A stretch of 64,000 nucleotides of DNA, taken from Isoptericola halotolerans. GTDB taxonomy: Bacteria; Actinomycetota; Actinomycetes; Actinomycetales; Cellulomonadaceae. The stretch is from positions 124,001 to 188,000 of the forward strand of contig NZ_PVTX01000001.1 of the NCBI RefSeq assembly GCF_003003075.1, read 5' to 3'. Position numbers and translations under genes: made by a program. The notes under the pieces are model-generated. The model was not told the DNA's origin. It made no database searches and saw only the letters and a program-made list of their open reading frames with translations. This document shows, piece by piece, positions 1-64,000 of this stretch; positions within the stretch are counted from its first letter, which is position 1; each line of letters opens with the position of its first letter.

Positions 1-251
1 GCGGTGCCCTGGTGATCGCGACGATCTTCTCGATCATCGGCAGCTTCCAGCTCTTCAACGAGCCGAGCATCCTGCAGTCGCTGGCGCCCAACGCCATCAC
101 CACGTCCTACACCCCGAACCTGTACGCCTACTCGCTGTCCTTCTCCGGCCAGCAGTACAACTATTCCGCGACCGTCGCCATCATCATGGGGCTGATCACC
201 ATGGTGATCGCCTACGTGGTGCAGCTGCGCGGCATGCGCAAGGAGGCGTGA
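1..251 (+). CDS. Sugar ABC transporter permease, MalF type (3' end only)
   Basis: Only the last 82 or so codons are present, read from base 3; the gene begins before the window. The visible part ends in a hydrophobic helix (AIIMGLITMVIAYVVQLRG) followed by a short basic cytoplasmic tail, as in MalF-type inner-membrane permeases of CUT1 sugar transporters. An upstream stretch (FQLFNEPSIL) matches the usual motif of this family. The stop overlaps the next permease gene's leader with a gap of one base, so the two are co-translated. With the following permease and binding protein it would form the channel for an oligosaccharide, here probably a galactan fragment given the GH42 and GH30 genes downstream. 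Confidence 0.85.
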   Translation, partial: GALVIATIFSIIGSFQLFNEPSILQSLAPNAITTSYTPNLYAYSLSFSGQQYNYSATVAIIMGLITMVIAYVVQLRGMRKEA

Positions 252-252
252 C

Positions 253-1179
253 GTGACCACCGCCCTCACCGCGACCGCCCCGTCCTCCCGGGGGCCGCGC
301 CTGCGGACCCGGACCGTCAACAAGCACAGCGTCGACCGGCCCCGCCGCAGCCCGCTGCTCACGGTGCTCACCGCCGTCGTGCTCGTGTACTCGCTCGTGC
401 CGCTCGTGTGGCTGCTCGTCAACTCCACCAAGACCCAGGGAGACCTGTTCTCCTCGTTCGGGCTCTGGTTCGGCGACTCGTTCGCCCTCTGGGACAACGT
501 CGTCGCCACGCTCACCTACGACGACGGCGTGTTCGTCCGGTGGCTCGGCAACACCGTGCTCTACGTCGTGCTGGGCGCCGGCGGGGCCACGTTCCTCGCC
601 ATCCTGGGCGGGTACGCCCTGGCCAAGTTCGACTTCCCCGGCAAGCGCGGCGTGTTCGCCGTCGTCATCGGGGCCGTGGCGGTGCCCGGCACCGCCCTCG
701 CCGTGCCGACGTTCCTCATGTTCAGCCAGATGGGGCTGACCAACACGCCCTGGGCCGTGATCATCCCGTCCCTGATCTCTCCGTTCGGCCTCTACCTCAT
801 GTGGACGTTCGCGGCCGAGGCGATCCCCACCGAGCTGCTCGAGGCCGCCCGGATCGACGGGGCGGGGGAGTTCCGCACCTTCTTCCGGGTCAGCCTGCCG
901 CTGCTCGCGCCGGGGATCGTCACCGTGCTGCTGTTCACCATGGTGGCCACCTGGAACAACTACTTCCTGCCGCTGATCATGCTGCGCGACAGCGACTGGT
1001 ACCCGCTGACCCTCGGCCTGAACGCGTGGAACGCGCAGGCCGCCACCGCCGGCGGCGAGGCGATCTTCCACCTCGTCATCACCGGCTCCCTCCTGACGAT
1101 CCTGCCGCTCGTCGCGGCGTTCCTGGTGCTGCAGCGCTACTGGCAGTCCGGGCTCGCCGCCGGGAGCGTCAAGGAATGA
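253..1179 (+). CDS. Sugar ABC transporter permease, MalG type
   Basis: 308 residues with a GTG start one base after the previous stop. After a basic N-terminus there are about six membrane helices. The EAA loop that docks with the ATPase is clear (EAARIDGAGEFRTFFRVSLP, about residues 197-216), and the fold is typical of MalG-type CUT1 permeases. It pairs with the upstream MalF-type subunit, and the binding protein follows after about 85 bases. No ATPase gene lies in the window; CUT1 systems of actinobacteria commonly share one MsiK-type ATPase encoded elsewhere, so this absence is expected. Confidence 0.93.
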   Translation: MTTALTATAPSSRGPRLRTRTVNKHSVDRPRRSPLLTVLTAVVLVYSLVPLVWLLVNSTKTQGDLFSSFGLWFGDSFALWDNVVATLTYDDGVFVRWLGNTVLYVVLGAGGATFLAILGGYALAKFDFPGKRGVFAVVIGAVAVPGTALAVPTFLMFSQMGLTNTPWAVIIPSLISPFGLYLMWTFAAEAIPTELLEAARIDGAGEFRTFFRVSLPLLAPGIVTVLLFTMVATWNNYFLPLIMLRDSDWYPLTLGLNAWNAQAATAGGEAIFHLVITGSLLTILPLVAAFLVLQRYWQSGLAAGSVKE

Positions 1180-1263
1180 CCTGACCGACGCCGGGCCGGC
1201 GGCGCCACCGATGGAGCCGCCGACCGCCCGACCGACTGTTCCGACAACGAAGTGAGGACCGAC

Positions 1264-2604
1264 ATGACTGCACGAACGACCACCCGGACCACCCGGTGGC
1301 TGCGCGGCACCGCCGTCGCCGGCGTCCTGGCCCTGGGCCTGACGGCCTGCGCGAGCGGCGAGACCGACTCCGGCGAGGCCACCCAGGACGCCGACTCGGC
1401 GCTGGAGGAGGGCGGCGAGATCACCGTCTGGGCCTGGGACCCCACGCTCGAGTCGGTGGCCGCCGACTTCGAGGCGGAGCACCCGAACGTCACCGTGAAC
1501 CTGGAGAACGTCGGGACCGGCAACGACCAGTACACGGCGCTGCAGAACGCGATCGCCGCCGGTGACGGCGTGCCCGACGTCGCGCAGATCGAGTTCTACG
1601 CGCTGCCGCAGTTCGCGCTCTCCGAGGCCCTCGCGGACCTCACGGCCTACGGGGCCGACGAGCTCGACGGCACCTTCACGCCCGGCCCGTGGGGTGCGGT
1701 GCAGCAGGAGGGCGGCGTCTACGCCCTGCCCACCGACTCCGGGCCGATGGCGCTGTTCTACAACAAGCGCGTCTTCGACGAGCACGGCATCGAGGTCCCC
1801 ACCACGTGGGAGGAGTACGTCGAGGCGGCCCGCACCCTGCACGAGGCCGACCCGGACGCCTACCTCACCAACGACGTCGGCGACGCCGGCTTCACCACCT
1901 CGATGATCTGGCAGGCCGGGGGGCGCCCCTACCAGGTCGAGGGCACCGACGTCACGATCGACTTCACCGACGAGGGCACCCAGCAGTTCACCTCCACGTG
2001 GCAGAGCATGCTCGACGAGGAGCTCGTGGCCCCGGTCGGCTCCTGGAGCGACGAGTGGTACCAGGGCCTGTCCGACGGCTCCATCGCCTCGCTCGTCATC
2101 GGCGCCTGGATGCGCGGCAACCTGGAGTCCTCGGTGCCGGACGCGTCCGGCGACTGGGCCGTCGCACCGATGCCGCAGTGGGAGAGCGGCGAGGAGGTCA
2201 CCTCGGAGAACGGCGGCAGCTCGCTGGCGATCCCGGCCGCGAGCGAGAACGCCGACCTCGCCTGGGCGTTCCTCGAGTACGCGACCGTCGGGGACGGCAT
2301 CGCCACGCGCGTCGACGAGGGCGCCTTCCCGGCGACCGTCGCCGAGCTGGAGGACCCCGCGTTCCGCGAGCAGGAGTTCGAGTACTTCGGCGGCCAGCAG
2401 GTCAACGAGGTCCTGGCCGACTCGTCGGCGAACGTCGCCGAGGGCTGGCAGTACCTGCCGTTCCAGGTGTACGCCAACTCGATCTTCAACGACACGGTGG
2501 GCCAGGCGTACGTCTCCGACACCACCCTGACCGACGGCCTGACCACCTGGCAGGAGCAGTCGACCACCTACGGCAACGACCAGGGCTTCACCGTCAACCA
2601 GTGA
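1264..2604 (+). CDS. Sugar ABC transporter substrate-binding lipoprotein
   Basis: 446 residues. The ATG at 1264 is preferred over an upstream in-frame GTG (1252) because GTGAGG sits just before it as a ribosome binding site. A signal peptide ends in the lipobox LTAC, so the mature protein is lipid-anchored on the outer face of the membrane. The rest is a type-1 extracellular solute-binding fold (EITVWAWDP near the N-terminus, a MALFYNKRVFDE hinge segment). It would capture the sugar for the two permeases upstream. A perfect 17-bp hairpin begins 15 bases after the stop and may limit read-through into the GH42 gene, leaving the binding protein in excess. The substrate is inferred from neighbours, not seen. 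Confidence 0.92.
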   Translation: MTARTTTRTTRWLRGTAVAGVLALGLTACASGETDSGEATQDADSALEEGGEITVWAWDPTLESVAADFEAEHPNVTVNLENVGTGNDQYTALQNAIAAGDGVPDVAQIEFYALPQFALSEALADLTAYGADELDGTFTPGPWGAVQQEGGVYALPTDSGPMALFYNKRVFDEHGIEVPTTWEEYVEAARTLHEADPDAYLTNDVGDAGFTTSMIWQAGGRPYQVEGTDVTIDFTDEGTQQFTSTWQSMLDEELVAPVGSWSDEWYQGLSDGSIASLVIGAWMRGNLESSVPDASGDWAVAPMPQWESGEEVTSENGGSSLAIPAASENADLAWAFLEYATVGDGIATRVDEGAFPATVAELEDPAFREQEFEYFGGQQVNEVLADSSANVAEGWQYLPFQVYANSIFNDTVGQAYVSDTTLTDGLTTWQEQSTTYGNDQGFTVNQ

Positions 2605-2618
2605 CGGCCCGCCCGTGA

Positions 2619-2657
2619 GCGCCGGTGGGGACGGCGAGCCGCCGTCCCCACCGGCGC
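2619..2657 (+). terminator. Strong GC hairpin after the binding-protein gene
   Basis: Perfect 17-bp arms (2619-2635 and 2641-2657) around a 5-base loop GAGCC, starting 15 bases after the stop of the binding protein and ending 54 bases before the GH42 start. There is no T-tract. Its position inside an apparent operon suggests a partial terminator or an mRNA 3'-end stabiliser. Confidence 0.7.
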
Positions 2658-2711
2658 CGCCACGGCGCCCTCCCCGCAGACCCCGCACACCCCGCACGTC
2701 CAGGAGCCTCC

Positions 2712-4802
2712 ATGACCGACGTCCCCCGCCTGCTCGCGGGCCCCGAGACGACCCGCCCCGCACGCCTCGGGTACGGCGCCGACTACAACCCGGACCAGTG
2801 GCCCCGCGAGGTGTGGGCCGAGGACGCCCGGCTGATGCAGGCCGCTGGCGTCACCGTCGTCTCCGTCGCGATCTTCTCCTGGGCCCGGATCCAGCCGGCA
2901 CCCGACCGCTGGGACTTCGGCTGGCTCGACGAGGTCATGGACCTCATGCACGCGCACGGCATCTCCGTGGACCTCGCCACCGCCACCGCGTCCCCGCCGC
3001 CGTGGCTCACCACCGCGCACCCGGAGATCCTGCCGGTGACCCGCACGGGGGAGACCCTGTGGCCCGGCGGTCGCCAGCAGTGGCGGCCCACCTCGCCCGT
3101 CTTCCGCGAGCACGCGCTCGCCCTGGTCGAGAAGATGGCCGAGCGGTACGCCGCGCACCCGGCGCTCGCGGCCTGGCACGTCAGCAACGAGCTCGGCTGC
3201 CACAACGTCGAGGACTACTCCGACGACGCCGCCCGCGCGTTCCGTACCTGGCTCACGGCGCGCTACGGCACGCTCGACCGGCTCAACGAGGCGTGGGGCA
3301 CGGCGTTCTGGTCGCAGCGCTACACCGACTGGGAGCAGATCCTGCCGCCGCGGCTGGCGGCGTCGTACCCGAACCCGACGCAGCAGCTCGACTTCAAGCG
3401 GTTCTCCTCGGACGCCCTGGTGGAGCACCTGCGCGCCGAGCGGGACGTGCTGCGCCGCATCACGCCGGACGTCCCGGTCACCACGAACTTCATGGTCATG
3501 GGTGAGACCAAGGGCATGGACTACGCCGCCTGGGCTCCCGAGATCGACTTCGTCTCGAACGACCACTACCTGCAGCCCGGTCCGCAGGGCCGCGAGGAGA
3601 TGTCGTTCTCCGCGAACCTGACCAGCGGCGTCGCGGGCGGCCGCCCCTGGTTCCTCATGGAGCACTCCACCAGCGCCGTGAACTGGCAGCCGGTCAACGT
3701 GCCGAAGCGGCCGGGCGAGCTCGCCCGGGACTCGCTGACGCACGTGGCCCACGGCGCCGACGCCGTCTGCTTCTTCCAGTGGCGCCAGTCCGCGGCGGGC
3801 GCGGAGAAGTACCACTCGGCGATGGTGCCCCACGCCGGGGAGGACTCGGCGCTGTTCCGCGACGTCGTCGCGCTCGGACGCACGCTCGCCGACCTCGCCC
3901 CCGTTGTGGGTGCGGAGCGGGCGCCGGCCCGGGCCGCGATCCTGTTCGACTGGGACTCCTGGTGGGCGTCCGAGCTGGACTCGCACCCCACCGAAGCGCT
4001 GCGCTACCGCGCCGAGGCGCTGGACTGGTACCACGCGTTCCTCGACGCGGGCGTGCGCGCCGATGTCGTCCCCGTGGCCGGCCTCGACGACGGCCGCACG
4101 GACCTCGCCGACTACGACGTCGTCGTCGCGCCGGTGCTGCACGTCGTCCCGGCGGCGCTCGCGGACCGGCTGACCCGTTGGGTGGAGGCCGGCGGCCACC
4201 TCGTCACCACGTACTTCTCCGGCATCGTCGACGCCGACGACCACGTGTGGCTCGGCGGCTACCCGGGCGCCCTGCGCGACCTGCTCGGGCTCCGCATCGA
4301 GGAGCTCAACCCGTTGCGCGACGGCGAGCGCGTGCGGCTCGACGACGGCTCGACGGGCACGCTGTGGACGGACCGCATCGACGTGCTGCCGGGCACGGAC
4401 GTGCTGGCGACCTACCTCGACGGGCAGCAGGCCGGGCGCCCGGCCGTCACCCGGCGGGCGGTGGAACGCGGGTCGGCCGCCTACGTGTCGACCCGGCTCG
4501 GTGCCGCGGGCCTCCGCCCGCTGCTCGAGCGGCTCCTCGACGCCGCCGGCGTGCGCTCCGAGCTGCCCGAGCCGCTGCGCGGCCGGGTGGAGCTGACCGT
4601 GCGCCGCACCGCCGACGAGGAGTTCTGGTTCCTCGTGAACCGGACCGACGAGGCGCTGGGCCTCGCCGGCCTCGACGGCAAGGCCCTCGTCAGCACCACG
4701 CCGCACGACGGCGAGGTCGCGGACGCTCGTCCGTCCGGCGAGGTCCCGGCCGACACGCTGGCGCCCCGCGGCGTCGTGGTGCTGCGCCGTCCCCGCGCCT
4801 GA
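2712..4802 (+). CDS. GH42 beta-galactosidase, cytoplasmic
   Basis: 696 residues starting at ATG 2712, which has AGGAG just upstream; an in-frame GTG at 2625 lies inside the preceding hairpin and is rejected. No signal peptide. The N-terminal TIM barrel opens with YGADYNPDQWP, typical of family GH42. The acid/base glutamate is in WHVSNELGCHN (about E160) and the nucleophile in FLMEHSTSAVNWQ (about E317). A trimerisation (flavodoxin-like) domain follows from about residue 395 and a small beta domain ends the protein. Bifidobacterial relatives cleave beta-1,6 and beta-1,3 galacto-oligosaccharides, which fits uptake by the ABC transporter upstream and release of substrate by the GH30 enzyme downstream. 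Confidence 0.93.
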   Translation: MTDVPRLLAGPETTRPARLGYGADYNPDQWPREVWAEDARLMQAAGVTVVSVAIFSWARIQPAPDRWDFGWLDEVMDLMHAHGISVDLATATASPPPWLTTAHPEILPVTRTGETLWPGGRQQWRPTSPVFREHALALVEKMAERYAAHPALAAWHVSNELGCHNVEDYSDDAARAFRTWLTARYGTLDRLNEAWGTAFWSQRYTDWEQILPPRLAASYPNPTQQLDFKRFSSDALVEHLRAERDVLRRITPDVPVTTNFMVMGETKGMDYAAWAPEIDFVSNDHYLQPGPQGREEMSFSANLTSGVAGGRPWFLMEHSTSAVNWQPVNVPKRPGELARDSLTHVAHGADAVCFFQWRQSAAGAEKYHSAMVPHAGEDSALFRDVVALGRTLADLAPVVGAERAPARAAILFDWDSWWASELDSHPTEALRYRAEALDWYHAFLDAGVRADVVPVAGLDDGRTDLADYDVVVAPVLHVVPAALADRLTRWVEAGGHLVTTYFSGIVDADDHVWLGGYPGALRDLLGLRIEELNPLRDGERVRLDDGSTGTLWTDRIDVLPGTDVLATYLDGQQAGRPAVTRRAVERGSAAYVSTRLGAAGLRPLLERLLDAAGVRSELPEPLRGRVELTVRRTADEEFWFLVNRTDEALGLAGLDGKALVSTTPHDGEVADARPSGEVPADTLAPRGVVVLRRPRA

Positions 4803-4876
4803 CAACCACCCGTCCACCCGACCGCACGACCGCAGGATCTCGGACCATCGCACCGACGCGAGAGGAAGGCTCACCG

Positions 4877-7800
4877 ATGAGCACCTGGCAGGACACGACA
4901 CCACCGCTGCGAGCGGTCCGCACCCGGCGCGCGGTCGCGTCGCTGACCGGCGGCCTCCTGGTCGCCGGTCTGGCGACGGCGCCCGCGACGGCCGCTCCCG
5001 GCACGGCCCCGGCCGCACCGGGCACGGCCGCGACGACGGCGGTCCCGAGCGTGACGACGGCGGCTCCGGCCGCCGACGTCACCGTCCGTCCGGACCCGTC
5101 GTACGCGGGCCAACCGTTCGAGGGCTGGGGGACCAGCCTCGTCTGGTTCGCGAACGCCACCGGTGACTACCCGGACGAGATCCGGGACCGGCTCGCGGAC
5201 ATGGTGTTCGGCGACGAGGGGCTGAACCTCAACATCGCCCGCTACAACGTGGGCGGCGGGAACGCCCCGGACGTGCCGGACTACCTGCGGGCGGGCGGCG
5301 CCGTCGACGGCTGGTGGAACGCCCCCGAGGGCACCACCCGCGACGACGTCGACTGGTGGGATCCCGAGGACCCCGCCGACTGGGACCTCGACGCCGACGC
5401 CACGCAGCGCTGGTGGGTGGACCGCATCAAGGACGACGTGACGCACTGGGAGACGTTCTCCAACTCCCCACCGTGGTTCATGACGGAGTCCGGCTACGTC
5501 TCGGGCAACTTCGACGCGGACGAGGACCAGCTCAAGCCGGAGAGCATCGACGACTTCGCGCAGTACCTGGTGGGCGTCACCGAGCGGCTCGAAGACGCGC
5601 ACGGCATCGACGTGGACACGATCGACCCGTTCAACGAACCCAACACCGACTACTGGGGCACCCAGCTCGGCGCGGACGGCAACCCCACCGGCGGCCGGCA
5701 GGAGGGCGCCCACATGGGCCCCGCGCTGCAGCAGCAGGTGCTCCCGGCGCTGGCCTCCGCGCTGCAAGGGTCCGGGACGGACGCCGTGATCTCGGCGATG
5801 GACGAGACCAACCCCGGCCGGTTCGCGAGCAACTGGAACGCCTACGCGCCCGAGGTCCGGGACCTGGTGGACCAGCTCAACGTCCACACGTACGGCACCG
5901 GTCAGCGCACCACCGTGCGCGACATCGCCAAGGGCGAGGACAAGCCCCTGTGGATGAGCGAGGTCGGCGGGTCGTGGAGCAGCACGGGCCAGGACTTCGA
6001 GTCCATGGAGTCCGGCCTGGGCAGCGCCCAGCACATCGTCGACGACCTGCGTGAGCTCGAGCCGTCCGCCTGGGTGTTCTGGCAGCCGGTCGAGGACTAC
6101 GACAACATGGCGCCCGGCGGCGAGAGCCCGGAGGGCGGCAACTGGGGCGAGATCCAGATCCCGTTCTCCTGCACGGCCGAGGACACGCTGGAGACCTGCC
6201 CGATCTACACCAACACGAAGTACTGGGTCACCCAGAACTTCACGCACTTCATCGCGCCCGGCGACCGCCTGGTCGGGGTGGACGACCCGAGCAGCACCGC
6301 CGCCGTCTCCGCCTCCGGCGACCAGGCCGTCGTCGTGCACGTCAACGACGAGACGTCCGCGCGCACGGTCGCTCTGGACCTCTCCGGCTTCGGTGAGGTG
6401 GCCGACGGCGCCACCGTCACGCCGGTGGTCACCGACTCCGGCGGCTACCTCGTCGAGGGCGACCCCGTCCCGGTCGAGACCGACGGCGCGGCGCGCGCCA
6501 CGCTCACCGTGCCGGCCGAGTCCGTGACGACGTTCGTCGTCGACGGCGTCTCCGGCGTGGCCGACGACGCCCCGCTGGCTCAGGACGGGCACGTCTACCG
6601 GATCGACGGCGTGCAGTCCGACCGCTCGCTGGCCCCGGCCGGCGACGGCGTGCAGATCGCCACCGACGACCCCGCCGCGGCCGACCAGCTGTGGACGCTC
6701 ACGGACCTGGGCGCCCCGGAGGGCTCGGGCTCGCACCGCACGCGGTACGCCGTGACGAACGCGGCCACCGGCGAGCAGCTCGCCGTCGACGCCGACACCT
6801 CCGCCGTGCTGGTCGAGGCGCCGGCGGGCCCGGCCGACACACCGGAGGCCGCGCGCTGGATCCTGTCGACCACGGGCGACGGCACGTACACGCTGGTCAA
6901 CGCGTCGTCGGGCACGCTGCTCGAGGTGGGTGGCCAGGCCACCGCCGACGGCTCGCCGGTGGGCACCTACCTGGCGAACTCCGGCGCGAACCAGCGCTGG
7001 GCGATCGTCGACGAGACGCTGCTCGGGACCGAGCCCGTCGACGTCTTCACCACGCCGGGCACGGCTCCGGAGCTGCCGGAGTCGGTGACGCCGGTGTACC
7101 CGGGCGGCGCGGGCGACGCCCTGCCCGTTACGTGGGACGTCCCGGAGGACTCCGCGTGGGCCGAGCCGGGCACGGTGGAGGTCACCGGCACGGTGACGAA
7201 CCCGGCCGGTGGAACGGTCGCCGCGACGGCGACGGTCACCGTCGACGTGCTCGCCTCCACCCGCACGGCCTCGGCGTCCACGTACGCCGGTGGCGTGCCG
7301 GAGCTGCCCGCCACGGTGACGGCCGTGACGGCCGGCGGTGTCGACGTGGAGCGCGCGGTCACCTGGGAGCAGGCGGCCGACGGCGTGTACGACGAGATCG
7401 GCGTCGTGCAGCTCTCCGGGACCGCCGACGCCGGGGCGGGCGACACCCTGCCCGCCACGGTGCGCGTGCTGGTCACCGAGCCCGGCGAGGCCAACGCCGC
7501 GACGGCGGACGGCACCACGGTCGAGGCGACGTACACCGAGCCGGGCTACCCGGCCGAGCGCGTGGTGAACGGCGACGTGGACGACAAGGGCTGGTCCAAC
7601 TGGCGCTCGGGCGACAAGAACCCGACCGACACCCTGACGGTGACCCTGCCCGAGCCGCGCGACGTCACCGGCGTGGACGTGCACTTCTACGTCGACGGCT
7701 CGCACCGGAGCTGGGCACGGACCGTCCAGGTCGAGGCCCGTGTCGACGGCGCGTGGCAGGCCGTCGGGGACCCGGCCGAACCGGCGTCCGGCGCGGAGCC

Positions 7801-8203
7801 GGTGGCGGTCGACGCCGACGTGCGCACCGATGCCGTGCGGGTGGTCATGACGGCTCACGAGGCCACGCACCTGGTGGTCAGCGAGATCGAGGTGCTGGCC
7901 AAGGTGCCCGGGGACCCGTCACCCGTGTGGGACGGCGACGCGACCTACACCGCCGGCGACGCGGTGTTCCACGACGGCTCGTACCACGCGGCGCAGTGGT
8001 GGACCCGCGACGAGCCGGGCAGCAGCGTCTGGGGCTCGTGGCAGGAGACGGTCCGCGCCGCCTCGGGCGAGGCCCTGTGGACGCCGTCGCGCGTCTTCAC
8101 CGCCGGTGACGTCGTCGTGCACGACGGCGAGACGTACGTCGCGCAGTGGTGGACCCGCGACCAGGAGCCCGGCGACGCGCACGGCCCCTGGGCGCCGAGG
8201 TAG
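4877..8203 (+). CDS. Secreted GH30 endo-beta-1,6-galactanase-like enzyme with accessory modules
   Basis: 1108 residues from ATG 4877 (AGAGGAAGG ribosome site). Order of parts: Ala/Pro-rich signal peptide to about residue 37; GH30 catalytic barrel with its beta side-domain to about residue 560 (FEGWGTSLVWFA near the start, acid/base in PFNEPNTDYW about E254, nucleophile in LWMSEVGGSW about E362); a ricin-like beta-trefoil (about 565-715, QxW-type ends); a bacterial Ig-like Big_4 domain and a second Ig-like segment (about 720-870); an F5/8-type C discoidin-like domain (about 875-1010); and two CBM5/12-type modules, each with the AQWWTRD motif. The barrel resembles GH30 subfamily 5 endo-beta-1,6-galactanases. 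It would attack type II arabinogalactan outside the cell and feed the upstream transporter. Substrate is inferred. Confidence 0.88.
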   Translation: MSTWQDTTPPLRAVRTRRAVASLTGGLLVAGLATAPATAAPGTAPAAPGTAATTAVPSVTTAAPAADVTVRPDPSYAGQPFEGWGTSLVWFANATGDYPDEIRDRLADMVFGDEGLNLNIARYNVGGGNAPDVPDYLRAGGAVDGWWNAPEGTTRDDVDWWDPEDPADWDLDADATQRWWVDRIKDDVTHWETFSNSPPWFMTESGYVSGNFDADEDQLKPESIDDFAQYLVGVTERLEDAHGIDVDTIDPFNEPNTDYWGTQLGADGNPTGGRQEGAHMGPALQQQVLPALASALQGSGTDAVISAMDETNPGRFASNWNAYAPEVRDLVDQLNVHTYGTGQRTTVRDIAKGEDKPLWMSEVGGSWSSTGQDFESMESGLGSAQHIVDDLRELEPSAWVFWQPVEDYDNMAPGGESPEGGNWGEIQIPFSCTAEDTLETCPIYTNTKYWVTQNFTHFIAPGDRLVGVDDPSSTAAVSASGDQAVVVHVNDETSARTVALDLSGFGEVADGATVTPVVTDSGGYLVEGDPVPVETDGAARATLTVPAESVTTFVVDGVSGVADDAPLAQDGHVYRIDGVQSDRSLAPAGDGVQIATDDPAAADQLWTLTDLGAPEGSGSHRTRYAVTNAATGEQLAVDADTSAVLVEAPAGPADTPEAARWILSTTGDGTYTLVNASSGTLLEVGGQATADGSPVGTYLANSGANQRWAIVDETLLGTEPVDVFTTPGTAPELPESVTPVYPGGAGDALPVTWDVPEDSAWAEPGTVEVTGTVTNPAGGTVAATATVTVDVLASTRTASASTYAGGVPELPATVTAVTAGGVDVERAVTWEQAADGVYDEIGVVQLSGTADAGAGDTLPATVRVLVTEPGEANAATADGTTVEATYTEPGYPAERVVNGDVDDKGWSNWRSGDKNPTDTLTVTLPEPRDVTGVDVHFYVDGSHRSWARTVQVEARVDGAWQAVGDPAEPASGAEPVAVDADVRTDAVRVVMTAHEATHLVVSEIEVLAKVPGDPSPVWDGDATYTAGDAVFHDGSYHAAQWWTRDEPGSSVWGSWQETVRAASGEALWTPSRVFTAGDVVVHDGETYVAQWWTRDQEPGDAHGPWAPR

Positions 8204-8218
8204 TGCCGAACCCGCCGA

Positions 8219-8270
8219 GGTCGTGCCGAACGCGCCGAGGTAGCACTACCTCGGCGCGTTCGGCACGACC
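8219..8270. terminator. Perfect 25-bp inverted repeat between galactanase and lhgO
   Basis: Arms 8219-8243 and 8246-8270 are exact reverse complements around a 2-base centre. The left arm is the last of three related copies of CGCCGAGGTNGTGCCGAAC that begin inside the galactanase stop region (from about 8192). It probably ends transcription of the galactan locus, but the nested repeats suggest a mobile or expandable palindromic element. Confidence 0.75.
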
Positions 8271-8342
8271 CCGCGCCCGGCGCGGCGCTAGCGTGGGCTG
8301 CACGTTCCCGCGGGGCGGGACGACGGCGGCCGGAGGGTAGCG

Positions 8343-9539
8343 ATGAGCGCGGACGAGACCGTCGGGGTCGTGGGTGGCGGCATCGTGGGTCTCGCCGTCG
8401 CCCGGGAGCTCCTGCGGCGGCGGCCCGGCACCCGGGTGGTCGTCCTGGAGGCCGAGGACCGCCTGGGCGCGCACCAGACGGGCCACAACTCCGGTGTCGT
8501 GCACGCCGGGATCTACTACCGGCCGGGCAGCCTCAAGGCGCGCCTGTGCACGCGCGGTCGTGACCTGTTGCGGGAGTACTGCGCCGAGCACGGCCTGCCG
8601 TACGACGAGGTCGGCAAGCTCGTCGTGGCGGTCGACGCCGCGGAGCGCGGCCGGTTCGACGCCCTGGAGCGGACCGCCCGGGAGAACGGGGTGCCCGGTC
8701 TGCGCCGGCTCGAGGCGGCGGAGATCGCCGACGTCGAGCCGCACGCCGTCGGCGTTTCGGCCCTGCACTCGCCCCGGACCGCGATCACGGACTTCGGGGC
8801 CGTGTGCGCCCGGCTCGCCCGGGACGTGGAGGCGGCCGGCGGGCAGGTGCTGCTCGGTGCGCGGGTGACCGGCGTCCGGCGCGAGGGGGCCCGCGTCGTC
8901 GTCTCCTGCGGGGACGCCCGGCACCCGGTGGACCGCCTCGTGGTGTGCGGCGGCCTGCAGTCCGACCGCCTGGCCGGGCTGGTCGGCGGCGCGCGGGGCC
9001 CGGTGATCGTCCCGTTCCGCGGCGAGTACATGACGGTCCGCCCGGCCAAGCGCGACCTGGTGCGCGGCATGGTCTACCCGGTGCCCGACCCGCGCTACCC
9101 GTTCCTGGGCGTGCACTTCACCCGCACCGTGGCCGGCGAGCTGGAGGTCGGTCCCAACGCCGTCCTCGCCCTGGACCGGGGCGCCTACCGACGGCTCGCG
9201 ATGAGCCCGCGGGACACGGCAGCCGTGCTGGGGTGGCCCGGCTTCTGGCGGATGGCGGCCCGGCACTGGCGCACGGGCGTGCGGGAGATGTACGGCTCCG
9301 CCGTGACGTCCGCCTACCTGCGGACCGCGCAGCGGTACGTCCCCGCGATCGGCAGCGCCGACGTCGTGCGGGGGCGCACCGGCCTGCGCGCCCAGGCCGT
9401 CGAGCGCGACGGTTTCCTCGTGGACGACTTCGTCATCGAGACGTCCGACGGCGTCACGAGCGTGCGCAACGCGCCGTCGCCCGCCGCGACCTCGAGCCTG
9501 GCGATCGCGGAGCACGTGGTCGATCGCATGTATCTTTGA
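8343..9539 (+). CDS. lhgO: L-2-hydroxyglutarate oxidase (FAD)
   Basis: 398 residues, ATG 8343 preceded by GGAGGG. The N-terminal dinucleotide fold (VGVVGGGIVGLAVARELL) binds FAD, and the family signature HQTGHNSGVVHAGIYYRPGS is intact at about residues 44-63. The protein belongs to the DAO superfamily, and its length matches LhgO (YgaF). It should oxidise L-2-hydroxyglutarate to 2-oxoglutarate, passing electrons to the quinone pool or oxygen. It stands alone behind the 8219-8270 hairpin, and the next gene starts about 70 bases on. No csiD or gab genes are nearby, so the role is probably metabolite repair. Confidence 0.9.
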   Translation: MSADETVGVVGGGIVGLAVARELLRRRPGTRVVVLEAEDRLGAHQTGHNSGVVHAGIYYRPGSLKARLCTRGRDLLREYCAEHGLPYDEVGKLVVAVDAAERGRFDALERTARENGVPGLRRLEAAEIADVEPHAVGVSALHSPRTAITDFGAVCARLARDVEAAGGQVLLGARVTGVRREGARVVVSCGDARHPVDRLVVCGGLQSDRLAGLVGGARGPVIVPFRGEYMTVRPAKRDLVRGMVYPVPDPRYPFLGVHFTRTVAGELEVGPNAVLALDRGAYRRLAMSPRDTAAVLGWPGFWRMAARHWRTGVREMYGSAVTSAYLRTAQRYVPAIGSADVVRGRTGLRAQAVERDGFLVDDFVIETSDGVTSVRNAPSPAATSSLAIAEHVVDRMYL

Positions 9540-9611
9540 CCGGAGGCTCGAGCCTGGCTCCCGCCGACCCGTCGCCGTGCGGATCCGCCCCCGACACGGC
9601 AGGGTGGCGCC

Positions 9612-10640
9612 ATGTCACGGGCTGTGGACGACCCCGCGCCGGGTCCTGCCGTGGACGGGGCCGGTGCGTCGCGCACGAGTCCGGCACGTCGTCGTCTCGT
9701 CGTCGCGGCGCTCGTCGGGGTCGCGCCGGTCGTGGTCCTGGCGATCGTCGCCCCGACCACGGTGATGCCCTGGTTCCTGGGGATGCTGCCGGCCCTCGTG
9801 GCGGGCATCGCCTCCCTGCGGCGTGCCGCGGTGGTCGCCACCCTCACGGGGACGCTCGCGCTGGTGGCGCCGCTGGCCGGGTCGCAGGTGTGGTCGGCGA
9901 CGGTCCTCATGTCCGTGGTCGCCGCGGGCCTCGGGCTGGCGGCGGGTCGGGGATGGTCGTCCGGTGGGGCGCCGGCAGCCGCGACGCTGGCCGCGCTGAC
10001 CGTCGCGCCCCCCGCCCTCACGACGGCAGACCCTCGCACCCTGGAGGGCGCGCTGCCGATCGCCGCGCTGGTCCTCGCCGGCGGGCTGTGGACGGTGGCG
10101 ACGGCCACGGTCCTGACCCGCTCCGTGGAGCGGCGTCCGCGGGCGCCGATGAGCGGGCCGGAGACCGCCTGGTACACCGCCGCGCTCGTGGGCTTCACCG
10201 CCGTGGGGACCTGGTGGGCCATGACGTACTTCCCCGGCACCCACTCCTGGTGGCTGCTGCTGACCTTCTACATGGTGATGGTGCCGCGCACGGCAGACAT
10301 CACGGCGCGCGCTCTCGCCCGCGCCGCGGGCACGGTGCTCGGCGGGCTGGTGATCGTGACGCTGGTCGCCCTGGACGCGTCCGGCGGGGTGCTGACGGTC
10401 GCCGTCGTCGCCGGTGCCGTCGGGGGCGTCGTGGCCTATCTGGTGGCGCCGTACTGGGTCTACACCGCCTTTCTCACGCTCACCGTGGTCGGCCTCTCGG
10501 CCGGCGGGGCGCCGGTGGCGGGGGCGGAGGCGCGGGTGGGACTCACCCTCGTCGGTGCGGGGTCGGCCGCGGGCATCCTGCTGCTCGTCCGCGCCGTCGG
10601 GTCCCGGGCACGGCGCACGGGAGACGGGTCCCCGGGCTGA
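9612..10640 (+). CDS. FUSC-like integral membrane protein
   Basis: 342 residues, ATG 9612. After a disordered N-terminus of about 25 residues there are two bundles of hydrophobic helices joined by a short basic linker (TRSVERRPRAP). The second half contains WWLLLTFYMVMVPRTADITARALARAAGTVLGG, which resembles the FUSC (fusaric acid resistance-like, AaeB/YccS) module of aromatic-acid exporters. It is shorter than AaeB and lacks the large cytoplasmic domain. The substrate is unknown. The following LacI gene starts 33 bases downstream on the same strand and may be co-transcribed. Confidence 0.75.
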   Translation: MSRAVDDPAPGPAVDGAGASRTSPARRRLVVAALVGVAPVVVLAIVAPTTVMPWFLGMLPALVAGIASLRRAAVVATLTGTLALVAPLAGSQVWSATVLMSVVAAGLGLAAGRGWSSGGAPAAATLAALTVAPPALTTADPRTLEGALPIAALVLAGGLWTVATATVLTRSVERRPRAPMSGPETAWYTAALVGFTAVGTWWAMTYFPGTHSWWLLLTFYMVMVPRTADITARALARAAGTVLGGLVIVTLVALDASGGVLTVAVVAGAVGGVVAYLVAPYWVYTAFLTLTVVGLSAGGAPVAGAEARVGLTLVGAGSAAGILLLVRAVGSRARRTGDGSPG

Positions 10641-10672
10641 CCGGCGCTGATAATCTCCGGGTGTGATGAGCC

Positions 10673-11680
10673 ATGCGTGAGTCGACGGTGACGATCCACG
10701 ACGTCGCACGGCACGCGGGCGTCTCGGCCGCGACGGTCTCGAACTTCTTCAACTGGCCGGACAAGCTGTCGGAGCGGATGAAGGCCCGCGTCGACGACGC
10801 CGTCACCCAGCTCGGGTTCGTGCCCAACATGCCTGCGCGCCAGCTGCGCCGGCAGCGCAGCGGGATCGTCGGCCTGAGCGTCGTCAACGCCTCCAACCCC
10901 TTCTTCGCGGGGATCGCGACGGCGGTGGAGCAGGTCGCGGAGGAGGCCGGCCTCTCCGTGGTGGTGGGCTCCTCCCACGAGTCGGCGGACCGCCAGGAGA
11001 AGTTCCTGACCCTGTTCGAGCAGCTCCGGTTCGACGGCGTGGTGGTGGCGCCGTCGGACGACGAGCTGGAACCGCTGCGACAGCGCCGCGACCGCGGCAC
11101 CCCGGTGGTGCTGGTGGACCACGAGGACCCGGACGGACGGTTGTCCTCGGTGTCCCTGGACCACCGAGAGGGCGGGCGGATCGCCGCCGAGCACCTGGTC
11201 ACGGCCGGGCGCACGCGGCTGCTGTTCGCGGGCGGGCCGGAGGGCGTGCGCCAGGTCGCCCGCCGCCTCGAGGGCTGCCGCGAGGTGGTCACCGGCATCG
11301 CGGGCACACATCTCGAGGTCGCCCGGTCGGCGGACCTCGACCTCACCGACGGTGAGGAGATGGGCCGGTGGATCGCAGGGCTCGAGCCGGCGGAGCGCCC
11401 GGACGCGGTGTTCGCCGGCAACGACCTGCACGCCATCGGCCTGGTGAATGCCCTGGTCGGCGGCGGGGTGCGCGTGCCGGACGACGTCGCGGTGGTCGGC
11501 TACGACGACATCCCGTTCGCTGCGCGCGCGGCCGTCCCGCTGACGACGGTGCGCCAGCCGATCGCCGCGATGGGCCGGGCCGCGGCGCGGTTGCTGCTCG
11601 ACGAGATCGCCGAGCCCGGTCGCGAGCCCCGCGACGTCGTCTTCCCGCCGGAGCTGGTGGTCCGCGGCTCGGCGCCCTGA
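10673..11680 (+). CDS. LacI-family transcriptional regulator
   Basis: 335 residues. ATG 10673 gives the normal family N-terminus. The helix-turn-helix is TIHDVARHAGVSAATVSNFF (about residues 6-25), followed by the hinge and a periplasmic-binding-like sensor domain (SGIVGLSVVNASNPFF, later VVGYDDIPFAARAAVPLTTV). The recognition helix ends VSNFFNWPDKLSERM instead of the common VSRVLNG, so the operator may be unusual. The only sugar genes near it are the galactan locus at 1-8.2 kb, but two unrelated genes lie between, so regulation of that locus is only a guess. AT-rich GATAAT at 10649 could be its -10 box. Confidence 0.9.
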   Translation: MRESTVTIHDVARHAGVSAATVSNFFNWPDKLSERMKARVDDAVTQLGFVPNMPARQLRRQRSGIVGLSVVNASNPFFAGIATAVEQVAEEAGLSVVVGSSHESADRQEKFLTLFEQLRFDGVVVAPSDDELEPLRQRRDRGTPVVLVDHEDPDGRLSSVSLDHREGGRIAAEHLVTAGRTRLLFAGGPEGVRQVARRLEGCREVVTGIAGTHLEVARSADLDLTDGEEMGRWIAGLEPAERPDAVFAGNDLHAIGLVNALVGGGVRVPDDVAVVGYDDIPFAARAAVPLTTVRQPIAAMGRAAARLLLDEIAEPGREPRDVVFPPELVVRGSAP

Positions 11681-11738
11681 GTCTGCGGCACCGCTGCGGC
11701 CCCACCCTTCGCTGCGCCTCCGCCCCGCGGGTGTCTTC

Positions 11739-12653
11739 TCACGCGTGGGTGGGGTGCTCGTGGTCCGGGTGCGTGTCCGGCTCCACCTGGAACGTCGTGT
11801 GCTCCACGCCGAAGTGGTCGCGGACGCAGTCCTGCAGCTCGTCGAGGATGCGCCCGGCGTGCCCGTCGCGGAAGCACCCCGTGTCCACCACTACGTGCGC
11901 CGAGAGCTGGGGCAGCCCCGTCGCGATGAGGGAGGCGTGCACGTCGTGGATCTCGCGGACGTGGTCGACCCGCAGCAGGTGGGTCCGCACCTCGTCGAGG
12001 TCGAGCCCCGCCGGGGTGGACTCCAGCAGCACGGCCCCGGTCTCGCGCAGCAGGCGCACGGCGCGCGGCACGATGAGCGCACCGATCACGAGCGCCGCCA
12101 CGGTGTCGGCGTACAGCCAGCCGGTCGTGGTGATGACGACGGCGGCGACGATGACCGCCAGCGAGCCGAGGGCGTCGTTGAGCACCTCCAGGAACGCCGC
12201 CCGCAGGTTGAGGTTGGCGCTGCGGCGCGAGGCCAGCACGGCGAGCGCCGCCACGTTGCCGACCAGCCCGATCACACCGAAGACCACGAGCTCGTCGCCG
12301 GGGATCTCGGGCGGGTCCTGCAGTCGCTGCACCGCCTCGACGAGCACGAAGACGCCGACGGCGAGCAGCACCGCCGCCTGCGCGAGGGCCGCCAGCGCCT
12401 CCGCACGCCGGTAGCCCCAGGTGCGCTGCGGCGTCGGCGGGCGCAGGGCGACGTGCGCGGCGAAGAGCGCGATGCCCAGCCCGCCCGCGTCGACGAGCAG
12501 GTGCGCCGTGTCGACGAGCAGCGCCAGGCTGCCGGTCAGGACGGCGCCGACGACCTGGGCGACGACGATCGCGGCGGTGATGCCGAACGCGACGGCGAGC
12601 CGGCCGCGGTGGCCGCCCTCGGGTGGCGCGTGGCTGTGACCGGCGTGCCCCAT
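11739..12653 (-). CDS. Cation diffusion facilitator (CzcD/ZitB type)
   Basis: 304 residues. ATG at 12653 overlaps the upstream stop by one base (TGATG), indicating coupled translation. His-rich ends (HAGHSHAPPEGGH at the start; DTHPDHEHPTHA at the end) and six membrane helices fit the CDF family. The HxxxD-type zinc site of helix 2 is DTAHLLVDAGG and that of helix 5 is EVLNDALGSLAV. The cytoplasmic C-terminal domain runs from about residue 210. It should export Zn, Cd or a similar divalent ion in exchange for protons. It is last in a three-gene operon behind a CmtR-like sensor. Confidence 0.9.
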   Translation of the reverse strand: MGHAGHSHAPPEGGHRGRLAVAFGITAAIVVAQVVGAVLTGSLALLVDTAHLLVDAGGLGIALFAAHVALRPPTPQRTWGYRRAEALAALAQAAVLLAVGVFVLVEAVQRLQDPPEIPGDELVVFGVIGLVGNVAALAVLASRRSANLNLRAAFLEVLNDALGSLAVIVAAVVITTTGWLYADTVAALVIGALIVPRAVRLLRETGAVLLESTPAGLDLDEVRTHLLRVDHVREIHDVHASLIATGLPQLSAHVVVDTGCFRDGHAGRILDELQDCVRDHFGVEHTTFQVEPDTHPDHEHPTHA

Positions 12654-13339
12654 CAGTCGTGGTCCTCGACGAGCTCGCCCTCCCAGGCCTCCCGGCCCTC
12701 GTGCACCGCGAACGCGGCCACGACGAACCCGGCGAGCGGGTCGAACCAGGCCTGACCCGTCCACCAGAACGCGAGCAGGCCGGCGAGCGTCGCCACCGAC
12801 AGCCAGACGCAGACGCGGGTCTCGGCGGCGTCCGCGAGCACGAGCGGATCGCCGAGCGCCCGGCCGACGCGGTACTTGGCGGCGGCCAGCACCGGCATGA
12901 TCACGAGCGAGGCGACGAGCACGCCGAGCGCGAGCGGCGAGGTCTCCGGCACGGCCCCGGTGACGAGCGCGCGGATGCCCTCGGCGGTGACCCAGGCCGC
13001 GAGCAGGAAGAACGTGGCGGCGACGGCGCGCAGCGTGCGGTGCTCGCGGCGGAGCTCGGCCGGGTCGGGCTCGCTCGGGTCGGGCTCGTCGGCCCCGGCG
13101 GAGCCCCGCCCGGCAGCGCGGCGCCGGAGCCGCGCGGCCAGCCGCATCGCGACCAGCACGGCGGCGGCGGTCTCGATCCCGGAGTCGATGCCGAACCCGA
13201 TGACGGAGACCAGACCGGCCGCGACGCCGGCGCCGATCGCGACGACGCCCTCGACCACGTTGTAGGCGATGGTCAGACGCGCCAGGCGCAGGCCGCGCCG
13301 GGTGAGGGCCGTCGTCGTCGGCGTGGCGGTGGCGCTCAT
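12653..13339 (-). CDS. Cation transporter, second CDF-like protein
   Basis: 228 residues; its ATG (13339) overlaps the stop of the metal sensor gene by four bases (ATGA). About five to six helices. The helix-2 motif is GFGIDSGIETAAA, with a D-x-x-x-E pair where ordinary CDFs have D/H-x-x-x-D. A charged loop (DEPDPSEPDPAELRREHR) separates the two halves, and a final segment (WFDPLAGFVVAAFAVHEG) matches CDF helix 6. There is no cytoplasmic C-terminal domain. This compact type is frequent beside CmtR-like regulators in actinobacteria. It presumably exports Cd, Pb or Zn; the metal is inferred from the regulator. Confidence 0.82.
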   Translation of the reverse strand: MSATATPTTTALTRRGLRLARLTIAYNVVEGVVAIGAGVAAGLVSVIGFGIDSGIETAAAVLVAMRLAARLRRRAAGRGSAGADEPDPSEPDPAELRREHRTLRAVAATFFLLAAWVTAEGIRALVTGAVPETSPLALGVLVASLVIMPVLAAAKYRVGRALGDPLVLADAAETRVCVWLSVATLAGLLAFWWTGQAWFDPLAGFVVAAFAVHEGREAWEGELVEDHD

Positions 13340-13704
13340 GCCGCGGTCTCGCGCTCCTCGTGCGACGGCGCCCCGGACGCGCAGGTGCAGTCGGGCCCGC
13401 AGCAGTCGGGGTCGACGGCGAGGGTGAGGCGCAGGAGGTCGCCGAGCGCGTGGGCGAGGGCGGGGTCGCACAGCCGGTACTCGGTCCGGCGGCCGTCGCG
13501 CCGGGTGGTGACGAGCCCGCAGCCGCGCAGGCAGGCGAGCTGGTTGGACATCACCTGACGCGACACGCCGAGCCCGTCGGCGAGGTCGGCGGGGTAGGCC
13601 GGACCGTCACGCAGCGCGAGCATGATGCGCGTCCGGGTCGGGTCGCCGAGCGCGTGCCCGAGGCGGGCGAGCGCAGCGGTGTGGGTCAGCGTCACGGTCT
13701 CCAT
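13336..13704 (-). CDS. cmtR: ArsR/SmtB metal sensor, CmtR-like
   Basis: 122 residues from ATG 13704; an upstream ATG (13728) adds eight residues, but the shorter form matches the length of mycobacterial CmtR. The winged helix contains VSRQVMSNQLACLRGCGLV. The CxxxC pair in CLRGC matches the Cys57/Cys61 ligands of Mycobacterium tuberculosis CmtR, and a Cys-rich tail (CCGPDCTC) could supply the third ligand (Cys102 in CmtR). CmtR releases DNA on Cd(II) or Pb(II). Here it starts an overlapping operon with two cation exporters, so it is most likely a Cd/Pb-responsive repressor of its own operon. The AT-richer TGAATACATGAG just upstream is the likely promoter/operator region. Confidence 0.85.
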   Translation of the reverse strand: METVTLTHTAALARLGHALGDPTRTRIMLALRDGPAYPADLADGLGVSRQVMSNQLACLRGCGLVTTRRDGRRTEYRLCDPALAHALGDLLRLTLAVDPDCCGPDCTCASGAPSHEERETAA

Positions 13705-13755
13705 GAGGACGACAGTACAGCCACTCATGTATTCAGGGAAGCGTGTACCGCACAG

Positions 13756-14649
13756 CTATCGAGGGAGCACCTCGGCCAGCCAGTCGATCGTGGGCGCCAG
13801 GAGCTCGGCGTCGAACCGCGGGTCGGAGTGCTCCGCGCCCTCCAGCCACGTCACCCAGGGCTCGACCCCGCGGGCGCGCAGCGCATCGACGAGCAGGTGC
13901 GACTGCCCGGGCGCGACGGTGCAGTCGGCCGTGCCGTGGGCGATCGCCACCGCAGGCAGCGGCGGGGCGCCGTCGTCACCTCCGGCACCGCCGTCGCCGT
14001 CGCCGACGCCGTCCGCGGCGAGGTGCGGCAGCGGGCCGGCGAGCGCGGCGAGGTCGGGCGCGGTGCGCACGGGCGAGCCCACGTAGCGCGACTCGGGCGA
14101 GTCGTCGGCGGAGTGCGACGACGGGGCGCAGCCGATCTGGGCCGCATGGTCGTCCATCGCCAGGAAGTCGGTCGGACCGAACCAGTCGACCACCGCGGCG
14201 ATCGGCGCCGTCGGCCCGGGCGCGTCCGGAGCGGCCGGGTCGTCCCAGGGTGCGAGGCGTCCGGAGAGCGCCCCGACGACGCAGGCGATGTTCGCCCCGG
14301 CGGACTCGCCCCAGAGCACGATCCGGTCTGGGTCGATCCGCGCCTCGGCGGCGTGCCGCCGCAGGTGGCCGACGGCGGCACGGGTGTCGTCGACGGCGGC
14401 CGGGAACGGGGCCTCGCCCGACATCCGGTAGTCGATGCTCGCGACGGCGAACCCGGCGGCGAGCAGCGCCGCGACCTTGGGGGCCACCATCTCGCGCGAG
14501 CCGTAGTACCAGCCACCACCGTGCACGAACACGACCACCGGTGCGGGCCCGGTGGGCGCGTCGGGCAGCCACAGGTCGAGCCGCTGGCTGGGGGAGTCGG
14601 CGGCGTAGGCGACGTCGGCGACGGTGGGCGGTGGAGCGTCGATGGTCAC
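13756..14649 (-). CDS. Alpha/beta hydrolase, HSL/esterase type
   Basis: 297 residues. Its ATG overlaps the stop of the sigma-factor gene by four bases, so the two are translationally coupled. Oxyanion-hole motif HGGGWYYGS (about residue 43), nucleophile elbow GESAGAN (about residue 115) and the late acid and His in IAHGTADCTV and EGAEHSD identify a carboxylesterase or acyl hydrolase of the hormone-sensitive-lipase type. No signal peptide, so it acts in the cytoplasm. Substrate unknown. Its tie to a sigma factor and a nearby butyrolactone-type circuit makes hydrolysis of a signal or secondary metabolite conceivable, but nothing in the sequence proves that. Confidence 0.87.
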   Translation of the reverse strand: MTIDAPPPTVADVAYAADSPSQRLDLWLPDAPTGPAPVVVFVHGGGWYYGSREMVAPKVAALLAAGFAVASIDYRMSGEAPFPAAVDDTRAAVGHLRRHAAEARIDPDRIVLWGESAGANIACVVGALSGRLAPWDDPAAPDAPGPTAPIAAVVDWFGPTDFLAMDDHAAQIGCAPSSHSADDSPESRYVGSPVRTAPDLAALAGPLPHLAADGVGDGDGGAGGDDGAPPLPAVAIAHGTADCTVAPGQSHLLVDALRARGVEPWVTWLEGAEHSDPRFDAELLAPTIDWLAEVLPR

Positions 14650-15212
14650 GGCCCGACGCTACCGTGACGCTGCAGGTGGTGGCGCAGCTCCCGGCGGGCG
14701 CGGTGCAGGCGCGACTTGACGGTGCCGACGGGGACCCGCAGCGCCGCGGCGACCTCGGCCTCGGGCAGGTCGTCGACCAGGGCGAGGCGCGCCACCTGGC
14801 TCTCGACAGGGCCGAGGCGGGCCAGCGCGTCGACGAGCGCCAGCCGGTCCGCGACCCCTGGTGCGTGGTCGGGCACCACGTGCACGTCAGCCGTGGCGGC
14901 GGACGCGGCGTGCACGACCAGGCGGTCCTGGCGCAGGCAGCGGCGCCGCTCGTTGGCGCAGAGCCGGCTCGCGACTCCCCGGAGCCAGGGCCACGCGGTG
15001 GTCTCGACGCGCACGCTCGCGCGCCGTCGCCACAGGATGGCGAAGACGTCGGCGGCGACCCCGGCGGGGTCCGCCCGCGCGACCCCCCGCAGACCGGCGG
15101 CCACGGTGCGCAGGACCCGCTCGTGGTAACGGCGGAAGAGCAGCGAGAAGGCGTGCTGGTCGTCGGTGCGCACCCGTGCCCAGAGCTCGGGGTCCGTCGC
15201 GTCGGGACGCAT
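14646..15212 (-). CDS. RNA polymerase sigma factor, ECF-like sigma-70
   Basis: 188 residues. Region 2 is ELWARVRTDDQHAFSLLFRRYHERV to about FAILWRRR; region 4 is DLPEAEVAAALRVPVGTVKSRLHRARREL near the C-terminus. Regions 1 and 3 are absent, as in ECF-type factors. No anti-sigma gene is adjacent; the next gene in the operon is the esterase, overlapping by four bases. A 20-bp palindrome at 15304-15323 lies about 92 bases upstream of the start and has a near-copy in front of the TetR receptor gene, so this sigma factor is probably a target of that repressor. Confidence 0.88.
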   Translation of the reverse strand: MRPDATDPELWARVRTDDQHAFSLLFRRYHERVLRTVAAGLRGVARADPAGVAADVFAILWRRRASVRVETTAWPWLRGVASRLCANERRRCLRQDRLVVHAASAATADVHVVPDHAPGVADRLALVDALARLGPVESQVARLALVDDLPEAEVAAALRVPVGTVKSRLHRARRELRHHLQRHGSVGP

Positions 15213-15303
15213 GGCGGGCCTCCTGCGGGGATGTCGCGGCGGCCGCCCGGTGCGGCGCGCACACCCAGCGTGCAGGGCGCGGCGCCGGACCGCAAGGGTT
15301 TCG

Positions 15304-15323
15304 CTGACCTTCTGGTAGGTCAG
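15304..15323. promoter_or_regulatory. Operator copy 1 (upstream of the sigma-factor gene)
   Basis: CTGACCTTCTGGTAGGTCAG; read on the minus strand it is CTGACCTACCAGAAGGTCAG. Outer arms CTGACC/GGTCAG are perfectly inverted. It differs from the copy at 16107-16126 only in the variable centre, 17 of 20 positions being equal on the matching strand. The 20-22 bp size is normal for butyrolactone-receptor operators. Confidence 0.7.
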
Positions 15324-15342
15324 TCAGCCCGACGCGGCCGAC

Positions 15343-15933
15343 TCACCGCGCCCGGACGCCGTCGAGCAGGGTGCGCCAGAGGTCGTCGAGCCGGTCGACC
15401 GGGTCGACCGGGTCGGCCACGCGCCGCGCGAGCTCCTGCATGCCCAGGAACGTGGCGACGAGCTGCCAGGCGAGGGCGTCGACGTCGATCCCGGCGCGGA
15501 CCTCGCCCGCCCCGACCGCACGGTCGAGGCAGCGGCGGACCACGGCGATCCAGCTCGTGAAGGGGTCCGGGAGCTCGGTCTCCGGGCCCTGGCGGGTCAG
15601 CCGGACGGCCGCCCGCAGCACGACGTCGTCGCGGAACCGGCCCACCACCTCCACGGAGAGCTGCTGCAGGGCGTCCAGGCCGGTCAAGCCGTCCTCGTCG
15701 AGCGACCGCAGGATGGGCTCCCAGACGTCGGCGCCTGCACGTGCCACCTCGGCGGCCAGCTCCGCCTTCGACGCGAAGTGGAAGTAGACCGATCCCTTGG
15801 TGAGCCGCAAGCGGTCGGCAATGCGCGCGACAGAGGTCGCGGAATAGCCGTGGGCGTCGAACTCCTCCGCGGCGGTCTGCAAGATCGCCGCGCGGGTCGC
15901 TGCCTTCTGTCGTTGTCGTGATGTTGCGGCCAC
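15343..15933 (-). CDS. TetR-family regulator, ScbR/ArpA-like butyrolactone receptor
   Basis: 196 residues. N-terminal helix-turn-helix RAAILQTAAEEFDAHGYSATS followed by IADRLRLTKGSVYFHFASKAELA; the KGSVYFHF recognition stretch is characteristic of ArpA/ScbR-type receptors. The ligand domain contains WQLVATFLGMQELARRV, matching the conserved Trp-containing segment of that subfamily. It lies directly downstream of an AfsA-like synthase gene on the same strand. A 20-bp palindrome at the end of the synthase gene and another before the sigma-factor gene are its likely binding sites. The expected behaviour is repression released by a small diffusible lactone. Ligand class is inferred from family and neighbour. 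Confidence 0.82.
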   Translation of the reverse strand: MAATSRQRQKAATRAAILQTAAEEFDAHGYSATSVARIADRLRLTKGSVYFHFASKAELAAEVARAGADVWEPILRSLDEDGLTGLDALQQLSVEVVGRFRDDVVLRAAVRLTRQGPETELPDPFTSWIAVVRRCLDRAVGAGEVRAGIDVDALAWQLVATFLGMQELARRVADPVDPVDRLDDLWRTLLDGVRAR

Positions 15934-16106
15934 CGATGTTTCCTTCGCTGCCGGCCGGTGCGGGGACGCCTGGAATGGCGGCGTTCCTCCCCGGACCGTA
16001 GCGCGATCGGAATGGTCGCTCCTCGTGGCGCGCGGGACGATTTCGCGGAACGCCCGGCCGCCGGTCCCGCATTGTCGGACCTACCGGGGTGAATGGGCAG
16101 AATTCA

Positions 16107-16126
16107 CTGACCCAACAGAAGGTCAG
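16107..16126. promoter_or_regulatory. Operator copy 2 (between AfsA-like and TetR genes)
   Basis: CTGACCCAACAGAAGGTCAG, with flanking bases extending the inverted arms to ACTGACC/GGTCAGT. It ends one base before the AfsA-like stop codon and sits 174 bases upstream of the TetR start, where it could control the receptor gene. Confidence 0.7.
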
Positions 16127-16933
16127 TCAATCACCGAGGTGGATCTCGCCGCGGGCCGCGACCAGGCGGTCCTGCAGGACGGAGACCTCGACGGTGTCGC
16201 CGTCGGCCGTGGCATAGACCTCCGGACGCGGTGTGTACTCGACGAACCGGTCGATCGCCATCGAGGCCCCGACCGCCGTCCGCCCCGGGCGCAGCAGCGC
16301 GGCCGCCCGCAGCGCCGCCGCGACCAGCGTGTGGCCCGACACCCGGTCCAGGGTGGGGTCCACCTGCGCCGGGTCGTCCGAGTCCCAGCCGATCCGGCCG
16401 AGCAGGCGGTCCCCGCGCTGCTGCAGCACGTCGAGCGGCGACGCGTCGTGGCGGACCGGCGCGGATCCCGGCGCGGGGGCCTCGCCCCGCACCACGGGGT
16501 AGGTCTCGGGGTCGATGCACTGCACGGCACCGCTGCCGTGGGCGATCTCCCGGGAGCCCACGCGCAGCGTGAGGGAGGCCTCGAAGGCGCCGGTCGCGCC
16601 GCGTCGCCGACGCCGGGCGTGCACCTGGGCGAACGCGGTGGCCGCGAGCGCCCCGGTGTCCGGGAGCCGCGGTGGCCGGCCGCTCCACCGGAACGCGACC
16701 CGGCGCATGCTCAGGTGGTGGTCCGGCGGCACCTCGAGGCCCTGCCGCGCCAGGACCACGCCGACCTGCCGCACCACCTCGAGGCCCGTGAGGAACGGGG
16801 CGGTGACGCCGGGCGGCGGTCCCGGTCTCGCCAGGATCCGCACCGGCAGGTGCCACCTGTCCGTGCCGGCCGCCGTCGGGCCCCCCACCTGGATGCCGCC
16901 GGCCGCCGTCGCGCCACCCTCCGGCGCGCTCAC
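16127..16933 (-). CDS. AfsA/ScbA-like butyrolactone synthase (double hotdog)
   Basis: 268 residues, GTG start at 16933 with GAGAGG upstream. Two hotdog-type repeats can be seen. The first has FLTGLEVVRQVGVVLARQGLEVPPDHH, corresponding to the AfsA segment that reads LLVAEAMRQAA and on to a His. The second has DPTLDRVSGHTLVAAALRAAALL, corresponding to the DHVPGMLLLEAARQAA region. AfsA-type enzymes condense a beta-ketoacyl chain with dihydroxyacetone phosphate to start butyrolactone signal synthesis. Next on the same strand is a ScbR-like receptor. It is somewhat shorter than AfsA (about 300) and the motifs are divergent, so the exact product cannot be predicted. Confidence 0.8.
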   Translation of the reverse strand: MSAPEGGATAAGGIQVGGPTAAGTDRWHLPVRILARPGPPPGVTAPFLTGLEVVRQVGVVLARQGLEVPPDHHLSMRRVAFRWSGRPPRLPDTGALAATAFAQVHARRRRRGATGAFEASLTLRVGSREIAHGSGAVQCIDPETYPVVRGEAPAPGSAPVRHDASPLDVLQQRGDRLLGRIGWDSDDPAQVDPTLDRVSGHTLVAAALRAAALLRPGRTAVGASMAIDRFVEYTPRPEVYATADGDTVEVSVLQDRLVAARGEIHLGD

Positions 16934-16971
16934 GGTCCGACCTCTCGCCAGTTCCCCATGCTCACGGATGT

Positions 16972-17003
16972 CCGGCCGGCGCGGATCGGTTCGCGCCGGC
17001 CGG
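16972..17003 (-). terminator. Hairpin after the TetR gene at 17.0 kb
   Basis: Perfect 12-bp arms (16972-16983 and 16992-17003) around an 8-base loop, 28 bases beyond the TetR stop on the minus strand and 39 bases before the AfsA-like start. It probably separates the two transcription units. Confidence 0.65.
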
Positions 17004-17030
17004 CCGCCGGGCCGTGCGCCGGCCGGACGC

Positions 17031-17606
17031 TCAGGCCGAGACGGTCGTGCGCGTCGCGGCGTCCAGCAGGGTCTCGGCCGCCGCCCGCGCGTGCCGGGCC
17101 GCGTCCGCGTCGCCCGAGACGGCGGCGACCGTCTGCGCGCCCTCGGCGAGGAGGACGATCTGCGGTGCCAGCCAGGCCGGGGCGCCGGCGTCGGCCACCA
17201 GGCGGGCGACGTGCTCGCCGAACGCCGTCTTCTGCTCGCGGACGACGGCGGACGCCGCGGCCGAGCCGGGGCCCATCTCGCCGTAGGTGTTGATGAAGGC
17301 GCAGCCGCGGAAGGTGGGCTCGCGGAACCAGTCGTCGAGGAAGTCGAAGATCGCGAGGAGCTGCTCGCGGGCCGTGGCCGCCGGGTCGGTCACGGAGGCG
17401 ATGCCCGCGTCCCACGTCGTGCGGCGCTGCTCGAGGACGGCGACGAGCAGGTCCTCCTTGGAGGCGAACATCGCGTAGATGCGCTTGAGCGGGACCCCCG
17501 CCGCCGCGCGCACGGCGTCCATGCCCACGGCCCGCACCCCACGGGCGTAGAACAGCTCGTCCGCCGCGGTCACCACGCGCTCGCGCGCCGTTCGCTCGTC
17601 GGTCAT
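17031..17606 (-). CDS. TetR-family regulator divergent from haloperoxidase
   Basis: 191 residues from ATG 17606; an upstream in-frame start (17621) would add five residues. Helix-turn-helix: RVVTAADELFYARGVRAVGMDAVRAAAGVPLKRIYAMFASKEDL. The C-terminal domain contains CAFINTYGEM, seen in many TetR regulators of divergent oxidoreductases and hydrolases. The divergent promoter region carries two perfect palindromes with the same GAGAACGATCGTTCTC core (17646-17661 and 17678-17697), so it very likely represses both itself and the hydrolase gene. The inducer is unknown. Confidence 0.88.
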   Translation of the reverse strand: MTDERTARERVVTAADELFYARGVRAVGMDAVRAAAGVPLKRIYAMFASKEDLLVAVLEQRRTTWDAGIASVTDPAATAREQLLAIFDFLDDWFREPTFRGCAFINTYGEMGPGSAAASAVVREQKTAFGEHVARLVADAGAPAWLAPQIVLLAEGAQTVAAVSGDADAARHARAAAETLLDAATRTTVSA

Positions 17607-17638
17607 GTCAACGCCTCCCACAGTTCGCTCCGCACCAC

Positions 17639-17667
17639 TTGCGCGGAGAACGATCGTTCTCTACTGT
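17639..17667 (+). promoter_or_regulatory. Promoter of the haloperoxidase-type gene
   Basis: -35 TTGCGC (17639-17644), 17-base spacer, -10 TACTGT (17662-17667). The first TetR palindrome fills the spacer exactly, so repressor binding would block RNA polymerase directly. Confidence 0.55.
17646..17661. promoter_or_regulatory. TetR operator, proximal palindrome
   Basis: GAGAACGATCGTTCTC, a perfect 16-bp palindrome in the TetR/hydrolase divergent region. Its centre is 34 bp from that of the second copy, close to three helical turns. Confidence 0.8.
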
Positions 17668-17669
17668 AG

Positions 17670-18560
<891 letters not shown>

Positions 18561-18566
18561 GGCACC

Positions 18567-18602
18567 GGTGCGCCCCGGGACGCTCAGGTCCCGGGGCGCA
18601 CC
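18567..18602. terminator. Bidirectional terminator, hydrolase / response regulator
   Basis: Perfect 15-bp arms (18567-18581 and 18588-18602) with a 6-base loop between convergent genes. The right arm extends into the last codons of the response-regulator gene. Confidence 0.75.
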
Positions 18603-19240
18603 AGCCCCGTCTCGTACGCGAGCACCACCAGCGCGGCCCGGTCGCGGGCGTCGAGCTTGGTGAGCAACCGGCTCACGTAGGTCCGCGCCGTGGCCGGCGA
18701 CAGGAACAGCTCCGCGGCGATCTCGGCGTTCGTCAGCCCCCGCCCGACGGCGCCGAGCACCTCGCGCTCGCGCCCCGTCAGGGCGTCGAGCGCTCCGCCG
18801 TCCGACGGCGGTGCCCCGACCGCGACCGCCCGCAGGACGCTCGCCGTCACCGCCGGGGAGAGCAGCGAGTCACCGGAGTGCACCGTCCGCACCGCGGCAC
18901 GCAGGTCCGACGGCGTCACGTCCTTGAGCAGGTAGCCGGCGGCCCCGGCGCGGATCGCCGCGAACACGTGGTCGTCCTCGTCGAAGGTGGTCAGGACGAG
19001 GACCCGCACGTCTCGCAGCAGCGGGTCGGCGACGATCGCGCGGGTGGCCTCGATGCCGTCCACGTGCGGCATGCGGACGTCCATGAGGACCACGTCCGGG
19101 CGCTCCCGGCGCACGAGGGCGAGACCGGCGCGACCGTCCGCCGCCTCGCCGACCACCTCGATGTCGCCGTCGCGCTCCGCGAGCGGGCGCAGCCCGGCGC
19201 GCACGAGCTCCTGGTCGTCGACGAGCACGATGCGGATCAC
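18584..19240 (-). CDS. NarL/LuxR-type response regulator
   Basis: 218 residues from GTG 19240, giving the normal receiver start IRIVLVDDQELVRAGL; longer in-frame starts would run into the neighbouring promoter. The phosphorylated Asp is in VVLMDVRMP (about D54), with the conserved T (LVLTTFDED) and K (GYLLKDV). The C-terminal LuxR helix-turn-helix is LTGREREVLGAVGRGLTNAEIAAELFLSPATARTYVSRLLTKL. Its likely partner, a NarL-type kinase, lies on the same strand at 20119-21405, with a CPBP protease gene on the other strand between them. Confidence 0.92.
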   Translation of the reverse strand: MIRIVLVDDQELVRAGLRPLAERDGDIEVVGEAADGRAGLALVRRERPDVVLMDVRMPHVDGIEATRAIVADPLLRDVRVLVLTTFDEDDHVFAAIRAGAAGYLLKDVTPSDLRAAVRTVHSGDSLLSPAVTASVLRAVAVGAPPSDGGALDALTGREREVLGAVGRGLTNAEIAAELFLSPATARTYVSRLLTKLDARDRAALVVLAYETGLVRPGT

Positions 19241-19337
19241 CCGTCCAGTGTGGCGGACGCCTCCTTGAGCCTGTGGCAGGAACACCGTGTCCACTGGTCG
19301 GGCAGCGCCGACCCACCAGTTCAGGGAGTCCCCTCGC

Positions 19338-20069
19338 ATGTCGATCGATCACGACGACCGCTCGAAGCCGACCTCGACCGGTCTCGCGTCACCTGCTCGA
19401 CCAGGCTGGCCCGAGATCGTCGTCGGCACGCTCGCCGCGGTCGTCGCCCTGCTCGCGATCCGGCTGTTCGGCCTCCTCGGCGTCGACGAGGACCCGGTGG
19501 TCCACGGACTGGTCCTGACCGCGTGGTCGGGAGTCGCCGGCCTGGTCGGCTTCACGGTCGCGGCCCTCGTCCGGATCCGGTCCTGGGGTGCCTTCAGCGT
19601 GCGTCGCACCAGCGGGCGCTGGGTGCTGCTCGGCGTGGCGGCCGGCGTCGCCGCGCTCGTGCTCAAGGGCCTGGTCAACACCGGGATCATCGCGGTGACC
19701 GGGTTCAGCGCCGACCCGCAGGGCGACTACTACGACGCGGCCGGCGGCGGTGTGCTGCCCCTGATCCTGACCTTCGTCTTCCTGTCCGTGCTCACCCCCG
19801 TCGGCGAGGAGTTCTTCTTCCGCGGCGTCGTGACCAACGCACTGCTGCGCTACGGGCCGGTCGTCGGCGTCCTGTCCAGCTCGGTCTTCTTCGCCCTCGT
19901 CCACGGCATCAACATCGCGCTGCCCTCGGCGTTCGTGGTGGGCGTCATCGCCGCCGAGGTCATGCGCCGTAGCGGGTCCATCTGGCCCGCGGTGATCGTC
20001 CACGCGGTCAACAACGCCGCACTGCCCCTGCTCGTGCTGCTCACCGGGACCTCCGGCCCCGCCGTGTGA
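19338..20069 (+). CDS. CPBP-family intramembrane metalloprotease
   Basis: 243 residues, ATG 19338. About seven to eight membrane helices. The CPBP (Abi, CAAX-type) motifs are in order: GEEFFFRG (EExxxR), FALVHG (FxxxH) and HAVNNAAL (HxxxN). Homologues include Rce1-type and MroQ-type proteins that cut signalling or bacteriocin-related peptides in the membrane. The gene sits on the plus strand between a response regulator and its presumed kinase, both on the minus strand. It may be a target or a modulator of that system, but this is contextual. It diverges from the response-regulator gene with a 97-base gap. Confidence 0.88.
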   Translation: MSIDHDDRSKPTSTGLASPARPGWPEIVVGTLAAVVALLAIRLFGLLGVDEDPVVHGLVLTAWSGVAGLVGFTVAALVRIRSWGAFSVRRTSGRWVLLGVAAGVAALVLKGLVNTGIIAVTGFSADPQGDYYDAAGGGVLPLILTFVFLSVLTPVGEEFFFRGVVTNALLRYGPVVGVLSSSVFFALVHGINIALPSAFVVGVIAAEVMRRSGSIWPAVIVHAVNNAALPLLVLLTGTSGPAV

Positions 20070-20118
20070 GGCCGTCAGGACGGTGGACCTACCGCGACGC
20101 AGCTGGACGGGCAGCGGC

Positions 20119-21405
20119 CTAGCCCTCCAGGCGGGCGGGGAGCTCTGCCAGCACCCGGAACCCGCCCGTCGGCGTGTCACCGGCGCTGAAGGTACCGCCG
20201 AGGAGCGCCGCCCGCTCGGCCATCCCGGCGATCCCGGCGCCGGTGCCCCGACCGGCCCCGGCCGCCGCGCCCGAGCCCGTGCCGTCGTCGGACACCGTGA
20301 TCCGCAGGCGCCCGTCGGTGACGACGAGCCGCACGTGCGCCGACCGCGCCCCGGAGTGCCGCAGCACGTTCGTCAGCGCCTCCTGCACGATCCGGTAGGC
20401 GGCGGCGTCCACGGTGGCGTCGATCGAACCGGCGGGGACCTCGACGCGCGTCGACACGGCCAGGCCGCTGGCCCGCGCCGGCTCCACGAGCGCGGCCAGC
20501 CCCGCCGGCCCGGTCGCCGCGGGCAGGACGTCCCGGTGGTGGGTACCCGGCCGTTCGTCGCGCTCGCCGCCGGGCCCACCGCCCGGCCGCAGCGGTCGCC
20601 GCAGCACCTTCACCGTGGCGCGCAGCTCGTGCAGGGTGCCCGACGTCGCCTCGCGGACGTGGCGCAACGCCGTCCGGGCGGCGTCGTCGTCGCGACCGAC
20701 GGCCTCGGTTGCGACGCTGGTGTGCAGGGCGACGACGGACAGGTTGTGGCCGACGACGTCGTGCAGGTCGCGGGCGATGCGCATGCGCTCGGCCTGGAGC
20801 CGTTGGTCGGCGGCGCGGGCCTGCTCGGCCGCCGTCAGGGCGCGCACCACCTCGGTGTGCCCGCGTGCCACCCGCGCCAGCCGCACCGCCACCCCGAGCG
20901 CGACCGCCGCGGCGACCAGCGCGATGTTGGTGACCAGGTCGTAGACCGTCAGGTCGGCGGACGGGTCGGCCTCGTCCGTCACACGGAAGAACGTGGCCAC
21001 CACGATGAGGACGGCCCCGGCCCCCACGGCCCAACGCGTGCGGTCGCGCTCCGCCGCGGAGTAGAGGGCGGCCACGGCGGGCAGCGCCATCCCGATCGGG
21101 GCGAAGCCGAGCGCGTAGTACGCGAAGATCGCCAGCACCGTCGCCACGAGCATCACCACGGGTGCACGACGGCGCAGCAGCACCAGCGCCCCGAACCCGG
21201 CGGCGAAGAGGTACGCGCCCGGCCCGTGGGGGTCGAGCCCACCGACGGCCGTCCCGGAGCCTTCCGTCCCGGCGGCGTCGGCCGCCACCACGACCGCGAG
21301 GACGAGGGCCATCGCGAGCGCGAGGACGACGTCGGTCACCCAGGGCGACGGCGTCGCGGCGTGGGCACCGGCGTCGTCGTCGACGGCAGGGGCGGTCCTG
21401 GGCAC
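20119..21405 (-). CDS. Sensor histidine kinase, NarL/DesK type
   Basis: 428 residues. The N-terminal half has about five to six membrane helices with little extracytoplasmic sequence, so sensing is probably within the membrane. A coiled linker (TAAEQARAADQRLQAERMRIARDL) leads to the HisKA_3 box RDLHDVVGHNLSVVALH with phospho-acceptor His about H215. The ATPase domain has EALTNVLRHS (N box) and VSDDGTGSG and GTGAGIAGMAERA (G boxes). It should phosphorylate the response regulator at 18584-19240, separated from it by a plus-strand protease gene. Signal unknown. Confidence 0.9.
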   Translation of the reverse strand: MPRTAPAVDDDAGAHAATPSPWVTDVVLALAMALVLAVVVAADAAGTEGSGTAVGGLDPHGPGAYLFAAGFGALVLLRRRAPVVMLVATVLAIFAYYALGFAPIGMALPAVAALYSAAERDRTRWAVGAGAVLIVVATFFRVTDEADPSADLTVYDLVTNIALVAAAVALGVAVRLARVARGHTEVVRALTAAEQARAADQRLQAERMRIARDLHDVVGHNLSVVALHTSVATEAVGRDDDAARTALRHVREATSGTLHELRATVKVLRRPLRPGGGPGGERDERPGTHHRDVLPAATGPAGLAALVEPARASGLAVSTRVEVPAGSIDATVDAAAYRIVQEALTNVLRHSGARSAHVRLVVTDGRLRITVSDDGTGSGAAAGAGRGTGAGIAGMAERAALLGGTFSAGDTPTGGFRVLAELPARLEG

Positions 21406-21555
21406 GAGCCCCAGCGTAGGGCTGCGTCGTGCGCCTCGCCCTTCCCGCCGGGGGTCTCTCGGGGTCGGTCAGGGTGAGATGTCGCCCCGGGGCGACACCA
21501 GGTGACGCTCCGGGGCCGATGTGGCCGGCCTGGGGCACCGGGGAGCGTGGGAGCC

Positions 21556-21984
21556 ATGACAGCACAGCATCCTTCTCAGCACTCTCCTCGGCCGGCGTCG
21601 CACCAGTCGGCGGGCGTCCGATGGCCCCTCGTGGCCGGCCTCGCCGCGATGGCGCTCCTGTGGCCGCTGACCGGGCTCACCGGCGTCGGCGGCGGCGGTC
21701 CCGGCCGGGCGTTCGCGATCATCGGCATCACCGCCGTCGTGTGGGTCGGCGTGGTCGGGTTCGGCCGCGTCCCCCGCCCGGTGCTGACGCTGACCCTCAC
21801 CGGGGTGGCCTTCGGCATCGTCGCGACCGTGACGTCGATGTTCCTCGGCGGCCCCGGCCTGCTCGGCGACGGCGCCGCGCCGTGGATGGTGGTCCCCGCG
21901 CTCGCGATGGACGCCTTCTGGGGGTTCGTCGCCGGCCTGCTGGCGCTCGCTGTCCAGCGCGGGCTGGCCGGGACGGGCCGATGA
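21556..21984 (+). CDS. Small four-helix membrane protein, unknown
   Basis: 142 residues from ATG 21556 (GGGAGCC upstream). Four hydrophobic segments (WPLVAGLAAMALLW, FAIIGITAVVWVGVVGFG, VLTLTLTGVAFGIVATVTSMFL, WMVVPALAMDAFWGFVAGLLAL) with a short hydrophilic N-terminus; no cysteine or obvious catalytic motif. I do not recognise the family. Its stop overlaps an in-frame ATG of the multicopper oxidase frame (ATGA at 21981), so it may be co-transcribed with that gene, although a palindromic element lies at the junction. Confidence 0.7.
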   Translation: MTAQHPSQHSPRPASHQSAGVRWPLVAGLAAMALLWPLTGLTGVGGGGPGRAFAIIGITAVVWVGVVGFGRVPRPVLTLTLTGVAFGIVATVTSMFLGGPGLLGDGAAPWMVVPALAMDAFWGFVAGLLALAVQRGLAGTGR

Positions 21985-21992
21985 CCGCCCGT

Positions 21993-22056
21993 CGCTGTGG
22001 GTGTACGACACGCCGTGACGTCGCCCGGGTCCACGGCGCGTCGTGCACCCACAGCG
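21993..22056. repeat. Palindromic element copy 1, 5' of multicopper oxidase
   Basis: Arms 21993-22015 and 22034-22056 (23 bp, 21 pairing plus two G-U capable) around an 18-base centre. The arm sequence, beginning CGCTGTGGGTGTACGACACG, recurs at 23596-23659 after the oxidase gene. The two copies bracket the gene. Confidence 0.8.
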
Positions 22057-22067
22057 TCGGGGCGGGG

Positions 22068-23576
22068 GTGCGGCGCCGCGCCGTCGTCGCCGGCGTCGCG
22101 ACCGTGGTGCTGCTCACCGCGGCGTGCGGGGCGCTGCCCGGCTCGGTGACGTCCGTGGACGCCGTCACGTTCGACCAGGAGCTGGCGATCCCGCCGCTCG
22201 CGGAGTCCGAGGTGGTCGACGGCGTGCGCACCTTCTCGCTGACGGCGCAGGAGGGCACGACGTCGTTCGCGCCGGCCACGGAGCGCGGCACCCAGACCGA
22301 GACGTGGGGGTTCGACGGGGCCTACCTCGGCCCGACGCTCCGCGCCGAGCGTGGCGAGCGCGTCGCCGTCGACGTGGCCAACGAGCTGGACGAGACCACC
22401 AGCGTGCACTGGCACGGCATGCACCTGCCGCCCGCGATGGACGGCGGGCCGCACCAGGAGATCGAGCCCGGCGGCACCTGGCGCCCGACGTGGGAGGTCG
22501 ACCAGCCCGGCGCCACGCTCTGGTACCACCCGCACCCGCACGGTGAGACCGAGGAGCACGTCTACCGCGGGCTGGCCGGGATGTTCATCCTCGACGACGA
22601 CGCGACCCGCGCCGCCGACCTGCCGTCCGGGTACGGCGTCGACGACGTCCCGGTGATCGTCCAGGACAAGGTGTTCGACGACGCGGGGCAGCTCGACCTG
22701 ACCGACGACGGCGGGGAGCCCGGGACGCTCGGTGGCGTGGTCATGGCGAACGGCACCGTGGGCGCCTACCACGAGGTGACCACCGAGCGCGTGCGCCTGC
22801 GCCTGCTCAACGGGTCGACGGCGCGGACCTACACCTTCGGGTTCCCCGACCGGTCGTTCGACCTCGTGGCGAGCGACGGTGGCCTGCTCGAGGCGCCGCT
22901 GGAGCGCGACCAGGTGCGGCTCGCACCCGGCGAGCGGGCCGAGATCGTCGTGACCATGGCGGCGGGGGAGACGACGCGCCTGGCCTCCACCGAGACGGAC
23001 CTCGGGAGCGTGGCCGTGCCGTTCGCGATGGGTGGCAACGACGCGTTCGACGTCCTCGAGCTCCGGGCGGCCGACGAGCTGACGCCGTCGCCGGAGCCCG
23101 CGTGGGAGCCGTCGCAGCACGCGGACGGCGACGCCCTCGACGCGGCCGACGCGACGGTGACCCGCACCTTCGAGCTCGACGAGCGCCGGATCAACGGTGA
23201 GCGGATGGACCCCGGACGCATCGACGAGGTCGCGACCGTCGGCGACACCGAGATCTGGGAGGTCCGCAGCACCGTCCCGATGCCGCACAGCTTCCACGTT
23301 CACGACGTGCAGTTCCGCGTGCTGTCGATCGACGGCGGGCCGCCGCCGGAGGAGCTGGTCGGCCGGAAGGACACCGTCTACCTGGAGCCGCGGCGTACGT
23401 ACCGGCTTCTCATGCGGTTCGAGGACTACTCCGACGACGCGGTGCCGTACATGTACCACTGCCACATGCTGCGGCACGAGGACGAGGGGATGATGGGCCA
23501 GTTCGTGGTGGTCGAACCGGGCTCCGACGCCACGCCCGGGCCGCTCCAGGGCGCCGCCGGCCACGCCACCCACTGA
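22068..23576 (+). CDS. Multicopper oxidase, exported lipoprotein
   Basis: 502 residues from GTG 22068, which gives a compact signal peptide ending in the lipobox LTAAC. An in-frame ATG at 21981, overlapping the upstream stop, would add 29 residues encoded by the palindromic element. All four copper motifs are present: HWHG and HPHPHG near residues 110-150, HSFHVHDVQF, and YHCHMLRHEDEGMM at the end, giving the type 1 and the trinuclear sites. The Met-containing end fits a CueO- or bilirubin-oxidase-like enzyme. Likely roles are oxidation of Cu(I) or phenolics at the cell surface. No copper chaperone or exporter gene is adjacent. Confidence 0.92.
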   Translation: MRRRAVVAGVATVVLLTAACGALPGSVTSVDAVTFDQELAIPPLAESEVVDGVRTFSLTAQEGTTSFAPATERGTQTETWGFDGAYLGPTLRAERGERVAVDVANELDETTSVHWHGMHLPPAMDGGPHQEIEPGGTWRPTWEVDQPGATLWYHPHPHGETEEHVYRGLAGMFILDDDATRAADLPSGYGVDDVPVIVQDKVFDDAGQLDLTDDGGEPGTLGGVVMANGTVGAYHEVTTERVRLRLLNGSTARTYTFGFPDRSFDLVASDGGLLEAPLERDQVRLAPGERAEIVVTMAAGETTRLASTETDLGSVAVPFAMGGNDAFDVLELRAADELTPSPEPAWEPSQHADGDALDAADATVTRTFELDERRINGERMDPGRIDEVATVGDTEIWEVRSTVPMPHSFHVHDVQFRVLSIDGGPPPEELVGRKDTVYLEPRRTYRLLMRFEDYSDDAVPYMYHCHMLRHEDEGMMGQFVVVEPGSDATPGPLQGAAGHATH

Positions 23577-23595
23577 CCCTTCCCACCACGCCTCT

Positions 23596-23659
23596 CGCTG
23601 TGGGTGCACGACACGCCGCTGCCCCGAGCGTCGGGGCGGCGTGTCGTGCACCCACAGCG
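23596..23659. repeat. Palindromic element copy 2, 3' of multicopper oxidase (terminator-like)
   Basis: Perfect 24-bp arms (23596-23619 and 23636-23659); the centre GCCCCGA-GCG-TCGGGGC extends the stem. It lies between the convergent oxidase and DUF1080 genes, 14-20 bases from each stop, and so can end transcription from both sides. Arm sequence matches copy 1 at 21993-22056. Confidence 0.85.
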
Positions 23660-23673
23660 GGGGGTGGGGGGTG

Positions 23674-24732
23674 TCAGGGGAGCGGGCGGATCCGCACGTC
23701 GCGGAAGGACACGACGTCGGGCGCCGAGCCGTGCGCCTGCAGGCCGACGTACCCGGTCAGGCCGCGGCTGCTCGAGTCGGGGTCGTTCGGCCGTCCGGGG
23801 AAGGGCAGGCCGGGCAGGTTCTCGAACTCGTTGATCACCACCCCGTTGCGGATCACCGTGTAGTGCTGGCCGACGACCCGGATCTCGAGGTCGTTCCAGG
23901 TGCCCTTCGGCGTCGGCATGGCCTGAGCGAGGTTCAGGTCGGCGAAGCCGTAGATCGACCCGGTCTTGCGGGGGTCGTTGGACCCTGTCTCGGGCGAGTC
24001 GTTGATCTGGATCTCGTGACCGCAGTTGACCGCGATCCACGACAGGTTGCCGGTCTCGCTGCCGTTGAACGTCGTCGGGCACCCGTCGACCGGACCCCAC
24101 AGCTCGGGGAACCGCACCTGCACGCCGCTGTTCCCGCGCAGGTCGCCCGGGGCGTCGTCACGGAACTTCAGCCGCAACGAGAAGTCTGCGTACTCCACGT
24201 GCGGGTACCAGAGGGTGCCGAACCCGCCGTCGGCGCCCACCCGGCTGCGGATCGAGCCGTCGTCGACGTAGTCGAACCCGCCGTCGCCGGCGTAGGCCCA
24301 GGCCTCGAACGACTCCTCGGTCCCGTCGAAGAGCGGCTCGTACCCCGCGACCGTGCCGACGTCGGACTGCGCGGCGGCCACCGTGAGCCTGCGCGCGTCG
24401 CTGCGCGAGAGCTCGTCGTCGGCGACGAGGTCCTTGCTCACGTGCGTCACGTGCGCCACGAACCGTCCGTGGTTCGCCCACGCCCGCTCGTCGTCGAGCA
24501 CGTCGTTGAGGGTGCAACCACCGGCGAGCGTCGTGTTCTCGACGCCGGTGTCGGCGTCGAGGAAGACCACCGTCGGCCGGGCGTCAGGTGCAGCGCACGT
24601 GGGGGCGGCGTCGTCGTGCGAGGTCGGTGGCGCCCCGCAGGCGGGGGCGGCGAGCCCGAAGGTGACGAGGACGGCGGCGGCCGTGACGGACAGCCGTGCG
24701 GCCGGGGACCGGGCGGGAAGAGCGAACGACAT
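23674..24732 (-). CDS. Secreted DUF1080 (3-keto-disaccharide hydrolase-like) protein
   Basis: 352 residues; ATG 24732 has an excellent AAGGAGA site. Signal peptide ends near GLAAPACGAP, which could be a lipobox. Residues about 130-350 form a concanavalin-like DUF1080 domain: YEPLFDGTEESFEAWAYAG at its start, GTLWYPHVEYADFSLRLKFR, NSGVQVRFPE, a core segment GTWNDLEIRVVGQHYTVIRNG and the terminal VSFRDVRIRPL. The preceding 90 residues contain two cysteines and match nothing I know. Family members cleave 3-keto-glycosides or bind glycans. Function here is open. Confidence 0.83.
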   Translation of the reverse strand: MSFALPARSPAARLSVTAAAVLVTFGLAAPACGAPPTSHDDAAPTCAAPDARPTVVFLDADTGVENTTLAGGCTLNDVLDDERAWANHGRFVAHVTHVSKDLVADDELSRSDARRLTVAAAQSDVGTVAGYEPLFDGTEESFEAWAYAGDGGFDYVDDGSIRSRVGADGGFGTLWYPHVEYADFSLRLKFRDDAPGDLRGNSGVQVRFPELWGPVDGCPTTFNGSETGNLSWIAVNCGHEIQINDSPETGSNDPRKTGSIYGFADLNLAQAMPTPKGTWNDLEIRVVGQHYTVIRNGVVINEFENLPGLPFPGRPNDPDSSSRGLTGYVGLQAHGSAPDVVSFRDVRIRPLP

Positions 24733-24779
24733 CTTTGTCTCCTTGGATGGACTGCGGTGCTTTGCACACTAGGCGCTCA

Positions 24780-24805
24780 ACTTCTGACCTGCACGGCACA
24801 GAAGT
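24780..24805. promoter_or_regulatory. Inverted repeat between DUF1080 and dinB genes
   Basis: ACTTCTG and CAGAAGT (24780-24786, 24799-24805) around a 12-base spacer in the 180-base divergent intergenic region, about 48 bases upstream of the DUF1080 start. The only clear dyad there; regulator unknown. Confidence 0.4.
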
Positions 24806-24912
24806 GACGGAGACGGACACGGTGCGGCGAACGGCGGCGGTCAGACGTAGCGTCGAACCATGCTCGAGGACGGACGGCCCGCCGCGCGGGCCGGCTGAGC
24901 CCGGCGGTCACC

Positions 24913-25995
24913 ATGGCACCGCGCGCCTACCCCTGGGTGCTCCACGTCGACCTCGACCAGTTCCTGGCGGCGGTCGAGGTCCTGCGCCGCCCGGAGCTCG
25001 CCGGCCGGCCGGTGATCGTGGGTGGACGCGGCGACCCGACCGAGCGCGCGGTGGTCTCGACCGCCTCCTACGAGGCGCGCGAGCACGGCGTCCGCTCCGG
25101 CATGCCGCTGCGGATCGCGGCGCGCAAGGTCCCGGACGCCGTCCTCCTGCCCGTGGACCACGAGGCCTACACGGAGGTCTCGACGCAGGTCATGGACACG
25201 CTCCGTGGCCTCGGCATGCCGGCCGAGGTGCTCGGGTGGGACGAGGCGTTCCTGGGCTACGACGGCGACGACCCGGTGACCGCTGCCCGCCGCGCGCAGG
25301 AGGCGGTGCTCGCCGCGACCCGGCTGCACTGCTCCGTCGGCATCGGGGACAACAAGATCCGCGCCAAGACCGCCACCGGGTTCGGCAAGCCTGCCGGCGT
25401 CTTCCGGCTCACCGCCGACACGTGGTTCGACGTGATGGGGGAGCGGCCCTGCATCGACCTCTGGGGCGTCGGGTCCAAGGTGTCCCGGCGTCTCGCCACC
25501 CACGGCATCACGACGGTCGCCGAGCTCGCCGCGACCGACCCCGGCCTGCTCGTCGGCGAGTTCGGGCCCCGTATGGGTCCCTGGTACGGGGACCTGGGGC
25601 ACGGTCGGGGCTCCGCGGTCGTCGACGACACCCCGTGGGTGGCGCGCGGGCACAGCCGGGAGACGACCTACCAGCACAACCTCACCACCGCCGAGGAGGT
25701 GGCGGCGGCACTGCAGGAGCTCGTCACGCAGGTGCACACCGACACCGAGGCGGAGGGCCGACCGGTCCTCCGGGTCAGCCTCAAGGTCCGCTACGCGCCG
25801 TTCTTCACCCAGACCCGCTCCACGAAGCTCCCCGGCCCCACCCGATCCCGCGAGGAGATCGCCGGGGCGATCCTGGCGCTCGCGGCGGGCATGGAGCCAG
25901 GCAGAGAGGTCCGCCTGCTGGGTGTGCGCGCCGAGATGGTCATGCCCGGCGACGGTGGCTCCGCCGAGCGCACCCCCGTGCGCGGACGGATCTGA
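24913..25995 (+). CDS. dinB: Y-family DNA polymerase, DinB2-like with leucine steric gate
   Basis: 360 residues. Catalytic residues are kept: first Asp in HVDLDQFLAAVE (D13), and Asp-Glu in LGWDEAFLGYD (about residues 113-114). Fingers and thumb follow (CSVGIGDNKIRAKTATGFGKPAG; DLWGVGSKVSRRLATHGI, a helix-hairpin-helix), and the little finger ends near residue 340. There is no beta-clamp tail of the usual QLSLF type. The position of the aromatic sugar gate (F13 of E. coli Pol IV, DCFFAAVE) is Leu18 here (DQFLAAVE). Mycobacterium smegmatis DinB2 also has Leu there and uses ribonucleotides well. The last 56 bases overlap the end of the next, convergent gene. Confidence 0.88.
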   Translation: MAPRAYPWVLHVDLDQFLAAVEVLRRPELAGRPVIVGGRGDPTERAVVSTASYEAREHGVRSGMPLRIAARKVPDAVLLPVDHEAYTEVSTQVMDTLRGLGMPAEVLGWDEAFLGYDGDDPVTAARRAQEAVLAATRLHCSVGIGDNKIRAKTATGFGKPAGVFRLTADTWFDVMGERPCIDLWGVGSKVSRRLATHGITTVAELAATDPGLLVGEFGPRMGPWYGDLGHGRGSAVVDDTPWVARGHSRETTYQHNLTTAEEVAAALQELVTQVHTDTEAEGRPVLRVSLKVRYAPFFTQTRSTKLPGPTRSREEIAGAILALAAGMEPGREVRLLGVRAEMVMPGDGGSAERTPVRGRI

Positions 25996-26917
25996 GCGGT
26001 CGCGGGTCATCACGATGCCGTGGCTCGGGCAGCGCCACGGAGTGCGGACCCTCGGACTGCGGGGGGTCGGCGCGCAGCTTGGCGGCCATCCGGTCGAGCA
26101 GCGCGGGGATCTCCAGCCCGGGTGGGGCCTCCGCCTCGACCGGGACGGAGGTGCCGACCAGGACGAGTGCGCCGTCGACGACGGTCATCGCGGCCGTGAT
26201 GCGCCGCGCGTCCGCACCGCCGGGGCCGGGCTCGACGGCGGTGAACCCGGCATAGCCGTGGACGCCGGCGGCGGGGTCGCGGTCGCCGTACCCGTCCCAC
26301 GGAAGCGTCAGCCCGTCCTCGACGGCGCCCGGGTCGTCCCCGACGGCGCGGAGCCGGTCGACCTCGTGCGGCTCAGGCAGAAAAGGGCCCCGGGGGCCGG
26401 ACTCGGCCAGGAGCCTGGACCGGTAGATGTCGGTGACCGTCTCCACGCCCCGGGGTGTCCGGCCAGCTGTCACCACGCTGGTGAAGACCTGTGCCCGTCC
26501 CGCAGCGACCCCGGACGTCCTGAGCTCGCCGTGTGCCATGCCGGACCGCACCGCGGACTGGAAACCGACGGACGTGAGAAGCCGGAGCGCCGGCATGCGT
26601 GGCGGCAGCGGCACGACGTCGTCGGGCAGCCGTTCCTCGTCCCTCGGCTCGAGGCTCCACGACCCGACCCATGCGCGCTCGACCGGCACCTCCCTCGTCG
26701 TACCCTCCGGGAAGTCCTCCACCGTGAGGGCCCAGGGCCCCGGGTCCCACACGAGCAGCTTCGCCTCCCGGTGCCGCTGCCAGGCCGCGCTGACGACCGG
26801 TCCCACCTGCAGGGTGGCGATGAGTGCCAGCACGACGAGAACGGCGGTCGCCGGTACGGCCCAGACGGCGTTCCTCGGGCTCCACGCCGCTGCCCAGAGC
26901 TTCGTCACGGTCTTCAC
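25940..26917 (-). CDS. Membrane-anchored protein of the 26-29 kb operon, unknown
   Basis: 325 residues; ATG at 26917 overlaps the upstream stop by four bases (ATGA). A short basic N-terminus is followed by one membrane helix (VWAVPATAVLVVLALIATL), and the remaining 280 residues should lie outside the membrane. That domain has mixed alpha/beta character, no cysteines before the tail and a very basic end (RGCARRSHRRRA). I do not recognise it. As last gene of a three-gene overlapping set with an EspC-like and a large helical protein, it may be a surface receptor or anchor for them. Its 3' end overlaps dinB by 56 bases in antisense. Confidence 0.7.
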   Translation of the reverse strand: MKTVTKLWAAAWSPRNAVWAVPATAVLVVLALIATLQVGPVVSAAWQRHREAKLLVWDPGPWALTVEDFPEGTTREVPVERAWVGSWSLEPRDEERLPDDVVPLPPRMPALRLLTSVGFQSAVRSGMAHGELRTSGVAAGRAQVFTSVVTAGRTPRGVETVTDIYRSRLLAESGPRGPFLPEPHEVDRLRAVGDDPGAVEDGLTLPWDGYGDRDPAAGVHGYAGFTAVEPGPGGADARRITAAMTVVDGALVLVGTSVPVEAEAPPGLEIPALLDRMAAKLRADPPQSEGPHSVALPEPRHRDDPRPLRSVRARGCARRSHRRRA

Positions 26918-29040
26918 GGGGATTCTCCTAGTCGTCGTCCGGCCAGCGACGTGGTGCCGAAGTGGCCGGCGAACGTGTCGCGCATGGTCGTGGAGTCGGG
27001 ATCGATACGTACCGTCGCGTCGGCGATCTCCTGGGCGGAGGCGCCCTGCTCGACGAGCTCGTCGGCCATCGAGTCCCGGAGCCTCCCGACCGTCCGCTCG
27101 CGCAGCTCGTGCTCCGCGGCCAGGACCTCCTCGCGCGCCGGACCGACGTGGTCGGTGAGCAGCGACGGCAGGAGCACCCCGCCGCCGGCGGCGGCTGCCG
27201 ACACCGCGGGACGGGCGCCGATCGTCCCGACGCTCGCCGCCGTGGAGAAGGCACCGATCGTCGCCAGATCCCTGGCCTCCCGGCGCCGGGCGACGGTGAT
27301 GACGTCGGACGTGGTGGCTCCGGCGACGACCGACACGTCTTTGACCGCGGAGGCCGCGACGGCGTCGGGGTCGCCGTCACCGACCCCCTGCCGCGTCGCC
27401 TCGACGGCCATCTGGTCGAGGTACGGGTCCGTCGAGCCCAGCCAGTAGCCGGCGGTGGTGTCGCTCCGCGAGGTCACCCCGATCACCGTGCACAGCGCGA
27501 CCGGGTCCAGGCGTGGTTGGAGCGTGTCGGACCACGTCGTGGCCGCCGTCGTCGTGTCGGCCAGCGGCACCCGGCCGAGGACCCCGGGGTCCGACGGGCC
27601 TGCGTCGGTGCGCACGTTGTCGTCGAACGACACGAAGTAGGGCTCGTATGCCTGTGCGAGATGGCGGCTCGCCTCGTCGGACACCGTCGTCGGCACGGTG
27701 AGCAGGCCACGCCCGGTGACCAACGCCGTCGTCACGTGCGACGCCAGGAGGGCGGCCTGCCGCTGGTGCCCGACCGTGGAGGCGTCGCGGGTCCCACCCG
27801 CGACGGCCGCCGCGAAGAGCCCCGTGATCGCGGTGCCGCCGTCGTGCCACCCGTCGAGCGGCGACTGACCGAACCAGGCGTCCACCCGCCGGGCGAGCTC
27901 GTCCTCGCCGCCCCGGGCGAAGTACTCCAGAGCCGCCTCAGGACGGCCCGACAGACCGTCAGCGATCGCCTCGCTCAGCGGTGCCGCGTCCGCGATCTCG
28001 ACGTCCGTGGCGCCCAGCCGTCCGCGCCGGTCGGACCACGCGTCCGCCGCGCCGATGAACGTGGCGGGCGGCATCGCGGGGGCCAGCAGGAGCGCCGCGA
28101 GCCGCGACCGCTCGTCGAGCCCGAGCACGCTCTCGTCGAGGTCGTCGACGACGGCGCGTCCGAAGGCGTGGAGCTCCGGCTCGGTGGCGCTCGCGGCCCA
28201 CGCGGCGGTACCGGTCCGCAGGGCCGACGCCAGCTCGTCGTCGTCCACGGTCCCGCCGAGGGCGAGGTAGAGCTCGCCGGGCGTCGCCGTCCGCCAGAAC
28301 GCCGCCCACAGCCCCGGGTCGTCGCCGGCCGCGACCAGGGCGTCCACCAGGTCCTGGCGGGCTGCGGCCCGGGCGTCCCGGCCGGTGGTCGTCGACACCG
28401 TGGACAGCAATCCCGCGAGCGCGGTGCCCTGCGGCCACGACGCGCCGAACGTGGCGAGGTCGGCTCCTGCGGCGGCAGCGAGCCGCACGACCTCGACCCG
28501 GGCGAGGCCCACGAGCGCCACCGCGGCCCGGTGGGAGTCGGCTTCCTTGCCGTCCCGGGCGACACGCCACGCGTGCTCGGCGGCGGTGATCTCGCTCCTG
28601 GCCTGGGACGCCCGCTGCCTGGCGTCCCAGGCCATGCGGACCGCGTCCGCCTGCTGGGGGTGTGTCGGGTCCGCGCCGGTGCGCCAGGCGGCGGCCTCGT
28701 CGAGCTCGGCGGCCACCAGCTCACGGTGGGCCACGTCGCGGCGGAGGATGGCCCGGAGCGCGGCCTCCTGGTGGTCCGCCAGGTCGCCGGCATGGGCCCG
28801 GAGCGCCGAGGCGGCGGCGGACAGCACGTCGCGGGCCAGCTCGGCCTCCGACCGCACGGCGGTGATCGCGGATCGCGCCTCGTCCACCGCGCCGGAGCGC
28901 TGACCGGCCAGCGCTCCGGCGACGCGCCCCATCCCGGTACAGGTGTCGGACAGTGCCGAACCTGCCCGGGCGAGGGTGCCGGCCAGGTCCTCCAACCGCG
29001 CCGGCGACCCGGTCAGCGCGGTGAGCTCGACGTCGCGCAT
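26914..29040 (-). CDS. Large helical WXG/LXG-like protein, putative type VII substrate
   Basis: 708 residues, ATG 29040 overlapping the upstream stop (TGATG), with GGGAGG as ribosome site. Residues 1-190 are predicted long helices rich in Ala and charged residues (SALSDTCTGMGRVAGALAGQ; HAGDLADHQEAALRAILRRD), resembling the helical head of LXG/WXG100-type substrates. Residues about 190-500 contain motifs such as LWAAFWRTATPGELYLALGG and LDERSRLAALLLAPAMPP, loosely like DUF6571 proteins. Near residue 610 there is a glycine-rich hydrophobic stretch (AVSAAAAGGGVLLPSLL), followed by a charged helical end. No signal peptide and no known toxin motif. Operon position suggests secretion with the small EspC-like protein upstream. 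Function unknown. Confidence 0.72.
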   Translation of the reverse strand: MRDVELTALTGSPARLEDLAGTLARAGSALSDTCTGMGRVAGALAGQRSGAVDEARSAITAVRSEAELARDVLSAAASALRAHAGDLADHQEAALRAILRRDVAHRELVAAELDEAAAWRTGADPTHPQQADAVRMAWDARQRASQARSEITAAEHAWRVARDGKEADSHRAAVALVGLARVEVVRLAAAAGADLATFGASWPQGTALAGLLSTVSTTTGRDARAAARQDLVDALVAAGDDPGLWAAFWRTATPGELYLALGGTVDDDELASALRTGTAAWAASATEPELHAFGRAVVDDLDESVLGLDERSRLAALLLAPAMPPATFIGAADAWSDRRGRLGATDVEIADAAPLSEAIADGLSGRPEAALEYFARGGEDELARRVDAWFGQSPLDGWHDGGTAITGLFAAAVAGGTRDASTVGHQRQAALLASHVTTALVTGRGLLTVPTTVSDEASRHLAQAYEPYFVSFDDNVRTDAGPSDPGVLGRVPLADTTTAATTWSDTLQPRLDPVALCTVIGVTSRSDTTAGYWLGSTDPYLDQMAVEATRQGVGDGDPDAVAASAVKDVSVVAGATTSDVITVARRREARDLATIGAFSTAASVGTIGARPAVSAAAAGGGVLLPSLLTDHVGPAREEVLAAEHELRERTVGRLRDSMADELVEQGASAQEIADATVRIDPDSTTMRDTFAGHFGTTSLAGRRLGESP

Positions 29041-29402
29041 CACACCTCCCGATCCGCGAGCGGGCCCGCGGCGGGCCCTCGCGCCGGCTCGCCGCGGGCC
29101 GAGGACAGCACCATCCGGGCGAGAACGTCCGCCGTGCCGGCGTCGGCGGACTCGTAGACCGCGGCGGCCTGGCGCAGGCCCTCCGCGAGCCCTTCGAGCG
29201 CTGACACCAGGCTGCGGTGCACCGGGGCCCACGCGGCGAGGAGATCCTCGATCGCGGCCGCGAGCACCGGCTCACCGGCGGCCTCGGCCGCGCCGTGCGC
29301 CGTCACGCGTTCCGTGGTGAGCCCGGCGAGCAGAGCCGCGGTGTCACCGGCACGTCCGCCGGCCGCGGCGAGCTCCGCCGTGTCGATGTCGATGTGCGCC
29401 AT
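29040..29402 (-). CDS. Small EspC/WXG100-like helical protein
   Basis: 120 residues from ATG 29402. Two amphipathic helices (DTAELAAAGGRAGDTAALLAGL and PVLAAAIEDLLAAWAPVHRSL) are followed by a third (ALEGLAEGLRQAAAVYESADAG), the pattern of the EspC-like type VII secretion target family. The end AAAVYESADAGTADVL carries a Y-x-x-x-D motif, close to the YxxxD/E secretion signal of these proteins. First gene of the operon, overlapping the 708-residue gene by one base. No EccC ATPase or other ESX core gene is in the window, so the secretion machine would be encoded elsewhere. Confidence 0.7.
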   Translation of the reverse strand: MAHIDIDTAELAAAGGRAGDTAALLAGLTTERVTAHGAAEAAGEPVLAAAIEDLLAAWAPVHRSLVSALEGLAEGLRQAAAVYESADAGTADVLARMVLSSARGEPARGPAAGPLADREV

Positions 29403-29486
29403 GTCACGGGACCGTAGCGACGCGGGGGCGACTCGTCCGCACGCCGTCCACAGCCCTGTGGACAACTAGCGCTGCCGGGCCGCCCG

Positions 29487-30200
29487 TCAGTCCCACCACA
29501 GGCGGTACCAGTGGTCGGGTCCGGCACCCGGGCCGTCGTCCTCGCGCAGCCCCCATCCCCACCACGGCGTGACCTCGTGCGGCGGGACGGCGGCGTCGTC
29601 CACACCCAGCCCCACCACGAATCGGTAGAGCTCGTCGCACTGGCACCCGGGCCAGTGGTGCTCGCCCACCGCGAACTCGTGGTCGCAGCACACCAGCACA
29701 CCCTCGACGGTGAGGCGCTCGTCGCACCGGCCGGGCCCGACGACGTACCCGTGCGCGCGCAGCCGGTCCGGGTGCGCCACCACCGCGCGCAGCACCGTCC
29801 CGATGGTCGGACCGTCGTTCTGCCGTTCGGTGGCGAGGTAGTCGGCCGGGAGGCGTTCCAGCAGGTCAGCAGCCACCGCGGCGTCCAGGTCCACGAACCG
29901 GTAGAACGACGACGCACCCAGGGAGTCGGGCAGCAGCACCGGTTCGAGCGTCCGCTCGAGGCCCGCCCGGAGCATCCAGCCGTGCCGGTCGTCGCACCAG
30001 AAGTGGGTGGTGGTGGGGGACTGCGCCGTCTGCTCCTCGAGCTGCCAGGCGGTGGTCAGGTCGACGAGCTCGGGTGACGTGAACCGCCGACGGGGCAGCT
30101 CCGGCCGCCCGGACGGGCCGGCACCGGGCGGGGCACCGCGCACGGCACCGGGCGCGGCGGGGTCGGCGGGCTGGTCGGACGGGACGGCGGGTGCGGGCAC
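29487..30200 (-). CDS. Hypothetical protein with Cys/His-rich end
   Basis: 237 residues from GTG 30200, chosen for the GGAGG seven bases upstream; longer in-frame forms are Arg/Pro-rich and look non-coding. The first 40 residues are Pro/Ala-rich and probably disordered. The folded part runs from FTSPELVDLTTAWQLEEQT. The last third has several cysteines and histidines (RCDERLTVEGVLVCCDHEF, HHWPGCQCDELYRF), which could bind a metal. No family recognised. It lies 85 bases upstream of the EspC-like gene on the same strand but is downstream in neither operon with certainty. Confidence 0.72.
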   Translation of the reverse strand: MPAPAVPSDQPADPAAPGAVRGAPPGAGPSGRPELPRRRFTSPELVDLTTAWQLEEQTAQSPTTTHFWCDDRHGWMLRAGLERTLEPVLLPDSLGASSFYRFVDLDAAVAADLLERLPADYLATERQNDGPTIGTVLRAVVAHPDRLRAHGYVVGPGRCDERLTVEGVLVCCDHEFAVGEHHWPGCQCDELYRFVVGLGVDDAAVPPHEVTPWWGWGLREDDGPGAGPDHWYRLWWD

Positions 30201-30379
30201 GGGATCCTCCACGGGTCGGTCGAGCGACGGACGACCGACACCCTGCCGCCCAGCCGCGCACCGCCGTCGTGCGGGGACCGGAGCCTGTGGAAACCTGGGA
30301 AGGGTGGTCACCCGTGATGCGTTGCGCCACGGGAGAACGACCGTGACAACGAGCCCAGGAAGGCGCATCCTCGACACTG

Positions 30380-30868
30380 ATGAGCGACACCACCATGCGG
30401 CCAGAGCCGCGCACCTACCCGCAGACCCCGACCGCCGAGCCGGTCAGCGACGAGCTCCTGGTGGTCCACCTCAAGCGTGACGGCGGGGTCCGGCACGAGT
30501 ACTTCCGGCCTCCGGAGCTGGTGCGGCACGAGGTGGCCGACGGCGTCCTCGCGGTCACCCTCGCCGCGGACGGCGACACCCCCCAGCGCACCCGGCACTT
30601 CCCGCTGGCGGAGATCGCCGAGTACGTCCTGGAGGCCCCCAGCGCCGCCTACGAGGAGGCGTTCGACGCCTGGACGCAGAGCACGTTCGGCGTCGACGCC
30701 GACACCTACCGTTCGATGCGCGACACGTCCAAGGGCGTGACGATGGCCGAGAACATGCGCCGGCAGATCGCCGAAGGCCTGGGCGTGGACCCCGACGCGG
30801 TGCACTTCGGCGGCTCCTTCACCATCGACGACGACGAGGACTGGGAAGGCTCGCCCGACGACGAGTAG
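30380..30868 (+). CDS. Hypothetical acidic protein
   Basis: 162 residues. A disordered N-terminus of about 22 residues is followed by a beta-rich segment (DELLVVHLKRDGGVRHEYFRPPELVRHEVADGVLAVTL), helices, and an acidic end (DDDEDWEGSPDDE). No membrane helix, signal peptide or catalytic motif. I do not recognise it. The next gene begins within 40 bases on the same strand, so the two may form an operon. Confidence 0.7.
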   Translation: MSDTTMRPEPRTYPQTPTAEPVSDELLVVHLKRDGGVRHEYFRPPELVRHEVADGVLAVTLAADGDTPQRTRHFPLAEIAEYVLEAPSAAYEEAFDAWTQSTFGVDADTYRSMRDTSKGVTMAENMRRQIAEGLGVDPDAVHFGGSFTIDDDEDWEGSPDDE

Positions 30869-30903
30869 CGATGAGTTCGTGGCCGCCCACCCGTCTACCG
30901 GCC

Positions 30904-31782
30904 ATGACCACCGAGACCCGCACCCTGGACGTGCCAGGCGCCGTCCTGACCTTCGACATCCACACCCCGGAGCGTGACGGCGGGTGCCCGCCGCTGTTCG
31001 TCCTCGGCAACCCGATGGAGGCGGACGGCTTCTCCCAGCTCGTCGCCGAGATCGGCGACCGGACGGTCCTGACGTACGACCCGCGGGGCACCGCCCGATC
31101 CGTCCTCGAGCCGGACGGCGGCACGCGCGTCGAGGACCACGCGGCCGACCTGCACGCCGTGGTGCAGGCGGTCGGCGTCGGCCCGCTCGACGCCCTCGGG
31201 TCGTCCGGGGGCGGTGTCACCGGTCTCGCCTGGGCGGCCGCGTACCCCGAGGACGTGCGCTGCCTCGTGGCCCACGAGCCGCCGCTGACCTCGTTGCTCG
31301 AGGACCGGGACGTCGCCGTGCAGGCCCAGGCGGACATCGTCCGGACCTACGAGGAGTCGGGGTTCGGCCCGGCGATGGCCAAGTTCCTCCGGCTGGTCTT
31401 CGCCACGGAGCCGTTCACCGAGGCCTTCCTCGACCAGCCCGACCCGGACCCGGCCGAGTACGGGATGCCCCCGGGGGACGACGGCCGCCGCGACGACCTC
31501 ATGCTGGGCAAGATGCTGACCGTGATGCCGCTGTGGGAGCCGCCGCTCGACGAGGTGCGCGCCCTCGTCCGCGACGGCCGCCTGCGGGTGCTGCCCGCCG
31601 TCGGTGCGGCCTCCCCGCCCGGCGCGCTCGCCTCCCGCGGTGCCACCGCGCTCGCCACGGCGCTGGGCTCGCGGCCGGTGGTCTTCCCGGGCGACCACGG
31701 CGGGTTCGCGAAGAACGAGTGGTCCCCGGACAACGACCCGGGGGCGTTCTGGGTGCGCCTGCGCGAGGTCCTCGCCTGCTGA
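30904..31782 (+). CDS. Alpha/beta hydrolase
   Basis: 292 residues from ATG 30904; ATG 30871, three bases after the previous stop, is an in-frame alternative adding 11 residues. Oxyanion segment FVLGNPMEADGF, YDPRGTARSVLE, nucleophile elbow GSSGGGVTGLAWA and a late His in FPGDHGGFAKNE. Aspartate is less clear. Similar to small esterases of actinobacteria. A perfect palindromic terminator overlaps its stop codon. Confidence 0.85.
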   Translation: MTTETRTLDVPGAVLTFDIHTPERDGGCPPLFVLGNPMEADGFSQLVAEIGDRTVLTYDPRGTARSVLEPDGGTRVEDHAADLHAVVQAVGVGPLDALGSSGGGVTGLAWAAAYPEDVRCLVAHEPPLTSLLEDRDVAVQAQADIVRTYEESGFGPAMAKFLRLVFATEPFTEAFLDQPDPDPAEYGMPPGDDGRRDDLMLGKMLTVMPLWEPPLDEVRALVRDGRLRVLPAVGAASPPGALASRGATALATALGSRPVVFPGDHGGFAKNEWSPDNDPGAFWVRLREVLAC

Positions 31783-31837
31783 TCGGGCCGGCCCGGCCGG
31801 CCCGATCAGCAGCCGGCCCGGCCGGCCCGATCAGCAG
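31776..31837. terminator. Palindromic bidirectional terminator with duplicated right half
   Basis: 31776-31812 is a 37-base palindrome with perfect 18-bp arms and one central base; it includes the TGA of the hydrolase gene. Its right 25 bases (31788-31812) are repeated in direct tandem at 31813-31837, seven bases before the alpha-amylase stop on the other strand. Confidence 0.8.
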
Positions 31838-31843
31838 GCGTGC

Positions 31844-33598
31844 TCAGCTCCGCCAGGTGTCGTCGAGCGCGAGCGACCCGTCGGCGCCGACGGTCGCGGT
31901 CCGGTTGCCGCCGGACTCCCAGACGACGTCCCCGCCGTCGACCTTGACGTACTTGTACTCGAACGAGGCGCCGGCGGGCAGGTCGACCGTGCCGGTCCAC
32001 ACCGGGTAGCCGTCGGCGGAGAGCACGACGCCGGAGGCCGGGTCCCAGGAGCCGAGCTCGGGCCGGCTGCCCACGATGCGCACGTCCTGGCCCCACGTCG
32101 TGGTCGCCTCGACCGCGACGTCGACGTCGCCCTGGGGGGTGACGCTGCCCGGGCCGGACGTCGCGCCGACGTGCAGCGCCACCGCACCGTAGGCCGGCAC
32201 CGTCGCGGTGAACGTGCCGTCGCCCGCCACCGTGCGGGTCACCGAGCAGTCGGCGGCGGCGACGACGTCGCAGTACTCCCCGGCCGGCAGGTCGGTGGCG
32301 TACGTGCGGGTCACGTCCCAGGAGTTGTTGTTGATCGTCACGTACCCGGCCGAGCCGCGGCCGTACGCGACGTGGTTGCCGCCGTCGTCCCACCACCGCG
32401 TCACGCCCGCCGAGCCGACGGTGTTGTGGAAGCCGACCATGCCCTGGACCTCCGTCCAGCGCTGCTCGCAGGTCCACGCCCCGGAGGAGCACTCGGCGTC
32501 GGGCACGCTGTCGGAGGTGGCGCCGGGTGCGCCGGCGTCGTAGTCGGAGAACGTGTACCCGGAGTAGACGGTGGGCGACCCGTACGGCCACGAGAGCAGG
32601 AAGACGTTGGCGAGCGTGTACTTCGCGCCCCACTGGTAGCTCATGGACTCGCCGTTGCGCTCGGTGTCGTGGTTGGAGACGAAGACGCCGGCGCGGTCGG
32701 ACGGCAGCTTGCCGTCTCCGACGTACCGCAGGCTCGCGATGTTCGCGTCGAAGGCGTGCTTGAGCTCGCGGGCGTAGTCGAACTCGTGGGAGTCGCCGCT
32801 GCCGAGGTACTCGGACGGCTGGACGGGTTCGCCGGCGGCGCCGATGACCTCGTGCACCCAGTAGACGTCGGAGTGGTCCATGGCGGCCTTGATGGCCTCG
32901 AGGTCCGCCGCGGGGACGTGCTTGGCGGCGTCGATGCGGAAGCCGGCCACGCCGAGGGAGACGAGGTCGTCGAGGTAGGCCGCGATCGTCTCCCGGACGT
33001 ACGTGGACGAGGTGCGCAGGTCCTGCAGCGCCACGAGGCGGCAGTGCTGGACCTCCCAGCGGTCCTGGTAGTTGCTGATGTCGGAGCGGCAGTCGTTGAA
33101 GTCCCACCCCGAGTACATCGGGAAGCTGTCCTCGGCGTAGGGCGACCCGGCGACGCCGTACCCGGCGGAGTCCGCGCCGGCCATGTGGTTGACGACGGCG
33201 TCTGCGATGACCTCGACGCCGGCGTCGTGGCAGGTCGAGACCATCGCCGCGAACTCGGCGCGGGTGCCGAGCTTCGACTCGATCTGGTAGCTGACCGGCT
33301 GGTAGGAGGTCCACCAGGCGTCGCCGGGGACGTGCTCGGCGGGCGGGGAGACCTGCACGTAGCCGAACCCGGCCGGGCCGATCTCGGACGTGCACTCGGC
33401 GGCGACGGCGTCCCACGTCCACTGGAAGAGGTTGAGGATGACGTCCTTGCCGTCGTTCGGCGGGGTCTGGGCCTGCGCGCCGGGTGGCGCGACGCCGAGC
33501 ACGAGTGCGAGTGCTGCGGCCACGGTGGTGGCGAGCGTGGCGAGCGGTGCTCTGCCGTGGCGCTTGCCGGGGTGGACGTCCTGGTGGGCGGTGCGCAT
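31844..33598 (-). CDS. Secreted alpha-amylase, GH13 with CBM20
   Basis: 584 residues, ATG 33598. Signal peptide cleaved near APPGAQA. The GH13 catalytic core (subfamily 32 type) has region I DAVVNHM, region II GFRIDAAKH (nucleophile Asp), region III WVHEVIG (acid/base Glu) and region IV FVSNHDTERN. A beta domain follows, and residues from about 485 form a CBM20 starch-binding module (WGQDVRIVGSRPELGSWDPASG, FEYKYVKVDGGDVVWESGGNR). It hydrolyses starch outside the cell. The divergent ribokinase gene shares the upstream region, which contains a TTGCTGCAA element. Confidence 0.95.
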   Translation of the reverse strand: MRTAHQDVHPGKRHGRAPLATLATTVAAALALVLGVAPPGAQAQTPPNDGKDVILNLFQWTWDAVAAECTSEIGPAGFGYVQVSPPAEHVPGDAWWTSYQPVSYQIESKLGTRAEFAAMVSTCHDAGVEVIADAVVNHMAGADSAGYGVAGSPYAEDSFPMYSGWDFNDCRSDISNYQDRWEVQHCRLVALQDLRTSSTYVRETIAAYLDDLVSLGVAGFRIDAAKHVPAADLEAIKAAMDHSDVYWVHEVIGAAGEPVQPSEYLGSGDSHEFDYARELKHAFDANIASLRYVGDGKLPSDRAGVFVSNHDTERNGESMSYQWGAKYTLANVFLLSWPYGSPTVYSGYTFSDYDAGAPGATSDSVPDAECSSGAWTCEQRWTEVQGMVGFHNTVGSAGVTRWWDDGGNHVAYGRGSAGYVTINNNSWDVTRTYATDLPAGEYCDVVAAADCSVTRTVAGDGTFTATVPAYGAVALHVGATSGPGSVTPQGDVDVAVEATTTWGQDVRIVGSRPELGSWDPASGVVLSADGYPVWTGTVDLPAGASFEYKYVKVDGGDVVWESGGNRTATVGADGSLALDDTWRS

Positions 33599-33647
33599 CG
33601 TTGCGGCTCCCTCGGTCGACCGCGCGCCAGTGCGCGGTTGCGGGCGT

Positions 33648-33656
33648 TTGCTGCAA
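33648..33656. promoter_or_regulatory. TTGCTGCAA element upstream of alpha-amylase
   Basis: A 9-bp palindrome (TTGC-T-GCAA), 50 bases before the amylase start, followed by a TGCAG repeat. This half-site style resembles operators of MalR-type LacI regulators of amylase genes in actinobacteria. Short, so weak evidence. Confidence 0.35.
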
Positions 33657-33759
33657 CCTTACAGAAACGTGCAGATGGACGCCAGAGCGCGCCGCGGGAC
33701 CGATGCGGGATCATGGCGCACGGAACCTGGCCGAACCCAAGTGGAAGGTGGCCCCGAGC

Positions 33760-34668
33760 ATGACCTCGATCGTGGTCGTCGGCTCCGTCAACGCCGACCT
33801 CGTCGCCCGCGTCCCCACCCACCCCGCGCCGGGCGAGACGGTGCTCGCCGACAGCATGACCGTGCTGCCCGGTGGCAAGGGCGCCAACCAGGCGGTGGTC
33901 GCGGCACGCCTCGGCGGCGACGTGGCGCTGGTGGGCGCGGTCGGCACCGACGCCTTCGCCGCCGCAGCGCTCCCCGGGCTGCGGCGCGCCGGGGTGGACC
34001 TCACCGCCGTCGCGACGGTCCCCGGACCCACCGGCGTCGCCCTGGTCTCGGTGGACGACGACGGCGAGAACGTCATCGTCGTCGTCCCCGGTGCGAACGG
34101 CTCGGTCGACGCGGCCGCGGTGCAGCGGCACGCCCGGCTCGTGGCGGGCGCCGCCGTCGTCGTCGTCCAGGGCGAGATCCCCACCGCGGGGACCGAGGCC
34201 GCAGCCCGCGCCGCCACGGGGCGCGTGCTGCTCAACCTCGCGCCGGTGGTCCCCGTGGTCCGTGAGGTGCTGGCGCTCGCCGACCCGCTCGTCGTCAACG
34301 CCGGCGAGGCCTGGCGGCTGCTCACCGAGGCGGGGCGGGCCGTGCCCGAGGGCGAACCCTTCGGCGTCGTCGAGCGCCTGCGCGAGCTCGGGCCACGGTC
34401 CGTGGTGCTCACCCTCGGCGGTGCGGGCGCGGTCGCCCTCGACGGGGACGACGACGCCGGCCCGGTCGTCGTGCCGGCGCCCACGGTCGACGTCGTGGAC
34501 ACCACGGGCGCCGGCGACGCGTTCGTCGGGGCGCTGGCCTGGCGGCTCGCCCAGGGCGACGGCCTCGCGGACGCGGTGCGCACCGCCGTGCGGGTCGGAG
34601 CGTTCTCCGTCACGACCCACGGGGCGCAGCCGTCGTTCCCGACGGCCGACGACGAGCTGCCGGTGTGA
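33760..34668 (+). CDS. rbsK: Ribokinase
   Basis: 302 residues from ATG 33760. PfkB/ribokinase family: N-terminal signature VVVGSVNADLVARVP, substrate segment LPGGKGANQAVVAARLGG, and the C-terminal ATP/anion-hole motif DTTGAGDAFVGALAW containing the catalytic Asp. Length matches RbsK. It should phosphorylate D-ribose to ribose 5-phosphate in the cytoplasm. No ribose transporter or nucleoside hydrolase is adjacent. The amylase gene is divergent. Confidence 0.92.
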   Translation: MTSIVVVGSVNADLVARVPTHPAPGETVLADSMTVLPGGKGANQAVVAARLGGDVALVGAVGTDAFAAAALPGLRRAGVDLTAVATVPGPTGVALVSVDDDGENVIVVVPGANGSVDAAAVQRHARLVAGAAVVVVQGEIPTAGTEAAARAATGRVLLNLAPVVPVVREVLALADPLVVNAGEAWRLLTEAGRAVPEGEPFGVVERLRELGPRSVVLTLGGAGAVALDGDDDAGPVVVPAPTVDVVDTTGAGDAFVGALAWRLAQGDGLADAVRTAVRVGAFSVTTHGAQPSFPTADDELPV

Positions 34669-34671
34669 CCC

Positions 34672-35334
34672 TCAGCCGCCCTGCGTGACGCTGCCGTCGG
34701 CCAGGTCCACCAGGTGGTCCTCCTCGACGTCGTCCCGGGTCAGGATCGAGACGCTCCAGCGTGCCTGGCTGCCGTCGGCGTCGAGGTCGGCGTCCTCCAG
34801 GGTGCCGCCCGACTGCCCGACGACGCGCTGGATCGCCTCGGCCAGGCCCACCGTCGCGCCGTCCAGGGCGTCGCGGTCCTCGGAGTCCAGGTCGTCCTCC
34901 GCGGTGGCGAGCACCTCCGTGCCGGCGCCGTCCACCGTGACCTCGACCGTGCCGCCGTCCACCGCCACGTCGACCTCCCAGGACGTGGCCGCGTCGTCGT
35001 CGTCGATCGCGAAGGCGGTCCCGCCGGCCTCGGACTCCGCGGTCGCCAGGGCCGCGAGCGCCGTCGTGGTCCGGTCGCCGATCCCCTCGGCCGCAGCTTC
35101 GTCCCCGGAGCCGGAGCCTTCGGACGCGTCCGCGGCGCCGTCGCCTTCGGCGGCGTCGTCGCTCTCGTCGGCCGGTGCGTCGGTGGCCGGTGCGTCGTCC
35201 GTGGGTGCGGCGGGGGCGGTGCTGCCGTCGGTGGAGGCGTCGTCGGGCGCGTCGTCCGAGCAGGCGGCGAGCGTCAGGCCGAGCGTCAGGGCGATGGCGG
35301 CGAGCCCGGCGGTGCGGGCGGTGCGGTGCGTCAT
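34672..35334 (-). CDS. PepSY-like lipoprotein A
   Basis: 220 residues from ATG 35334. Lipoprotein signal ending LTLAAC, then a long disordered acidic linker (about residues 25-85) and two beta-alpha PepSY-like units: TALAALATAESEAGGTAFAIDDDD...SWEVDVAVDGGTVEVTVD and LAEAIQRVVGQSGGTLEDADLD...WSVSILT. It should sit on the outer face of the membrane. PepSY domains often inhibit proteases or modulate envelope proteins. It resembles lipoprotein B (38138-38731) closely in design. Stop is three bases from the convergent rbsK stop. Confidence 0.82.
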   Translation of the reverse strand: MTHRTARTAGLAAIALTLGLTLAACSDDAPDDASTDGSTAPAAPTDDAPATDAPADESDDAAEGDGAADASEGSGSGDEAAAEGIGDRTTTALAALATAESEAGGTAFAIDDDDAATSWEVDVAVDGGTVEVTVDGAGTEVLATAEDDLDSEDRDALDGATVGLAEAIQRVVGQSGGTLEDADLDADGSQARWSVSILTRDDVEEDHLVDLADGSVTQGG

Positions 35335-35410
35335 GGGTCCATCCTGACGGTCCGGTGCGGGTGAGTGGGAGAGCGGCGTGCTCGTCGGGGATGTCGGTGA
35401 TACTGGAGGC

Positions 35411-36295
35411 ATGGCGTCCGCCACGAAGTCGTTGGAGCAGCTGCGCGCCCGGGTCGGCGATGCCCTCTTCCTGAAGGTCGCCGGCCCTGACGGTCATGCC
35501 GCGCGCGACCGTATCCACCTCACGCCCGGTCCTCGCTGGTTCGCGGCCGGGAGCCCCGTCCGGCGGGTCCACGCGGACGCCGCGACGTTCGTGGGCGGGC
35601 TGCGCGCGCTGCTCCTGCAGTCCCTGCACCCGCTGGCCATGGCGGGCGTCGCGGGGCACTCCGGGTTCCGCGGCGACCCGTGGGGGCGGCTCGCCCGCAC
35701 CTCGACGTTCCTGGCCACGACGACGTTCGCGACGGCCGACGACGCCCAGGAGATGGTCGACCGGGTGCGCGCGGTGCACGAGCGGGTGCGGGGCAAGGCG
35801 CCCGACGGGCGCCCGTACCGCGCGAGCGACCCGCACCTGCTCTCGTGGGTGCACGCCGCCGAGGCGGACTCGTTCCTGACCGCCCACCAGCGCTACGGCG
35901 AGCGGCGGCTGACGCCGGCCGAGGCCGACGAGTACGTGGCCCAGTCGGGACGCGTGGCCCGGGCGCTGGGGGCCCAGGACGTGCCGCAGACCGTGGCAGA
36001 GCTCGCAGCGGTCCTCGAGGGCTACCGGCCCGAGCTCGAGGCGACGCCCGCGGCGCTCGACACCGCGCACTTCCTCCTGCGGGAGCCGCCGCTGCCCCGC
36101 GCGGTCCGCCCGCCCTACCGGTTGCTCGCGGCGGGGGCCGTGTCCCTGCTGCCCGCCTGGGCGCGCGACGAGCTGCAGGTCGACACCTGGTTCGCCCGCA
36201 CCTGCGGGGGCCCGGCCGGGGCGCTCGCCGTCCGGGGCATCCGCTGGGGTCTCGGCCCTGCCGAGAGCAGGGACCGCCACGGCGAACCGGTGTGA
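35411..36295 (+). CDS. MpaB/DUF2236-family oxygenase-like protein
   Basis: 294 residues from ATG 35411. The conserved core of the family is visible: LLLQSLHPLAMAGVAGHSGFRGDPWGRLARTSTF, followed by WVHAAEADSFLTAHQRYG and, near the C-terminus, LPAWARDELQV. The His residues of the HP..HS and VHA motifs are the haem ligands proposed for relatives such as latex-clearing protein and MpaB. Probably cytoplasmic. Substrate unknown. In this high-GC group such genes are common and stand alone. Confidence 0.85.
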   Translation: MASATKSLEQLRARVGDALFLKVAGPDGHAARDRIHLTPGPRWFAAGSPVRRVHADAATFVGGLRALLLQSLHPLAMAGVAGHSGFRGDPWGRLARTSTFLATTTFATADDAQEMVDRVRAVHERVRGKAPDGRPYRASDPHLLSWVHAAEADSFLTAHQRYGERRLTPAEADEYVAQSGRVARALGAQDVPQTVAELAAVLEGYRPELEATPAALDTAHFLLREPPLPRAVRPPYRLLAAGAVSLLPAWARDELQVDTWFARTCGGPAGALAVRGIRWGLGPAESRDRHGEPV

Positions 36296-36455
36296 TCTCC
36301 GGCGTCCGGACGCCACCGGTGCGCACCGTCCACCTGCTGTTCACCCCGGCGCCGCCGGACCGCCATCCGGGCGACGCCTCGATGCCACGGTGCGGCGCGA
36401 TGATCGGTGATCCCCGGGCCGCCGGGCCCGGGACGACGACGTCGTGAGGATGGCC

Positions 36456-36929
36456 ATGGGCACCGTCTGGATCGAGAAGCGCAAGCCCTGCGGCCGCGTG
36501 CGCCGCACCTGGTCGGCCGAGGTCCTCGGTGCGGACGTGTGGGGCGACTGGTTCTCGGTGCCCGACGAGGGCGGGGTGCTCCTGCTCCCGCTCGCCGACC
36601 CGTGGGTCGCCTGGTTCGGCGCTGACGGCGGTGTCCGCGTCGACGTCGCCACCACCGTCGTGGCCGCCGCGCCCGTCAGCTCGTTCGTCGACCTCGACGT
36701 GGACGTCGAACGGCACGCCGACGGCTCCGTGCACATGCTCGACGCCGCGGACCTCCTGCACCGGGCGCCGTCGTACCCCCGCCCCTGGGTGGAGTTGGCC
36801 TGGGAGGCGTGGCACGACGTCGCGCGCGACGTCGGCGACCGCGTCGAACCGTTCGGGACCGCGCCCGACCTCTGGCTGCGGCGTGCCGCCCGTGCGGCCC
36901 GACCGTCGGCGGGCGTCCTGTCCGCCTGA
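36456..36929 (+). CDS. DUF402-like protein
   Basis: 157 residues from ATG 36456, preferred over in-frame GTG 36444 and ATG 36450 because GAGG lies at the right distance. The segment SFVDLDVDVERHADGSVHMLDAADLLHRAP followed by a helix (WVELAWEAWHDVARDV) resembles the DUF402 barrel, whose members include nucleoside phosphatases with acidic metal sites. Several Trp residues. Assignment tentative. Confidence 0.65.
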   Translation: MGTVWIEKRKPCGRVRRTWSAEVLGADVWGDWFSVPDEGGVLLLPLADPWVAWFGADGGVRVDVATTVVAAAPVSSFVDLDVDVERHADGSVHMLDAADLLHRAPSYPRPWVELAWEAWHDVARDVGDRVEPFGTAPDLWLRRAARAARPSAGVLSA

Positions 36930-36985
36930 CCGCCCGACCTCACGAACCGGGGGCGAGCGCGGCGGACGGGTGCGAGCCTGGCTCG

Positions 36986-38089
36986 ATGAACAGTCCGCAC
37001 CGCACCACGTCGGGCCTGTGGAGCGACCGGCTCGGCCGCCCCGCGACCCGTGCCGCCCAGGTGCTCCTCCTGCTCGCCCTGGCCTCGTGCGTCGTGTTCG
37101 CCCTGACGCGCCTGTCGTTGCTCGTGATCCCCGTGCTCATCGCGCTCATCCTCGCGGCGGCGCTCGCTCCGGTGGTCCGCTTCCTGCGGCGGCACGGGTG
37201 GCACCCGCTGCTCGCGACGTGGGCGACGCTCGTCGGCGGCCTGAGCCTCCTCGGGCTCGTGCTGTGGCTGGTCGGCCGGGAGTTCGGCGACGAGTGGTCC
37301 ACCCTCGTGGGGGAGGCCGGGCGCGGCCTGGACGAGCTCGAGCGGTTCGTCACCGACGGCCCGCTGAACATCAGCCCGGAGCAGCTCGAGTCGCTGCGCC
37401 AGACGGCCACCGACGCGCTGACGAGCGACGCCGCGCAGTCCGGTGCGCTCCGCGGCGCGACGGCCGCCGTCGAGGCCGTCGCCGGCCTCTTCCTCGGGCT
37501 GGTGGTCCTGTTCTTCCTGCTCAAGGACGGCCGCCGCATCTACACGTTCCTGCTGACGCCGCTGCAGGAGCCGACGCGGGAGCGTGCCCTGCGGGTCGGC
37601 GAACGTTCGGTCGACGTCCTCGGCGGGTATCTCCGCGGCACGGCCATCGTCGCGACGGTCGACGCCGTCGCGATCGGCATCGGGCTGCTCATCATCGGCG
37701 TCCCGCTCGTCCTGCCGCTCGCCGCGACCGTGTTCCTCGGTGCTTTCATCCCGCTGATCGGGGCGGTGCTCGCCGGGGCGCTGGCCGCCCTGGTGACGCT
37801 CGTGACGAACGGTCCCTTGGCGGCGCTGATCGTGGTCGGGCTCGTGATCGCCGTGAACCAGCTCGAGGGCGACCTGCTCGCCCCGGTCGTCATGGGCCAC
37901 GTGCTGTCGCTGCACCCGCTCGCAGTGCTCCTCGCGCTGACGGCGGGCACCATCCTCGCCGGACTCGTCGGCGCCCTGCTCGCGGTGCCGATCGCCGCCG
38001 TCGGCTGGGCGGCGCTCAAGGAGTGGAACGCGACGGCGCCGCCGGGCGAGAAGCTGGTGACGACCACGCCACCGGCCGACGACGCCTGA
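36986..38089 (+). CDS. AI-2E family (PerM/YdiK) transporter
   Basis: 367 residues from ATG 36986. Eight hydrophobic segments, with the family layout of two N-terminal helices, a soluble helical insert (EWSTLVGEAGRGLDELERF to about residue 160), and a C-terminal block containing GGYLRGTAIVATVDAVAIGIGL, PLAATVFLGAFIPLIGAVLAG and NQLEGDLLAPVVMGHVLSLHPLAVL. The last is the conserved motif of the family. Members export AI-2 or other solutes; the substrate here is not known. Three short tandem repeats follow the stop. Confidence 0.9.
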   Translation: MNSPHRTTSGLWSDRLGRPATRAAQVLLLLALASCVVFALTRLSLLVIPVLIALILAAALAPVVRFLRRHGWHPLLATWATLVGGLSLLGLVLWLVGREFGDEWSTLVGEAGRGLDELERFVTDGPLNISPEQLESLRQTATDALTSDAAQSGALRGATAAVEAVAGLFLGLVVLFFLLKDGRRIYTFLLTPLQEPTRERALRVGERSVDVLGGYLRGTAIVATVDAVAIGIGLLIIGVPLVLPLAATVFLGAFIPLIGAVLAGALAALVTLVTNGPLAALIVVGLVIAVNQLEGDLLAPVVMGHVLSLHPLAVLLALTAGTILAGLVGALLAVPIAAVGWAALKEWNATAPPGEKLVTTTPPADDA

Positions 38090-38098
38090 GCCGCGGCC

Positions 38099-38140
38099 CT
38101 CGGCGCCTCAGACCTCGGCGCCTCAGACCTCGGCGCCTCA
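38099..38140. repeat. Short tandem repeat CTCGGCGCCTCAGAC
   Basis: Two complete 15-base copies (38099-38113, 38114-38128) and a third of 12 bases (38129-38140), which runs into the stop codon of lipoprotein B on the other strand. Each unit contains GGCGCC, so the array can also fold. Confidence 0.8.
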
Positions 38141-38731
38141 CTCGTCGCCGGTCAGCTCGCCGGTCTCGAGGTGGACGCGGTAGTCGACGTCGTCGCCCTG
38201 CTCGTCCACCGTCACGGACCAGTGGGGGTCGTCGAGCTCCGCCTCCTCGAGCGTGCCTCCGGAGAACGCCAGGACCCGGTCGATCGCGTCCGGGAGGGCG
38301 AACGCCGCGTCGTCGACCGCGCTCCGGTCGTCGACGTCCAGGTCGCCGTCGCCGGTGCTCAGGACGTCGCCGTCGGCGTTCACCTCGACCTGCACGGTCC
38401 TGTCGTCGACCGCCACGTCGACCTCCCAGACGGACGCGCCGGCGCCCTCGACCGCGTACGCCGTGCCGCCGGCGTCGTCCTCCGCGACGGCGATCGCGCG
38501 CAGCGCGGCGGCGTTCGGCTCGGCCGCCCCCGGGCTCCCGCTCGGGTCCTCGCTGGCGTCGGTGTCCGGGGAGCTCGTGGGGCCGGTGGTCTGCGACGGG
38601 CTGCCGGCCAGGAACTCCTCGTCACCGGGGGTGGCGGGGTTGCTGTCGCCGCCGCTGCAGGCGGCGAGGCCGAGCACGAGGGCCAGGGCGAGGCCGGGAG
38701 CCGCGGTGCGGCGGAAGCTGTGGATCGTCAT
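38138..38731 (-). CDS. PepSY-like lipoprotein B
   Basis: 197 residues from ATG 38731. Signal peptide with lipobox LAAC, a Ser/Pro/Asp-rich linker to about residue 70, then two PepSY-like units: ALRAIAVAEDDAGGTAYAVEGAG...VWEVDVAVDDRTVQVEVN and LPDAIDRVLAFSGGTLEEAELDD...HWSVTV. Sequence pattern and length match lipoprotein A at 34672-35334, so these are paralogues 3 kb apart. The divergent TipA-like regulator starts 78 bases away. Confidence 0.82.
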   Translation of the reverse strand: MTIHSFRRTAAPGLALALVLGLAACSGGDSNPATPGDEEFLAGSPSQTTGPTSSPDTDASEDPSGSPGAAEPNAAALRAIAVAEDDAGGTAYAVEGAGASVWEVDVAVDDRTVQVEVNADGDVLSTGDGDLDVDDRSAVDDAAFALPDAIDRVLAFSGGTLEEAELDDPHWSVTVDEQGDDVDYRVHLETGELTGDE

Positions 38732-38772
38732 ACGTCGATCTTGCGGCGGTCCGGTTGCCGTCGCACGAGCAC

Positions 38773-38802
38773 TTGCGCTTGACGCAGCGTCAACCTCTAC
38801 CG
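38773..38802 (+). promoter_or_regulatory. MerR-type promoter of the tipA-like gene
   Basis: -35 TTGCGC (38773-38778), 18-base spacer, -10 CTACCG (38797-38802). The spacer holds a perfect palindrome TTGACGC-A-GCGTCAA (38779-38793), the arrangement used by MerR activators. Transcription should start at or next to the ATG (38810), giving a leaderless message. Confidence 0.65.
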
Positions 38803-38809
38803 TCGAGTC

Positions 38810-39568
38810 ATGACCAGTTCGATCCAGGACGTCGCCCGGCTCGCCGGCGTCTCGAGCCGCACCCTGCGCCACTACGACCAGATCGGCCTCCTGCCGCCGT
38901 CGGGCACCGGGCACGGCGGGCTGCGCTACTACGACGACGGCGCGATCCGCCGTCTGCAGCGCATCCTGCTCCTGCGCGACCTCGGGCTGCCGCTCGACCA
39001 GATCGCCCAGGTGCTCGACGAGCAGACCGACGAGGCCGACGCCCTGCGCCGCCACCTCAACGTGCTGCGCCGCGAGCGCGGGCGGCTCGAGCGGCAGCTG
39101 GCGTCCGTGGAACGAACGTTGACCGCACTGACGGAAGGAAGGCCGATCATGGCCGAGGAGATGCTCGACGGATTCGACCACACCCAGTACAAGGACGAGG
39201 TGACCGAGCGCTGGGGCGCCGACGCCTACGCGACGTCCGACGCCTGGTGGCGCGGGCTCGGCGCGGAGGGACAGGCCGCCTGGAAGGCCCGGCTCGACGA
39301 CCTCAGCGGCGCGTGGGCCGCCGCGGCCGAGCGGGGCGTCGACCCGACCTCCGACGACGGGCAGGCGCTCGCCGCCCGCCACGTCGCGTGGCTCGGGTCG
39401 GTCCCCGGCACGCCGGGATCCGACGTCGGCCGCCCGCCGAAGGAGTACGTCGTCGGCCTGGCCGAGATGTACGTGGCGGATGAGCGGTTCGCCGCGAACT
39501 ACGGCGGCACCCAGGGCGCGAGCTTCGTGCGCGACGCGCTGGTCGCCTACGCGGAGCGGGAGCTGTAG
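38810..39568 (+). CDS. TipAL-like MerR regulator with TipAS effector domain
   Basis: 252 residues, almost the length of Streptomyces TipAL. N-terminal MerR domain (SIQDVARLAGVSSRTLRHYDQIGLLPPS), dimerisation coil (LRRHLNVLRRERGRLERQLASVE), then the TipAS globin-like helical domain from about residue 114 (FDHTQYKDEVTERWGADAYATSDAWWRGL; KEYVVGLAEMYVADERFAANYGG). In Streptomyces TipAS binds thiopeptide antibiotics and holds them through a cysteine. This protein has no cysteine at all, so any ligand must bind non-covalently. A strong internal ribosome site precedes Met114, as in TipA. Probably a multidrug-type sensor activating its own promoter. Confidence 0.9.
   Translation: MTSSIQDVARLAGVSSRTLRHYDQIGLLPPSGTGHGGLRYYDDGAIRRLQRILLLRDLGLPLDQIAQVLDEQTDEADALRRHLNVLRRERGRLERQLASVERTLTALTEGRPIMAEEMLDGFDHTQYKDEVTERWGADAYATSDAWWRGLGAEGQAAWKARLDDLSGAWAAAAERGVDPTSDDGQALAARHVAWLGSVPGTPGSDVGRPPKEYVVGLAEMYVADERFAANYGGTQGASFVRDALVAYAEREL
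39133..39151 (+). promoter_or_regulatory. Internal ribosome site for a separate TipAS-like protein
   Basis: GGAAGGAAGG (39133-39142) lies six bases before an in-frame ATG (39149-39151). Starting there yields a 139-residue protein consisting only of the effector domain, equal to the TipAS form made by alternative initiation in Streptomyces. Confidence 0.7.
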
Positions 39569-39595
39569 GCGTCGCGGTCGCGGGTAGCTGCCGCG

Positions 39596-40321
39596 TCAGT
39601 ACGAGCCGCGGACGTCCGGCGGGGTCGTGGCGAGCAGAGACTTCAGGGCATCGAGCCCTTCGCCCGCGAGAGTCTGCTCAAGGGTCGCATCGTCGGCGTG
39701 GGTCGGCCCGCGGCGTTCCTGCGCGGGTGAGACGAGCTCGCCCATCTCCTCGCCGTTGCCGATGATCCCGTCGTCGAACGGCACGACGGCATCGAGTCCG
39801 AGAGCGTTCCAGCGTGCCGGATAGGGTTCCGGCTCATCGGGGACTTCGGGCATCCAGAAGAGGGCGAAGACGTAGGAGTGGCCGACCTCGAGTCGGGGGG
39901 TGTCCTCGGCGACCATCGGGGACCTGTCTCCGTCGGTCAGGGTCCACCCCATGCCTGGCATCGAGAACTCGCCCTCGGGCGGCCCGTGCGCTGGGTCGTC
40001 CGCCGACCAGACGACCTCGTCCGCCTGCAGCGTGAGCGAGCGGCCGACCGAGCCCTCGCCCGTGTCCTCCTCGTGATCACCTCGGGGCATCTCGCGCTCG
40101 GAGGTCACGGTGGCCACGACCACGTGGTCCGCGTAGGTGACCCAGTCCGCGGCGCTGTCGTTCGGGTACGGTTCCGCGCCGTGAATCGCGGTGCCGGGGG
40201 ACGTCGCTGCACAGCCGGTGACGAGGCCCATGACGAGCACGAGTGCGATGGTGGTCGACGATCTCTGCGTGTCCAAGGTCCTGCCCGCGTCCGTCGGCGT
40301 GGTGTTCTTTGCCCCGAACAT
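39596..40321 (-). CDS. Lipoprotein of unknown function
   Basis: 241 residues from ATG 40321. Signal peptide with hydrophobic core STTIALVLVMGLVTGCAA and lipobox VTGC. The mature part starts with a segment DWVTYADHVVVATVTSERE and has later strands (HSYVFALFWMPEVPDEP). The composition is lower in Arg/Ala bias than neighbouring shadows, which supports it as coding. No family recognised. Lipid-anchored on the outside of the membrane. Confidence 0.75.
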   Translation of the reverse strand: MFGAKNTTPTDAGRTLDTQRSSTTIALVLVMGLVTGCAATSPGTAIHGAEPYPNDSAADWVTYADHVVVATVTSEREMPRGDHEEDTGEGSVGRSLTLQADEVVWSADDPAHGPPEGEFSMPGMGWTLTDGDRSPMVAEDTPRLEVGHSYVFALFWMPEVPDEPEPYPARWNALGLDAVVPFDDGIIGNGEEMGELVSPAQERRGPTHADDATLEQTLAGEGLDALKSLLATTPPDVRGSY

Positions 40322-40390
40322 GTCGCGTGCGTGCAGGTTCTTGCTGCTGCGAGCGGATGGCGGTCGTGGAGACCGTGTGAGACTGACCCG

Positions 40391-40816
40391 GTGAGCGAGA
40401 ACTGGGCCCGGCAGCGCACCGAGGCCGCCCGGGAGCACGCTGCGCGGCTCGCCGCCCGGCAGGACGCCGAGCACGCCCGCGCCGAGCAGCTGCTCGCCGA
40501 CTTCGTCGGCCGTGCCCGCGCCGCTGGCCTCGAGCCCGAGCCGTTGCAGGTCAAGGGGTACGGCGGGCGCGGCACCGCGCGGACGCCGCTGCACGGCTGG
40601 TACCTGCGCACGGACCGGACCGCCGCGGTGGCCGTGGACGGCAGCTTCTACGTCCTGACGGCGCCGCTGGGACTGCTCGACCGGGTCCGCGGTGTCCGTC
40701 CTGCGCCGAGCCGCCCGCCCCTGGTGCTCGGTGCAGGCGGCAAGGACGGCGACTCCATCGACCTCGTCGACGCCCTGGAGCGGCTGCTGCCCGGCTGGCA
40801 GGACGACTCGGCGTAG
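40391..40816 (+). CDS. Hypothetical cytoplasmic protein
   Basis: 141 residues from GTG 40391. An N-terminal charged helix (WARQRTEAAREHAARLAARQDAEHARAEQLLADFV) is followed by a beta-rich part (LHGWYLRTDRTAAVAVDGSFYVLTAP) and a helical end (DLVDALERLLPGWQ). No signal or membrane segment. No function can be assigned. It diverges from the lipoprotein at 39596-40321 by 69 bases. Confidence 0.75.
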   Translation: MSENWARQRTEAAREHAARLAARQDAEHARAEQLLADFVGRARAAGLEPEPLQVKGYGGRGTARTPLHGWYLRTDRTAAVAVDGSFYVLTAPLGLLDRVRGVRPAPSRPPLVLGAGGKDGDSIDLVDALERLLPGWQDDSA

Positions 40817-40930
40817 CTCTCGGTCACGCATCGCCCCCTGACGCGCGACGCCGCGCTACGTCGCGTCGAGCGCCGAGCGGAGTGCCCGGACCCAGTCGTC
40901 GAACGCGTCGAGGTGGGCGTCGTGCGAGGC

Positions 40931-41860
40931 TCAGGCACCGATCGTCGCGTCGATCAGCCCACCGACCGCCGCGGTGGCCAGGTAGCCCACCGCGCGCCCG
41001 TCCACCACGGCGGCCGCCGCGTGGTGGCCCGGTGCCGCGTTGTCCACCAGCAGGATCTCGACCTCCCGAGCCCCCGCGAGCGGGAACCTGACCGCGTCCA
41101 GGTCGTGCAGCGCGAGGAGGTCCGCGGGGTCCCGGACCGCGACCCACCGGTCCACGGGCTCGGGCCAGGTGAGGGGACCGGCCGTGCGCAGCGCGTCCCG
41201 CACCGCCCGGATCGCGAGCGGCGAGCCCAGGGTCAGCAGCAGCGGCACCTGCGCACCGGCCGCGGCCGCCGAGCGCAGCACCTCGTACGCGACCACGGAC
41301 CCGAACGAGTGCGCGACCACGACGGCCGGCTCGTCACCGACGAGAGCGTCGGCCACGCCGTCGTCGATCGCCGCCCGCACCCGGGGATCGACCAGGTACC
41401 GGTGGACGTCCCGCGCGAACAGCAGCACGGCGGCGCCGCTCAGGCCGGGCACGAACCGGTCGATCGCCGCCAGCACCCGCGCCAGGGCCTCGGCGAGCGC
41501 GTCGGTGACCGCGCCCTCGGCGCGGACGTCAGCCCCGTCGTCGGGCCCGACGGCGGCACCCGCCTCGGGCGGCGCGCCCGCGGCAGCGAGCACCTCCCGG
41601 GCCACGTCCAGCACGAACCGCAGCTCACCGTCTTCCTGCCGGCCGAGCCCGTGGGTGGTGACGGGCGGCCCGGTCGGCCCGTCGACGAGCCCCGCGAGGG
41701 TGTCGCCGTAGTACACGAACGTCGCGTCGCCGTCCGCCACGCGCAGCGACGACCCGGCCGTCGCGAGACCGCGGTGGAGCGTCTCGAGCCAGACCGCCTC
41801 GAGGGCCTCCGGGTCGCGGCCGCCGGTGTCGCGGCCATGGAGCAGCACGAGCCGGGTCAT
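40931..41860 (-). CDS. Alpha/beta-hydrolase-like protein (probable serine esterase)
   Basis: 309 residues; ATG 41860 overlaps the D-amino-acid oxidase stop by four bases. The N-terminus MTRLVLLHGRDTGG supplies a typical strand and oxyanion turn; VVVAHSFGSVVAYEVL is a nucleophile elbow (HSFGS), and the His may lie in NAAPGHHAAAAV near the end. Asp candidate in VRDPADLLALHD. It looks like a lipase- or PGAP1-like fold of the kind found in effector or phospholipase-type proteins. Substrate unknown. Coupled with the oxidase gene. Confidence 0.75.
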   Translation of the reverse strand: MTRLVLLHGRDTGGRDPEALEAVWLETLHRGLATAGSSLRVADGDATFVYYGDTLAGLVDGPTGPPVTTHGLGRQEDGELRFVLDVAREVLAAAGAPPEAGAAVGPDDGADVRAEGAVTDALAEALARVLAAIDRFVPGLSGAAVLLFARDVHRYLVDPRVRAAIDDGVADALVGDEPAVVVAHSFGSVVAYEVLRSAAAAGAQVPLLLTLGSPLAIRAVRDALRTAGPLTWPEPVDRWVAVRDPADLLALHDLDAVRFPLAGAREVEILLVDNAAPGHHAAAAVVDGRAVGYLATAAVGGLIDATIGA

Positions 41861-42777
41861 GCGGCCACCAGCCGGGCGACTTCGTCGGCGCAACCCCAGC
41901 TCAGCGTGACGCCGGCGCCGCCGTGCCCGTAGCAGTGCACGACGTGCCCGTCCCGCTCGACCCGGACCGTCGGCCGGGCCGGGCGCAGCCCGACGGCGTG
42001 CCGCAGCACCCGCGCGCTCCGTACCTCGGGGACCAGCCGGGCCGCGCGCTCGAGGATGTCCGCGGCGGTGTCGGCGGACGGCGTGCGGTCCCAGGCGCCG
42101 ACGCCGTCGGTACCGCCCACGACGACCTCGCGCCCGCGCGGCACCACGTAGGTGGGGCCGACGGCGTCCAGCCACCAGCGGTCCAGCCCCCACTGCTCCA
42201 GCACGACCGTCTGCCCACGCACCGGGTGCAGCGTCCCGTCCCCGACGAGGCCCCGCGCGCCGAGGCCGGTGCAGTGGACGACCGTCGCGCCGTCGTCCCC
42301 ACCCGGTCCGGGCAGCGCGTCCAGCGACGCTCGCACGATCGTCCCGCCGAGCGTCTCGACGCGTCCAGCGAGCCAGGCCAGGTAGACGGGCATGTCGACC
42401 AGCGGCGCCGTGAACGTCCAGCCCGCGGCGTACGACGGCGGCACGTCGGCCGTGCGGTCGAGCCGCGGCACGGCGTCGCGCCACCACGGGTCAGTCGGTG
42501 TCCCGGTGAACACCTCGGTGCCGGGGCGCATCCGCACGCCTGCCGCCGGGTCGTCGTCGGCGATCCCCGCGAAGACGTCGAACGACCGGGCCGCCCACGC
42601 GGTGACGCGGTCCTGGGGCAGCGCGAGGTACGGGTACCAGAGGGCGGCCGCGACCGCGGAGGTCGTGTCCTGGGGCAGCTCGCGGGCGCGGACCGCGACC
42701 CGGTGACCGGCCTCCAGGAGCCGGACGGCGCAGCTCAGGCCCATGACCCCGGCGCCGACGACGGTCACGTCCACCAT
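41857..42777 (-). CDS. D-amino acid oxidase (FAD)
   Basis: 306 residues from ATG 42777. FAD-binding start VDVTVVGAGVMGLSCAVRLLEAGHRV; TTSAVAAALWYPY matches the DAO family flavin contact; VGPTYVVPRGREVVVGGTD holds the substrate-site Tyr/Arg region; the end HVVHCYGHGGAGVTLSWGCADEV is the DAO signature. It should deaminate D-amino acids to 2-oxo acids with hydrogen peroxide as by-product. There is no obvious peroxisomal-type or secretion signal, so it is cytoplasmic. It overlaps an alpha/beta-hydrolase gene downstream. Confidence 0.9.
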   Translation of the reverse strand: MVDVTVVGAGVMGLSCAVRLLEAGHRVAVRARELPQDTTSAVAAALWYPYLALPQDRVTAWAARSFDVFAGIADDDPAAGVRMRPGTEVFTGTPTDPWWRDAVPRLDRTADVPPSYAAGWTFTAPLVDMPVYLAWLAGRVETLGGTIVRASLDALPGPGGDDGATVVHCTGLGARGLVGDGTLHPVRGQTVVLEQWGLDRWWLDAVGPTYVVPRGREVVVGGTDGVGAWDRTPSADTAADILERAARLVPEVRSARVLRHAVGLRPARPTVRVERDGHVVHCYGHGGAGVTLSWGCADEVARLVAA

Positions 42778-42902
42778 GTCCCCCCCTGATGCCACCGCAC
42801 CGTGCAGCGGTCGGTCCTCCTCGTGGAACGAGAGCCACGTCGGCCCGGTCACGAGACCTGCCCAGTGTTCCAGGAGGACGGTCCGCGGGACACCCCGGCC
42901 GG

Positions 42903-42943
42903 GACCGCCTGCCGCGCGGATACGGCCGCGTCGGCAGGCGGTC
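42903..42943 (-). terminator. Terminator of the marR-nmrA operon
   Basis: Perfect 12-bp arms (42903-42914, 42932-42943); an inner CGCGG/CCGCG pair lengthens the stem with a one-base bulge. Lies 18 bases beyond the NmrA-like stop on the minus strand. Confidence 0.75.
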
Positions 42944-42960
42944 GACGGGACCCCGGCCGA

Positions 42961-43917
42961 TCAGCTGATCGCGGCCTTCAGCGCCTCGGCATGCGCGGTT
43001 GCCCACGTGCGGAAGTCGCGCAGCGCGGGGTTGAGCAGGCGAAGCTCGTCGAGATCGCGGGCACCCGTGAACTGGTCGTCGAAGTCGCCGTAGTACTGGA
43101 ACATGTTCGCGATCTCCTCCGCGGCGGGGATGGGAAGAGCGCGGAACGTGTCGTAGGGGACAGCCTCGAACCGGACGGTCTCCCCGATGACCTCGCCGAT
43201 GATCTCCGCGTAGTCGGCGCCCGTCAGGTGGTCGCCGGCCAGGCTGACCGTCCGCCCGACGTACGTGTCTCCGGCGGCGAGGAGGGCGAACGCGGTGCGG
43301 CCGATGTCGTCGACGTCGACGCCGGCGAGGCGCTTCCCGGGCTCGAAGGGCAGCGTGAGCGTGACCACGCCGTCCTCCGCGCGACGTGGCGCGAACGCAC
43401 CGACGAATCCTTGGAAGTAGTACGTGGTGTTCAGGAACGTCGTGGGCACCCCGGCCTCGGTGAAGAGACGGTTGCCCTCGCCCTTGGCGTCGAAGTGGGG
43501 CACGTTGTAGCTGTCCTGCAGGACGGGCATGCGCGGGTCGCTGACGGGGAGCAGGTCGCGGGTGTCCTCGAGCGTGGACCACACCACGTGGGAGAGCTTC
43601 GCGGAGGCTGCCGCCTCGGCGAGGTTGGCGATCTCCTGCGTCTCCTGGGCGGCGGAGAGGTGCGCCCAGAAGTTGGTGACGAGGAAGGCCCCGTCGGCGC
43701 CCGCGAACGCTGTCTTGAGAGTGGTCGGGTCGGTGAAGTCGGCCTGGACGACCTCCACGCCCCGGGCAGCGAGAGCCTGTGCGGCCGGAGACTGCGGGTC
43801 GCGGGTGATGGCGCGGACGGCGAAGCGCTGCTGCGGGTCCTCCAGGAGCGCGGTGACCATCCCTCCGCCCTGAGACCCGGTGGCACCTGCGACGACGATG
43901 ATCGGCTTGCTGGTCAT
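42961..43917 (-). CDS. NmrA-like NAD(P)-binding protein
   Basis: 318 residues, ATG 43917 with GGAGAAG upstream. Rossmann motif IIVVAGATGSQGGGMVTALLED (GxxGxxG), ALAARGVEVVQADFTD and a later DFDDQFTGARDLDELRLLNP. The catalytic YxxxK of active short-chain dehydrogenases is not evident, in keeping with NmrA-like redox sensors; quinone or nitroreductase-type roles also occur in this family. It follows the MarR gene with a 45-base gap and should be induced with it. Confidence 0.88.
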   Translation of the reverse strand: MTSKPIIVVAGATGSQGGGMVTALLEDPQQRFAVRAITRDPQSPAAQALAARGVEVVQADFTDPTTLKTAFAGADGAFLVTNFWAHLSAAQETQEIANLAEAAASAKLSHVVWSTLEDTRDLLPVSDPRMPVLQDSYNVPHFDAKGEGNRLFTEAGVPTTFLNTTYYFQGFVGAFAPRRAEDGVVTLTLPFEPGKRLAGVDVDDIGRTAFALLAAGDTYVGRTVSLAGDHLTGADYAEIIGEVIGETVRFEAVPYDTFRALPIPAAEEIANMFQYYGDFDDQFTGARDLDELRLLNPALRDFRTWATAHAEALKAAIS

Positions 43918-43962
43918 GATGCTTCTCCTGTCGATGAGTTCGGAACTTCGGAAGATCGGGGG

Positions 43963-44436
43963 TCAGGGGGCGTCGAGGTCGAGGTGTCGACGGATGGCGA
44001 CGGCGGCCTCGTTCAGGTCGGTGAGCTGCTGGGGAGTGAATGCGTCGATGAAGACCTCCTTGATCGCCTGGAGGTGGGGGATGGTGCTGGCGTGGAAGGC
44101 GCGGGCGCCTTCGTCGGTGAGGAGGACGTGTGACCCGCGGGCGTCGTCCTCACAGGGTTCGCGGCGTACCAGTCCGCGCTTCTCCATCCGCCCGAGGTGA
44201 CCTGACAGGCGGCTGCGTTCCCACTCGATGTGCGCGGCGAGATCGGAGGACCGCACCGTTCGCCCGTCCGCCTCGCTCAGGGCGAGCAGCACCTTGTAGT
44301 CCCCGCTCGAGAGCTTCGAGTCCTGCTGCAGCCGGGACTCGATGCGGGCGCGGACGACGTCGAAGGTCTCGACGTGCGCACGCCAGGCCGCGAGCTCCTC
44401 GCTCGTCGGGAGGTTCCTACGTCCTGCTGCACCCAT
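43963..44436 (-). CDS. MarR-family regulator
   Basis: 157 residues, ATG 44436 with GAGGAG upstream. Winged helix: LSSGDYKVLLALSEADGRTVRSSDLAAHIEWERSRLSGHLGRMEKRGLVRREPCEDDARGSHVLLTDEG. The single Cys in REPCEDD lies in the wing and could sense oxidants or electrophiles. The promoter is held within a large perfect inverted repeat (44453-44492), so autoregulation of the marR-nmrA operon is very likely. Confidence 0.9.
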   Translation of the reverse strand: MGAAGRRNLPTSEELAAWRAHVETFDVVRARIESRLQQDSKLSSGDYKVLLALSEADGRTVRSSDLAAHIEWERSRLSGHLGRMEKRGLVRREPCEDDARGSHVLLTDEGARAFHASTIPHLQAIKEVFIDAFTPQQLTDLNEAAVAIRRHLDLDAP

Positions 44437-44452
44437 CGCGTCTCCTCGGTAG

Positions 44453-44492
44453 TTGACATGTGAATCATATGGGCAAGTGATTCACATGTCAA
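44453..44492. promoter_or_regulatory. MarR operator: 15-bp inverted repeat
   Basis: TTGACATGTGAATCA (44453-44467) and its exact reverse complement (44478-44492), with a 10-base spacer. Much more AT-rich than its surroundings. It covers both promoter boxes of the marR gene. Confidence 0.85.
44464..44492 (-). promoter_or_regulatory. Consensus sigma-70 promoter of marR-nmrA
   Basis: On the minus strand: TTGACA (44492-44487), 17-base spacer, TATGAT (44469-44464). It is the best promoter match in the window and lies 28 bases before the MarR start. A strong promoter inside its own operator implies tight repression. Confidence 0.8.
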
Positions 44493-44537
44493 TCAACTGA
44501 TGAGAGTGCCCCGATGGTCAGGCGCGGTCGATCCGCC

Positions 44538-45299
44538 TCAGTCGAGCGGCCGCAGGATCCGGTGCAGGAACTGCTTCGTCCGCTCCTCGCGGGGGTGGGT
44601 GAAGAGCTGCGCGGGCGCACCGCGCTCGGCCACCACGCCGCCGTCGAGGAACAGGACCTCGTCGGCGACCTCGCGGGCGAACTGGAGCTCGTGGGTGACC
44701 ACCACCATCGTCCAGCCCTCGTCGGCGAGGCTCTTCATGACGTGCAGCACCTCGCCGACGAGCTCGGGGTCCAGGGCGGACGTCGGCTCGTCGAAGAGCA
44801 GGAGGTCGGGCTGCAGGGCGAGCGCCCGCACGATGCCGACCCGCTGCTGCTGCCCGCCGGAGAGTTCGCGCGGGTACGCGTCGCGCTTCTCGGCGAGCCC
44901 GACCCGGGCGAGCAGGTCGGTCGCCCGCGCCTCGGCCTCGGCCCGGGGGACCTTGCGCACCTGGACGGGGCCCTCGGTGACGTTCTGCAGCACCGTCTTG
45001 TGCGGGAACAGGTTGTGGTGCTGGAACACCATGGCCGACCGGTCGCGGGCCGCGAACCGCTGAGCCGCCGGCACGGGCCGCGAGAAGTCGATCTCGGGGC
45101 CGCCGTCGAACGCCAGGGTGCCGGCGTCGGGCATCTCGAGGCCGTTGAGCGAGCGCAGCATGGTCGTCTTGCCGGACCCGCTGGGGCCGATGAGTGCGAC
45201 CACCTGACCCGGCCGCACGTCCAGATCGACGCCGCGCAGCACGTGGTTGTCCCCGAACGACTTGTGGATGCCGCGGGCGGACATCAGGGGCTCAGACAT
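44538..45299 (-). CDS. Polar amino acid ABC transporter ATPase
   Basis: 253 residues. Walker [11 protein letters not shown]-loop FQHHNLFPH, signature [15 protein letters not shown], Walker [13 protein letters not shown], switch His in VVTHELQFA. The [24 protein letters not shown] block is that of the PAAT (amino acid) ATPases such as GlnQ and TcyN. ATG 45299 overlaps the permease gene by eight bases. It powers uptake with the permease and binding protein upstream. Confidence 0.95.
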
Positions 45300-45945
45300 A
45301 CTGCTCCAGCTTCTTCTCGATGCGGTCCTGCCCGAACGACAGCACGGTGCAGATGATCCAGTAGATGACCGCTGCCTCGGCGTAGATCAGCAGGAACTCG
45401 GTCGTGGACGCCGCGATCTCCTGCGCCTTGCGGAACAGCTCGGTCACGAGGATGAGCGAGGCGAGCGAGGAGTCCTTCACCAGCGAGATGAACGTGTTGG
45501 ACAGGGGCGGCACGCTGACGCGGGCGGCCTGCGGCAGGATGATGCGCCGCAGCGTCCTGGCGTGCGACATCCCCACGACGTAGCCGGCCTCCCACTGCCC
45601 CGTCGGCACGGAGAGGATGGCGGCGCGGATGACCTCGGCCGCGTACCCGCCCACGTTGAGCGAGAAGGCGACGACGGCGCTCGGCCACGGGTCGATCGTC
45701 ACGCCGATGGTCGGCAGCCCGTAGAAGATCACGAAGAGCTGCACCAGCAGCGGGGTGCCGCGGATGATCGAGACGTAGACCCGCCCGATGCCGGACAGGA
45801 GGCGTCGGGAGGACAGCCGCAGCAGCGCGACGCCCAGCGCGAGGACCAGCCCGAGCGCGAACGAGATCAGGGCCAGGGGGATCGTCCCGAGGATCGCGTC
45901 GCGCCACATCGGCCACCACGAGTCTTGCAAGAGCTGGACGTCCAT
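45292..45945 (-). CDS. Polar amino acid ABC transporter permease
   Basis: 217 residues, five helices, HisM/GlnP type. N-terminal helix region [33 protein letters not shown], core [22 protein letters not shown], and the EAA-type loop [47 protein letters not shown]. The [10 protein letters not shown] motif is diagnostic of PAAT permeases. Probably a homodimer in the membrane. Separated from the binding-protein gene by a 15-bp hairpin. Confidence 0.94.
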
Positions 45946-46002
45946 GTGCTCACCTCACCATCGGCGCGCCCGTGGACGACGACGGCGCGCGGGAGACGTG
46001 CG

Positions 46003-46035
46003 GGAGCGCCGGTACCCGTGGGGTACCGGCGCTCC
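46003..46035 (-). terminator. Hairpin between binding-protein and permease genes
   Basis: Perfect 15-bp arms (46003-46017, 46021-46035) with loop GTG, 21 bases after the binding-protein stop and 57 bases before the permease start. Likely a partial terminator giving more binding protein than membrane subunits. Confidence 0.75.
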
Positions 46036-46056
46036 TGCGCAACGGTCGGGGACGAC

Positions 46057-46863
46057 TTACTCGGAGACGTCCTCGCCGAAGTACTTGTCCGACAGCTCGG
46101 CGAGGGTGCCGTCCGACCGCAGCTCGTCCAGGGCGCCGTCGATCGCCTCGGCCAGCGCGGCGCGCTCCGGGGTGACGACGAACCCGGACTCCGAGGTCTC
46201 CTCGGTCTCCGCGGCGATCTCGATCGGCGCGTCGGGGTGCTCGTTGAGGTAGTCGAGCACCGTCAGGGAGTCGTTGATGGTGGCGTCCACCCGGCCCTGC
46301 TCGATGAGGGCGACGGACTGTGCCCAGCCCTCGACGGCCTCGATCTGCGCGCCGGACTCCTCGGCGAGGGTGCGCCAGTTGCTCGTGAGCGACTGCGCGG
46401 TGGTCTTGCCGTCCAGGTCCTCGAAGCTCGAGATCGACGTGTCGCCCTCGGGGACCACGACGACGCCGCGGGAGATCGTGTACGGCTGGGAGAACTCGTA
46501 CTTCTCGACCCGCTCCGGGGTCATCGAGACCTGGTTCGCGATGGTGTCGACGCGGCCGGCGTCGAGTGCGGCGAAGATGGCGTCCCACTGGGTCTCCGCG
46601 AACTCGATCTCGAGCCCGAGCTTCTCGGCGACCGCTTCGGCCACCTCGACGTCGTAGCCGACGAGCTCGCCCGAGTCGTCGTGGAACGTGAACGGCCGGT
46701 ACGTGCCCTCCGTGGCGACGGTCAGCGTGCCGTCGTCGGTGAGGTTCAGGTCCGAACCGGCGTCCGCGCCGTCGGATCCGTCGCCGGAACCGCCGCACGC
46801 CGCGAGCGCCAGGGCGGTCACGGTGGCCGTGGCGGTGGCGAGGATGGCGCGGTGGCGTCGCAT
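46057..46863 (-). CDS. Polar amino acid substrate-binding lipoprotein
   Basis: 268 residues, ATG 46863 with CAGGAGA site. Lipobox ALAAC. The bilobal SBP_bac_3 fold is seen in LTVATEGTYRPFTFHDDSGELVGYDVEVAEAVAEKLG, WDAIFAALDAGRVDTIANQVSMTPERVEKYEFSQPY and DSLTVLDYLNEHPD. The ATEGTYRPF and QVSMTPER segments resemble cystine-binding proteins (FliY/TcyA), but a different amino acid cannot be excluded. Probably regulated at the 46939-46957 dyad. Confidence 0.92.
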   Translation of the reverse strand: MRRHRAILATATATVTALALAACGGSGDGSDGADAGSDLNLTDDGTLTVATEGTYRPFTFHDDSGELVGYDVEVAEAVAEKLGLEIEFAETQWDAIFAALDAGRVDTIANQVSMTPERVEKYEFSQPYTISRGVVVVPEGDTSISSFEDLDGKTTAQSLTSNWRTLAEESGAQIEAVEGWAQSVALIEQGRVDATINDSLTVLDYLNEHPDAPIEIAAETEETSESGFVVTPERAALAEAIDGALDELRSDGTLAELSDKYFGEDVSE

Positions 46864-46938
46864 GGAGGTCTCCTGTGTGCTGGTGGCCGTCGGCGGGATG
46901 TACCGCGGCGCGGGGGTCCGGATCGTCGCATCGAATCC

Positions 46939-46957
46939 GTCGATCGGTCGGATCGAC
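46939..46957. promoter_or_regulatory. Inverted repeat upstream of the amino acid transporter
   Basis: GTCGATC-GGTCG-GATCGAC, perfect 7-bp arms, 76 bases before the binding-protein start and 112 before the divergent HbpS-like gene. Candidate operator. Confidence 0.4.
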
Positions 46958-47068
46958 GCCTGCGATGCTCGCAAGGCGTCAACAGGGTGGCACGCAGCAC
47001 GCATTCCCGCTGTGAGCGAGGACACGGCCGTGTGCACCCGGTCGGGCCCGGCGTGGCAGGCTGGCCCG

Positions 47069-47548
47069 ATGAGCACCGACGTCACCGCCCTGATCGCCGA
47101 GGTCGAGTCCGCCGAGCGCCAGCTCGTCCTGTCCCGCTTCACGCACGACGACGCGTGGCGGCTTGGCTGCCTGCTCGTCGAGCTGGCCACCGAGCGGGAC
47201 CTGCCGGTCACGATCGACGTGCGCAAGGGCACCCAGCAGGTGTTCCACGCGGCGCGAGAGGGCACGACGGCGGACAACGACTCGTGGGTGGAGCGCAAGG
47301 TGCGTGTCGTGTACCGGTTCGGGGCGTCGTCGTACCTCGTCGGTCTGCGCGCCCGCGCCCAGGGCCGGGACTTCAACGAGACGCACCAGCTGCCGCTGCA
47401 GGAGTACGCGGCGCACGGCGGGGCGTTCCCGGTCCGGGTCGAGGGTGTCGGGATCGTCGGGGTGGCGACCGTGTCCGGGCTGGCCCAGGGCGACGACCAC
47501 GCGCTCGCGGTGGAGGCCCTGCGCTCCTTCGCCCCGCCGACGGCCTGA
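47069..47548 (+). CDS. UPF0303 / GlcG-HbpS-like protein
   Basis: 159 residues, ATG 47069. The fold of GlcG/HbpS is indicated by FTHDDAWRLGCLLVELATERDLPVTIDVRKGTQQVFHAA and a conserved end GVGIVGVATVSGLAQGDDHALAVEALR. UPF0303 members (YBR137W type) form octamers or hexamers and some bind haem or corrinoids. No secretion signal, unlike HbpS. Precise role unknown. The amidohydrolase gene follows after 19 bases and may be co-transcribed. Confidence 0.87.
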   Translation: MSTDVTALIAEVESAERQLVLSRFTHDDAWRLGCLLVELATERDLPVTIDVRKGTQQVFHAAREGTTADNDSWVERKVRVVYRFGASSYLVGLRARAQGRDFNETHQLPLQEYAAHGGAFPVRVEGVGIVGVATVSGLAQGDDHALAVEALRSFAPPTA

Positions 47549-47567
47549 CGCACCGTACGGTGTGCCC

Positions 47568-49073
47568 GTGACCGCACTCCTCCTCGCGAACGCGCGCCGC
47601 GCGGGCCGGTTCGACGGACTCGTGGACGTCGCTCTCGACGGTGGCCGGGTCGTCGCCGTCGTCCCGGCCGGCGAGCGCTCGGCCGCCGGGCTGCCCTCGG
47701 GCCCGCCGCCCGAGACCGTGGACCTCGACGGGCGTGTGCTGATCCCGGGCCTGTGGGACGCCCACACCCACCTCACGCAGTGGGCGCTGGTACGGCACCG
47801 CCTGGACGTCTCGGAGGCCACCAGCCCCGCGCACGCCGCGGCCCTGGTCCGCGCGCGGGTGCACGGCGCGACGACGCCGGTGCCGCAGGGCCAGCCGCTC
47901 GTCGGCTACGGGTTCCGCTGGGCCGGCTGGGACACCGAGCCCACGGCCGCCCACCTGGACGAGGCCGTCGGCGACGTGCCGGTCATCCTGCTCTCCGGTG
48001 ACCTGCACAGCGCGTGGGCCTCCTCGGCCGGGCTGCGCTACCTCGGGATCGCCTACCACCCGACGGGGCTGCTGCGCGAGGAGGAGTGGATGCCCGCCAG
48101 CCCGCGCATCGTCGCGGTGGACGACGACGTCGCCGACGAGCTGGTGGCCGACGCCGCCCGCGCGGCCGCCGAGCGGGGCGTCGTGGGCGTGGTCGACTTC
48201 GAGGTGGCGGACAACCTCGCGGTCTGGCGCCGCCGGCTGGCACGCGGCTGGGGCGGTCTGCGGGTGCGTGCCGCGGTGTGGGAGCAGTACCTCGACGCGG
48301 TCCTGGCGGCCGGCCTGACCGACGGCGACCCGCTGACGGACGGCGCCGGGCTCGTCACCCAGGGTCCGCTGAAGGTCATCAGCGACGGCTCGCTCAACAC
48401 CCTCACCGCGTTCTGCTTCGACGAGTACGCGGGGCTGGCGGGCGACGGGGCCCACGGGATCCTCAACATCGCGACCGACCAGCTCGTGCCGCTGATGTCC
48501 CGCGCCCGCGACGGCGGGCTGCGCTGCGCGATCCACGCGATCGGCGACCGCGCCAACTCCCTGGCGCTGGACGCGTTCGCGGCGTCGGCGGCGCGCGGCT
48601 CGATCGAGCACGCGCAGCTCCTGCGGCCCGACGACGTCGCCCGGTTCGCGGCGCTGGGCGTCACGGCGAGCGTGCAGCCCGAGCACGCGATGGACGACCG
48701 CGACATCGCCGAGGAGCTGTGGCCCGACCGCACGGCGCGGGCGTTCCCGCTCGCCGACCTGCGCCGCGCCGGGGTGCGGCTCACCCTCGGGTCGGACGCC
48801 CCCGTCGCCCCCCTCGACCCGTGGGCCGCGGTCGCCGCGGCCGTCACCCGCTCGCGGGACGGCCGCGAGCCCTGGCACCCGGAGCAGAGCCTCGACCTGC
48901 GCACGGCCCTCGAGGCCTCGGTGGACGGCCGGTCGCTGGACCTCGACGCCGGAGGGCCGGCCGACCTGGCGGTGCTCGACGTCGACCCGCTCTCCGTCGA
49001 CCCGGACGGCCTGCGCGAGATGCCGGTCGCCGGCACGCTCGTGGCGGGGGAGTGGACGCACCGGACGTTCTGA
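47568..49073 (+). CDS. Amidohydrolase, YtcJ-like
   Basis: 501 residues, GTG 47568. Amidohydro_3 barrel: metal motif LWDAHTHLTQW (HxH), GPLKVISDGSLNTLTAF, AIHAIGDRANSLALDAF, SIEHAQLL and the final metal Asp in LTLGSDAPVAPLDPW. The C-terminal urease-like beta domain ends ADLAVLDVDPLSVDPDGLREMPVAGTLVAGEW. A cytoplasmic metal-dependent amidase or deaminase; substrate unknown, as usual for YtcJ relatives. Confidence 0.9.
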   Translation: MTALLLANARRAGRFDGLVDVALDGGRVVAVVPAGERSAAGLPSGPPPETVDLDGRVLIPGLWDAHTHLTQWALVRHRLDVSEATSPAHAAALVRARVHGATTPVPQGQPLVGYGFRWAGWDTEPTAAHLDEAVGDVPVILLSGDLHSAWASSAGLRYLGIAYHPTGLLREEEWMPASPRIVAVDDDVADELVADAARAAAERGVVGVVDFEVADNLAVWRRRLARGWGGLRVRAAVWEQYLDAVLAAGLTDGDPLTDGAGLVTQGPLKVISDGSLNTLTAFCFDEYAGLAGDGAHGILNIATDQLVPLMSRARDGGLRCAIHAIGDRANSLALDAFAASAARGSIEHAQLLRPDDVARFAALGVTASVQPEHAMDDRDIAEELWPDRTARAFPLADLRRAGVRLTLGSDAPVAPLDPWAAVAAAVTRSRDGREPWHPEQSLDLRTALEASVDGRSLDLDAGGPADLAVLDVDPLSVDPDGLREMPVAGTLVAGEWTHRTF

Positions 49074-49100
49074 CGGGCCGACCCCGCGACGCCGCCGCGC

Positions 49101-49130
49101 ACCGGCCCCGGGGCGCGGCCCGGGGCCGGT
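49101..49130. terminator. Bidirectional terminator, amidohydrolase / GDPD
   Basis: Perfect 12-bp GC arms (49101-49112, 49119-49130) with a 6-base loop, between convergent genes whose stops are 28 bases before and 7 bases after it. Confidence 0.75.
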
Positions 49131-49136
49131 ACCCGG

Positions 49137-51020
49137 TCAGCCGCCGACGGCCGCGATCTCGCCGACCTCCGCGAGCAGCGTGTCCCGCGCCGCGCCGTCG
49201 GGCACGTGCTTCGTGATCGTGGCGGTGAGCCGCTCCCAGTCCTCGGCGTCGAGCGCGGACAGCAGCTGCCGGAGCTGCCCGGTGCTCACGTCGAGCCCGG
49301 CCAGCCGGGACCGGAGGCCCGCTGCCGTGACGACGACGGCGAAGGTGCTCGTCGCGGTCGCCTCGCCGCCCTCGCCGGCCACGGTCGCGACCACGGAGTG
49401 CTCGCCGAGCGCGAGGTCGGCGGCGGCGACCGAGGTGCCGTTGTCCACCGGGTCGCCGTCGAGGGTGAGGGACACCTCGTCGGCGTCGGTCGCGGTCGCC
49501 GCGACGACGACGGTGTCGCCGCGCTCGACGGCGGCACCGTCGGCGGGGGCGACGACCCGCACCGTCGGCGTGGCGGGCTCGGGCGCCACGACCTGGCCCT
49601 GCGCCGTCTTCCAGCCCGCGAGCTCGCCCGCACGGTCCGTGATGATGCCGTCCACGCCGACGTCCGTGAGCTCGCGCCACTGGCCGGCGCTGTTCGCGGT
49701 CCAGGCGAAGACGCCGACACCGGCGGCGTTGAGGTCGGCGACGGCGCTCGGCCGGGCCAGGGCGTCGGCCGCGGGCGGGTTGTAGTAGTCGAGGCCGAGC
49801 TCGGCCGCCGTGGCGACCGGGTCCGCCGACAGGTTGCCCAGCAGGCCGATCGGGATCTGCGGCGCACGCTCGCGGGCGTACCGGAGGGCGTTCGCGTCGA
49901 AGGACTGGACGACGACCCGGTCGTCGAGGCCCGCGTCCACGATCATGTCGACCACCCGGTGCACCTCCGCGCGCGTCTCCGGCCCCTTGATCTCCAGCAG
50001 CATCCCGGAGGGCCCGGTCTCCATGAGGTCGAGCATCTGGGCGAAGGTCGGTGCCGGCTGCCAGCGGTACGCCGGGCTGAACCACGAACCCGCCTCGAGG
50101 CTCGTGAAGTCGTCGGACGCCAGCGCCGCCACGTCGCCCGTGCCGTCCGTCGTGCGGTCGACCCGCTGGTCGTGCAGCACGATCGGCACGCCGTCGGCCG
50201 TGGTGTGGACGTCGATCTCGACCCACTCGGCACCGGTCCGCATCGCCGCGGCGTACGCCGCCAGGGTGTTCTCCGGCGTGACGGCGGAGTAGCCGCGGTG
50301 GGCGGCCACCTGGGGCAGCTCGCCGTCGTCGAGCACGGGGGAGCGCGGCTCGATCTCGGTCACGACGACGTCGTCGATGCTGATGCGGGCGCCGTCGTAC
50401 GAGAAGCCGAGCACGCCGTCGTCGGACCGTCCGATGCGGCCCTCGAGGACCTCGGTGCCGTCGAAGATCCACGTGGCGTGCGCGCCCTGCACCTCGATCG
50501 CGATGCGAACGTCGTCCCCGACCCCGGCGTCGGACGGGGCCGCGGCCGTGGAGGGCACGTTCCACGCGTTGCCCGCGGTGCGCTCGGCGATCTCGATGCC
50601 GTTGCTCGCCGTCGTGGTGCTGCGCATCGCGGCCTGCCACCAGGGCACACCGCCGGAGGGGTCGATGTCGAGGATCGGCGCGAGCCACCGGCTCGGGTTG
50701 TTGACCGCCTCGAACCGGACGGTGGCCTCGAGACGATAGTTGTCCAGGTGCGGGCCGAACGTGATCCGGCCGATGCTCGCGGGCTGGGCGACGAGCCGGC
50801 CGTCCTGCACGGCCCAGTCGCCGGCCACGGCGTTCCAGCCCTCGGGGAGCTCGCCGTCCGCGACGGCGTCGAAGTCCTGGGCGTAGGCGACGTCGCCGGG
50901 CTCGGCAGCCGCGGTGGTCGTCACGGTGGTGAGCGGTGCGGCGACGGCCAGTGCGAGGACGGTGGCCGCGCCCGTGAGGGCGGTCCGTCGGCGTCGGCGA
51001 ACGGTCGGGGTACGGGGCAC
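49137..51020 (-). CDS. Secreted glycerophosphodiester phosphodiesterase with accessory domains
   Basis: 627 residues, ATG 51020 with GGAGG. Signal peptide cleaved near TTAAAEP. Residues about 40-225 form a concanavalin-like (LamG/DUF1080-like) domain with WNAVAGDWAVQDGRL and LDNYRLEATVRFEAV. GDPD barrel from about residue 235: VAAHRGYSAVTPENT (catalytic His and Glu), EWVEIDVHTTADGVPIVLHD (metal Glu/Asp and second His), MLLEIKGP (third acidic ligand), ending WTANSAGQWRELTDVGVDGIITD. Then an Ig-like domain (VRVVAPADGAAVERGDTVVV) and a helical tail of about 60 residues. It releases glycerol phosphate from glycerophosphodiesters or teichoic acids outside the cell. Confidence 0.93.
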   Translation of the reverse strand: MPRTPTVRRRRRTALTGAATVLALAVAAPLTTVTTTAAAEPGDVAYAQDFDAVADGELPEGWNAVAGDWAVQDGRLVAQPASIGRITFGPHLDNYRLEATVRFEAVNNPSRWLAPILDIDPSGGVPWWQAAMRSTTTASNGIEIAERTAGNAWNVPSTAAAPSDAGVGDDVRIAIEVQGAHATWIFDGTEVLEGRIGRSDDGVLGFSYDGARISIDDVVVTEIEPRSPVLDDGELPQVAAHRGYSAVTPENTLAAYAAAMRTGAEWVEIDVHTTADGVPIVLHDQRVDRTTDGTGDVAALASDDFTSLEAGSWFSPAYRWQPAPTFAQMLDLMETGPSGMLLEIKGPETRAEVHRVVDMIVDAGLDDRVVVQSFDANALRYARERAPQIPIGLLGNLSADPVATAAELGLDYYNPPAADALARPSAVADLNAAGVGVFAWTANSAGQWRELTDVGVDGIITDRAGELAGWKTAQGQVVAPEPATPTVRVVAPADGAAVERGDTVVVAATATDADEVSLTLDGDPVDNGTSVAAADLALGEHSVVATVAGEGGEATATSTFAVVVTAAGLRSRLAGLDVSTGQLRQLLSALDAEDWERLTATITKHVPDGAARDTLLAEVGEIAAVGG

Positions 51021-51141
51021 GATGGCACTCCTCCTGCGTCGGGGATGGCCCTTCGGACGCTATGGACGCCGGGTGAGCAGCGACCCGACCAGGGGGTGAA
51101 GCGCGGTCGACCGGCAGGGGAACACCTGGTTGGCTGGGTGC

Positions 51142-51525
51142 ATGGCCGCCGACAGCGACCCCGTGAGCGACACCGACGGCGGTATGCCCGACGACGTCGC
51201 GACCGCGCGCCTGCGCTCGCGGCTCGCAGAGGTCGAGGCGCGGATCACCGCGCAGCGCCGTCTCGTCGACGGGATCGTCGCCTCCGTGCGCGGCGAGAAC
51301 GTCGACGACGAGCACGACCCCGAGGGCGCCACCCTGGCGTGGGAGCGCCAGCAGGCCGTGGCGCTCGCCGCGGAGGCCGCCACCGAACGGGACGAGCTGC
51401 TCGCGGCGCTCGACCGCGTGGCCGCCGGGACCTACGGCGTCTGCGAGGTGTGCGGCCGCCCGATCCCGGCGGGGCGGCTGGAGGTCCGGCCGGCGGCGAC
51501 CCGCTGCGTGGAGCACGCCCGCTGA
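51142..51525 (+). CDS. DksA/TraR-type zinc finger protein with a C3H site
   Basis: 127 residues from ATG 51142. A helical hairpin (VATARLRSRLAEVEARITAQRRL; WERQQAVALAAEAATERDELLAALDRV) leads to the zinc finger GTYGVCEVCGRPIPAGRLEVRPAATRCVEHAR. DksA and TraR normally have CxxC-x17-CxxC; here the last ligand is His (CVEH). The tip acidic residues of DksA are not clearly matched. It may bind the RNA polymerase secondary channel, but in actinobacteria the role of these small proteins is not established. Confidence 0.88.
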   Translation: MAADSDPVSDTDGGMPDDVATARLRSRLAEVEARITAQRRLVDGIVASVRGENVDDEHDPEGATLAWERQQAVALAAEAATERDELLAALDRVAAGTYGVCEVCGRPIPAGRLEVRPAATRCVEHAR

Positions 51526-51595
51526 CCCCGGCGCGGAGGGCGACCGGCGGTGCAGCGAAGATCCGGGGCTGCGCGCGGCGTGGCAGCATGGCCGG

Positions 51596-52216
51596 GTGCA
51601 GGTCCAGCCGATGACGTCCGACGGCGTGGTGGGGCACGTCGTCGCCCTGGTCCTGGCGCGTCCCGCCGACCGGCCGGTGCGTCTCCTGGTCGACGGCCAC
51701 CCGTCGACCCAGCCTGCGGTCCTCGCTGACGCCCTGGTCGATCCGCTCCAGACGGCCGGGCGGCCCGTCGCGCGCGTGCGGACCCGGGACTTCTGGCGGC
51801 CCGCGTCGCTGCGGCTCGAGCAGGGCCGCCGCGACCCCGACGCGCTGCTGGACGAGTGGATCGACGTCGACGGCCTCAACCGGGAGGTCCTCACCTCCGT
51901 GGCCCGGCGGGGCCGGTGGCTGCCCACGCTGCGCGACCCGGAGACCGACCGGTCCACACGCGCGGCGCCCGTCGACGCCCTGCCCGGCACCGTCGTCGTG
52001 CTCGACGGATCCCTGTCCCTGGGCCGCGGGCTGGACGTCGATCTCACCGTCCACCTCGCGCTGCGGCCCGCGACCGAGACCCGCAACACCCCCCTCGAGG
52101 ACGCCTGGACCCTGGCCGCGTACGGGCGCTACCGGCGGGAGACCGGCCCCGAGCGGATCGCCGACGTCGTCGTCCGCTCCGACCACCCGGACCGGCCCGC
52201 AGTGGTGGTGCACTGA
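51596..52216 (+). CDS. Uridine-kinase-like protein with degenerate P-loop
   Basis: 206 residues from GTG 51596 (in-frame ATG at 51611 is an alternative). The sequence pattern follows actinobacterial uridine-kinase-like P-loop proteins: VRLLVDGHPSTQPAVLADALVDPL, then ARVRTRDFWRPASLRLEQGRRDPDALLDEWIDVDGLNREVL and a strand VVVLDGSLSLG. But where Walker A (GxxxxGK-S/T) should be it reads VDGHPSTQPAV, with neither the Gly-Lys nor the following Ser/Thr. It is thus probably unable to bind ATP in the usual way and may be a regulatory or structural relative. Confidence 0.72.
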   Translation: MQVQPMTSDGVVGHVVALVLARPADRPVRLLVDGHPSTQPAVLADALVDPLQTAGRPVARVRTRDFWRPASLRLEQGRRDPDALLDEWIDVDGLNREVLTSVARRGRWLPTLRDPETDRSTRAAPVDALPGTVVVLDGSLSLGRGLDVDLTVHLALRPATETRNTPLEDAWTLAAYGRYRRETGPERIADVVVRSDHPDRPAVVVH

Positions 52217-52314
52217 CCCGCCGCGGTCCCAGATGTGAGCATCGGCGACCTGCGTGATGGTCGAGTCAGGTCAGGAAGCGGCCACGGGAGATCGGCACGG
52301 ACCGGCGGACGTCG

Positions 52315-52329
52315 GTACCGGACCGGTAC
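52315..52329. promoter_or_regulatory. Palindrome upstream of the envelope operon
   Basis: GTACCGG-A-CCGGTAC, a perfect 15-bp palindrome 52 bases before the first gene of the 52.4-54.2 kb operon. It is the only clear dyad in the 164-base intergenic region and a candidate operator. Confidence 0.4.
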
Positions 52330-52380
52330 GTGTCGGCTCCCTCCGTGCGAACGCCCCCAGCGGGCGGAGCGGAGGCAATC

Positions 52381-53124
52381 ATGAGTGACACGTCCTACCC
52401 GCCGAGGTCCGGCGCAGCCCCCACGACCGGCCCGGCGCCGGGATCGTCGAGCGGCAGCAGCCGGGGTGACGGCGCTCGCGAGCGCGCGTCGCAGACGGCG
52501 TCGCACGCGGCCGACGCCGGCCGTGACGTCGCCCACGAGGCCCAGGAACGTGCGGGGGAGGTCGCGCACGAGGCGGCCGACCGCGCCAAGGACCTGTTCG
52601 GCGAGGCGCAGAAGCAGGCCTCGTCGCAGGTGTCCGAGCAGCAGGGCCGGTTGGCGGAGGGCCTGCGTCATCTCGGCTCCGAGCTGGACCAGATGAGCCG
52701 GAGCAGCGACGACCCCGGGTACGCGAGCCAGGCGGCCGATCGCGGCTCGCAGGCCGCGAACCAGCTCGCCGACTGGTTCGAGCAGCGCGAGCCGGGCGAC
52801 GTCCTGCACGAGGTCGAGGACTTCGCGCGACGGCGTCCGGGAGCGTTCATCGCGATCGCCGCCGGAGCCGGCCTCGTCGTCGGGCGCCTGCTGCGCGGCG
52901 CCAAAGACGGCGGCACGTCGGGCTCGTCGGGCTCGTCGAGCAGGTCCGGGTCCTCCCCGGCGCACCTGTCCACGGGCGTCGGCCCCGACGCCAGCGCTGC
53001 CACCGGGCCCGTCACCGGTGTCCCGACCGGCAGCCCGACCGGCACGTCGACCGGTGGCTACGGAACCACCCCGGGCGCCGTGCCCGCGACGACGGGAGGT
53101 ATCTCCGATGTCGACCGACCCTGA
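52381..53124 (+). CDS. Apolipoprotein-like helical protein with membrane segment
   Basis: 247 residues, ATG 52381 with GGAGG. Disordered Ser/Gly N-terminus, then amphipathic helices with an 11-residue-like repeat (ADAGRDVAHEAQERAGEVAHEAADRAKDLFGEAQ), a single hydrophobic segment (GAFIAIAAGAGLVVGRLL) and a Ser/Gly/Thr-rich tail. This is the common first member of a three-gene set with holin-like and DUF3618 proteins in actinobacteria, thought to act at the membrane under stress. The 3' end overlaps the next gene by 17 bases. Confidence 0.8.
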   Translation: MSDTSYPPRSGAAPTTGPAPGSSSGSSRGDGARERASQTASHAADAGRDVAHEAQERAGEVAHEAADRAKDLFGEAQKQASSQVSEQQGRLAEGLRHLGSELDQMSRSSDDPGYASQAADRGSQAANQLADWFEQREPGDVLHEVEDFARRRPGAFIAIAAGAGLVVGRLLRGAKDGGTSGSSGSSSRSGSSPAHLSTGVGPDASAATGPVTGVPTGSPTGTSTGGYGTTPGAVPATTGGISDVDRP

Positions 53125-53596
53125 CGCGCACCGTTTCAGCGAGGCGGACCGGACCGTGCCGCGTCGCACGGGGACGTTCAGCGGCGCGTCCGGCACCGCG
53201 GGCACCGACCCCGGGCAGCGGAGCCTCGGCGAGCTCGTCTCGGAGGTGACGCAGGACCTCTCGACGCTGATGCGTCAGGAGATCGAGCTGGCCAAGGCCG
53301 AGGCCACCGAGTCCGCCAAGAACGCGGGCAAGGGCGCCGGGCTGCTCGGGGGCGCCGGCTACAGCGCCGGGATGACCGCCTTCTTCCTCTCGGTGGCGCT
53401 GTGGTGGGCGCTCGGCACCCTGATGGGTCTGGGCTGGTCCGCCCTGGTCGTGGCGGTGATCTGGGCCGTCGTCGCCGGCGTGCTCGCTGCCGTGGGCCGC
53501 AAGGAGGTCCAGCGCACGCAGGGCCTTCCCCGCACCACGGACTCCCTGAAGAAGATTCCCCACGCACTGCGAGGACAAGAGGAGAAGAACCCATGA
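53108..53596 (+). CDS. Phage-holin-family (superfamily III) membrane protein
   Basis: 162 residues, ATG 53108 within the end of the previous gene. The core SLGELVSEVTQDLSTLMRQEIELAKAEATESAKNAGKGAGLLGGAGYSAGMTAFFLSVALWWALG is the typical Actino-holin (PF07332) pattern: an amphipathic helix, then two membrane helices. Despite the name these are chromosomal envelope proteins, not lysis holins; no phage genes are near. Stop overlaps the next start (ATGA). Confidence 0.88.
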   Translation: MSTDPDAHRFSEADRTVPRRTGTFSGASGTAGTDPGQRSLGELVSEVTQDLSTLMRQEIELAKAEATESAKNAGKGAGLLGGAGYSAGMTAFFLSVALWWALGTLMGLGWSALVVAVIWAVVAGVLAAVGRKEVQRTQGLPRTTDSLKKIPHALRGQEEKNP

Positions 53597-54174
53597 GCAC
53601 CACCGACCCGGACCAGGTCCGCGCTGACATCGAACGCACCCGCCGCGAGCTGAGCGAGGACGTCGACACGCTGGGTGAGCACGTCCGGCCCAGCTCGGTC
53701 GCGCACCGCCAGACCGATCGCGCCAAGGCGGGCATGCACCGCCTGCGCGACCGCGTGATGGGCTCCGCGAAGTCCTCGAGCCACCAGGCGGGCGACTCCG
53801 TGAAGAACGCGGCGAGCAACGTCGGTGACAAGGTCAGCGGCGCACCGCAGGCCGTCAAGGAGCAGACCCGGGGCAACCCGGTGGCCGTGGGCGTCGTGGC
53901 GTTCGGCCTCGGCCTCCTGGCGGCCTCGGTGCTCCCGGCCACGCGCCAGGAGGCGGAGGCGGCGACCAGGGTCAAGGAGGCCGCCGAGCCGCTCGTCGAG
54001 GACGTCAAGGAGGCAGGCAGCAGCATGGCCGAGGGCCTGCGCGGCACGGCCCAGGAGCACGCCCAGGGCCTCAAGGAGTCCGCCACGGAGGCCGGCCGTG
54101 ACGTCGCCGGGCACGGCAAGGAGTCCGCGCAGGACGTGGCCGGCGAGGCGCGGGGCGGGTCCTCCGGGACCTGA
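53593..54174 (+). CDS. DUF3618-domain membrane protein
   Basis: 193 residues, ATG 53593 in a four-base overlap with the previous stop. N-terminal DUF3618 motif DQVRADIERTRRELSEDVDTLGEHV, then a charged linker, one membrane helix (PVAVGVVAFGLGLLAASVLP) and an amphipathic C-terminal half (TRVKEAAEPLVEDVKEAGSSMAEGLRGTAQEHAQGL). The operon order helical protein, holin-like and DUF3618 is conserved in many actinobacteria. A 16-bp hairpin follows. Confidence 0.87.
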   Translation: MSTTDPDQVRADIERTRRELSEDVDTLGEHVRPSSVAHRQTDRAKAGMHRLRDRVMGSAKSSSHQAGDSVKNAASNVGDKVSGAPQAVKEQTRGNPVAVGVVAFGLGLLAASVLPATRQEAEAATRVKEAAEPLVEDVKEAGSSMAEGLRGTAQEHAQGLKESATEAGRDVAGHGKESAQDVAGEARGGSSGT

Positions 54175-54207
54175 CCCGGCGCCCGGCCGGTTCGAGGGGC
54201 CACGACG

Positions 54208-54244
54208 GCGGCAGCCCGTCCCCGCGGAGGGGGCGGGCTGCCGC
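54208..54244 (+). terminator. Terminator of the envelope operon
   Basis: 16-bp arms (54208-54223, 54229-54244) with one G-U pair and loop GCGGA, 33 bases after the DUF3618 stop. Confidence 0.78.
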
Positions 54245-54363
54245 TGTGCCGGGGCGAGCGGTCTCGCGGGCCGGTCGGGGCTCGCATTTGGCGGCGATGA
54301 GGACGATCATGCTGCCCACCGCCGTCGGCCCGCCGGCCGCGGGCGGCGGCCCGAGGAGGAACC

Positions 54364-55761
54364 ATGATCGTCGCACCGTTCGGCCGCTTCACCGAGGGCC
54401 GCGTGCCCGACCCGGGGATCGCGGCGCTGTTCACGCGCGAGAACCGGTGGCAGGCCCGGCTCGACGTCGAGGCCGCGTTGGCGCTCGCCGAGGCGGACGC
54501 CGGCGTCATCCCGAAGGAGTCCGCCCGCGCCATCGCGTTGACGGCCCGCATCGAGAAGCTCGACATCAAGCGGGTCCTCGCGGCGACGGCGGAGGCCAGC
54601 CACCCGCTGGTGCCGCTGATCGAGGAGTTCGCCCGCGCCGTCGGCTCCAAGCACGGCGGCTGGGTGCACTGGGGCGCGACGACGCAGAACATCACCCAGA
54701 CCGCCGACGTCCTGGTGCTGCGCGACGCCCACCGGGTGCTCCTGCACCAGCTCTCCCGGGTGCTGCGCTCGGCGGCGGGTCTGGCCGAGCGGTCGGCGGA
54801 GCTGCCGATGGCGGGCCGCACCCACTCGCAGCACGCCGTCCCGGTCACGTTCGGTTTCAAGGTCGCCGTGTGGATCGACCAGCTCGTGGCGCACACCGAG
54901 CGCCTCGAGCGCCTCGACGACCGGCTGTTCTGCGTCCTGATGGGTGGCGCGGCCGGGACGTTCGCCTCCTTCGGGGACGCCGGCCGGGTCATCGAGGCGG
55001 GAGTGGCGCACCGGCTGGGCCTGCACCCGATGCGCGTCCCGTCGCGGTCGATCAACGACGGGATCGTCGAGCTCGTGCTCGTCCTCGCGCAGCTCGCCGG
55101 CACCATCGGCAAGATCGCCAAGGACGTCTACGCGCTCATGCAGCCCGAGTTCGCCGAGGCCTTCGAGCCGGTGCCCGAGGGCACCGTCGGGTCGTCGACC
55201 ATGCCGCACAAGCGCAACCCGCAGCTCGCGCTCGACCTGCTGACGATGTCCGCGGAGCTGCGGGCGCTCGCCGCCCCGGCGCTGGAGTCGATGCTGCACG
55301 ACCAGGAGGCCAACGGCGCCATGACGGCGCTGCTGGAGGACGTGGCGGCGTCGGCGGCGGTCCTGGCGGGGGACATGCTCGCCCGGATGGAGGTCATCGT
55401 GGGCGGGCTGGTGCTCGACCCGGCGCGGATGCGGGACAACATCAGCCTCTCGGCCGGGATGATCGGCTCGGAGTCGCTGATGCTCGCCCTCGGGGAGAAG
55501 ATCGGGCGCCAGAAGGCGCACGACGTCGTGTTCGACGTCGCGCAGGCGGCCGCGCGGCGGGACCGCCCGTTCGTCGAGATGCTGCTGGACGAGCCGGTGG
55601 TCGCGGGGGCCTTCGACCGCGCCGAGCTCGGCGAGCTCATCGACCCCGCCGCCTACCTGGGGCTGAGCGCGGAGATCGCTGGCGAGCTCGCCGCCTGCGC
55701 GACGACGACGGCCGACCGGCTGGACGCTCTGCCGGCGCGCGCGCCGCTCATGACCCGCTGA
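54364..55761 (+). CDS. Fumarase/aspartase-superfamily lyase (PurB- or PcaB-like)
   Basis: 465 residues, ATG 54364 with GAGGAGGAACC. Superfamily signature GSSTMPHKRNPQ (flexible catalytic Ser loop) at about residue 280, and GRTHSQHAVPVTFG with the catalytic His. The C-terminal domain is of the adenylosuccinate-lyase type. The sequence lies between adenylosuccinate lyase and 3-carboxymuconate cycloisomerase in character: the GWVHWGATTQNITQTADVL segment is common to both. No purine or protocatechuate genes are adjacent, so the reaction is left open. Cytoplasmic tetramer expected. Confidence 0.88.
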   Translation: MIVAPFGRFTEGRVPDPGIAALFTRENRWQARLDVEAALALAEADAGVIPKESARAIALTARIEKLDIKRVLAATAEASHPLVPLIEEFARAVGSKHGGWVHWGATTQNITQTADVLVLRDAHRVLLHQLSRVLRSAAGLAERSAELPMAGRTHSQHAVPVTFGFKVAVWIDQLVAHTERLERLDDRLFCVLMGGAAGTFASFGDAGRVIEAGVAHRLGLHPMRVPSRSINDGIVELVLVLAQLAGTIGKIAKDVYALMQPEFAEAFEPVPEGTVGSSTMPHKRNPQLALDLLTMSAELRALAAPALESMLHDQEANGAMTALLEDVAASAAVLAGDMLARMEVIVGGLVLDPARMRDNISLSAGMIGSESLMLALGEKIGRQKAHDVVFDVAQAAARRDRPFVEMLLDEPVVAGAFDRAELGELIDPAAYLGLSAEIAGELAACATTTADRLDALPARAPLMTR

Positions 55762-55837
55762 CGGAGCTGCTGTTGCGCAATGTCGACCGAGGCGCCAAAG
55801 TGGTACGCGTCACGGTCTGACGAGCAGGGGGCTCTGC

Positions 55838-57589
55838 ATGGCACGCGCAGGCGGCAGCACGGGGGCGACCGGCCTCCGCCGCTGGACGCTGCGCGCCGCC
55901 GGGGTCGCGCTCGGGACCGCCGTGACCAGCCTCTGCCTCGCCACGGGTGCATCGGCCGACGACGGCGGGTCCGACGACCGCTCCGGCGGCGGCCTGCTCG
56001 CGGGGGTCGTGAAGGCGACGACCGACCACGTCACCGACCCGCTGCTGGACACGGTGGGCAAGACGGTCGAGCAGGTGACCGAACCCGTCACCAAGACGGT
56101 CGAGAAGGTGACCGAGAAGGCCACGCCGCCCGCTGAGAAGCCGGCCGCTGAGAAGCCGGCCGCTGAGAAGCCTGCCGCTGAGAAGCCTGCGGCGGAGAAG
56201 CCAGTGAAGCCCGCGGAGAAGCCGGCCGACAAGCCGGTCGAGAAGCCCGCGGAGAAGCCGGCCGACAAGCCGGCCGACAAGCCGGTCGACAAGCCCGCGC
56301 CGAAGCCGGCCGCCGAGCAGCCGGACAAGCAGCCGGCGACGACTGACGGATCGGCGGCCCAGCCGGACGAAGCGTCCGCAGAGCCCGCCGAGGCCGACGG
56401 CACCGAGCCTCCCGAGGATGCCACCACGGAGACCTCGGGGACGACGACGGAGCCGACCGAGGAGCCGACCGAGGCGCCGAGCGGCCCGGTCAGCGGACTC
56501 CTCGACACCGTCGCGGGCGGCGTGGTGGCGCCGGTCACCGAGACGGTCGGCGGGACGCTCGAGGCCGTCGTCGACCCCGCGACCGGTGGGCTCGCGCCGG
56601 TGACCGACGCGACCGGCGAGGTCGTGGCAGGTGTCACGGGCCCGGTGACCGAACCGCTCCAGCCGGTGACCGACGCCGTCGGCGAGGCGCTCCGCCCCGT
56701 CACGGAGGCGACGGCGCCCGTGCTCGAGCCGGTGGGCTCCCTGGTGGTATCGGTGACCGACGGGCTGGACCCGGTGGTCGCGCCCGTCGCGGCCGTCGTC
56801 GAGCCCGTGGTCGATCCCGTGCTGGATGCCGCTTTGCCGGCCGTGGGTGCCCTGGTCCCGGTCGTGGACGTCCTGGAACCGGTCCTCGAGCCGGTCGTGC
56901 GGCCCGTCGTCGACGTGGTGCGCCCCGTGGTGCGCCCTGTGGTCGATGCCGTCGAGCCGGTCCTGGACCCTGTGGTCGACCTCGTCGAGCCGGTGGTGCG
57001 GCCCGTGGTGCGCCCCGTCGGTCCCGTCATCGACGCGGTGGACCCGGTCCTCGATCCCGTGGTCGACGTGGTCGACCCGGTGCTGGACCCGGTGGTCGAC
57101 GTCGTCCAGCCCCCGGTGACCGCCGGCCCGGACGAGGGCCTCCCGGCCGTCACCGTTCCCTCCGCACCGGCCACCTCGCCGGCGCCCGCCGTCGAGGCGG
57201 CGAGCGGTGCCCCGGAGACGGTGGGCGCCCGGACCGCACCGGCCGCCACGCCGGTCGTGGTTCCCGACACCTCGGCCCTCCAGGGACCGGCCGCGCCGGT
57301 CCTCGCGGGGACCACCACCTTCACGGCCGACGAGGCCTCGTCCGCCCCGTCCGCCCCGCACGACGCAGGCACGTTCGGGCACGACGCGCCCGAGGCCCCG
57401 GCCGGCACCGCCGCCGTGGGCACCACCAGCTCCTCCACCTCTGCGCGCGGAGGTGCGGGCCACGGCGACCTGGTCGCGCAGCTCGCTCCCGCGTCGCACG
57501 CCGGCGCCGGCCACTGGCTGCTGCCGGCCGACGAGGCCTTCGCACCGCTGCCGGTGCGCGACTTCGAGATCCCTGTCTCTCCTGCCTGA
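55838..57589 (+). CDS. Secreted repeat protein with Lys/Pro and Val/Pro repeats
   Basis: 583 residues, ATG 55838. Basic start and hydrophobic segment with cleavage near ATGASADDG. Residues about 90-170 are PAEKPAAEK and PADKP repeats (basic, extended). Residues about 210-430 consist of repeats such as EPVVDPVLD, RPVVDVVRPVV and DPVLDPVVDVV, seven to eight residues long, with Val at regular spacing and Pro at each turn. The last 150 residues are Ala/Ser/Thr-rich with a final HWLLPADEAFAPLPVRDF. No LPXTG-type signal or membrane anchor at the C-terminus. Function unknown; likely a cell-wall-associated structural protein. The next gene is another repeat protein. Confidence 0.75.
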   Translation: MARAGGSTGATGLRRWTLRAAGVALGTAVTSLCLATGASADDGGSDDRSGGGLLAGVVKATTDHVTDPLLDTVGKTVEQVTEPVTKTVEKVTEKATPPAEKPAAEKPAAEKPAAEKPAAEKPVKPAEKPADKPVEKPAEKPADKPADKPVDKPAPKPAAEQPDKQPATTDGSAAQPDEASAEPAEADGTEPPEDATTETSGTTTEPTEEPTEAPSGPVSGLLDTVAGGVVAPVTETVGGTLEAVVDPATGGLAPVTDATGEVVAGVTGPVTEPLQPVTDAVGEALRPVTEATAPVLEPVGSLVVSVTDGLDPVVAPVAAVVEPVVDPVLDAALPAVGALVPVVDVLEPVLEPVVRPVVDVVRPVVRPVVDAVEPVLDPVVDLVEPVVRPVVRPVGPVIDAVDPVLDPVVDVVDPVLDPVVDVVQPPVTAGPDEGLPAVTVPSAPATSPAPAVEAASGAPETVGARTAPAATPVVVPDTSALQGPAAPVLAGTTTFTADEASSAPSAPHDAGTFGHDAPEAPAGTAAVGTTSSSTSARGGAGHGDLVAQLAPASHAGAGHWLLPADEAFAPLPVRDFEIPVSPA

Positions 57590-57672
57590 CGTGGCCACGT
57601 CGCGCCGCTGAGCGCGACCAGCCGCGGGTGGCGTCTGCTGCCCGTTCCTACGTCACACGGCAGGAGAGAACT

Positions 57673-59442
57673 ATGCGTACGAACGCGCGACGGGTGCTGC
57701 AGGCAGTGCTCGTCACGGGCGGCCTCGTGGTCGCCGGGGCCTATTCGGCCCATGCTGCGGAGGACGACGTCGTCGACGTCGAGATCGGCGAGGACACCTC
57801 GGTCGACCTGAACCTCGAAGAGGTCTCGGAGGAGGTGTCGGACGCGTCCCTGGACACGCCCGTCGACCTCCCCGAGGTCGACACCCAGCCGGTCGAGACC
57901 GTCGTCGACGACCTCGTCGGCGAGGACGGCCCGGTGGACGACCTCCTCGGTGCCGACGAGCCGAGCGAGACCACCACGGACGACGTCGTCGACGTCGTCG
58001 CGGAGGACGTCAGCCAGACCGTCGAGGACGTCACCTCCGGTGACGTCGAGGCCGTCGTGGACGACGTCGTGGCCGAGGACGGCGTCGTGGACGACGTGCT
58101 CGAGGACGGCGGCGCAGACGCCGCCGTCGAGGACGTGGTCGAGACCACGGAGACGGTCGACGAGGCGCTCGGGACGGACGGTGCCGTCGAGGAGACTGCG
58201 TCGTCCGTCCTCGGGGAGGACGGGCTGGTCGACGACGTCGTCGGTCCGGACGAGCCGGAGGAGGGCGTGACGGACGGCGTCGTGGAAGAGGTCGTCGAGG
58301 ACGTCGACACGACGGTCGACGACGCCCTGGAAGGTGACGTCGAGGCGGTCGTGGACGACGTGGTCGCCGAGGACGGCGTCGTGGACGACGTGCTGGAGGA
58401 CGGCGGGGTGGACACGGTCGTCGCGGACGTCGTGGACACGACCGGTGCGGTCGACGAGGTGCTGGGTACCGATGGTGAGGTCGAGGGCCTGGTCGACGGG
58501 CTGGTGGGTGACGAGGGCGTGGTGGACGACGTCGTCGGTGCCGACGAGCCCGAGGCCGGTCTGACCGACGAGGTCGTCGAGGAGCTGCTCGACGACGTCG
58601 ACTCCACGCTGGACAGCGCCCTCGAGGGTGACCTCGACGGTGTGGTCCGCGACGTCCTCGACCAGGACGGCGTCGTGGACGACGTGCTGGAGGACGGCGG
58701 GGTGGACACGGTCGTCGCGGACGTCGTGGACACGACCGGTGCGGTCGACGAGGTGCTGGGTACCGATGGTGAGGTCGAGGACCTGGTCGGCGGACTGATC
58801 GGTGAGGACGGGCTGGTCGACGACATCGTCGGTCCGGACGAGCCGGAGGAGGGCGTCACGGACGGCCTGCTCGACGAGCTCCGCAACGACCTCAACGAGA
58901 CGGTCACGGACCTGCTGGAGCTCGATCTCGTCGGCGTGGTGGACGACGTCCTCGCCGAGGACGGCATCGTCGACGACATCCTCGAGAACGGGACGACGGA
59001 CACGGATCCGGGCACGGACCCGGGCACGGACCCGGGAACTGACCCGGGAACTGACCCGGGCACGGACCCGGGGACCGATCCGGGCACGGATCCGGGGACT
59101 GACCCGGGGACCGATCCGGGCACGGATCCGGGCACGGATCCGGGCACGGACCCGGGGACCGATCCCGGTACGGACCCCGGTACTGACCCGGGCACCAACT
59201 CGGGTGACGGCACCGGCACGGATTCCGGCTCCACGCCGGGCACCGGGTCGTTCGGCGGCGTGACCGGCACCGTCTCGGGCGGGGGCCCGGGCACGGTGAC
59301 GGTTGCCGCCGAGGGGACGACGGGAGCGGAGGCGCTGGCGACGACCGGCGCGAGCTCCGGTCAGCTCGCCGCCCTGGCCGTGCTGCTCATGGTGGCGGGC
59401 ACCGTGCTCGCCGCTCGACGTCGCCGGCTGCCGGTCGGCTGA
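57673..59442 (+). CDS. LATTG-anchored acidic repeat surface protein
   Basis: 589 residues, ATG 57673 with GGAGAG. Signal peptide cleaved near AYSAHAAED. Residues about 60-440 hold four strongly acidic repeats of about 98 residues (VVDDVVAEDGVVDDVLEDGG...DEALGTDG...DDVVGPDEPEEGVTD). A stalk of 16 DPGT units follows (59005-59196). The C-terminus is a sorting signal: LATTG (59335-59349), a hydrophobic helix and RRRR. LAXTG is the form used by class E sortases of high-GC Gram-positives. No sortase gene is in the window. Probably a cell-wall-linked surface polymer-like protein that may bind cations. Ends at a shared terminator. Confidence 0.85.
   Translation: MRTNARRVLQAVLVTGGLVVAGAYSAHAAEDDVVDVEIGEDTSVDLNLEEVSEEVSDASLDTPVDLPEVDTQPVETVVDDLVGEDGPVDDLLGADEPSETTTDDVVDVVAEDVSQTVEDVTSGDVEAVVDDVVAEDGVVDDVLEDGGADAAVEDVVETTETVDEALGTDGAVEETASSVLGEDGLVDDVVGPDEPEEGVTDGVVEEVVEDVDTTVDDALEGDVEAVVDDVVAEDGVVDDVLEDGGVDTVVADVVDTTGAVDEVLGTDGEVEGLVDGLVGDEGVVDDVVGADEPEAGLTDEVVEELLDDVDSTLDSALEGDLDGVVRDVLDQDGVVDDVLEDGGVDTVVADVVDTTGAVDEVLGTDGEVEDLVGGLIGEDGLVDDIVGPDEPEEGVTDGLLDELRNDLNETVTDLLELDLVGVVDDVLAEDGIVDDILENGTTDTDPGTDPGTDPGTDPGTDPGTDPGTDPGTDPGTDPGTDPGTDPGTDPGTDPGTDPGTDPGTDPGTNSGDGTGTDSGSTPGTGSFGGVTGTVSGGGPGTVTVAAEGTTGAEALATTGASSGQLAALAVLLMVAGTVLAARRRRLPVG
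58370..58780 (+). repeat. Exact 117-bp internal duplication (period 294 bp)
   Basis: 58370-58486 and 58664-58780 are identical, 294 bp (98 codons) apart, inside the surface-protein gene. Flanking repeat sequence has diverged, so this part was copied or converted recently. Confidence 0.85.
59005..59196 (+). repeat. 12-bp tandem repeat coding (Asp-Pro-Gly-Thr)x16
   Basis: Sixteen in-frame units of GAYCCNGGNACN with third-base variation. Encodes the stalk before the sorting signal of the surface protein. Confidence 0.92.
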
Positions 59443-59457
59443 CACCGCGCACCACTG

Positions 59458-59510
59458 AGCCGGTGCGGGCGTGGGACGTCGCAGGGGGGCGACCCACGAC
59501 CGCACCGGCT
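59458..59510. terminator. Bidirectional terminator, surface protein / ArsR
   Basis: Outer 11-bp arms AGCCGGTGCGG (59458-59468) and CCGCACCGGCT (59500-59510), with inner CGTGGG/CCCACG pairing, between convergent genes. Confidence 0.72.
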
Positions 59511-59548
59511 GTGCGCCCGGGTCATGCCGCAGGCCCGGGAGGTGTGCG

Positions 59549-59890
59549 TCAGGCCAGCTCGCGCAACGTGTCGGCGAGGCGGTCGAGCGCCCCGGGCACC
59601 GGCGCGTAGTAGGACCACCGGCCGCGCTGCGTGCGGCTGAGGAGCCCGGCGTCGACCAGGATCTTCAGGTGGTGGCTGACCGTCGGCTGGCTCAGTCCGA
59701 CGGGTTCGGTGAGGTCGCAGACGCAGGCCTCGCCCTCGGCGGCCGCGGTGACGGTGGACAGCAGCAGCACACGCGTCGGGTCGCCCAGCGCCTTGAAGAC
59801 ACGAGCGACGCGCTGCGCCTCCTCGGTGTCGACGGCGGCGCGCGCGGGCGTGCAGCAGGTCGGGGACGCGAGGGGCAGCGCGGTGGTCAT
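59549..59890 (-). CDS. ArsR-family repressor, arsenic/metalloid type
   Basis: 113 residues from ATG 59890. Winged helix: VARVFKALGDPTRVLLLSTV, CVCDLTEPVGLSQPTVSHHLKILVDAGLLSRTQRGRWSYYAPVPGALDRLADTL. The ACVCDL motif equals the CVCDL metalloid-binding site of ArsR in helix 3; an N-terminal pair (TCCTP) adds possible ligands. Divergent from a flavoprotein gene. Two similar 17-bp sites in between are candidate operators. Probably de-represses on As(III) or Sb(III). Confidence 0.87.
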   Translation of the reverse strand: MTTALPLASPTCCTPARAAVDTEEAQRVARVFKALGDPTRVLLLSTVTAAAEGEACVCDLTEPVGLSQPTVSHHLKILVDAGLLSRTQRGRWSYYAPVPGALDRLADTLRELA

Positions 59891-59908
59891 GCCCTCTATG
59901 TTGCCACG

Positions 59909-59957
59909 CATCGAAGTTTGTGGATACGTTGTGGTCGACACATTGAAGTTCTTCGAT
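59909..59957. promoter_or_regulatory. Direct-repeat ArsR operator pair
   Basis: CATCGAAGTTTGTGGAT (59909-59925) and CATTGAAGTTCTTCGAT (59941-59957), equal at 13 of 17 positions, spaced 32 bp. The GAAGTT core in an AT-richer setting is like ArsR sites. They lie 19 bases before the ArsR start and 14 bases before the flavoprotein start. Confidence 0.6.
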
Positions 59958-59970
59958 GAGGGAGCGTGGC

Positions 59971-61353
59971 ATGGAGACGACGACGCAGCACCCGGTCGTG
60001 GTGATCGGCGCGGGGCCCGTGGGGCTCGCCGCGGCGGCACATCTGCTGGAGCGTGGGCTCGAACCGCTGGTGCTCGAGGCCGGCGCGGGACCGGGGGCCG
60101 CCGTCGGCGACTGGGGCCACGTGCGCCTCTTCTCGCCGTGGCGCTACTGCATCGACGCGGCCGCACGTCGGCTGCTCGAGGCGGGCGGGTCGTGGCGCGA
60201 ACCGGACCTGGACTCGCTGCCCACGGGCGCCGATCTGGTGCGCGACTACCTCGCCCCCCTCGCCGCGACGCCCGCCCTGGCCGACCGCGTCCGCTACGGC
60301 ACCCGCGTCACCGCCGTCGCCCGCCAGGGCGCCGACCGCACGCGCTCGCTCGGACGGGAACGCCAGCCCTGGTTGGTCCGCACGGAGGCCGACGGCGTCA
60401 CGCAGGACGTGCTGGCCGCCGCCGTCGTCGACGCCTCGGGCACCTACGGGCAGCCGAACCCTCTCGGTGGCAGCGGGCTGCCGGCCGTGGGGGAGCAGGA
60501 GGCGGAACCGTTCCTCGCCGGCCCGCTGCCGGACGTGCTGGGCCGCGACCGCGACCGCTTCGCCGGCCGCCGGACCCTCGTGGTCGGGATGGGGCACTCC
60601 GCGGCGAACACGCTGCTCGCGCTGACCCGCCTGGCCGAGGAGGTCCCCGGCACCGAGGTCGTCTGGGCCATCCGTGGCGGGTCACCGCGCCGGCTCTTCG
60701 GCGGTGGCACCGACGACGAGCTGCCCGCCCGCGGGCTCCTGGGAACCCGGCTGCGCGAGGCCGTCGAGGCCGGCCGGCTCGAGCTGTGGACGCGGACCAC
60801 GATCGAACGCCTCGCGGCGGCCGACGGACAGGTCGTGGTCTCCGGCGTCGGGCGGGCCCCGGGCGCCCGGGAGGGAGGCGCGTTCGAGTGGCGCGTCGAC
60901 GTGATCTCGGCGGCCACCGGGTTCCGCCCCGACCTCGACATGCTCCGCGAGGTCCGTCTCGACCTGGACGACGTCGTCGAGGCCCCGGCGCGGCTGGCAC
61001 CGCTCATCGACCCGAACCTGCACTCCTGCGGCACCGTGTCACCGCACGGCGAGAGCGTCCTGGCCCACCCCGACGAGGGGTTCTACCTCGTGGGCATGAA
61101 GTCGTACGGCCGGGCGCCCACCTTCCTGCTCGCCACGGGCTACGAGCAGGTGCGCTCCGTGGCCGCAGCCCTGGCCGGCGACCGCGCCGCGGCGGACGCC
61201 GTGGAGCTGGAGCTGCCCGAGACCGGCGTCTGCTCGTCGGACCTGGCAGGCGACGAGGAGCTCACCGGCGGCGCGTGCTGCGGGACGGCTCCGGCAGAAC
61301 CGGCGGCCGCCGCCGGGCCCCAGCTCGTCGAGCTCACGGTCGGGCCCCGCTGA
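59971..61353 (+). CDS. ArsO-like flavoprotein monooxygenase/oxidoreductase with Cys tail
   Basis: 460 residues from ATG 59971 (GGAG upstream). FAD motif VVVIGAGPVGLAAAAHLLERG, FSPWRYCIDAAARRLLE, DASGTYGQPNP, then the second nucleotide motif TLVVGMGHSAANTLLALTRL and ATGFRPDLDMLREV (flavin-containing monooxygenase-like). The C-terminal tail has three cysteines (GVCSSDL...GGACCGTAP), as in proteins handling arsenicals. It sits opposite an ArsR-type gene with shared operators. Relatives in ars operons are called ArsO or thioredoxin-reductase-like. It likely oxidises or reduces an arsenical. No permease or arsenate reductase is beside it. Confidence 0.83.
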   Translation: METTTQHPVVVIGAGPVGLAAAAHLLERGLEPLVLEAGAGPGAAVGDWGHVRLFSPWRYCIDAAARRLLEAGGSWREPDLDSLPTGADLVRDYLAPLAATPALADRVRYGTRVTAVARQGADRTRSLGRERQPWLVRTEADGVTQDVLAAAVVDASGTYGQPNPLGGSGLPAVGEQEAEPFLAGPLPDVLGRDRDRFAGRRTLVVGMGHSAANTLLALTRLAEEVPGTEVVWAIRGGSPRRLFGGGTDDELPARGLLGTRLREAVEAGRLELWTRTTIERLAAADGQVVVSGVGRAPGAREGGAFEWRVDVISAATGFRPDLDMLREVRLDLDDVVEAPARLAPLIDPNLHSCGTVSPHGESVLAHPDEGFYLVGMKSYGRAPTFLLATGYEQVRSVAAALAGDRAAADAVELELPETGVCSSDLAGDEELTGGACCGTAPAEPAAAAGPQLVELTVGPR

Positions 61354-61406
61354 GCCACGCCCCGCGGGTGCTCGCGTGTGCGCAGCACCCGTGGGAGTCT
61401 GGGGTC

Positions 61407-61724
61407 ATGACCGGCGACCGGGCGCGCAGGCTCCTGCCGACGGCGGCGCTCGCCGTCGTCGTCCTCGTCGCCCTCACGGCGTGCGCGGCCGGGCCCAACC
61501 CCACCCTCGACACCGCGTCGACCGTGCTCGGCGAACCGGCCGGCTTCTGGCTCGGCCTCTGGCAGGGGATGATCCTGCCGGTCACGTTCGTGGTCTCGCT
61601 GTTCACCGACACGGTCTCGGTGTACGAGGTCCACAACAACGGCAACTGGTACGACGTCGGCTACGTGCTCGGCATCTCGTTCGTCTTCGGCGGCCCGCTC
61701 GGCGCGAGCCGAGCGCGTCGCTGA
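61407..61724 (+). CDS. Small membrane lipoprotein
   Basis: 105 residues, ATG 61407. Signal-like helix with lipobox LTAC, then a second hydrophobic segment (FWLGLWQGMILPVTFVVSLF), a loop SVYEVHNNGNWYDVGYVLG and a weak third helix. The NNGNWYDVGYVLG motif occurs in a small membrane protein family of Gram-positives with no known function. The GACTACCTCGGC sequence at its stop recalls repeats near 8.2 kb. Confidence 0.75.
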   Translation: MTGDRARRLLPTAALAVVVLVALTACAAGPNPTLDTASTVLGEPAGFWLGLWQGMILPVTFVVSLFTDTVSVYEVHNNGNWYDVGYVLGISFVFGGPLGASRARR

Positions 61725-61744
61725 CTACCTCGGCAGGGGCGGTA

Positions 61745-63019
61745 CTACCTCGCGGGGCGGAGGCGGAGACGCAGCTCCCGCAGCGCGATCCCGACGGCGA
61801 ACACCGCGAGGCCGGCCAGCACGGCCGACGGCGGCAGCGTCACCACCAGCACCACGCACGCCACGAGGCCCAGCACCTGCAGCCACCGCGGGTAGAGCCG
61901 GTCGCTCCCCGTCTGGGTGAAGGCCGCCGCGTTGGCGACGGCGTAGTACAGCAGCACGCCGACGCTCGAGAACCCGATCGCGCCCCGCAGGTCCACCGTG
62001 AGCACGAGCACCACCACGACGGCGGCCAGGGTCACCTCGGCCCGGTGCGGCACCCGGAAGCGCGGGTGCACCGCCGACAGCCACCGTGGCAGGTCGCCCT
62101 CCCGCGCCATCGCGAGCGTCGTCCGGCCGATCCCCGCCACCAGGGCCAGCAGCGCACCGAGCGACGCCGCCGCCGCCCCGACGCGCACCACGACCCCCGC
62201 CCAGGACGAGTCCTCGACCGCGACCGCCAGGGGCGCCGTCGTGCCCGCGATCCCGTCGAGGCCCAGCGCGGCCAGCAGCGTCAGGGCCACCACGGTGTAC
62301 ACGACGACGGCGCCGCCGAGCGCCAGCAGGATCGCCCGCGGGATGGTCCGGCGCGGGTCCCGCACCTCCTCGCCCATCGTGGCGATCCGCGCGTAGCCGG
62401 CGAACGCGAAGAACAGGAGCCCGGCGCCCTGGAGCAGGCCGTACGCAGCGGTCCAGCCGCCCGCCACGCTGTCCACCGCAGCCCCGCCGTCGACCGCGAC
62501 CGGTGCGGGCGTCCCGCTCCACACGACCGCCGTCCAGGTGGCCAGCGCCAGCAGCACGAGCGCGACGATCCATCGCGTCAGGCGGGCCGTGCGGGTGACG
62601 CCGCGGTAGTTCACCGCCGCCAGCGCGACGACGGCCGCCGCGGCGACGGGACGTTCCCAGCCGGTGGGCGCGGCGTAGGCGGCGAAGGTCAGCGCCATCG
62701 CGGCGCAGCTCGCCGTCTTGCCCACCACGAACCCCCAGCCGGCGAGGTAGCCCCACCGGTCGCCGAGGCGCTCGCGGCCGTAGACGTACGTGCCGCCGGC
62801 CACCGGGTACTGCGCGGCGAGCTGGGCGGACGACGTCGCGTTGGCGTAGGCGACGACGCCGGCGATCGCCAGGGCGCCGAGCAGCGCCCACCCGGTGCCG
62901 GCGGGCAGCACGGCCGCGGCCGCGGGGCCGAACGCGGCGAAGACGCCGGCACCGATCATCGAGCCGAGGCCGATGGCCACGGCGTCGCGGGTGCCGAGCC
63001 GGCGGGCGAGCTGGGTCAC
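61745..63019 (-). CDS. APC-family amino acid permease
   Basis: 424 residues, GTG 63019. About twelve helices. The N-terminal motif RDAVAIGLGSMIGAGVFAAFGPAAA has the unwound-helix GSMIGAG of the APC fold; ANATSSAQLAAQYPVAGGTYVYGRERLGDRWGYLAGW is the conserved helix-2/3 region; LLFFAFAGYARIATMGEEVRDPRRTIPRAI matches helix 6-7. An amino acid or amine importer; the substrate is not predictable. It is convergent with the small lipoprotein gene, with only 20 bases between the stops. Confidence 0.92.
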   Translation of the reverse strand: MTQLARRLGTRDAVAIGLGSMIGAGVFAAFGPAAAAVLPAGTGWALLGALAIAGVVAYANATSSAQLAAQYPVAGGTYVYGRERLGDRWGYLAGWGFVVGKTASCAAMALTFAAYAAPTGWERPVAAAAVVALAAVNYRGVTRTARLTRWIVALVLLALATWTAVVWSGTPAPVAVDGGAAVDSVAGGWTAAYGLLQGAGLLFFAFAGYARIATMGEEVRDPRRTIPRAILLALGGAVVVYTVVALTLLAALGLDGIAGTTAPLAVAVEDSSWAGVVVRVGAAAASLGALLALVAGIGRTTLAMAREGDLPRWLSAVHPRFRVPHRAEVTLAAVVVVLVLTVDLRGAIGFSSVGVLLYYAVANAAAFTQTGSDRLYPRWLQVLGLVACVVLVVTLPPSAVLAGLAVFAVGIALRELRLRLRPAR

Positions 63020-63065
63020 GGGTGGAGGGTCCTCTCCGGGACGTGCACGGGGGCCTTCCCCGTGG

Positions 63066-64000
63066 TCATCCTGCCGGTGGGTGGGGTGTGCGGGCGAACT
63101 GCTGGTAGTTCTTGTTGCCGCCGGACAGGTTGGCCACGTCGGTGAAGCCGAGGTTGCGCAGCACGTTCTGCCCGGCGTTGCCGGTGACGCCCTTGTTGCA
63201 GTACGTCACGGTGGGCAGCGTGGGGTCGAGCTCGCCGGCGCGCGCCCGCAGCTCGGCCAGCGGGATGTGCACCGAGCCCTCGACGAACCCCTTGGCGCGG
63301 TCCTTGGCGGAGCGGACGTCGACCACCTGGATCTTCTCGCCGGCAGCGCGTCGGCGGTCCAGCTCGGCGGGGGAGAGGAGCGGGGCGGATCCCCGCACGG
63401 CGTTGTCGAGCGCCATGCCCGTGTAGTGCACCGGGTCCTTCGTGGTGGCGTACGTCGGGGCGTAGGCGAGGTCGAGGTGGAACAGGTCGTCCACCGTCGC
63501 GCCGTACGTGATCGCGGTGGCGAGCACGTCGATGCGCTTGTCGACGCCGGAGGGTCCGATCGCCTGTGCGCCGAGCAGCCGCCCGGTGGCGCGGTCCGCG
63601 ACGGCCTTGATCAGCATCTCGCGCCCGCCGAGGTACGGCGGACGGTCGGGCTTGATGTTGTGCACGACGACGACATCGTGCCCGGCGGCGCGGGCCCGGT
63701 CCTCGGTGAGCCCGGTCTGGGCGACCGCCTGGTCGAACACCCGCACGATGGACGTGCCGAGGATGCCGCGGTGCACCAGCGAGCCACCGGTGAGCGCGTC
63801 GCCGGCGACGCGGCCCATCTTGTTGGCGGTCGAGCCGAGCGGCACCCAGGTGGGCTCGCCGGTGATCACGTCGAAGCTCTCGGCGACGTCCCCGACGGCC
63901 CAGACGTGCGGCACGTCGGTGCGGCCCTGCCGGTCGACGGCGACGGCCCCGGTGGGTCCCACGGTGGCGCCGGCGGCGCGGGGCAGGTCGAGGTTCGGGC
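63066..64000 (-). CDS. CoA-disulfide-reductase-type flavoprotein with rhodanese domain (5' end missing)
   Basis: The C-terminal 310 residues are present; the start lies beyond base 64000. Visible parts: end of the FAD domain (VPHVWAVGDVAESFDVITGEPTWVPLGSTANKMGR), the dimer interface domain (LGTSIVRVFDQAVAQTGLTEDRARAAGHDVV; AYAPTYATTKDPVHYTGMALDN) and a rhodanese domain from about 100 residues before the end (VVDVRSAKDRAKGFVEGSVHIPLAEL) whose active-site Cys is in VTYCNKGVTG. Fusion of CoADR with rhodanese is well known in sulfur or polysulfide metabolism. The catalytic Cys of the reductase lies outside the window. Next gene downstream is unrelated. Confidence 0.9.
   Translation of the reverse strand, partial: PNLDLPRAAGATVGPTGAVAVDRQGRTDVPHVWAVGDVAESFDVITGEPTWVPLGSTANKMGRVAGDALTGGSLVHRGILGTSIVRVFDQAVAQTGLTEDRARAAGHDVVVVHNIKPDRPPYLGGREMLIKAVADRATGRLLGAQAIGPSGVDKRIDVLATAITYGATVDDLFHLDLAYAPTYATTKDPVHYTGMALDNAVRGSAPLLSPAELDRRRAAGEKIQVVDVRSAKDRAKGFVEGSVHIPLAELRARAGELDPTLPTVTYCNKGVTGNAGQNVLRNLGFTDVANLSGGNKNYQQFARTPHPPAG

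Follow-up and report, generated by a model that had tools for sequence, protein, structure and literature searches.

The window analyzed here is a 64-kb stretch of DNA from a 3.85-Mb genome in 22 contigs. On its minus strand, four genes follow one another in the order of transcription: a gene for an AfsA-like double-hotdog protein of 268 amino acids (16933 to 16127), a gene for a TetR repressor of the ScbR family of 196 amino acids (15933 to 15343), an ECF sigma factor gene (15212 to 14646; 188 amino acids), and a gene for a BD-FAE-type esterase (14649 to 13756; identified as an ORF with a Pfam match), which overlaps the sigma gene by 4 nt. The first two genes are separated by a gap of 193 nt. 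An earlier note on this DNA had placed both ORFs at these positions on the same strand, with the TetR gene after the AfsA-like gene, and this arrangement was confirmed; the ECF sigma gene was not listed there. Besides the genome of the window (G000), three other Isoptericola genomes carry the AfsA-like gene (G012, G007, and G003). At all four loci, afsA, scbR where found, and the sigma gene lie in this order on one strand. The esterase gene adjoins the sigma gene in two of the four genomes and is therefore an optional part of the locus. The named relatives of the AfsA-like protein come from an uncultured Isoptericola sp. (81%) and I. halotolerans (68%), and these two loci were not counted as evidence beyond G012 and G007. 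Gene contexts at the loci of relatives were called with a simple ORF caller, and Pfam names cover nine window proteins (13336 to 20069) and selected proteins from the relatives' loci. At one end of the scanned region, the gene at 13336 to 13728 (minus strand) encodes an ArsR-type regulator close to the model for the Cd/Pb sensor CmtR (122.7 bits against a cut-off of 150), and the genes after it resemble, by eye, cation efflux genes.

The earlier note had taken the product of 16127 to 16933 for a double-hotdog protein of the AfsA type. The match to AfsA extended over nearly the whole length of the protein, but the scores of the public profiles fell short of their thresholds: PF03756 gave 23.7 bits (E value of 5.3e-5; one stretch, residues 51 to 137), just below the gathering score of 24, and NF041195 gave 75.1 bits (residues 47 to 263) against a cut-off of 200. 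The NF041195 cut-off was also missed by the proteins of G099 and G202, both of which keep the conserved His residues of the family, so that missing it is by itself weak evidence. An HMM built from 36 AfsA homologues matched with 125 bits over residues 22 to 266, spanning both hotdog halves, and an hhalign comparison of the four Isoptericola proteins with 12 AfsA proteins gave a probability of 99.9. The protein is thus a genuine but distant homologue of AfsA, with similarity well above chance. No relatives of the AfsA-like protein were found in plasmids by tblastn (E value of ≤1e-5).

Next, the conserved residues of the family were compared. Across the 36 homologues, the E, R, Q, and H of the first helix and the Arg at position 149 were present in all 36, the N-terminal His was present in 35, and the two His residues of the FDHxxDH motif were present in 32 and 34. 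All four family His residues were found in 31 of the 36; in the other five, one or two of them are missing or fall in gaps. The set invariant in an alignment of 12 AfsA proteins (V, H, T, E, R, Q, H, P, R, F, D, H, D, and H) was the same; that alignment was drawn mostly from the same proteins as the 36, with the addition of the plasmid-borne one. At the aligned positions, none of the four His residues was present in any of the four Isoptericola genomes, where the residues were, in the order G000, G012, G007, and G003, G/E/A/G, R/R/R/N, P/P/P/A, and R/R/R/R. The N-terminal position was poorly aligned, and G007 has a VH nearby at a different place; the VHxxxxxEVLLT motif was absent from the open frames of all four genes. 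The window protein thus lacks the N-terminal VH motif and has R63, P193, and R197 in place of the other family His residues, and it keeps E52, R55, Q56, R149, D192, and D196. The change of H197 to Arg was common to all four proteins, which also have SGH or SAL in place of PGM. All four keep R55 and R149, three keep E52 (D in G003), and two keep Q56.

All 12 aligned family AfsA proteins from outside Isoptericola keep the four His residues, as do G099 (38% identity), an MmfL-like protein of a Streptomyces plasmid, and G954 from the same order. The count of 36 leaves out L147 (the window), L136, L154, and L156, the last three of which were missed by a three-query phmmer search, and G101, a weak match (E value of 1.8e-5) with a 718-aa frame, was not included in the alignment. 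In L136, one of those outside the 36, both the VH and the FDHxxDH motif are intact. L154 and L156 (two genomes, family f6), which have other gene contexts, possess neither the DHxxDH motif nor the helix His; degenerate AfsA-like proteins are therefore not unique to Isoptericola. AfsA-like proteins of f6 without DHxxDH lie at L173 6233 to 7135 (minus strand) and L156 1093 to 2298 (plus strand), in different gene contexts, and degenerate AfsA homologues may form a wider class.

Given the replacement of four conserved His residues in all four Isoptericola genomes, the AfsA-like protein is probably not a canonical butenolide-phosphate synthase. We infer from their conservation that these His residues are catalytic, since no AfsA-family structure was found in the PDB. 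The retention of E52, R55, and R149 in G000 makes a changed chemistry possible, and with the family signature absent, we regard synthase activity as unlikely. The designation of an AfsA-type synthase in the earlier note thus stood as far as homology was concerned, but not for the His residues expected of the enzyme. Its suggestion that a divergent synthase could make a new signal is possible, but it is not the likeliest reading in view of the lost signature.

In a phylogenetic tree rooted at the midpoint, the four Isoptericola AfsA-like proteins formed one clade (100/99), which was joined to the taxonomic family's 12 AfsA proteins (100/100). From this placement, and from the retention of all four His residues in G099 and the MmfL-like plasmid protein, the His loss looks derived. 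No internal stop was found in the AfsA-like gene in any of the four genomes, and it is therefore not an obvious pseudogene. Among G000, G012, and G007, the dN/dS ratios were 0.25 to 0.30 for afsA, 0.19 to 0.27 for scbR, and 0.25 to 0.34 for the sigma gene, values that indicate that the AfsA-like gene is under purifying selection between close species. In comparisons with G003, where dS is probably underestimated, the ratios were 0.59 to 0.72 for afsA and 0.47 to 0.53 for the sigma gene.

In the NCBI profile search, the product of the second gene matched NF041196 (ScbR family) with 165 bits, above the cut-off of 150, and it was the only match above the cut-off in the genome, the next one having 73.6 bits. 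Pfam detected a TetR_N domain (56 bits). Its W128 lies within a PFTxW segment that aligns with PFTEW of CprB, and all 29 ScbR-family sequences of the taxonomic family that were aligned have Trp in this column (matches at an E value of ≤1e-30, with the window's own protein excluded). This family Trp presumably lines the ligand pocket. The best solved relatives were 6srn (109 bits), which we take to be MmfR, CprB (1ui5), a gamma-butyrolactone receptor (5xay), and AvaR1. No relatives of the receptor were found in phages by tblastn (E value of ≤1e-5). Together with the operator-like boxes described below, these results bear out the view in the earlier note that the TetR protein is a receptor of the ArpA/ScbR type with the characteristic Trp, and its placement in an unrelated subfamily, the case named there as fatal, did not arise. 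The receptor is predicted to bind a lactone-type ligand in the pocket around W128.

We then examined the intergenic regions. A palindrome, CTGACC-N8-GGTCAG, was present on both sides of scbR. Box 1 (TGACCTTCTGTTGGGTCAGTGAA; 16103 to 16125, minus strand; palindrome at 16107 to 16126) lies between the afsA stop and the scbR start, and box 2 (TGACCTACCAGAAGGTCAGCGAA; 15300 to 15322, minus strand; palindrome at 15304 to 15323) lies between the scbR stop and the sigma start. Palindromes alone were rejected as evidence for operators: random 360-base stretches often contained 22-base windows of equal symmetry, and at most one mismatch separated the bare palindrome from 35 places in the genome, compared with 11 for a control. 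The operator claim therefore rests on conservation. An exact palindrome was found at three places in the genome, of which the third (C5:48535) has a different center and was taken as a chance occurrence. G012 and G007 have equivalent boxes at both positions, some as imperfect palindromes, so that in each of the three genomes with the receptor, similar boxes precede the receptor gene and the sigma gene. Box 1, which precedes the receptor's own gene in all three and is an imperfect palindrome in G007, is a putative operator. Columns identical in the three species made up 20 of 25 inside box 1 and 99 of 171 outside and, for box 2, 21 of 28 inside and 41 of 102 outside, with box spans chosen by us.

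A consensus made from the six sites in the three genomes was used to search G000, G007, G012, and G003 with up to three mismatches. Twenty matches were obtained, comprising the 6 source sites (exact by construction), 4 reverse-strand readings of them with two or three mismatches, and 10 at other loci. These 10 all had three mismatches, and a reversed control pattern gave 8. No box was found upstream of afsA in any of the four genomes at this threshold or anywhere at the G003 locus, and G003 has no ScbR-family match at an E value of ≤1e-30. As a separate observation, about 70 bases directly 5' of the GTG start of scbR (15934 to 16005) appeared by eye to be strongly conserved in three species without a single reading frame, and they are possibly an untranslated leader.

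Immediately 3' of box 2, a promoter-like pair, TTGCGG-N17-CACGCT (15267 to 15295, minus strand), was recognized by eye, and a similar pair with the same spacing was seen in G012, G007, and G003. In G003, a TTGCGC-N17-CACGCT pair was kept before the sigma gene despite the lack of a box. Upstream of afsA, the element GAACC-N13-CGGACATCC (16966 to 16992, minus strand) was conserved: an exact-match search found it, with zero mismatches, once in each of three genomes, and by eye its spacing is 14 in G003. This element is possibly the afsA promoter. We considered whether it could be driven by the ECF sigma factor, and its single occurrence per genome neither supports nor excludes this.

The sigma protein scored above the cut-offs for both TIGR02937 (48.1 versus 42.9) and Sigma70_r4_2 (43.2 versus 25.7). 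When 221 genomes of the taxonomic family were searched, orthologues of at least 185 bits were found in exactly the four genomes that have the His-less AfsA-like protein, and the next matches had at most 78 bits. The ECF sigma gene is thus the most constant partner of the AfsA-like gene, although this co-occurrence reflects linkage and not many independent events, because it concerns one locus in one genus. At the G003 locus (L068 7405 to 8982), the AfsA-like and sigma genes are directly adjacent; this locus is a natural experiment on an AfsA-like protein without the receptor.

Relatives of the AfsA-like protein (E value of ≤1e-3, the window's genome counted) were found in 4 of 18 genomes of the genus and 17 of 221 of the family. 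Its profile matched in 6 of 396 genomes of the order (E value of ≤1e-8), and NF041195 matched in 18 of 396 of the phylum (E value of ≤1e-10). ScbR-family genes (E value of ≤1e-30) were present in 29 of the 221 family genomes. Sixteen of the 17 AfsA genomes were among these 29, and in 15 of the 17 the two genes were adjacent. The remaining 13 receptor genomes had no AfsA match; because the window protein served as the query, the search may have passed over divergent AfsA genes. Within the 2.5 to 14 kb examined near those 13 receptors, the AfsA HMM gave one marginal match (12.6 bits). Many receptors of the taxonomic family may thus lack a partner synthase.

Among the nine window proteins scanned, there was neither a reductase nor a phosphatase, nor an anti-sigma factor. 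Genes for tailoring enzymes can lie elsewhere in a genome. The 10 proteins scanned at the loci of relatives included HAD hydrolases, encoded near two intact AfsA genes, and a protein of epimerase type, encoded next to the afsA of G099; with so few cases, tailoring enzymes could not be taken as a rule of intact loci. On the other side of the AfsA-like gene, a second TetR gene (17031 to 17621, minus strand) and an alpha/beta hydrolase gene (17718 to 18560, plus strand) form a divergent pair. We rejected them as parts of the system, since the pair is present in genomes without it: a relative of the second TetR (51 to 61% identity) lay beside the hydrolase in five of five non-carrier genomes examined, which had been chosen for having the hydrolase. 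The hydrolase was found in 10 of 18 genomes of the genus (E value of ≤1e-60), and the pair is independent of the AfsA locus.

The locus was then compared with known systems. Like ScbA/ScbR and AfsA/ArpA of Streptomyces, it has an AfsA homologue adjoining an ScbR-family TetR gene and an operator-like box before the receptor gene; it differs from them in the absence of the His signature, in having no box before afsA, and in that the boxed neighbor is an ECF sigma gene. The genes scbA and scbR are divergent in S. coelicolor (PMC2444045), whereas the two genes are in tandem here. In S. griseus, the sigma factor AdsA is activated by AdpA (PMC4021200), so that a regulator stands between the receptor and the sigma factor. 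For the methylenomycin furan system, MmfL/MmfR, PMC7756379 reports that MmfL, like an AfsA-like domain, makes phosphorylated butenolides from 3-ketothioesters and dihydroxyacetone phosphate (DHAP).

A locus on plasmid NZ_CP109276.1 (L166), which we labeled Mmf-like, allowed a closer comparison. Its receptor resembles 6srn, the best solved relative of the window receptor. The box core also resembles sites before the ScbR-family gene and the second TetR gene of L166, where the operator core is ATACCTTCCCGCAGGTAT, compared with TGACCTTCTGTTGGGTCA and TGACCTACCAGAAGGTCA here. However, all four His residues, absent here, are intact in the AfsA protein of L166, whose gene is followed by genes of the acyl-CoA dehydrogenase family and for a HAD hydrolase, neither of which was among the nine window proteins scanned. 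Of the AfsA-ScbR pairs in the same taxonomic family, that of G099 is the nearest by identity outside the genus (38% for AfsA and 54% for the receptor), and the receptor tree joins G099 to Isoptericola weakly (63/84). These pairs differ from the Isoptericola locus in that they keep the four His residues, have divergent or convergent genes, and lack an orthologue of the ECF sigma gene. AfsA-type signaling is known mainly in Streptomyces and a few other genera. The remark in the earlier note that such signaling is little described in Micrococcales agrees with the named relatives, which are Isoptericola, and with a 2016 review (PMC4748050), in the text of which Isoptericola, Cellulomonas, and "Micrococc-" do not occur. 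Among the titles listed by a literature search, none names this circuit in Isoptericola or Cellulomonas.

Slightly more likely than not, in our judgment, is a switch in which an ScbR-type repressor controls itself and the ECF sigma gene, accompanied by a noncanonical AfsA protein. From the position and conservation of the boxes, which are rare genome-wide, the TetR protein would bind the two similar palindromic boxes before its own gene and the sigma gene and repress both. A ligand of the butyrolactone, furan, or butenolide class, most likely external or from another source, would bind the pocket and release the repressor, upon which the sigma factor would be made as the output. The AfsA-like protein would descend from a genuine synthase and would most likely no longer condense a beta-ketoacyl thioester with DHAP in the canonical way. 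Since it is kept by selection, it may retain some other job, perhaps the binding of an acyl ligand or a partner protein. The probable butyrolactone circuit proposed in the earlier note is thus upheld in its receptor half, and its synthase half is weakened by the His loss, by the lack of a box before afsA, and by the lack of a reductase or phosphatase among the nine neighbors.

A complete self-signaling circuit would require a divergent but active synthase with an altered active site, whose lactone-type product relieves ScbR and turns on the sigma gene. The adjacency to a proper ScbR-family receptor, an arrangement shared by most AfsA matches in the family, argues for it, as do the residues kept (E52, R55, R149, D192, and D196) and the purifying selection on afsA between close species. 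We nevertheless consider it unlikely, because all four His residues are replaced in every one of the four genomes together with the PGM motif, G003 keeps afsA and the sigma gene with no ScbR-family gene found, afsA has no receptor box upstream, and the scanned neighbors include no phosphatase or reductase.

One concrete form of the repressor switch is that the AfsA-like protein is a pseudoenzyme that binds an acyl ligand and regulates the sigma factor or the receptor by contact, so that two inputs converge on one sigma factor. In its most far-reaching version, a former signal synthase would have become a nonenzymatic, or chemically new, partner of the sigma factor, its fold now serving to sense or buffer the ligand, while ScbR gates the sigma gene. 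Consistent with this are the pairing of the AfsA-like and sigma genes in four of four genomes, including G003 without scbR, the Arg in place of H197 in all four, and the lack of an anti-sigma factor among the nine window proteins scanned. Within this form, the sigma factor may read the GAACC-N13-CGGACATCC element before afsA, closing a loop. The idea is a rather doubtful one, and its nearest precedent argues against it: in PMC2444045, a ScbA-ScbR complex in Streptomyces is a hypothesis only, with no interaction reported.

Pseudo-receptors of Streptomyces answer to other ligands. An orphan sensor of other compounds beside an unrelated AfsA-like remnant that is being lost would agree with the description of ScbR-family pseudo-receptors in Streptomyces (PMC7296167) and with the 13 of 29 receptor genomes lacking an AfsA match, near whose receptors the HMM reached 12.6 bits at best, but it is improbable given an AfsA-like gene free of stops in four genomes, with a dN/dS well below 1 between close species and a conserved element upstream.

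On the reading that we prefer, the repressor switch, Isoptericola has a compact version of these systems in which the receptor appears to control the ECF sigma gene directly. Should the AfsA homologue prove to have no synthase activity, it would be unsafe to annotate AfsA-ScbR pairs as complete quorum-sensing circuits from homology only. A pseudosynthase with a retained role would, if true, be a new regulatory part.
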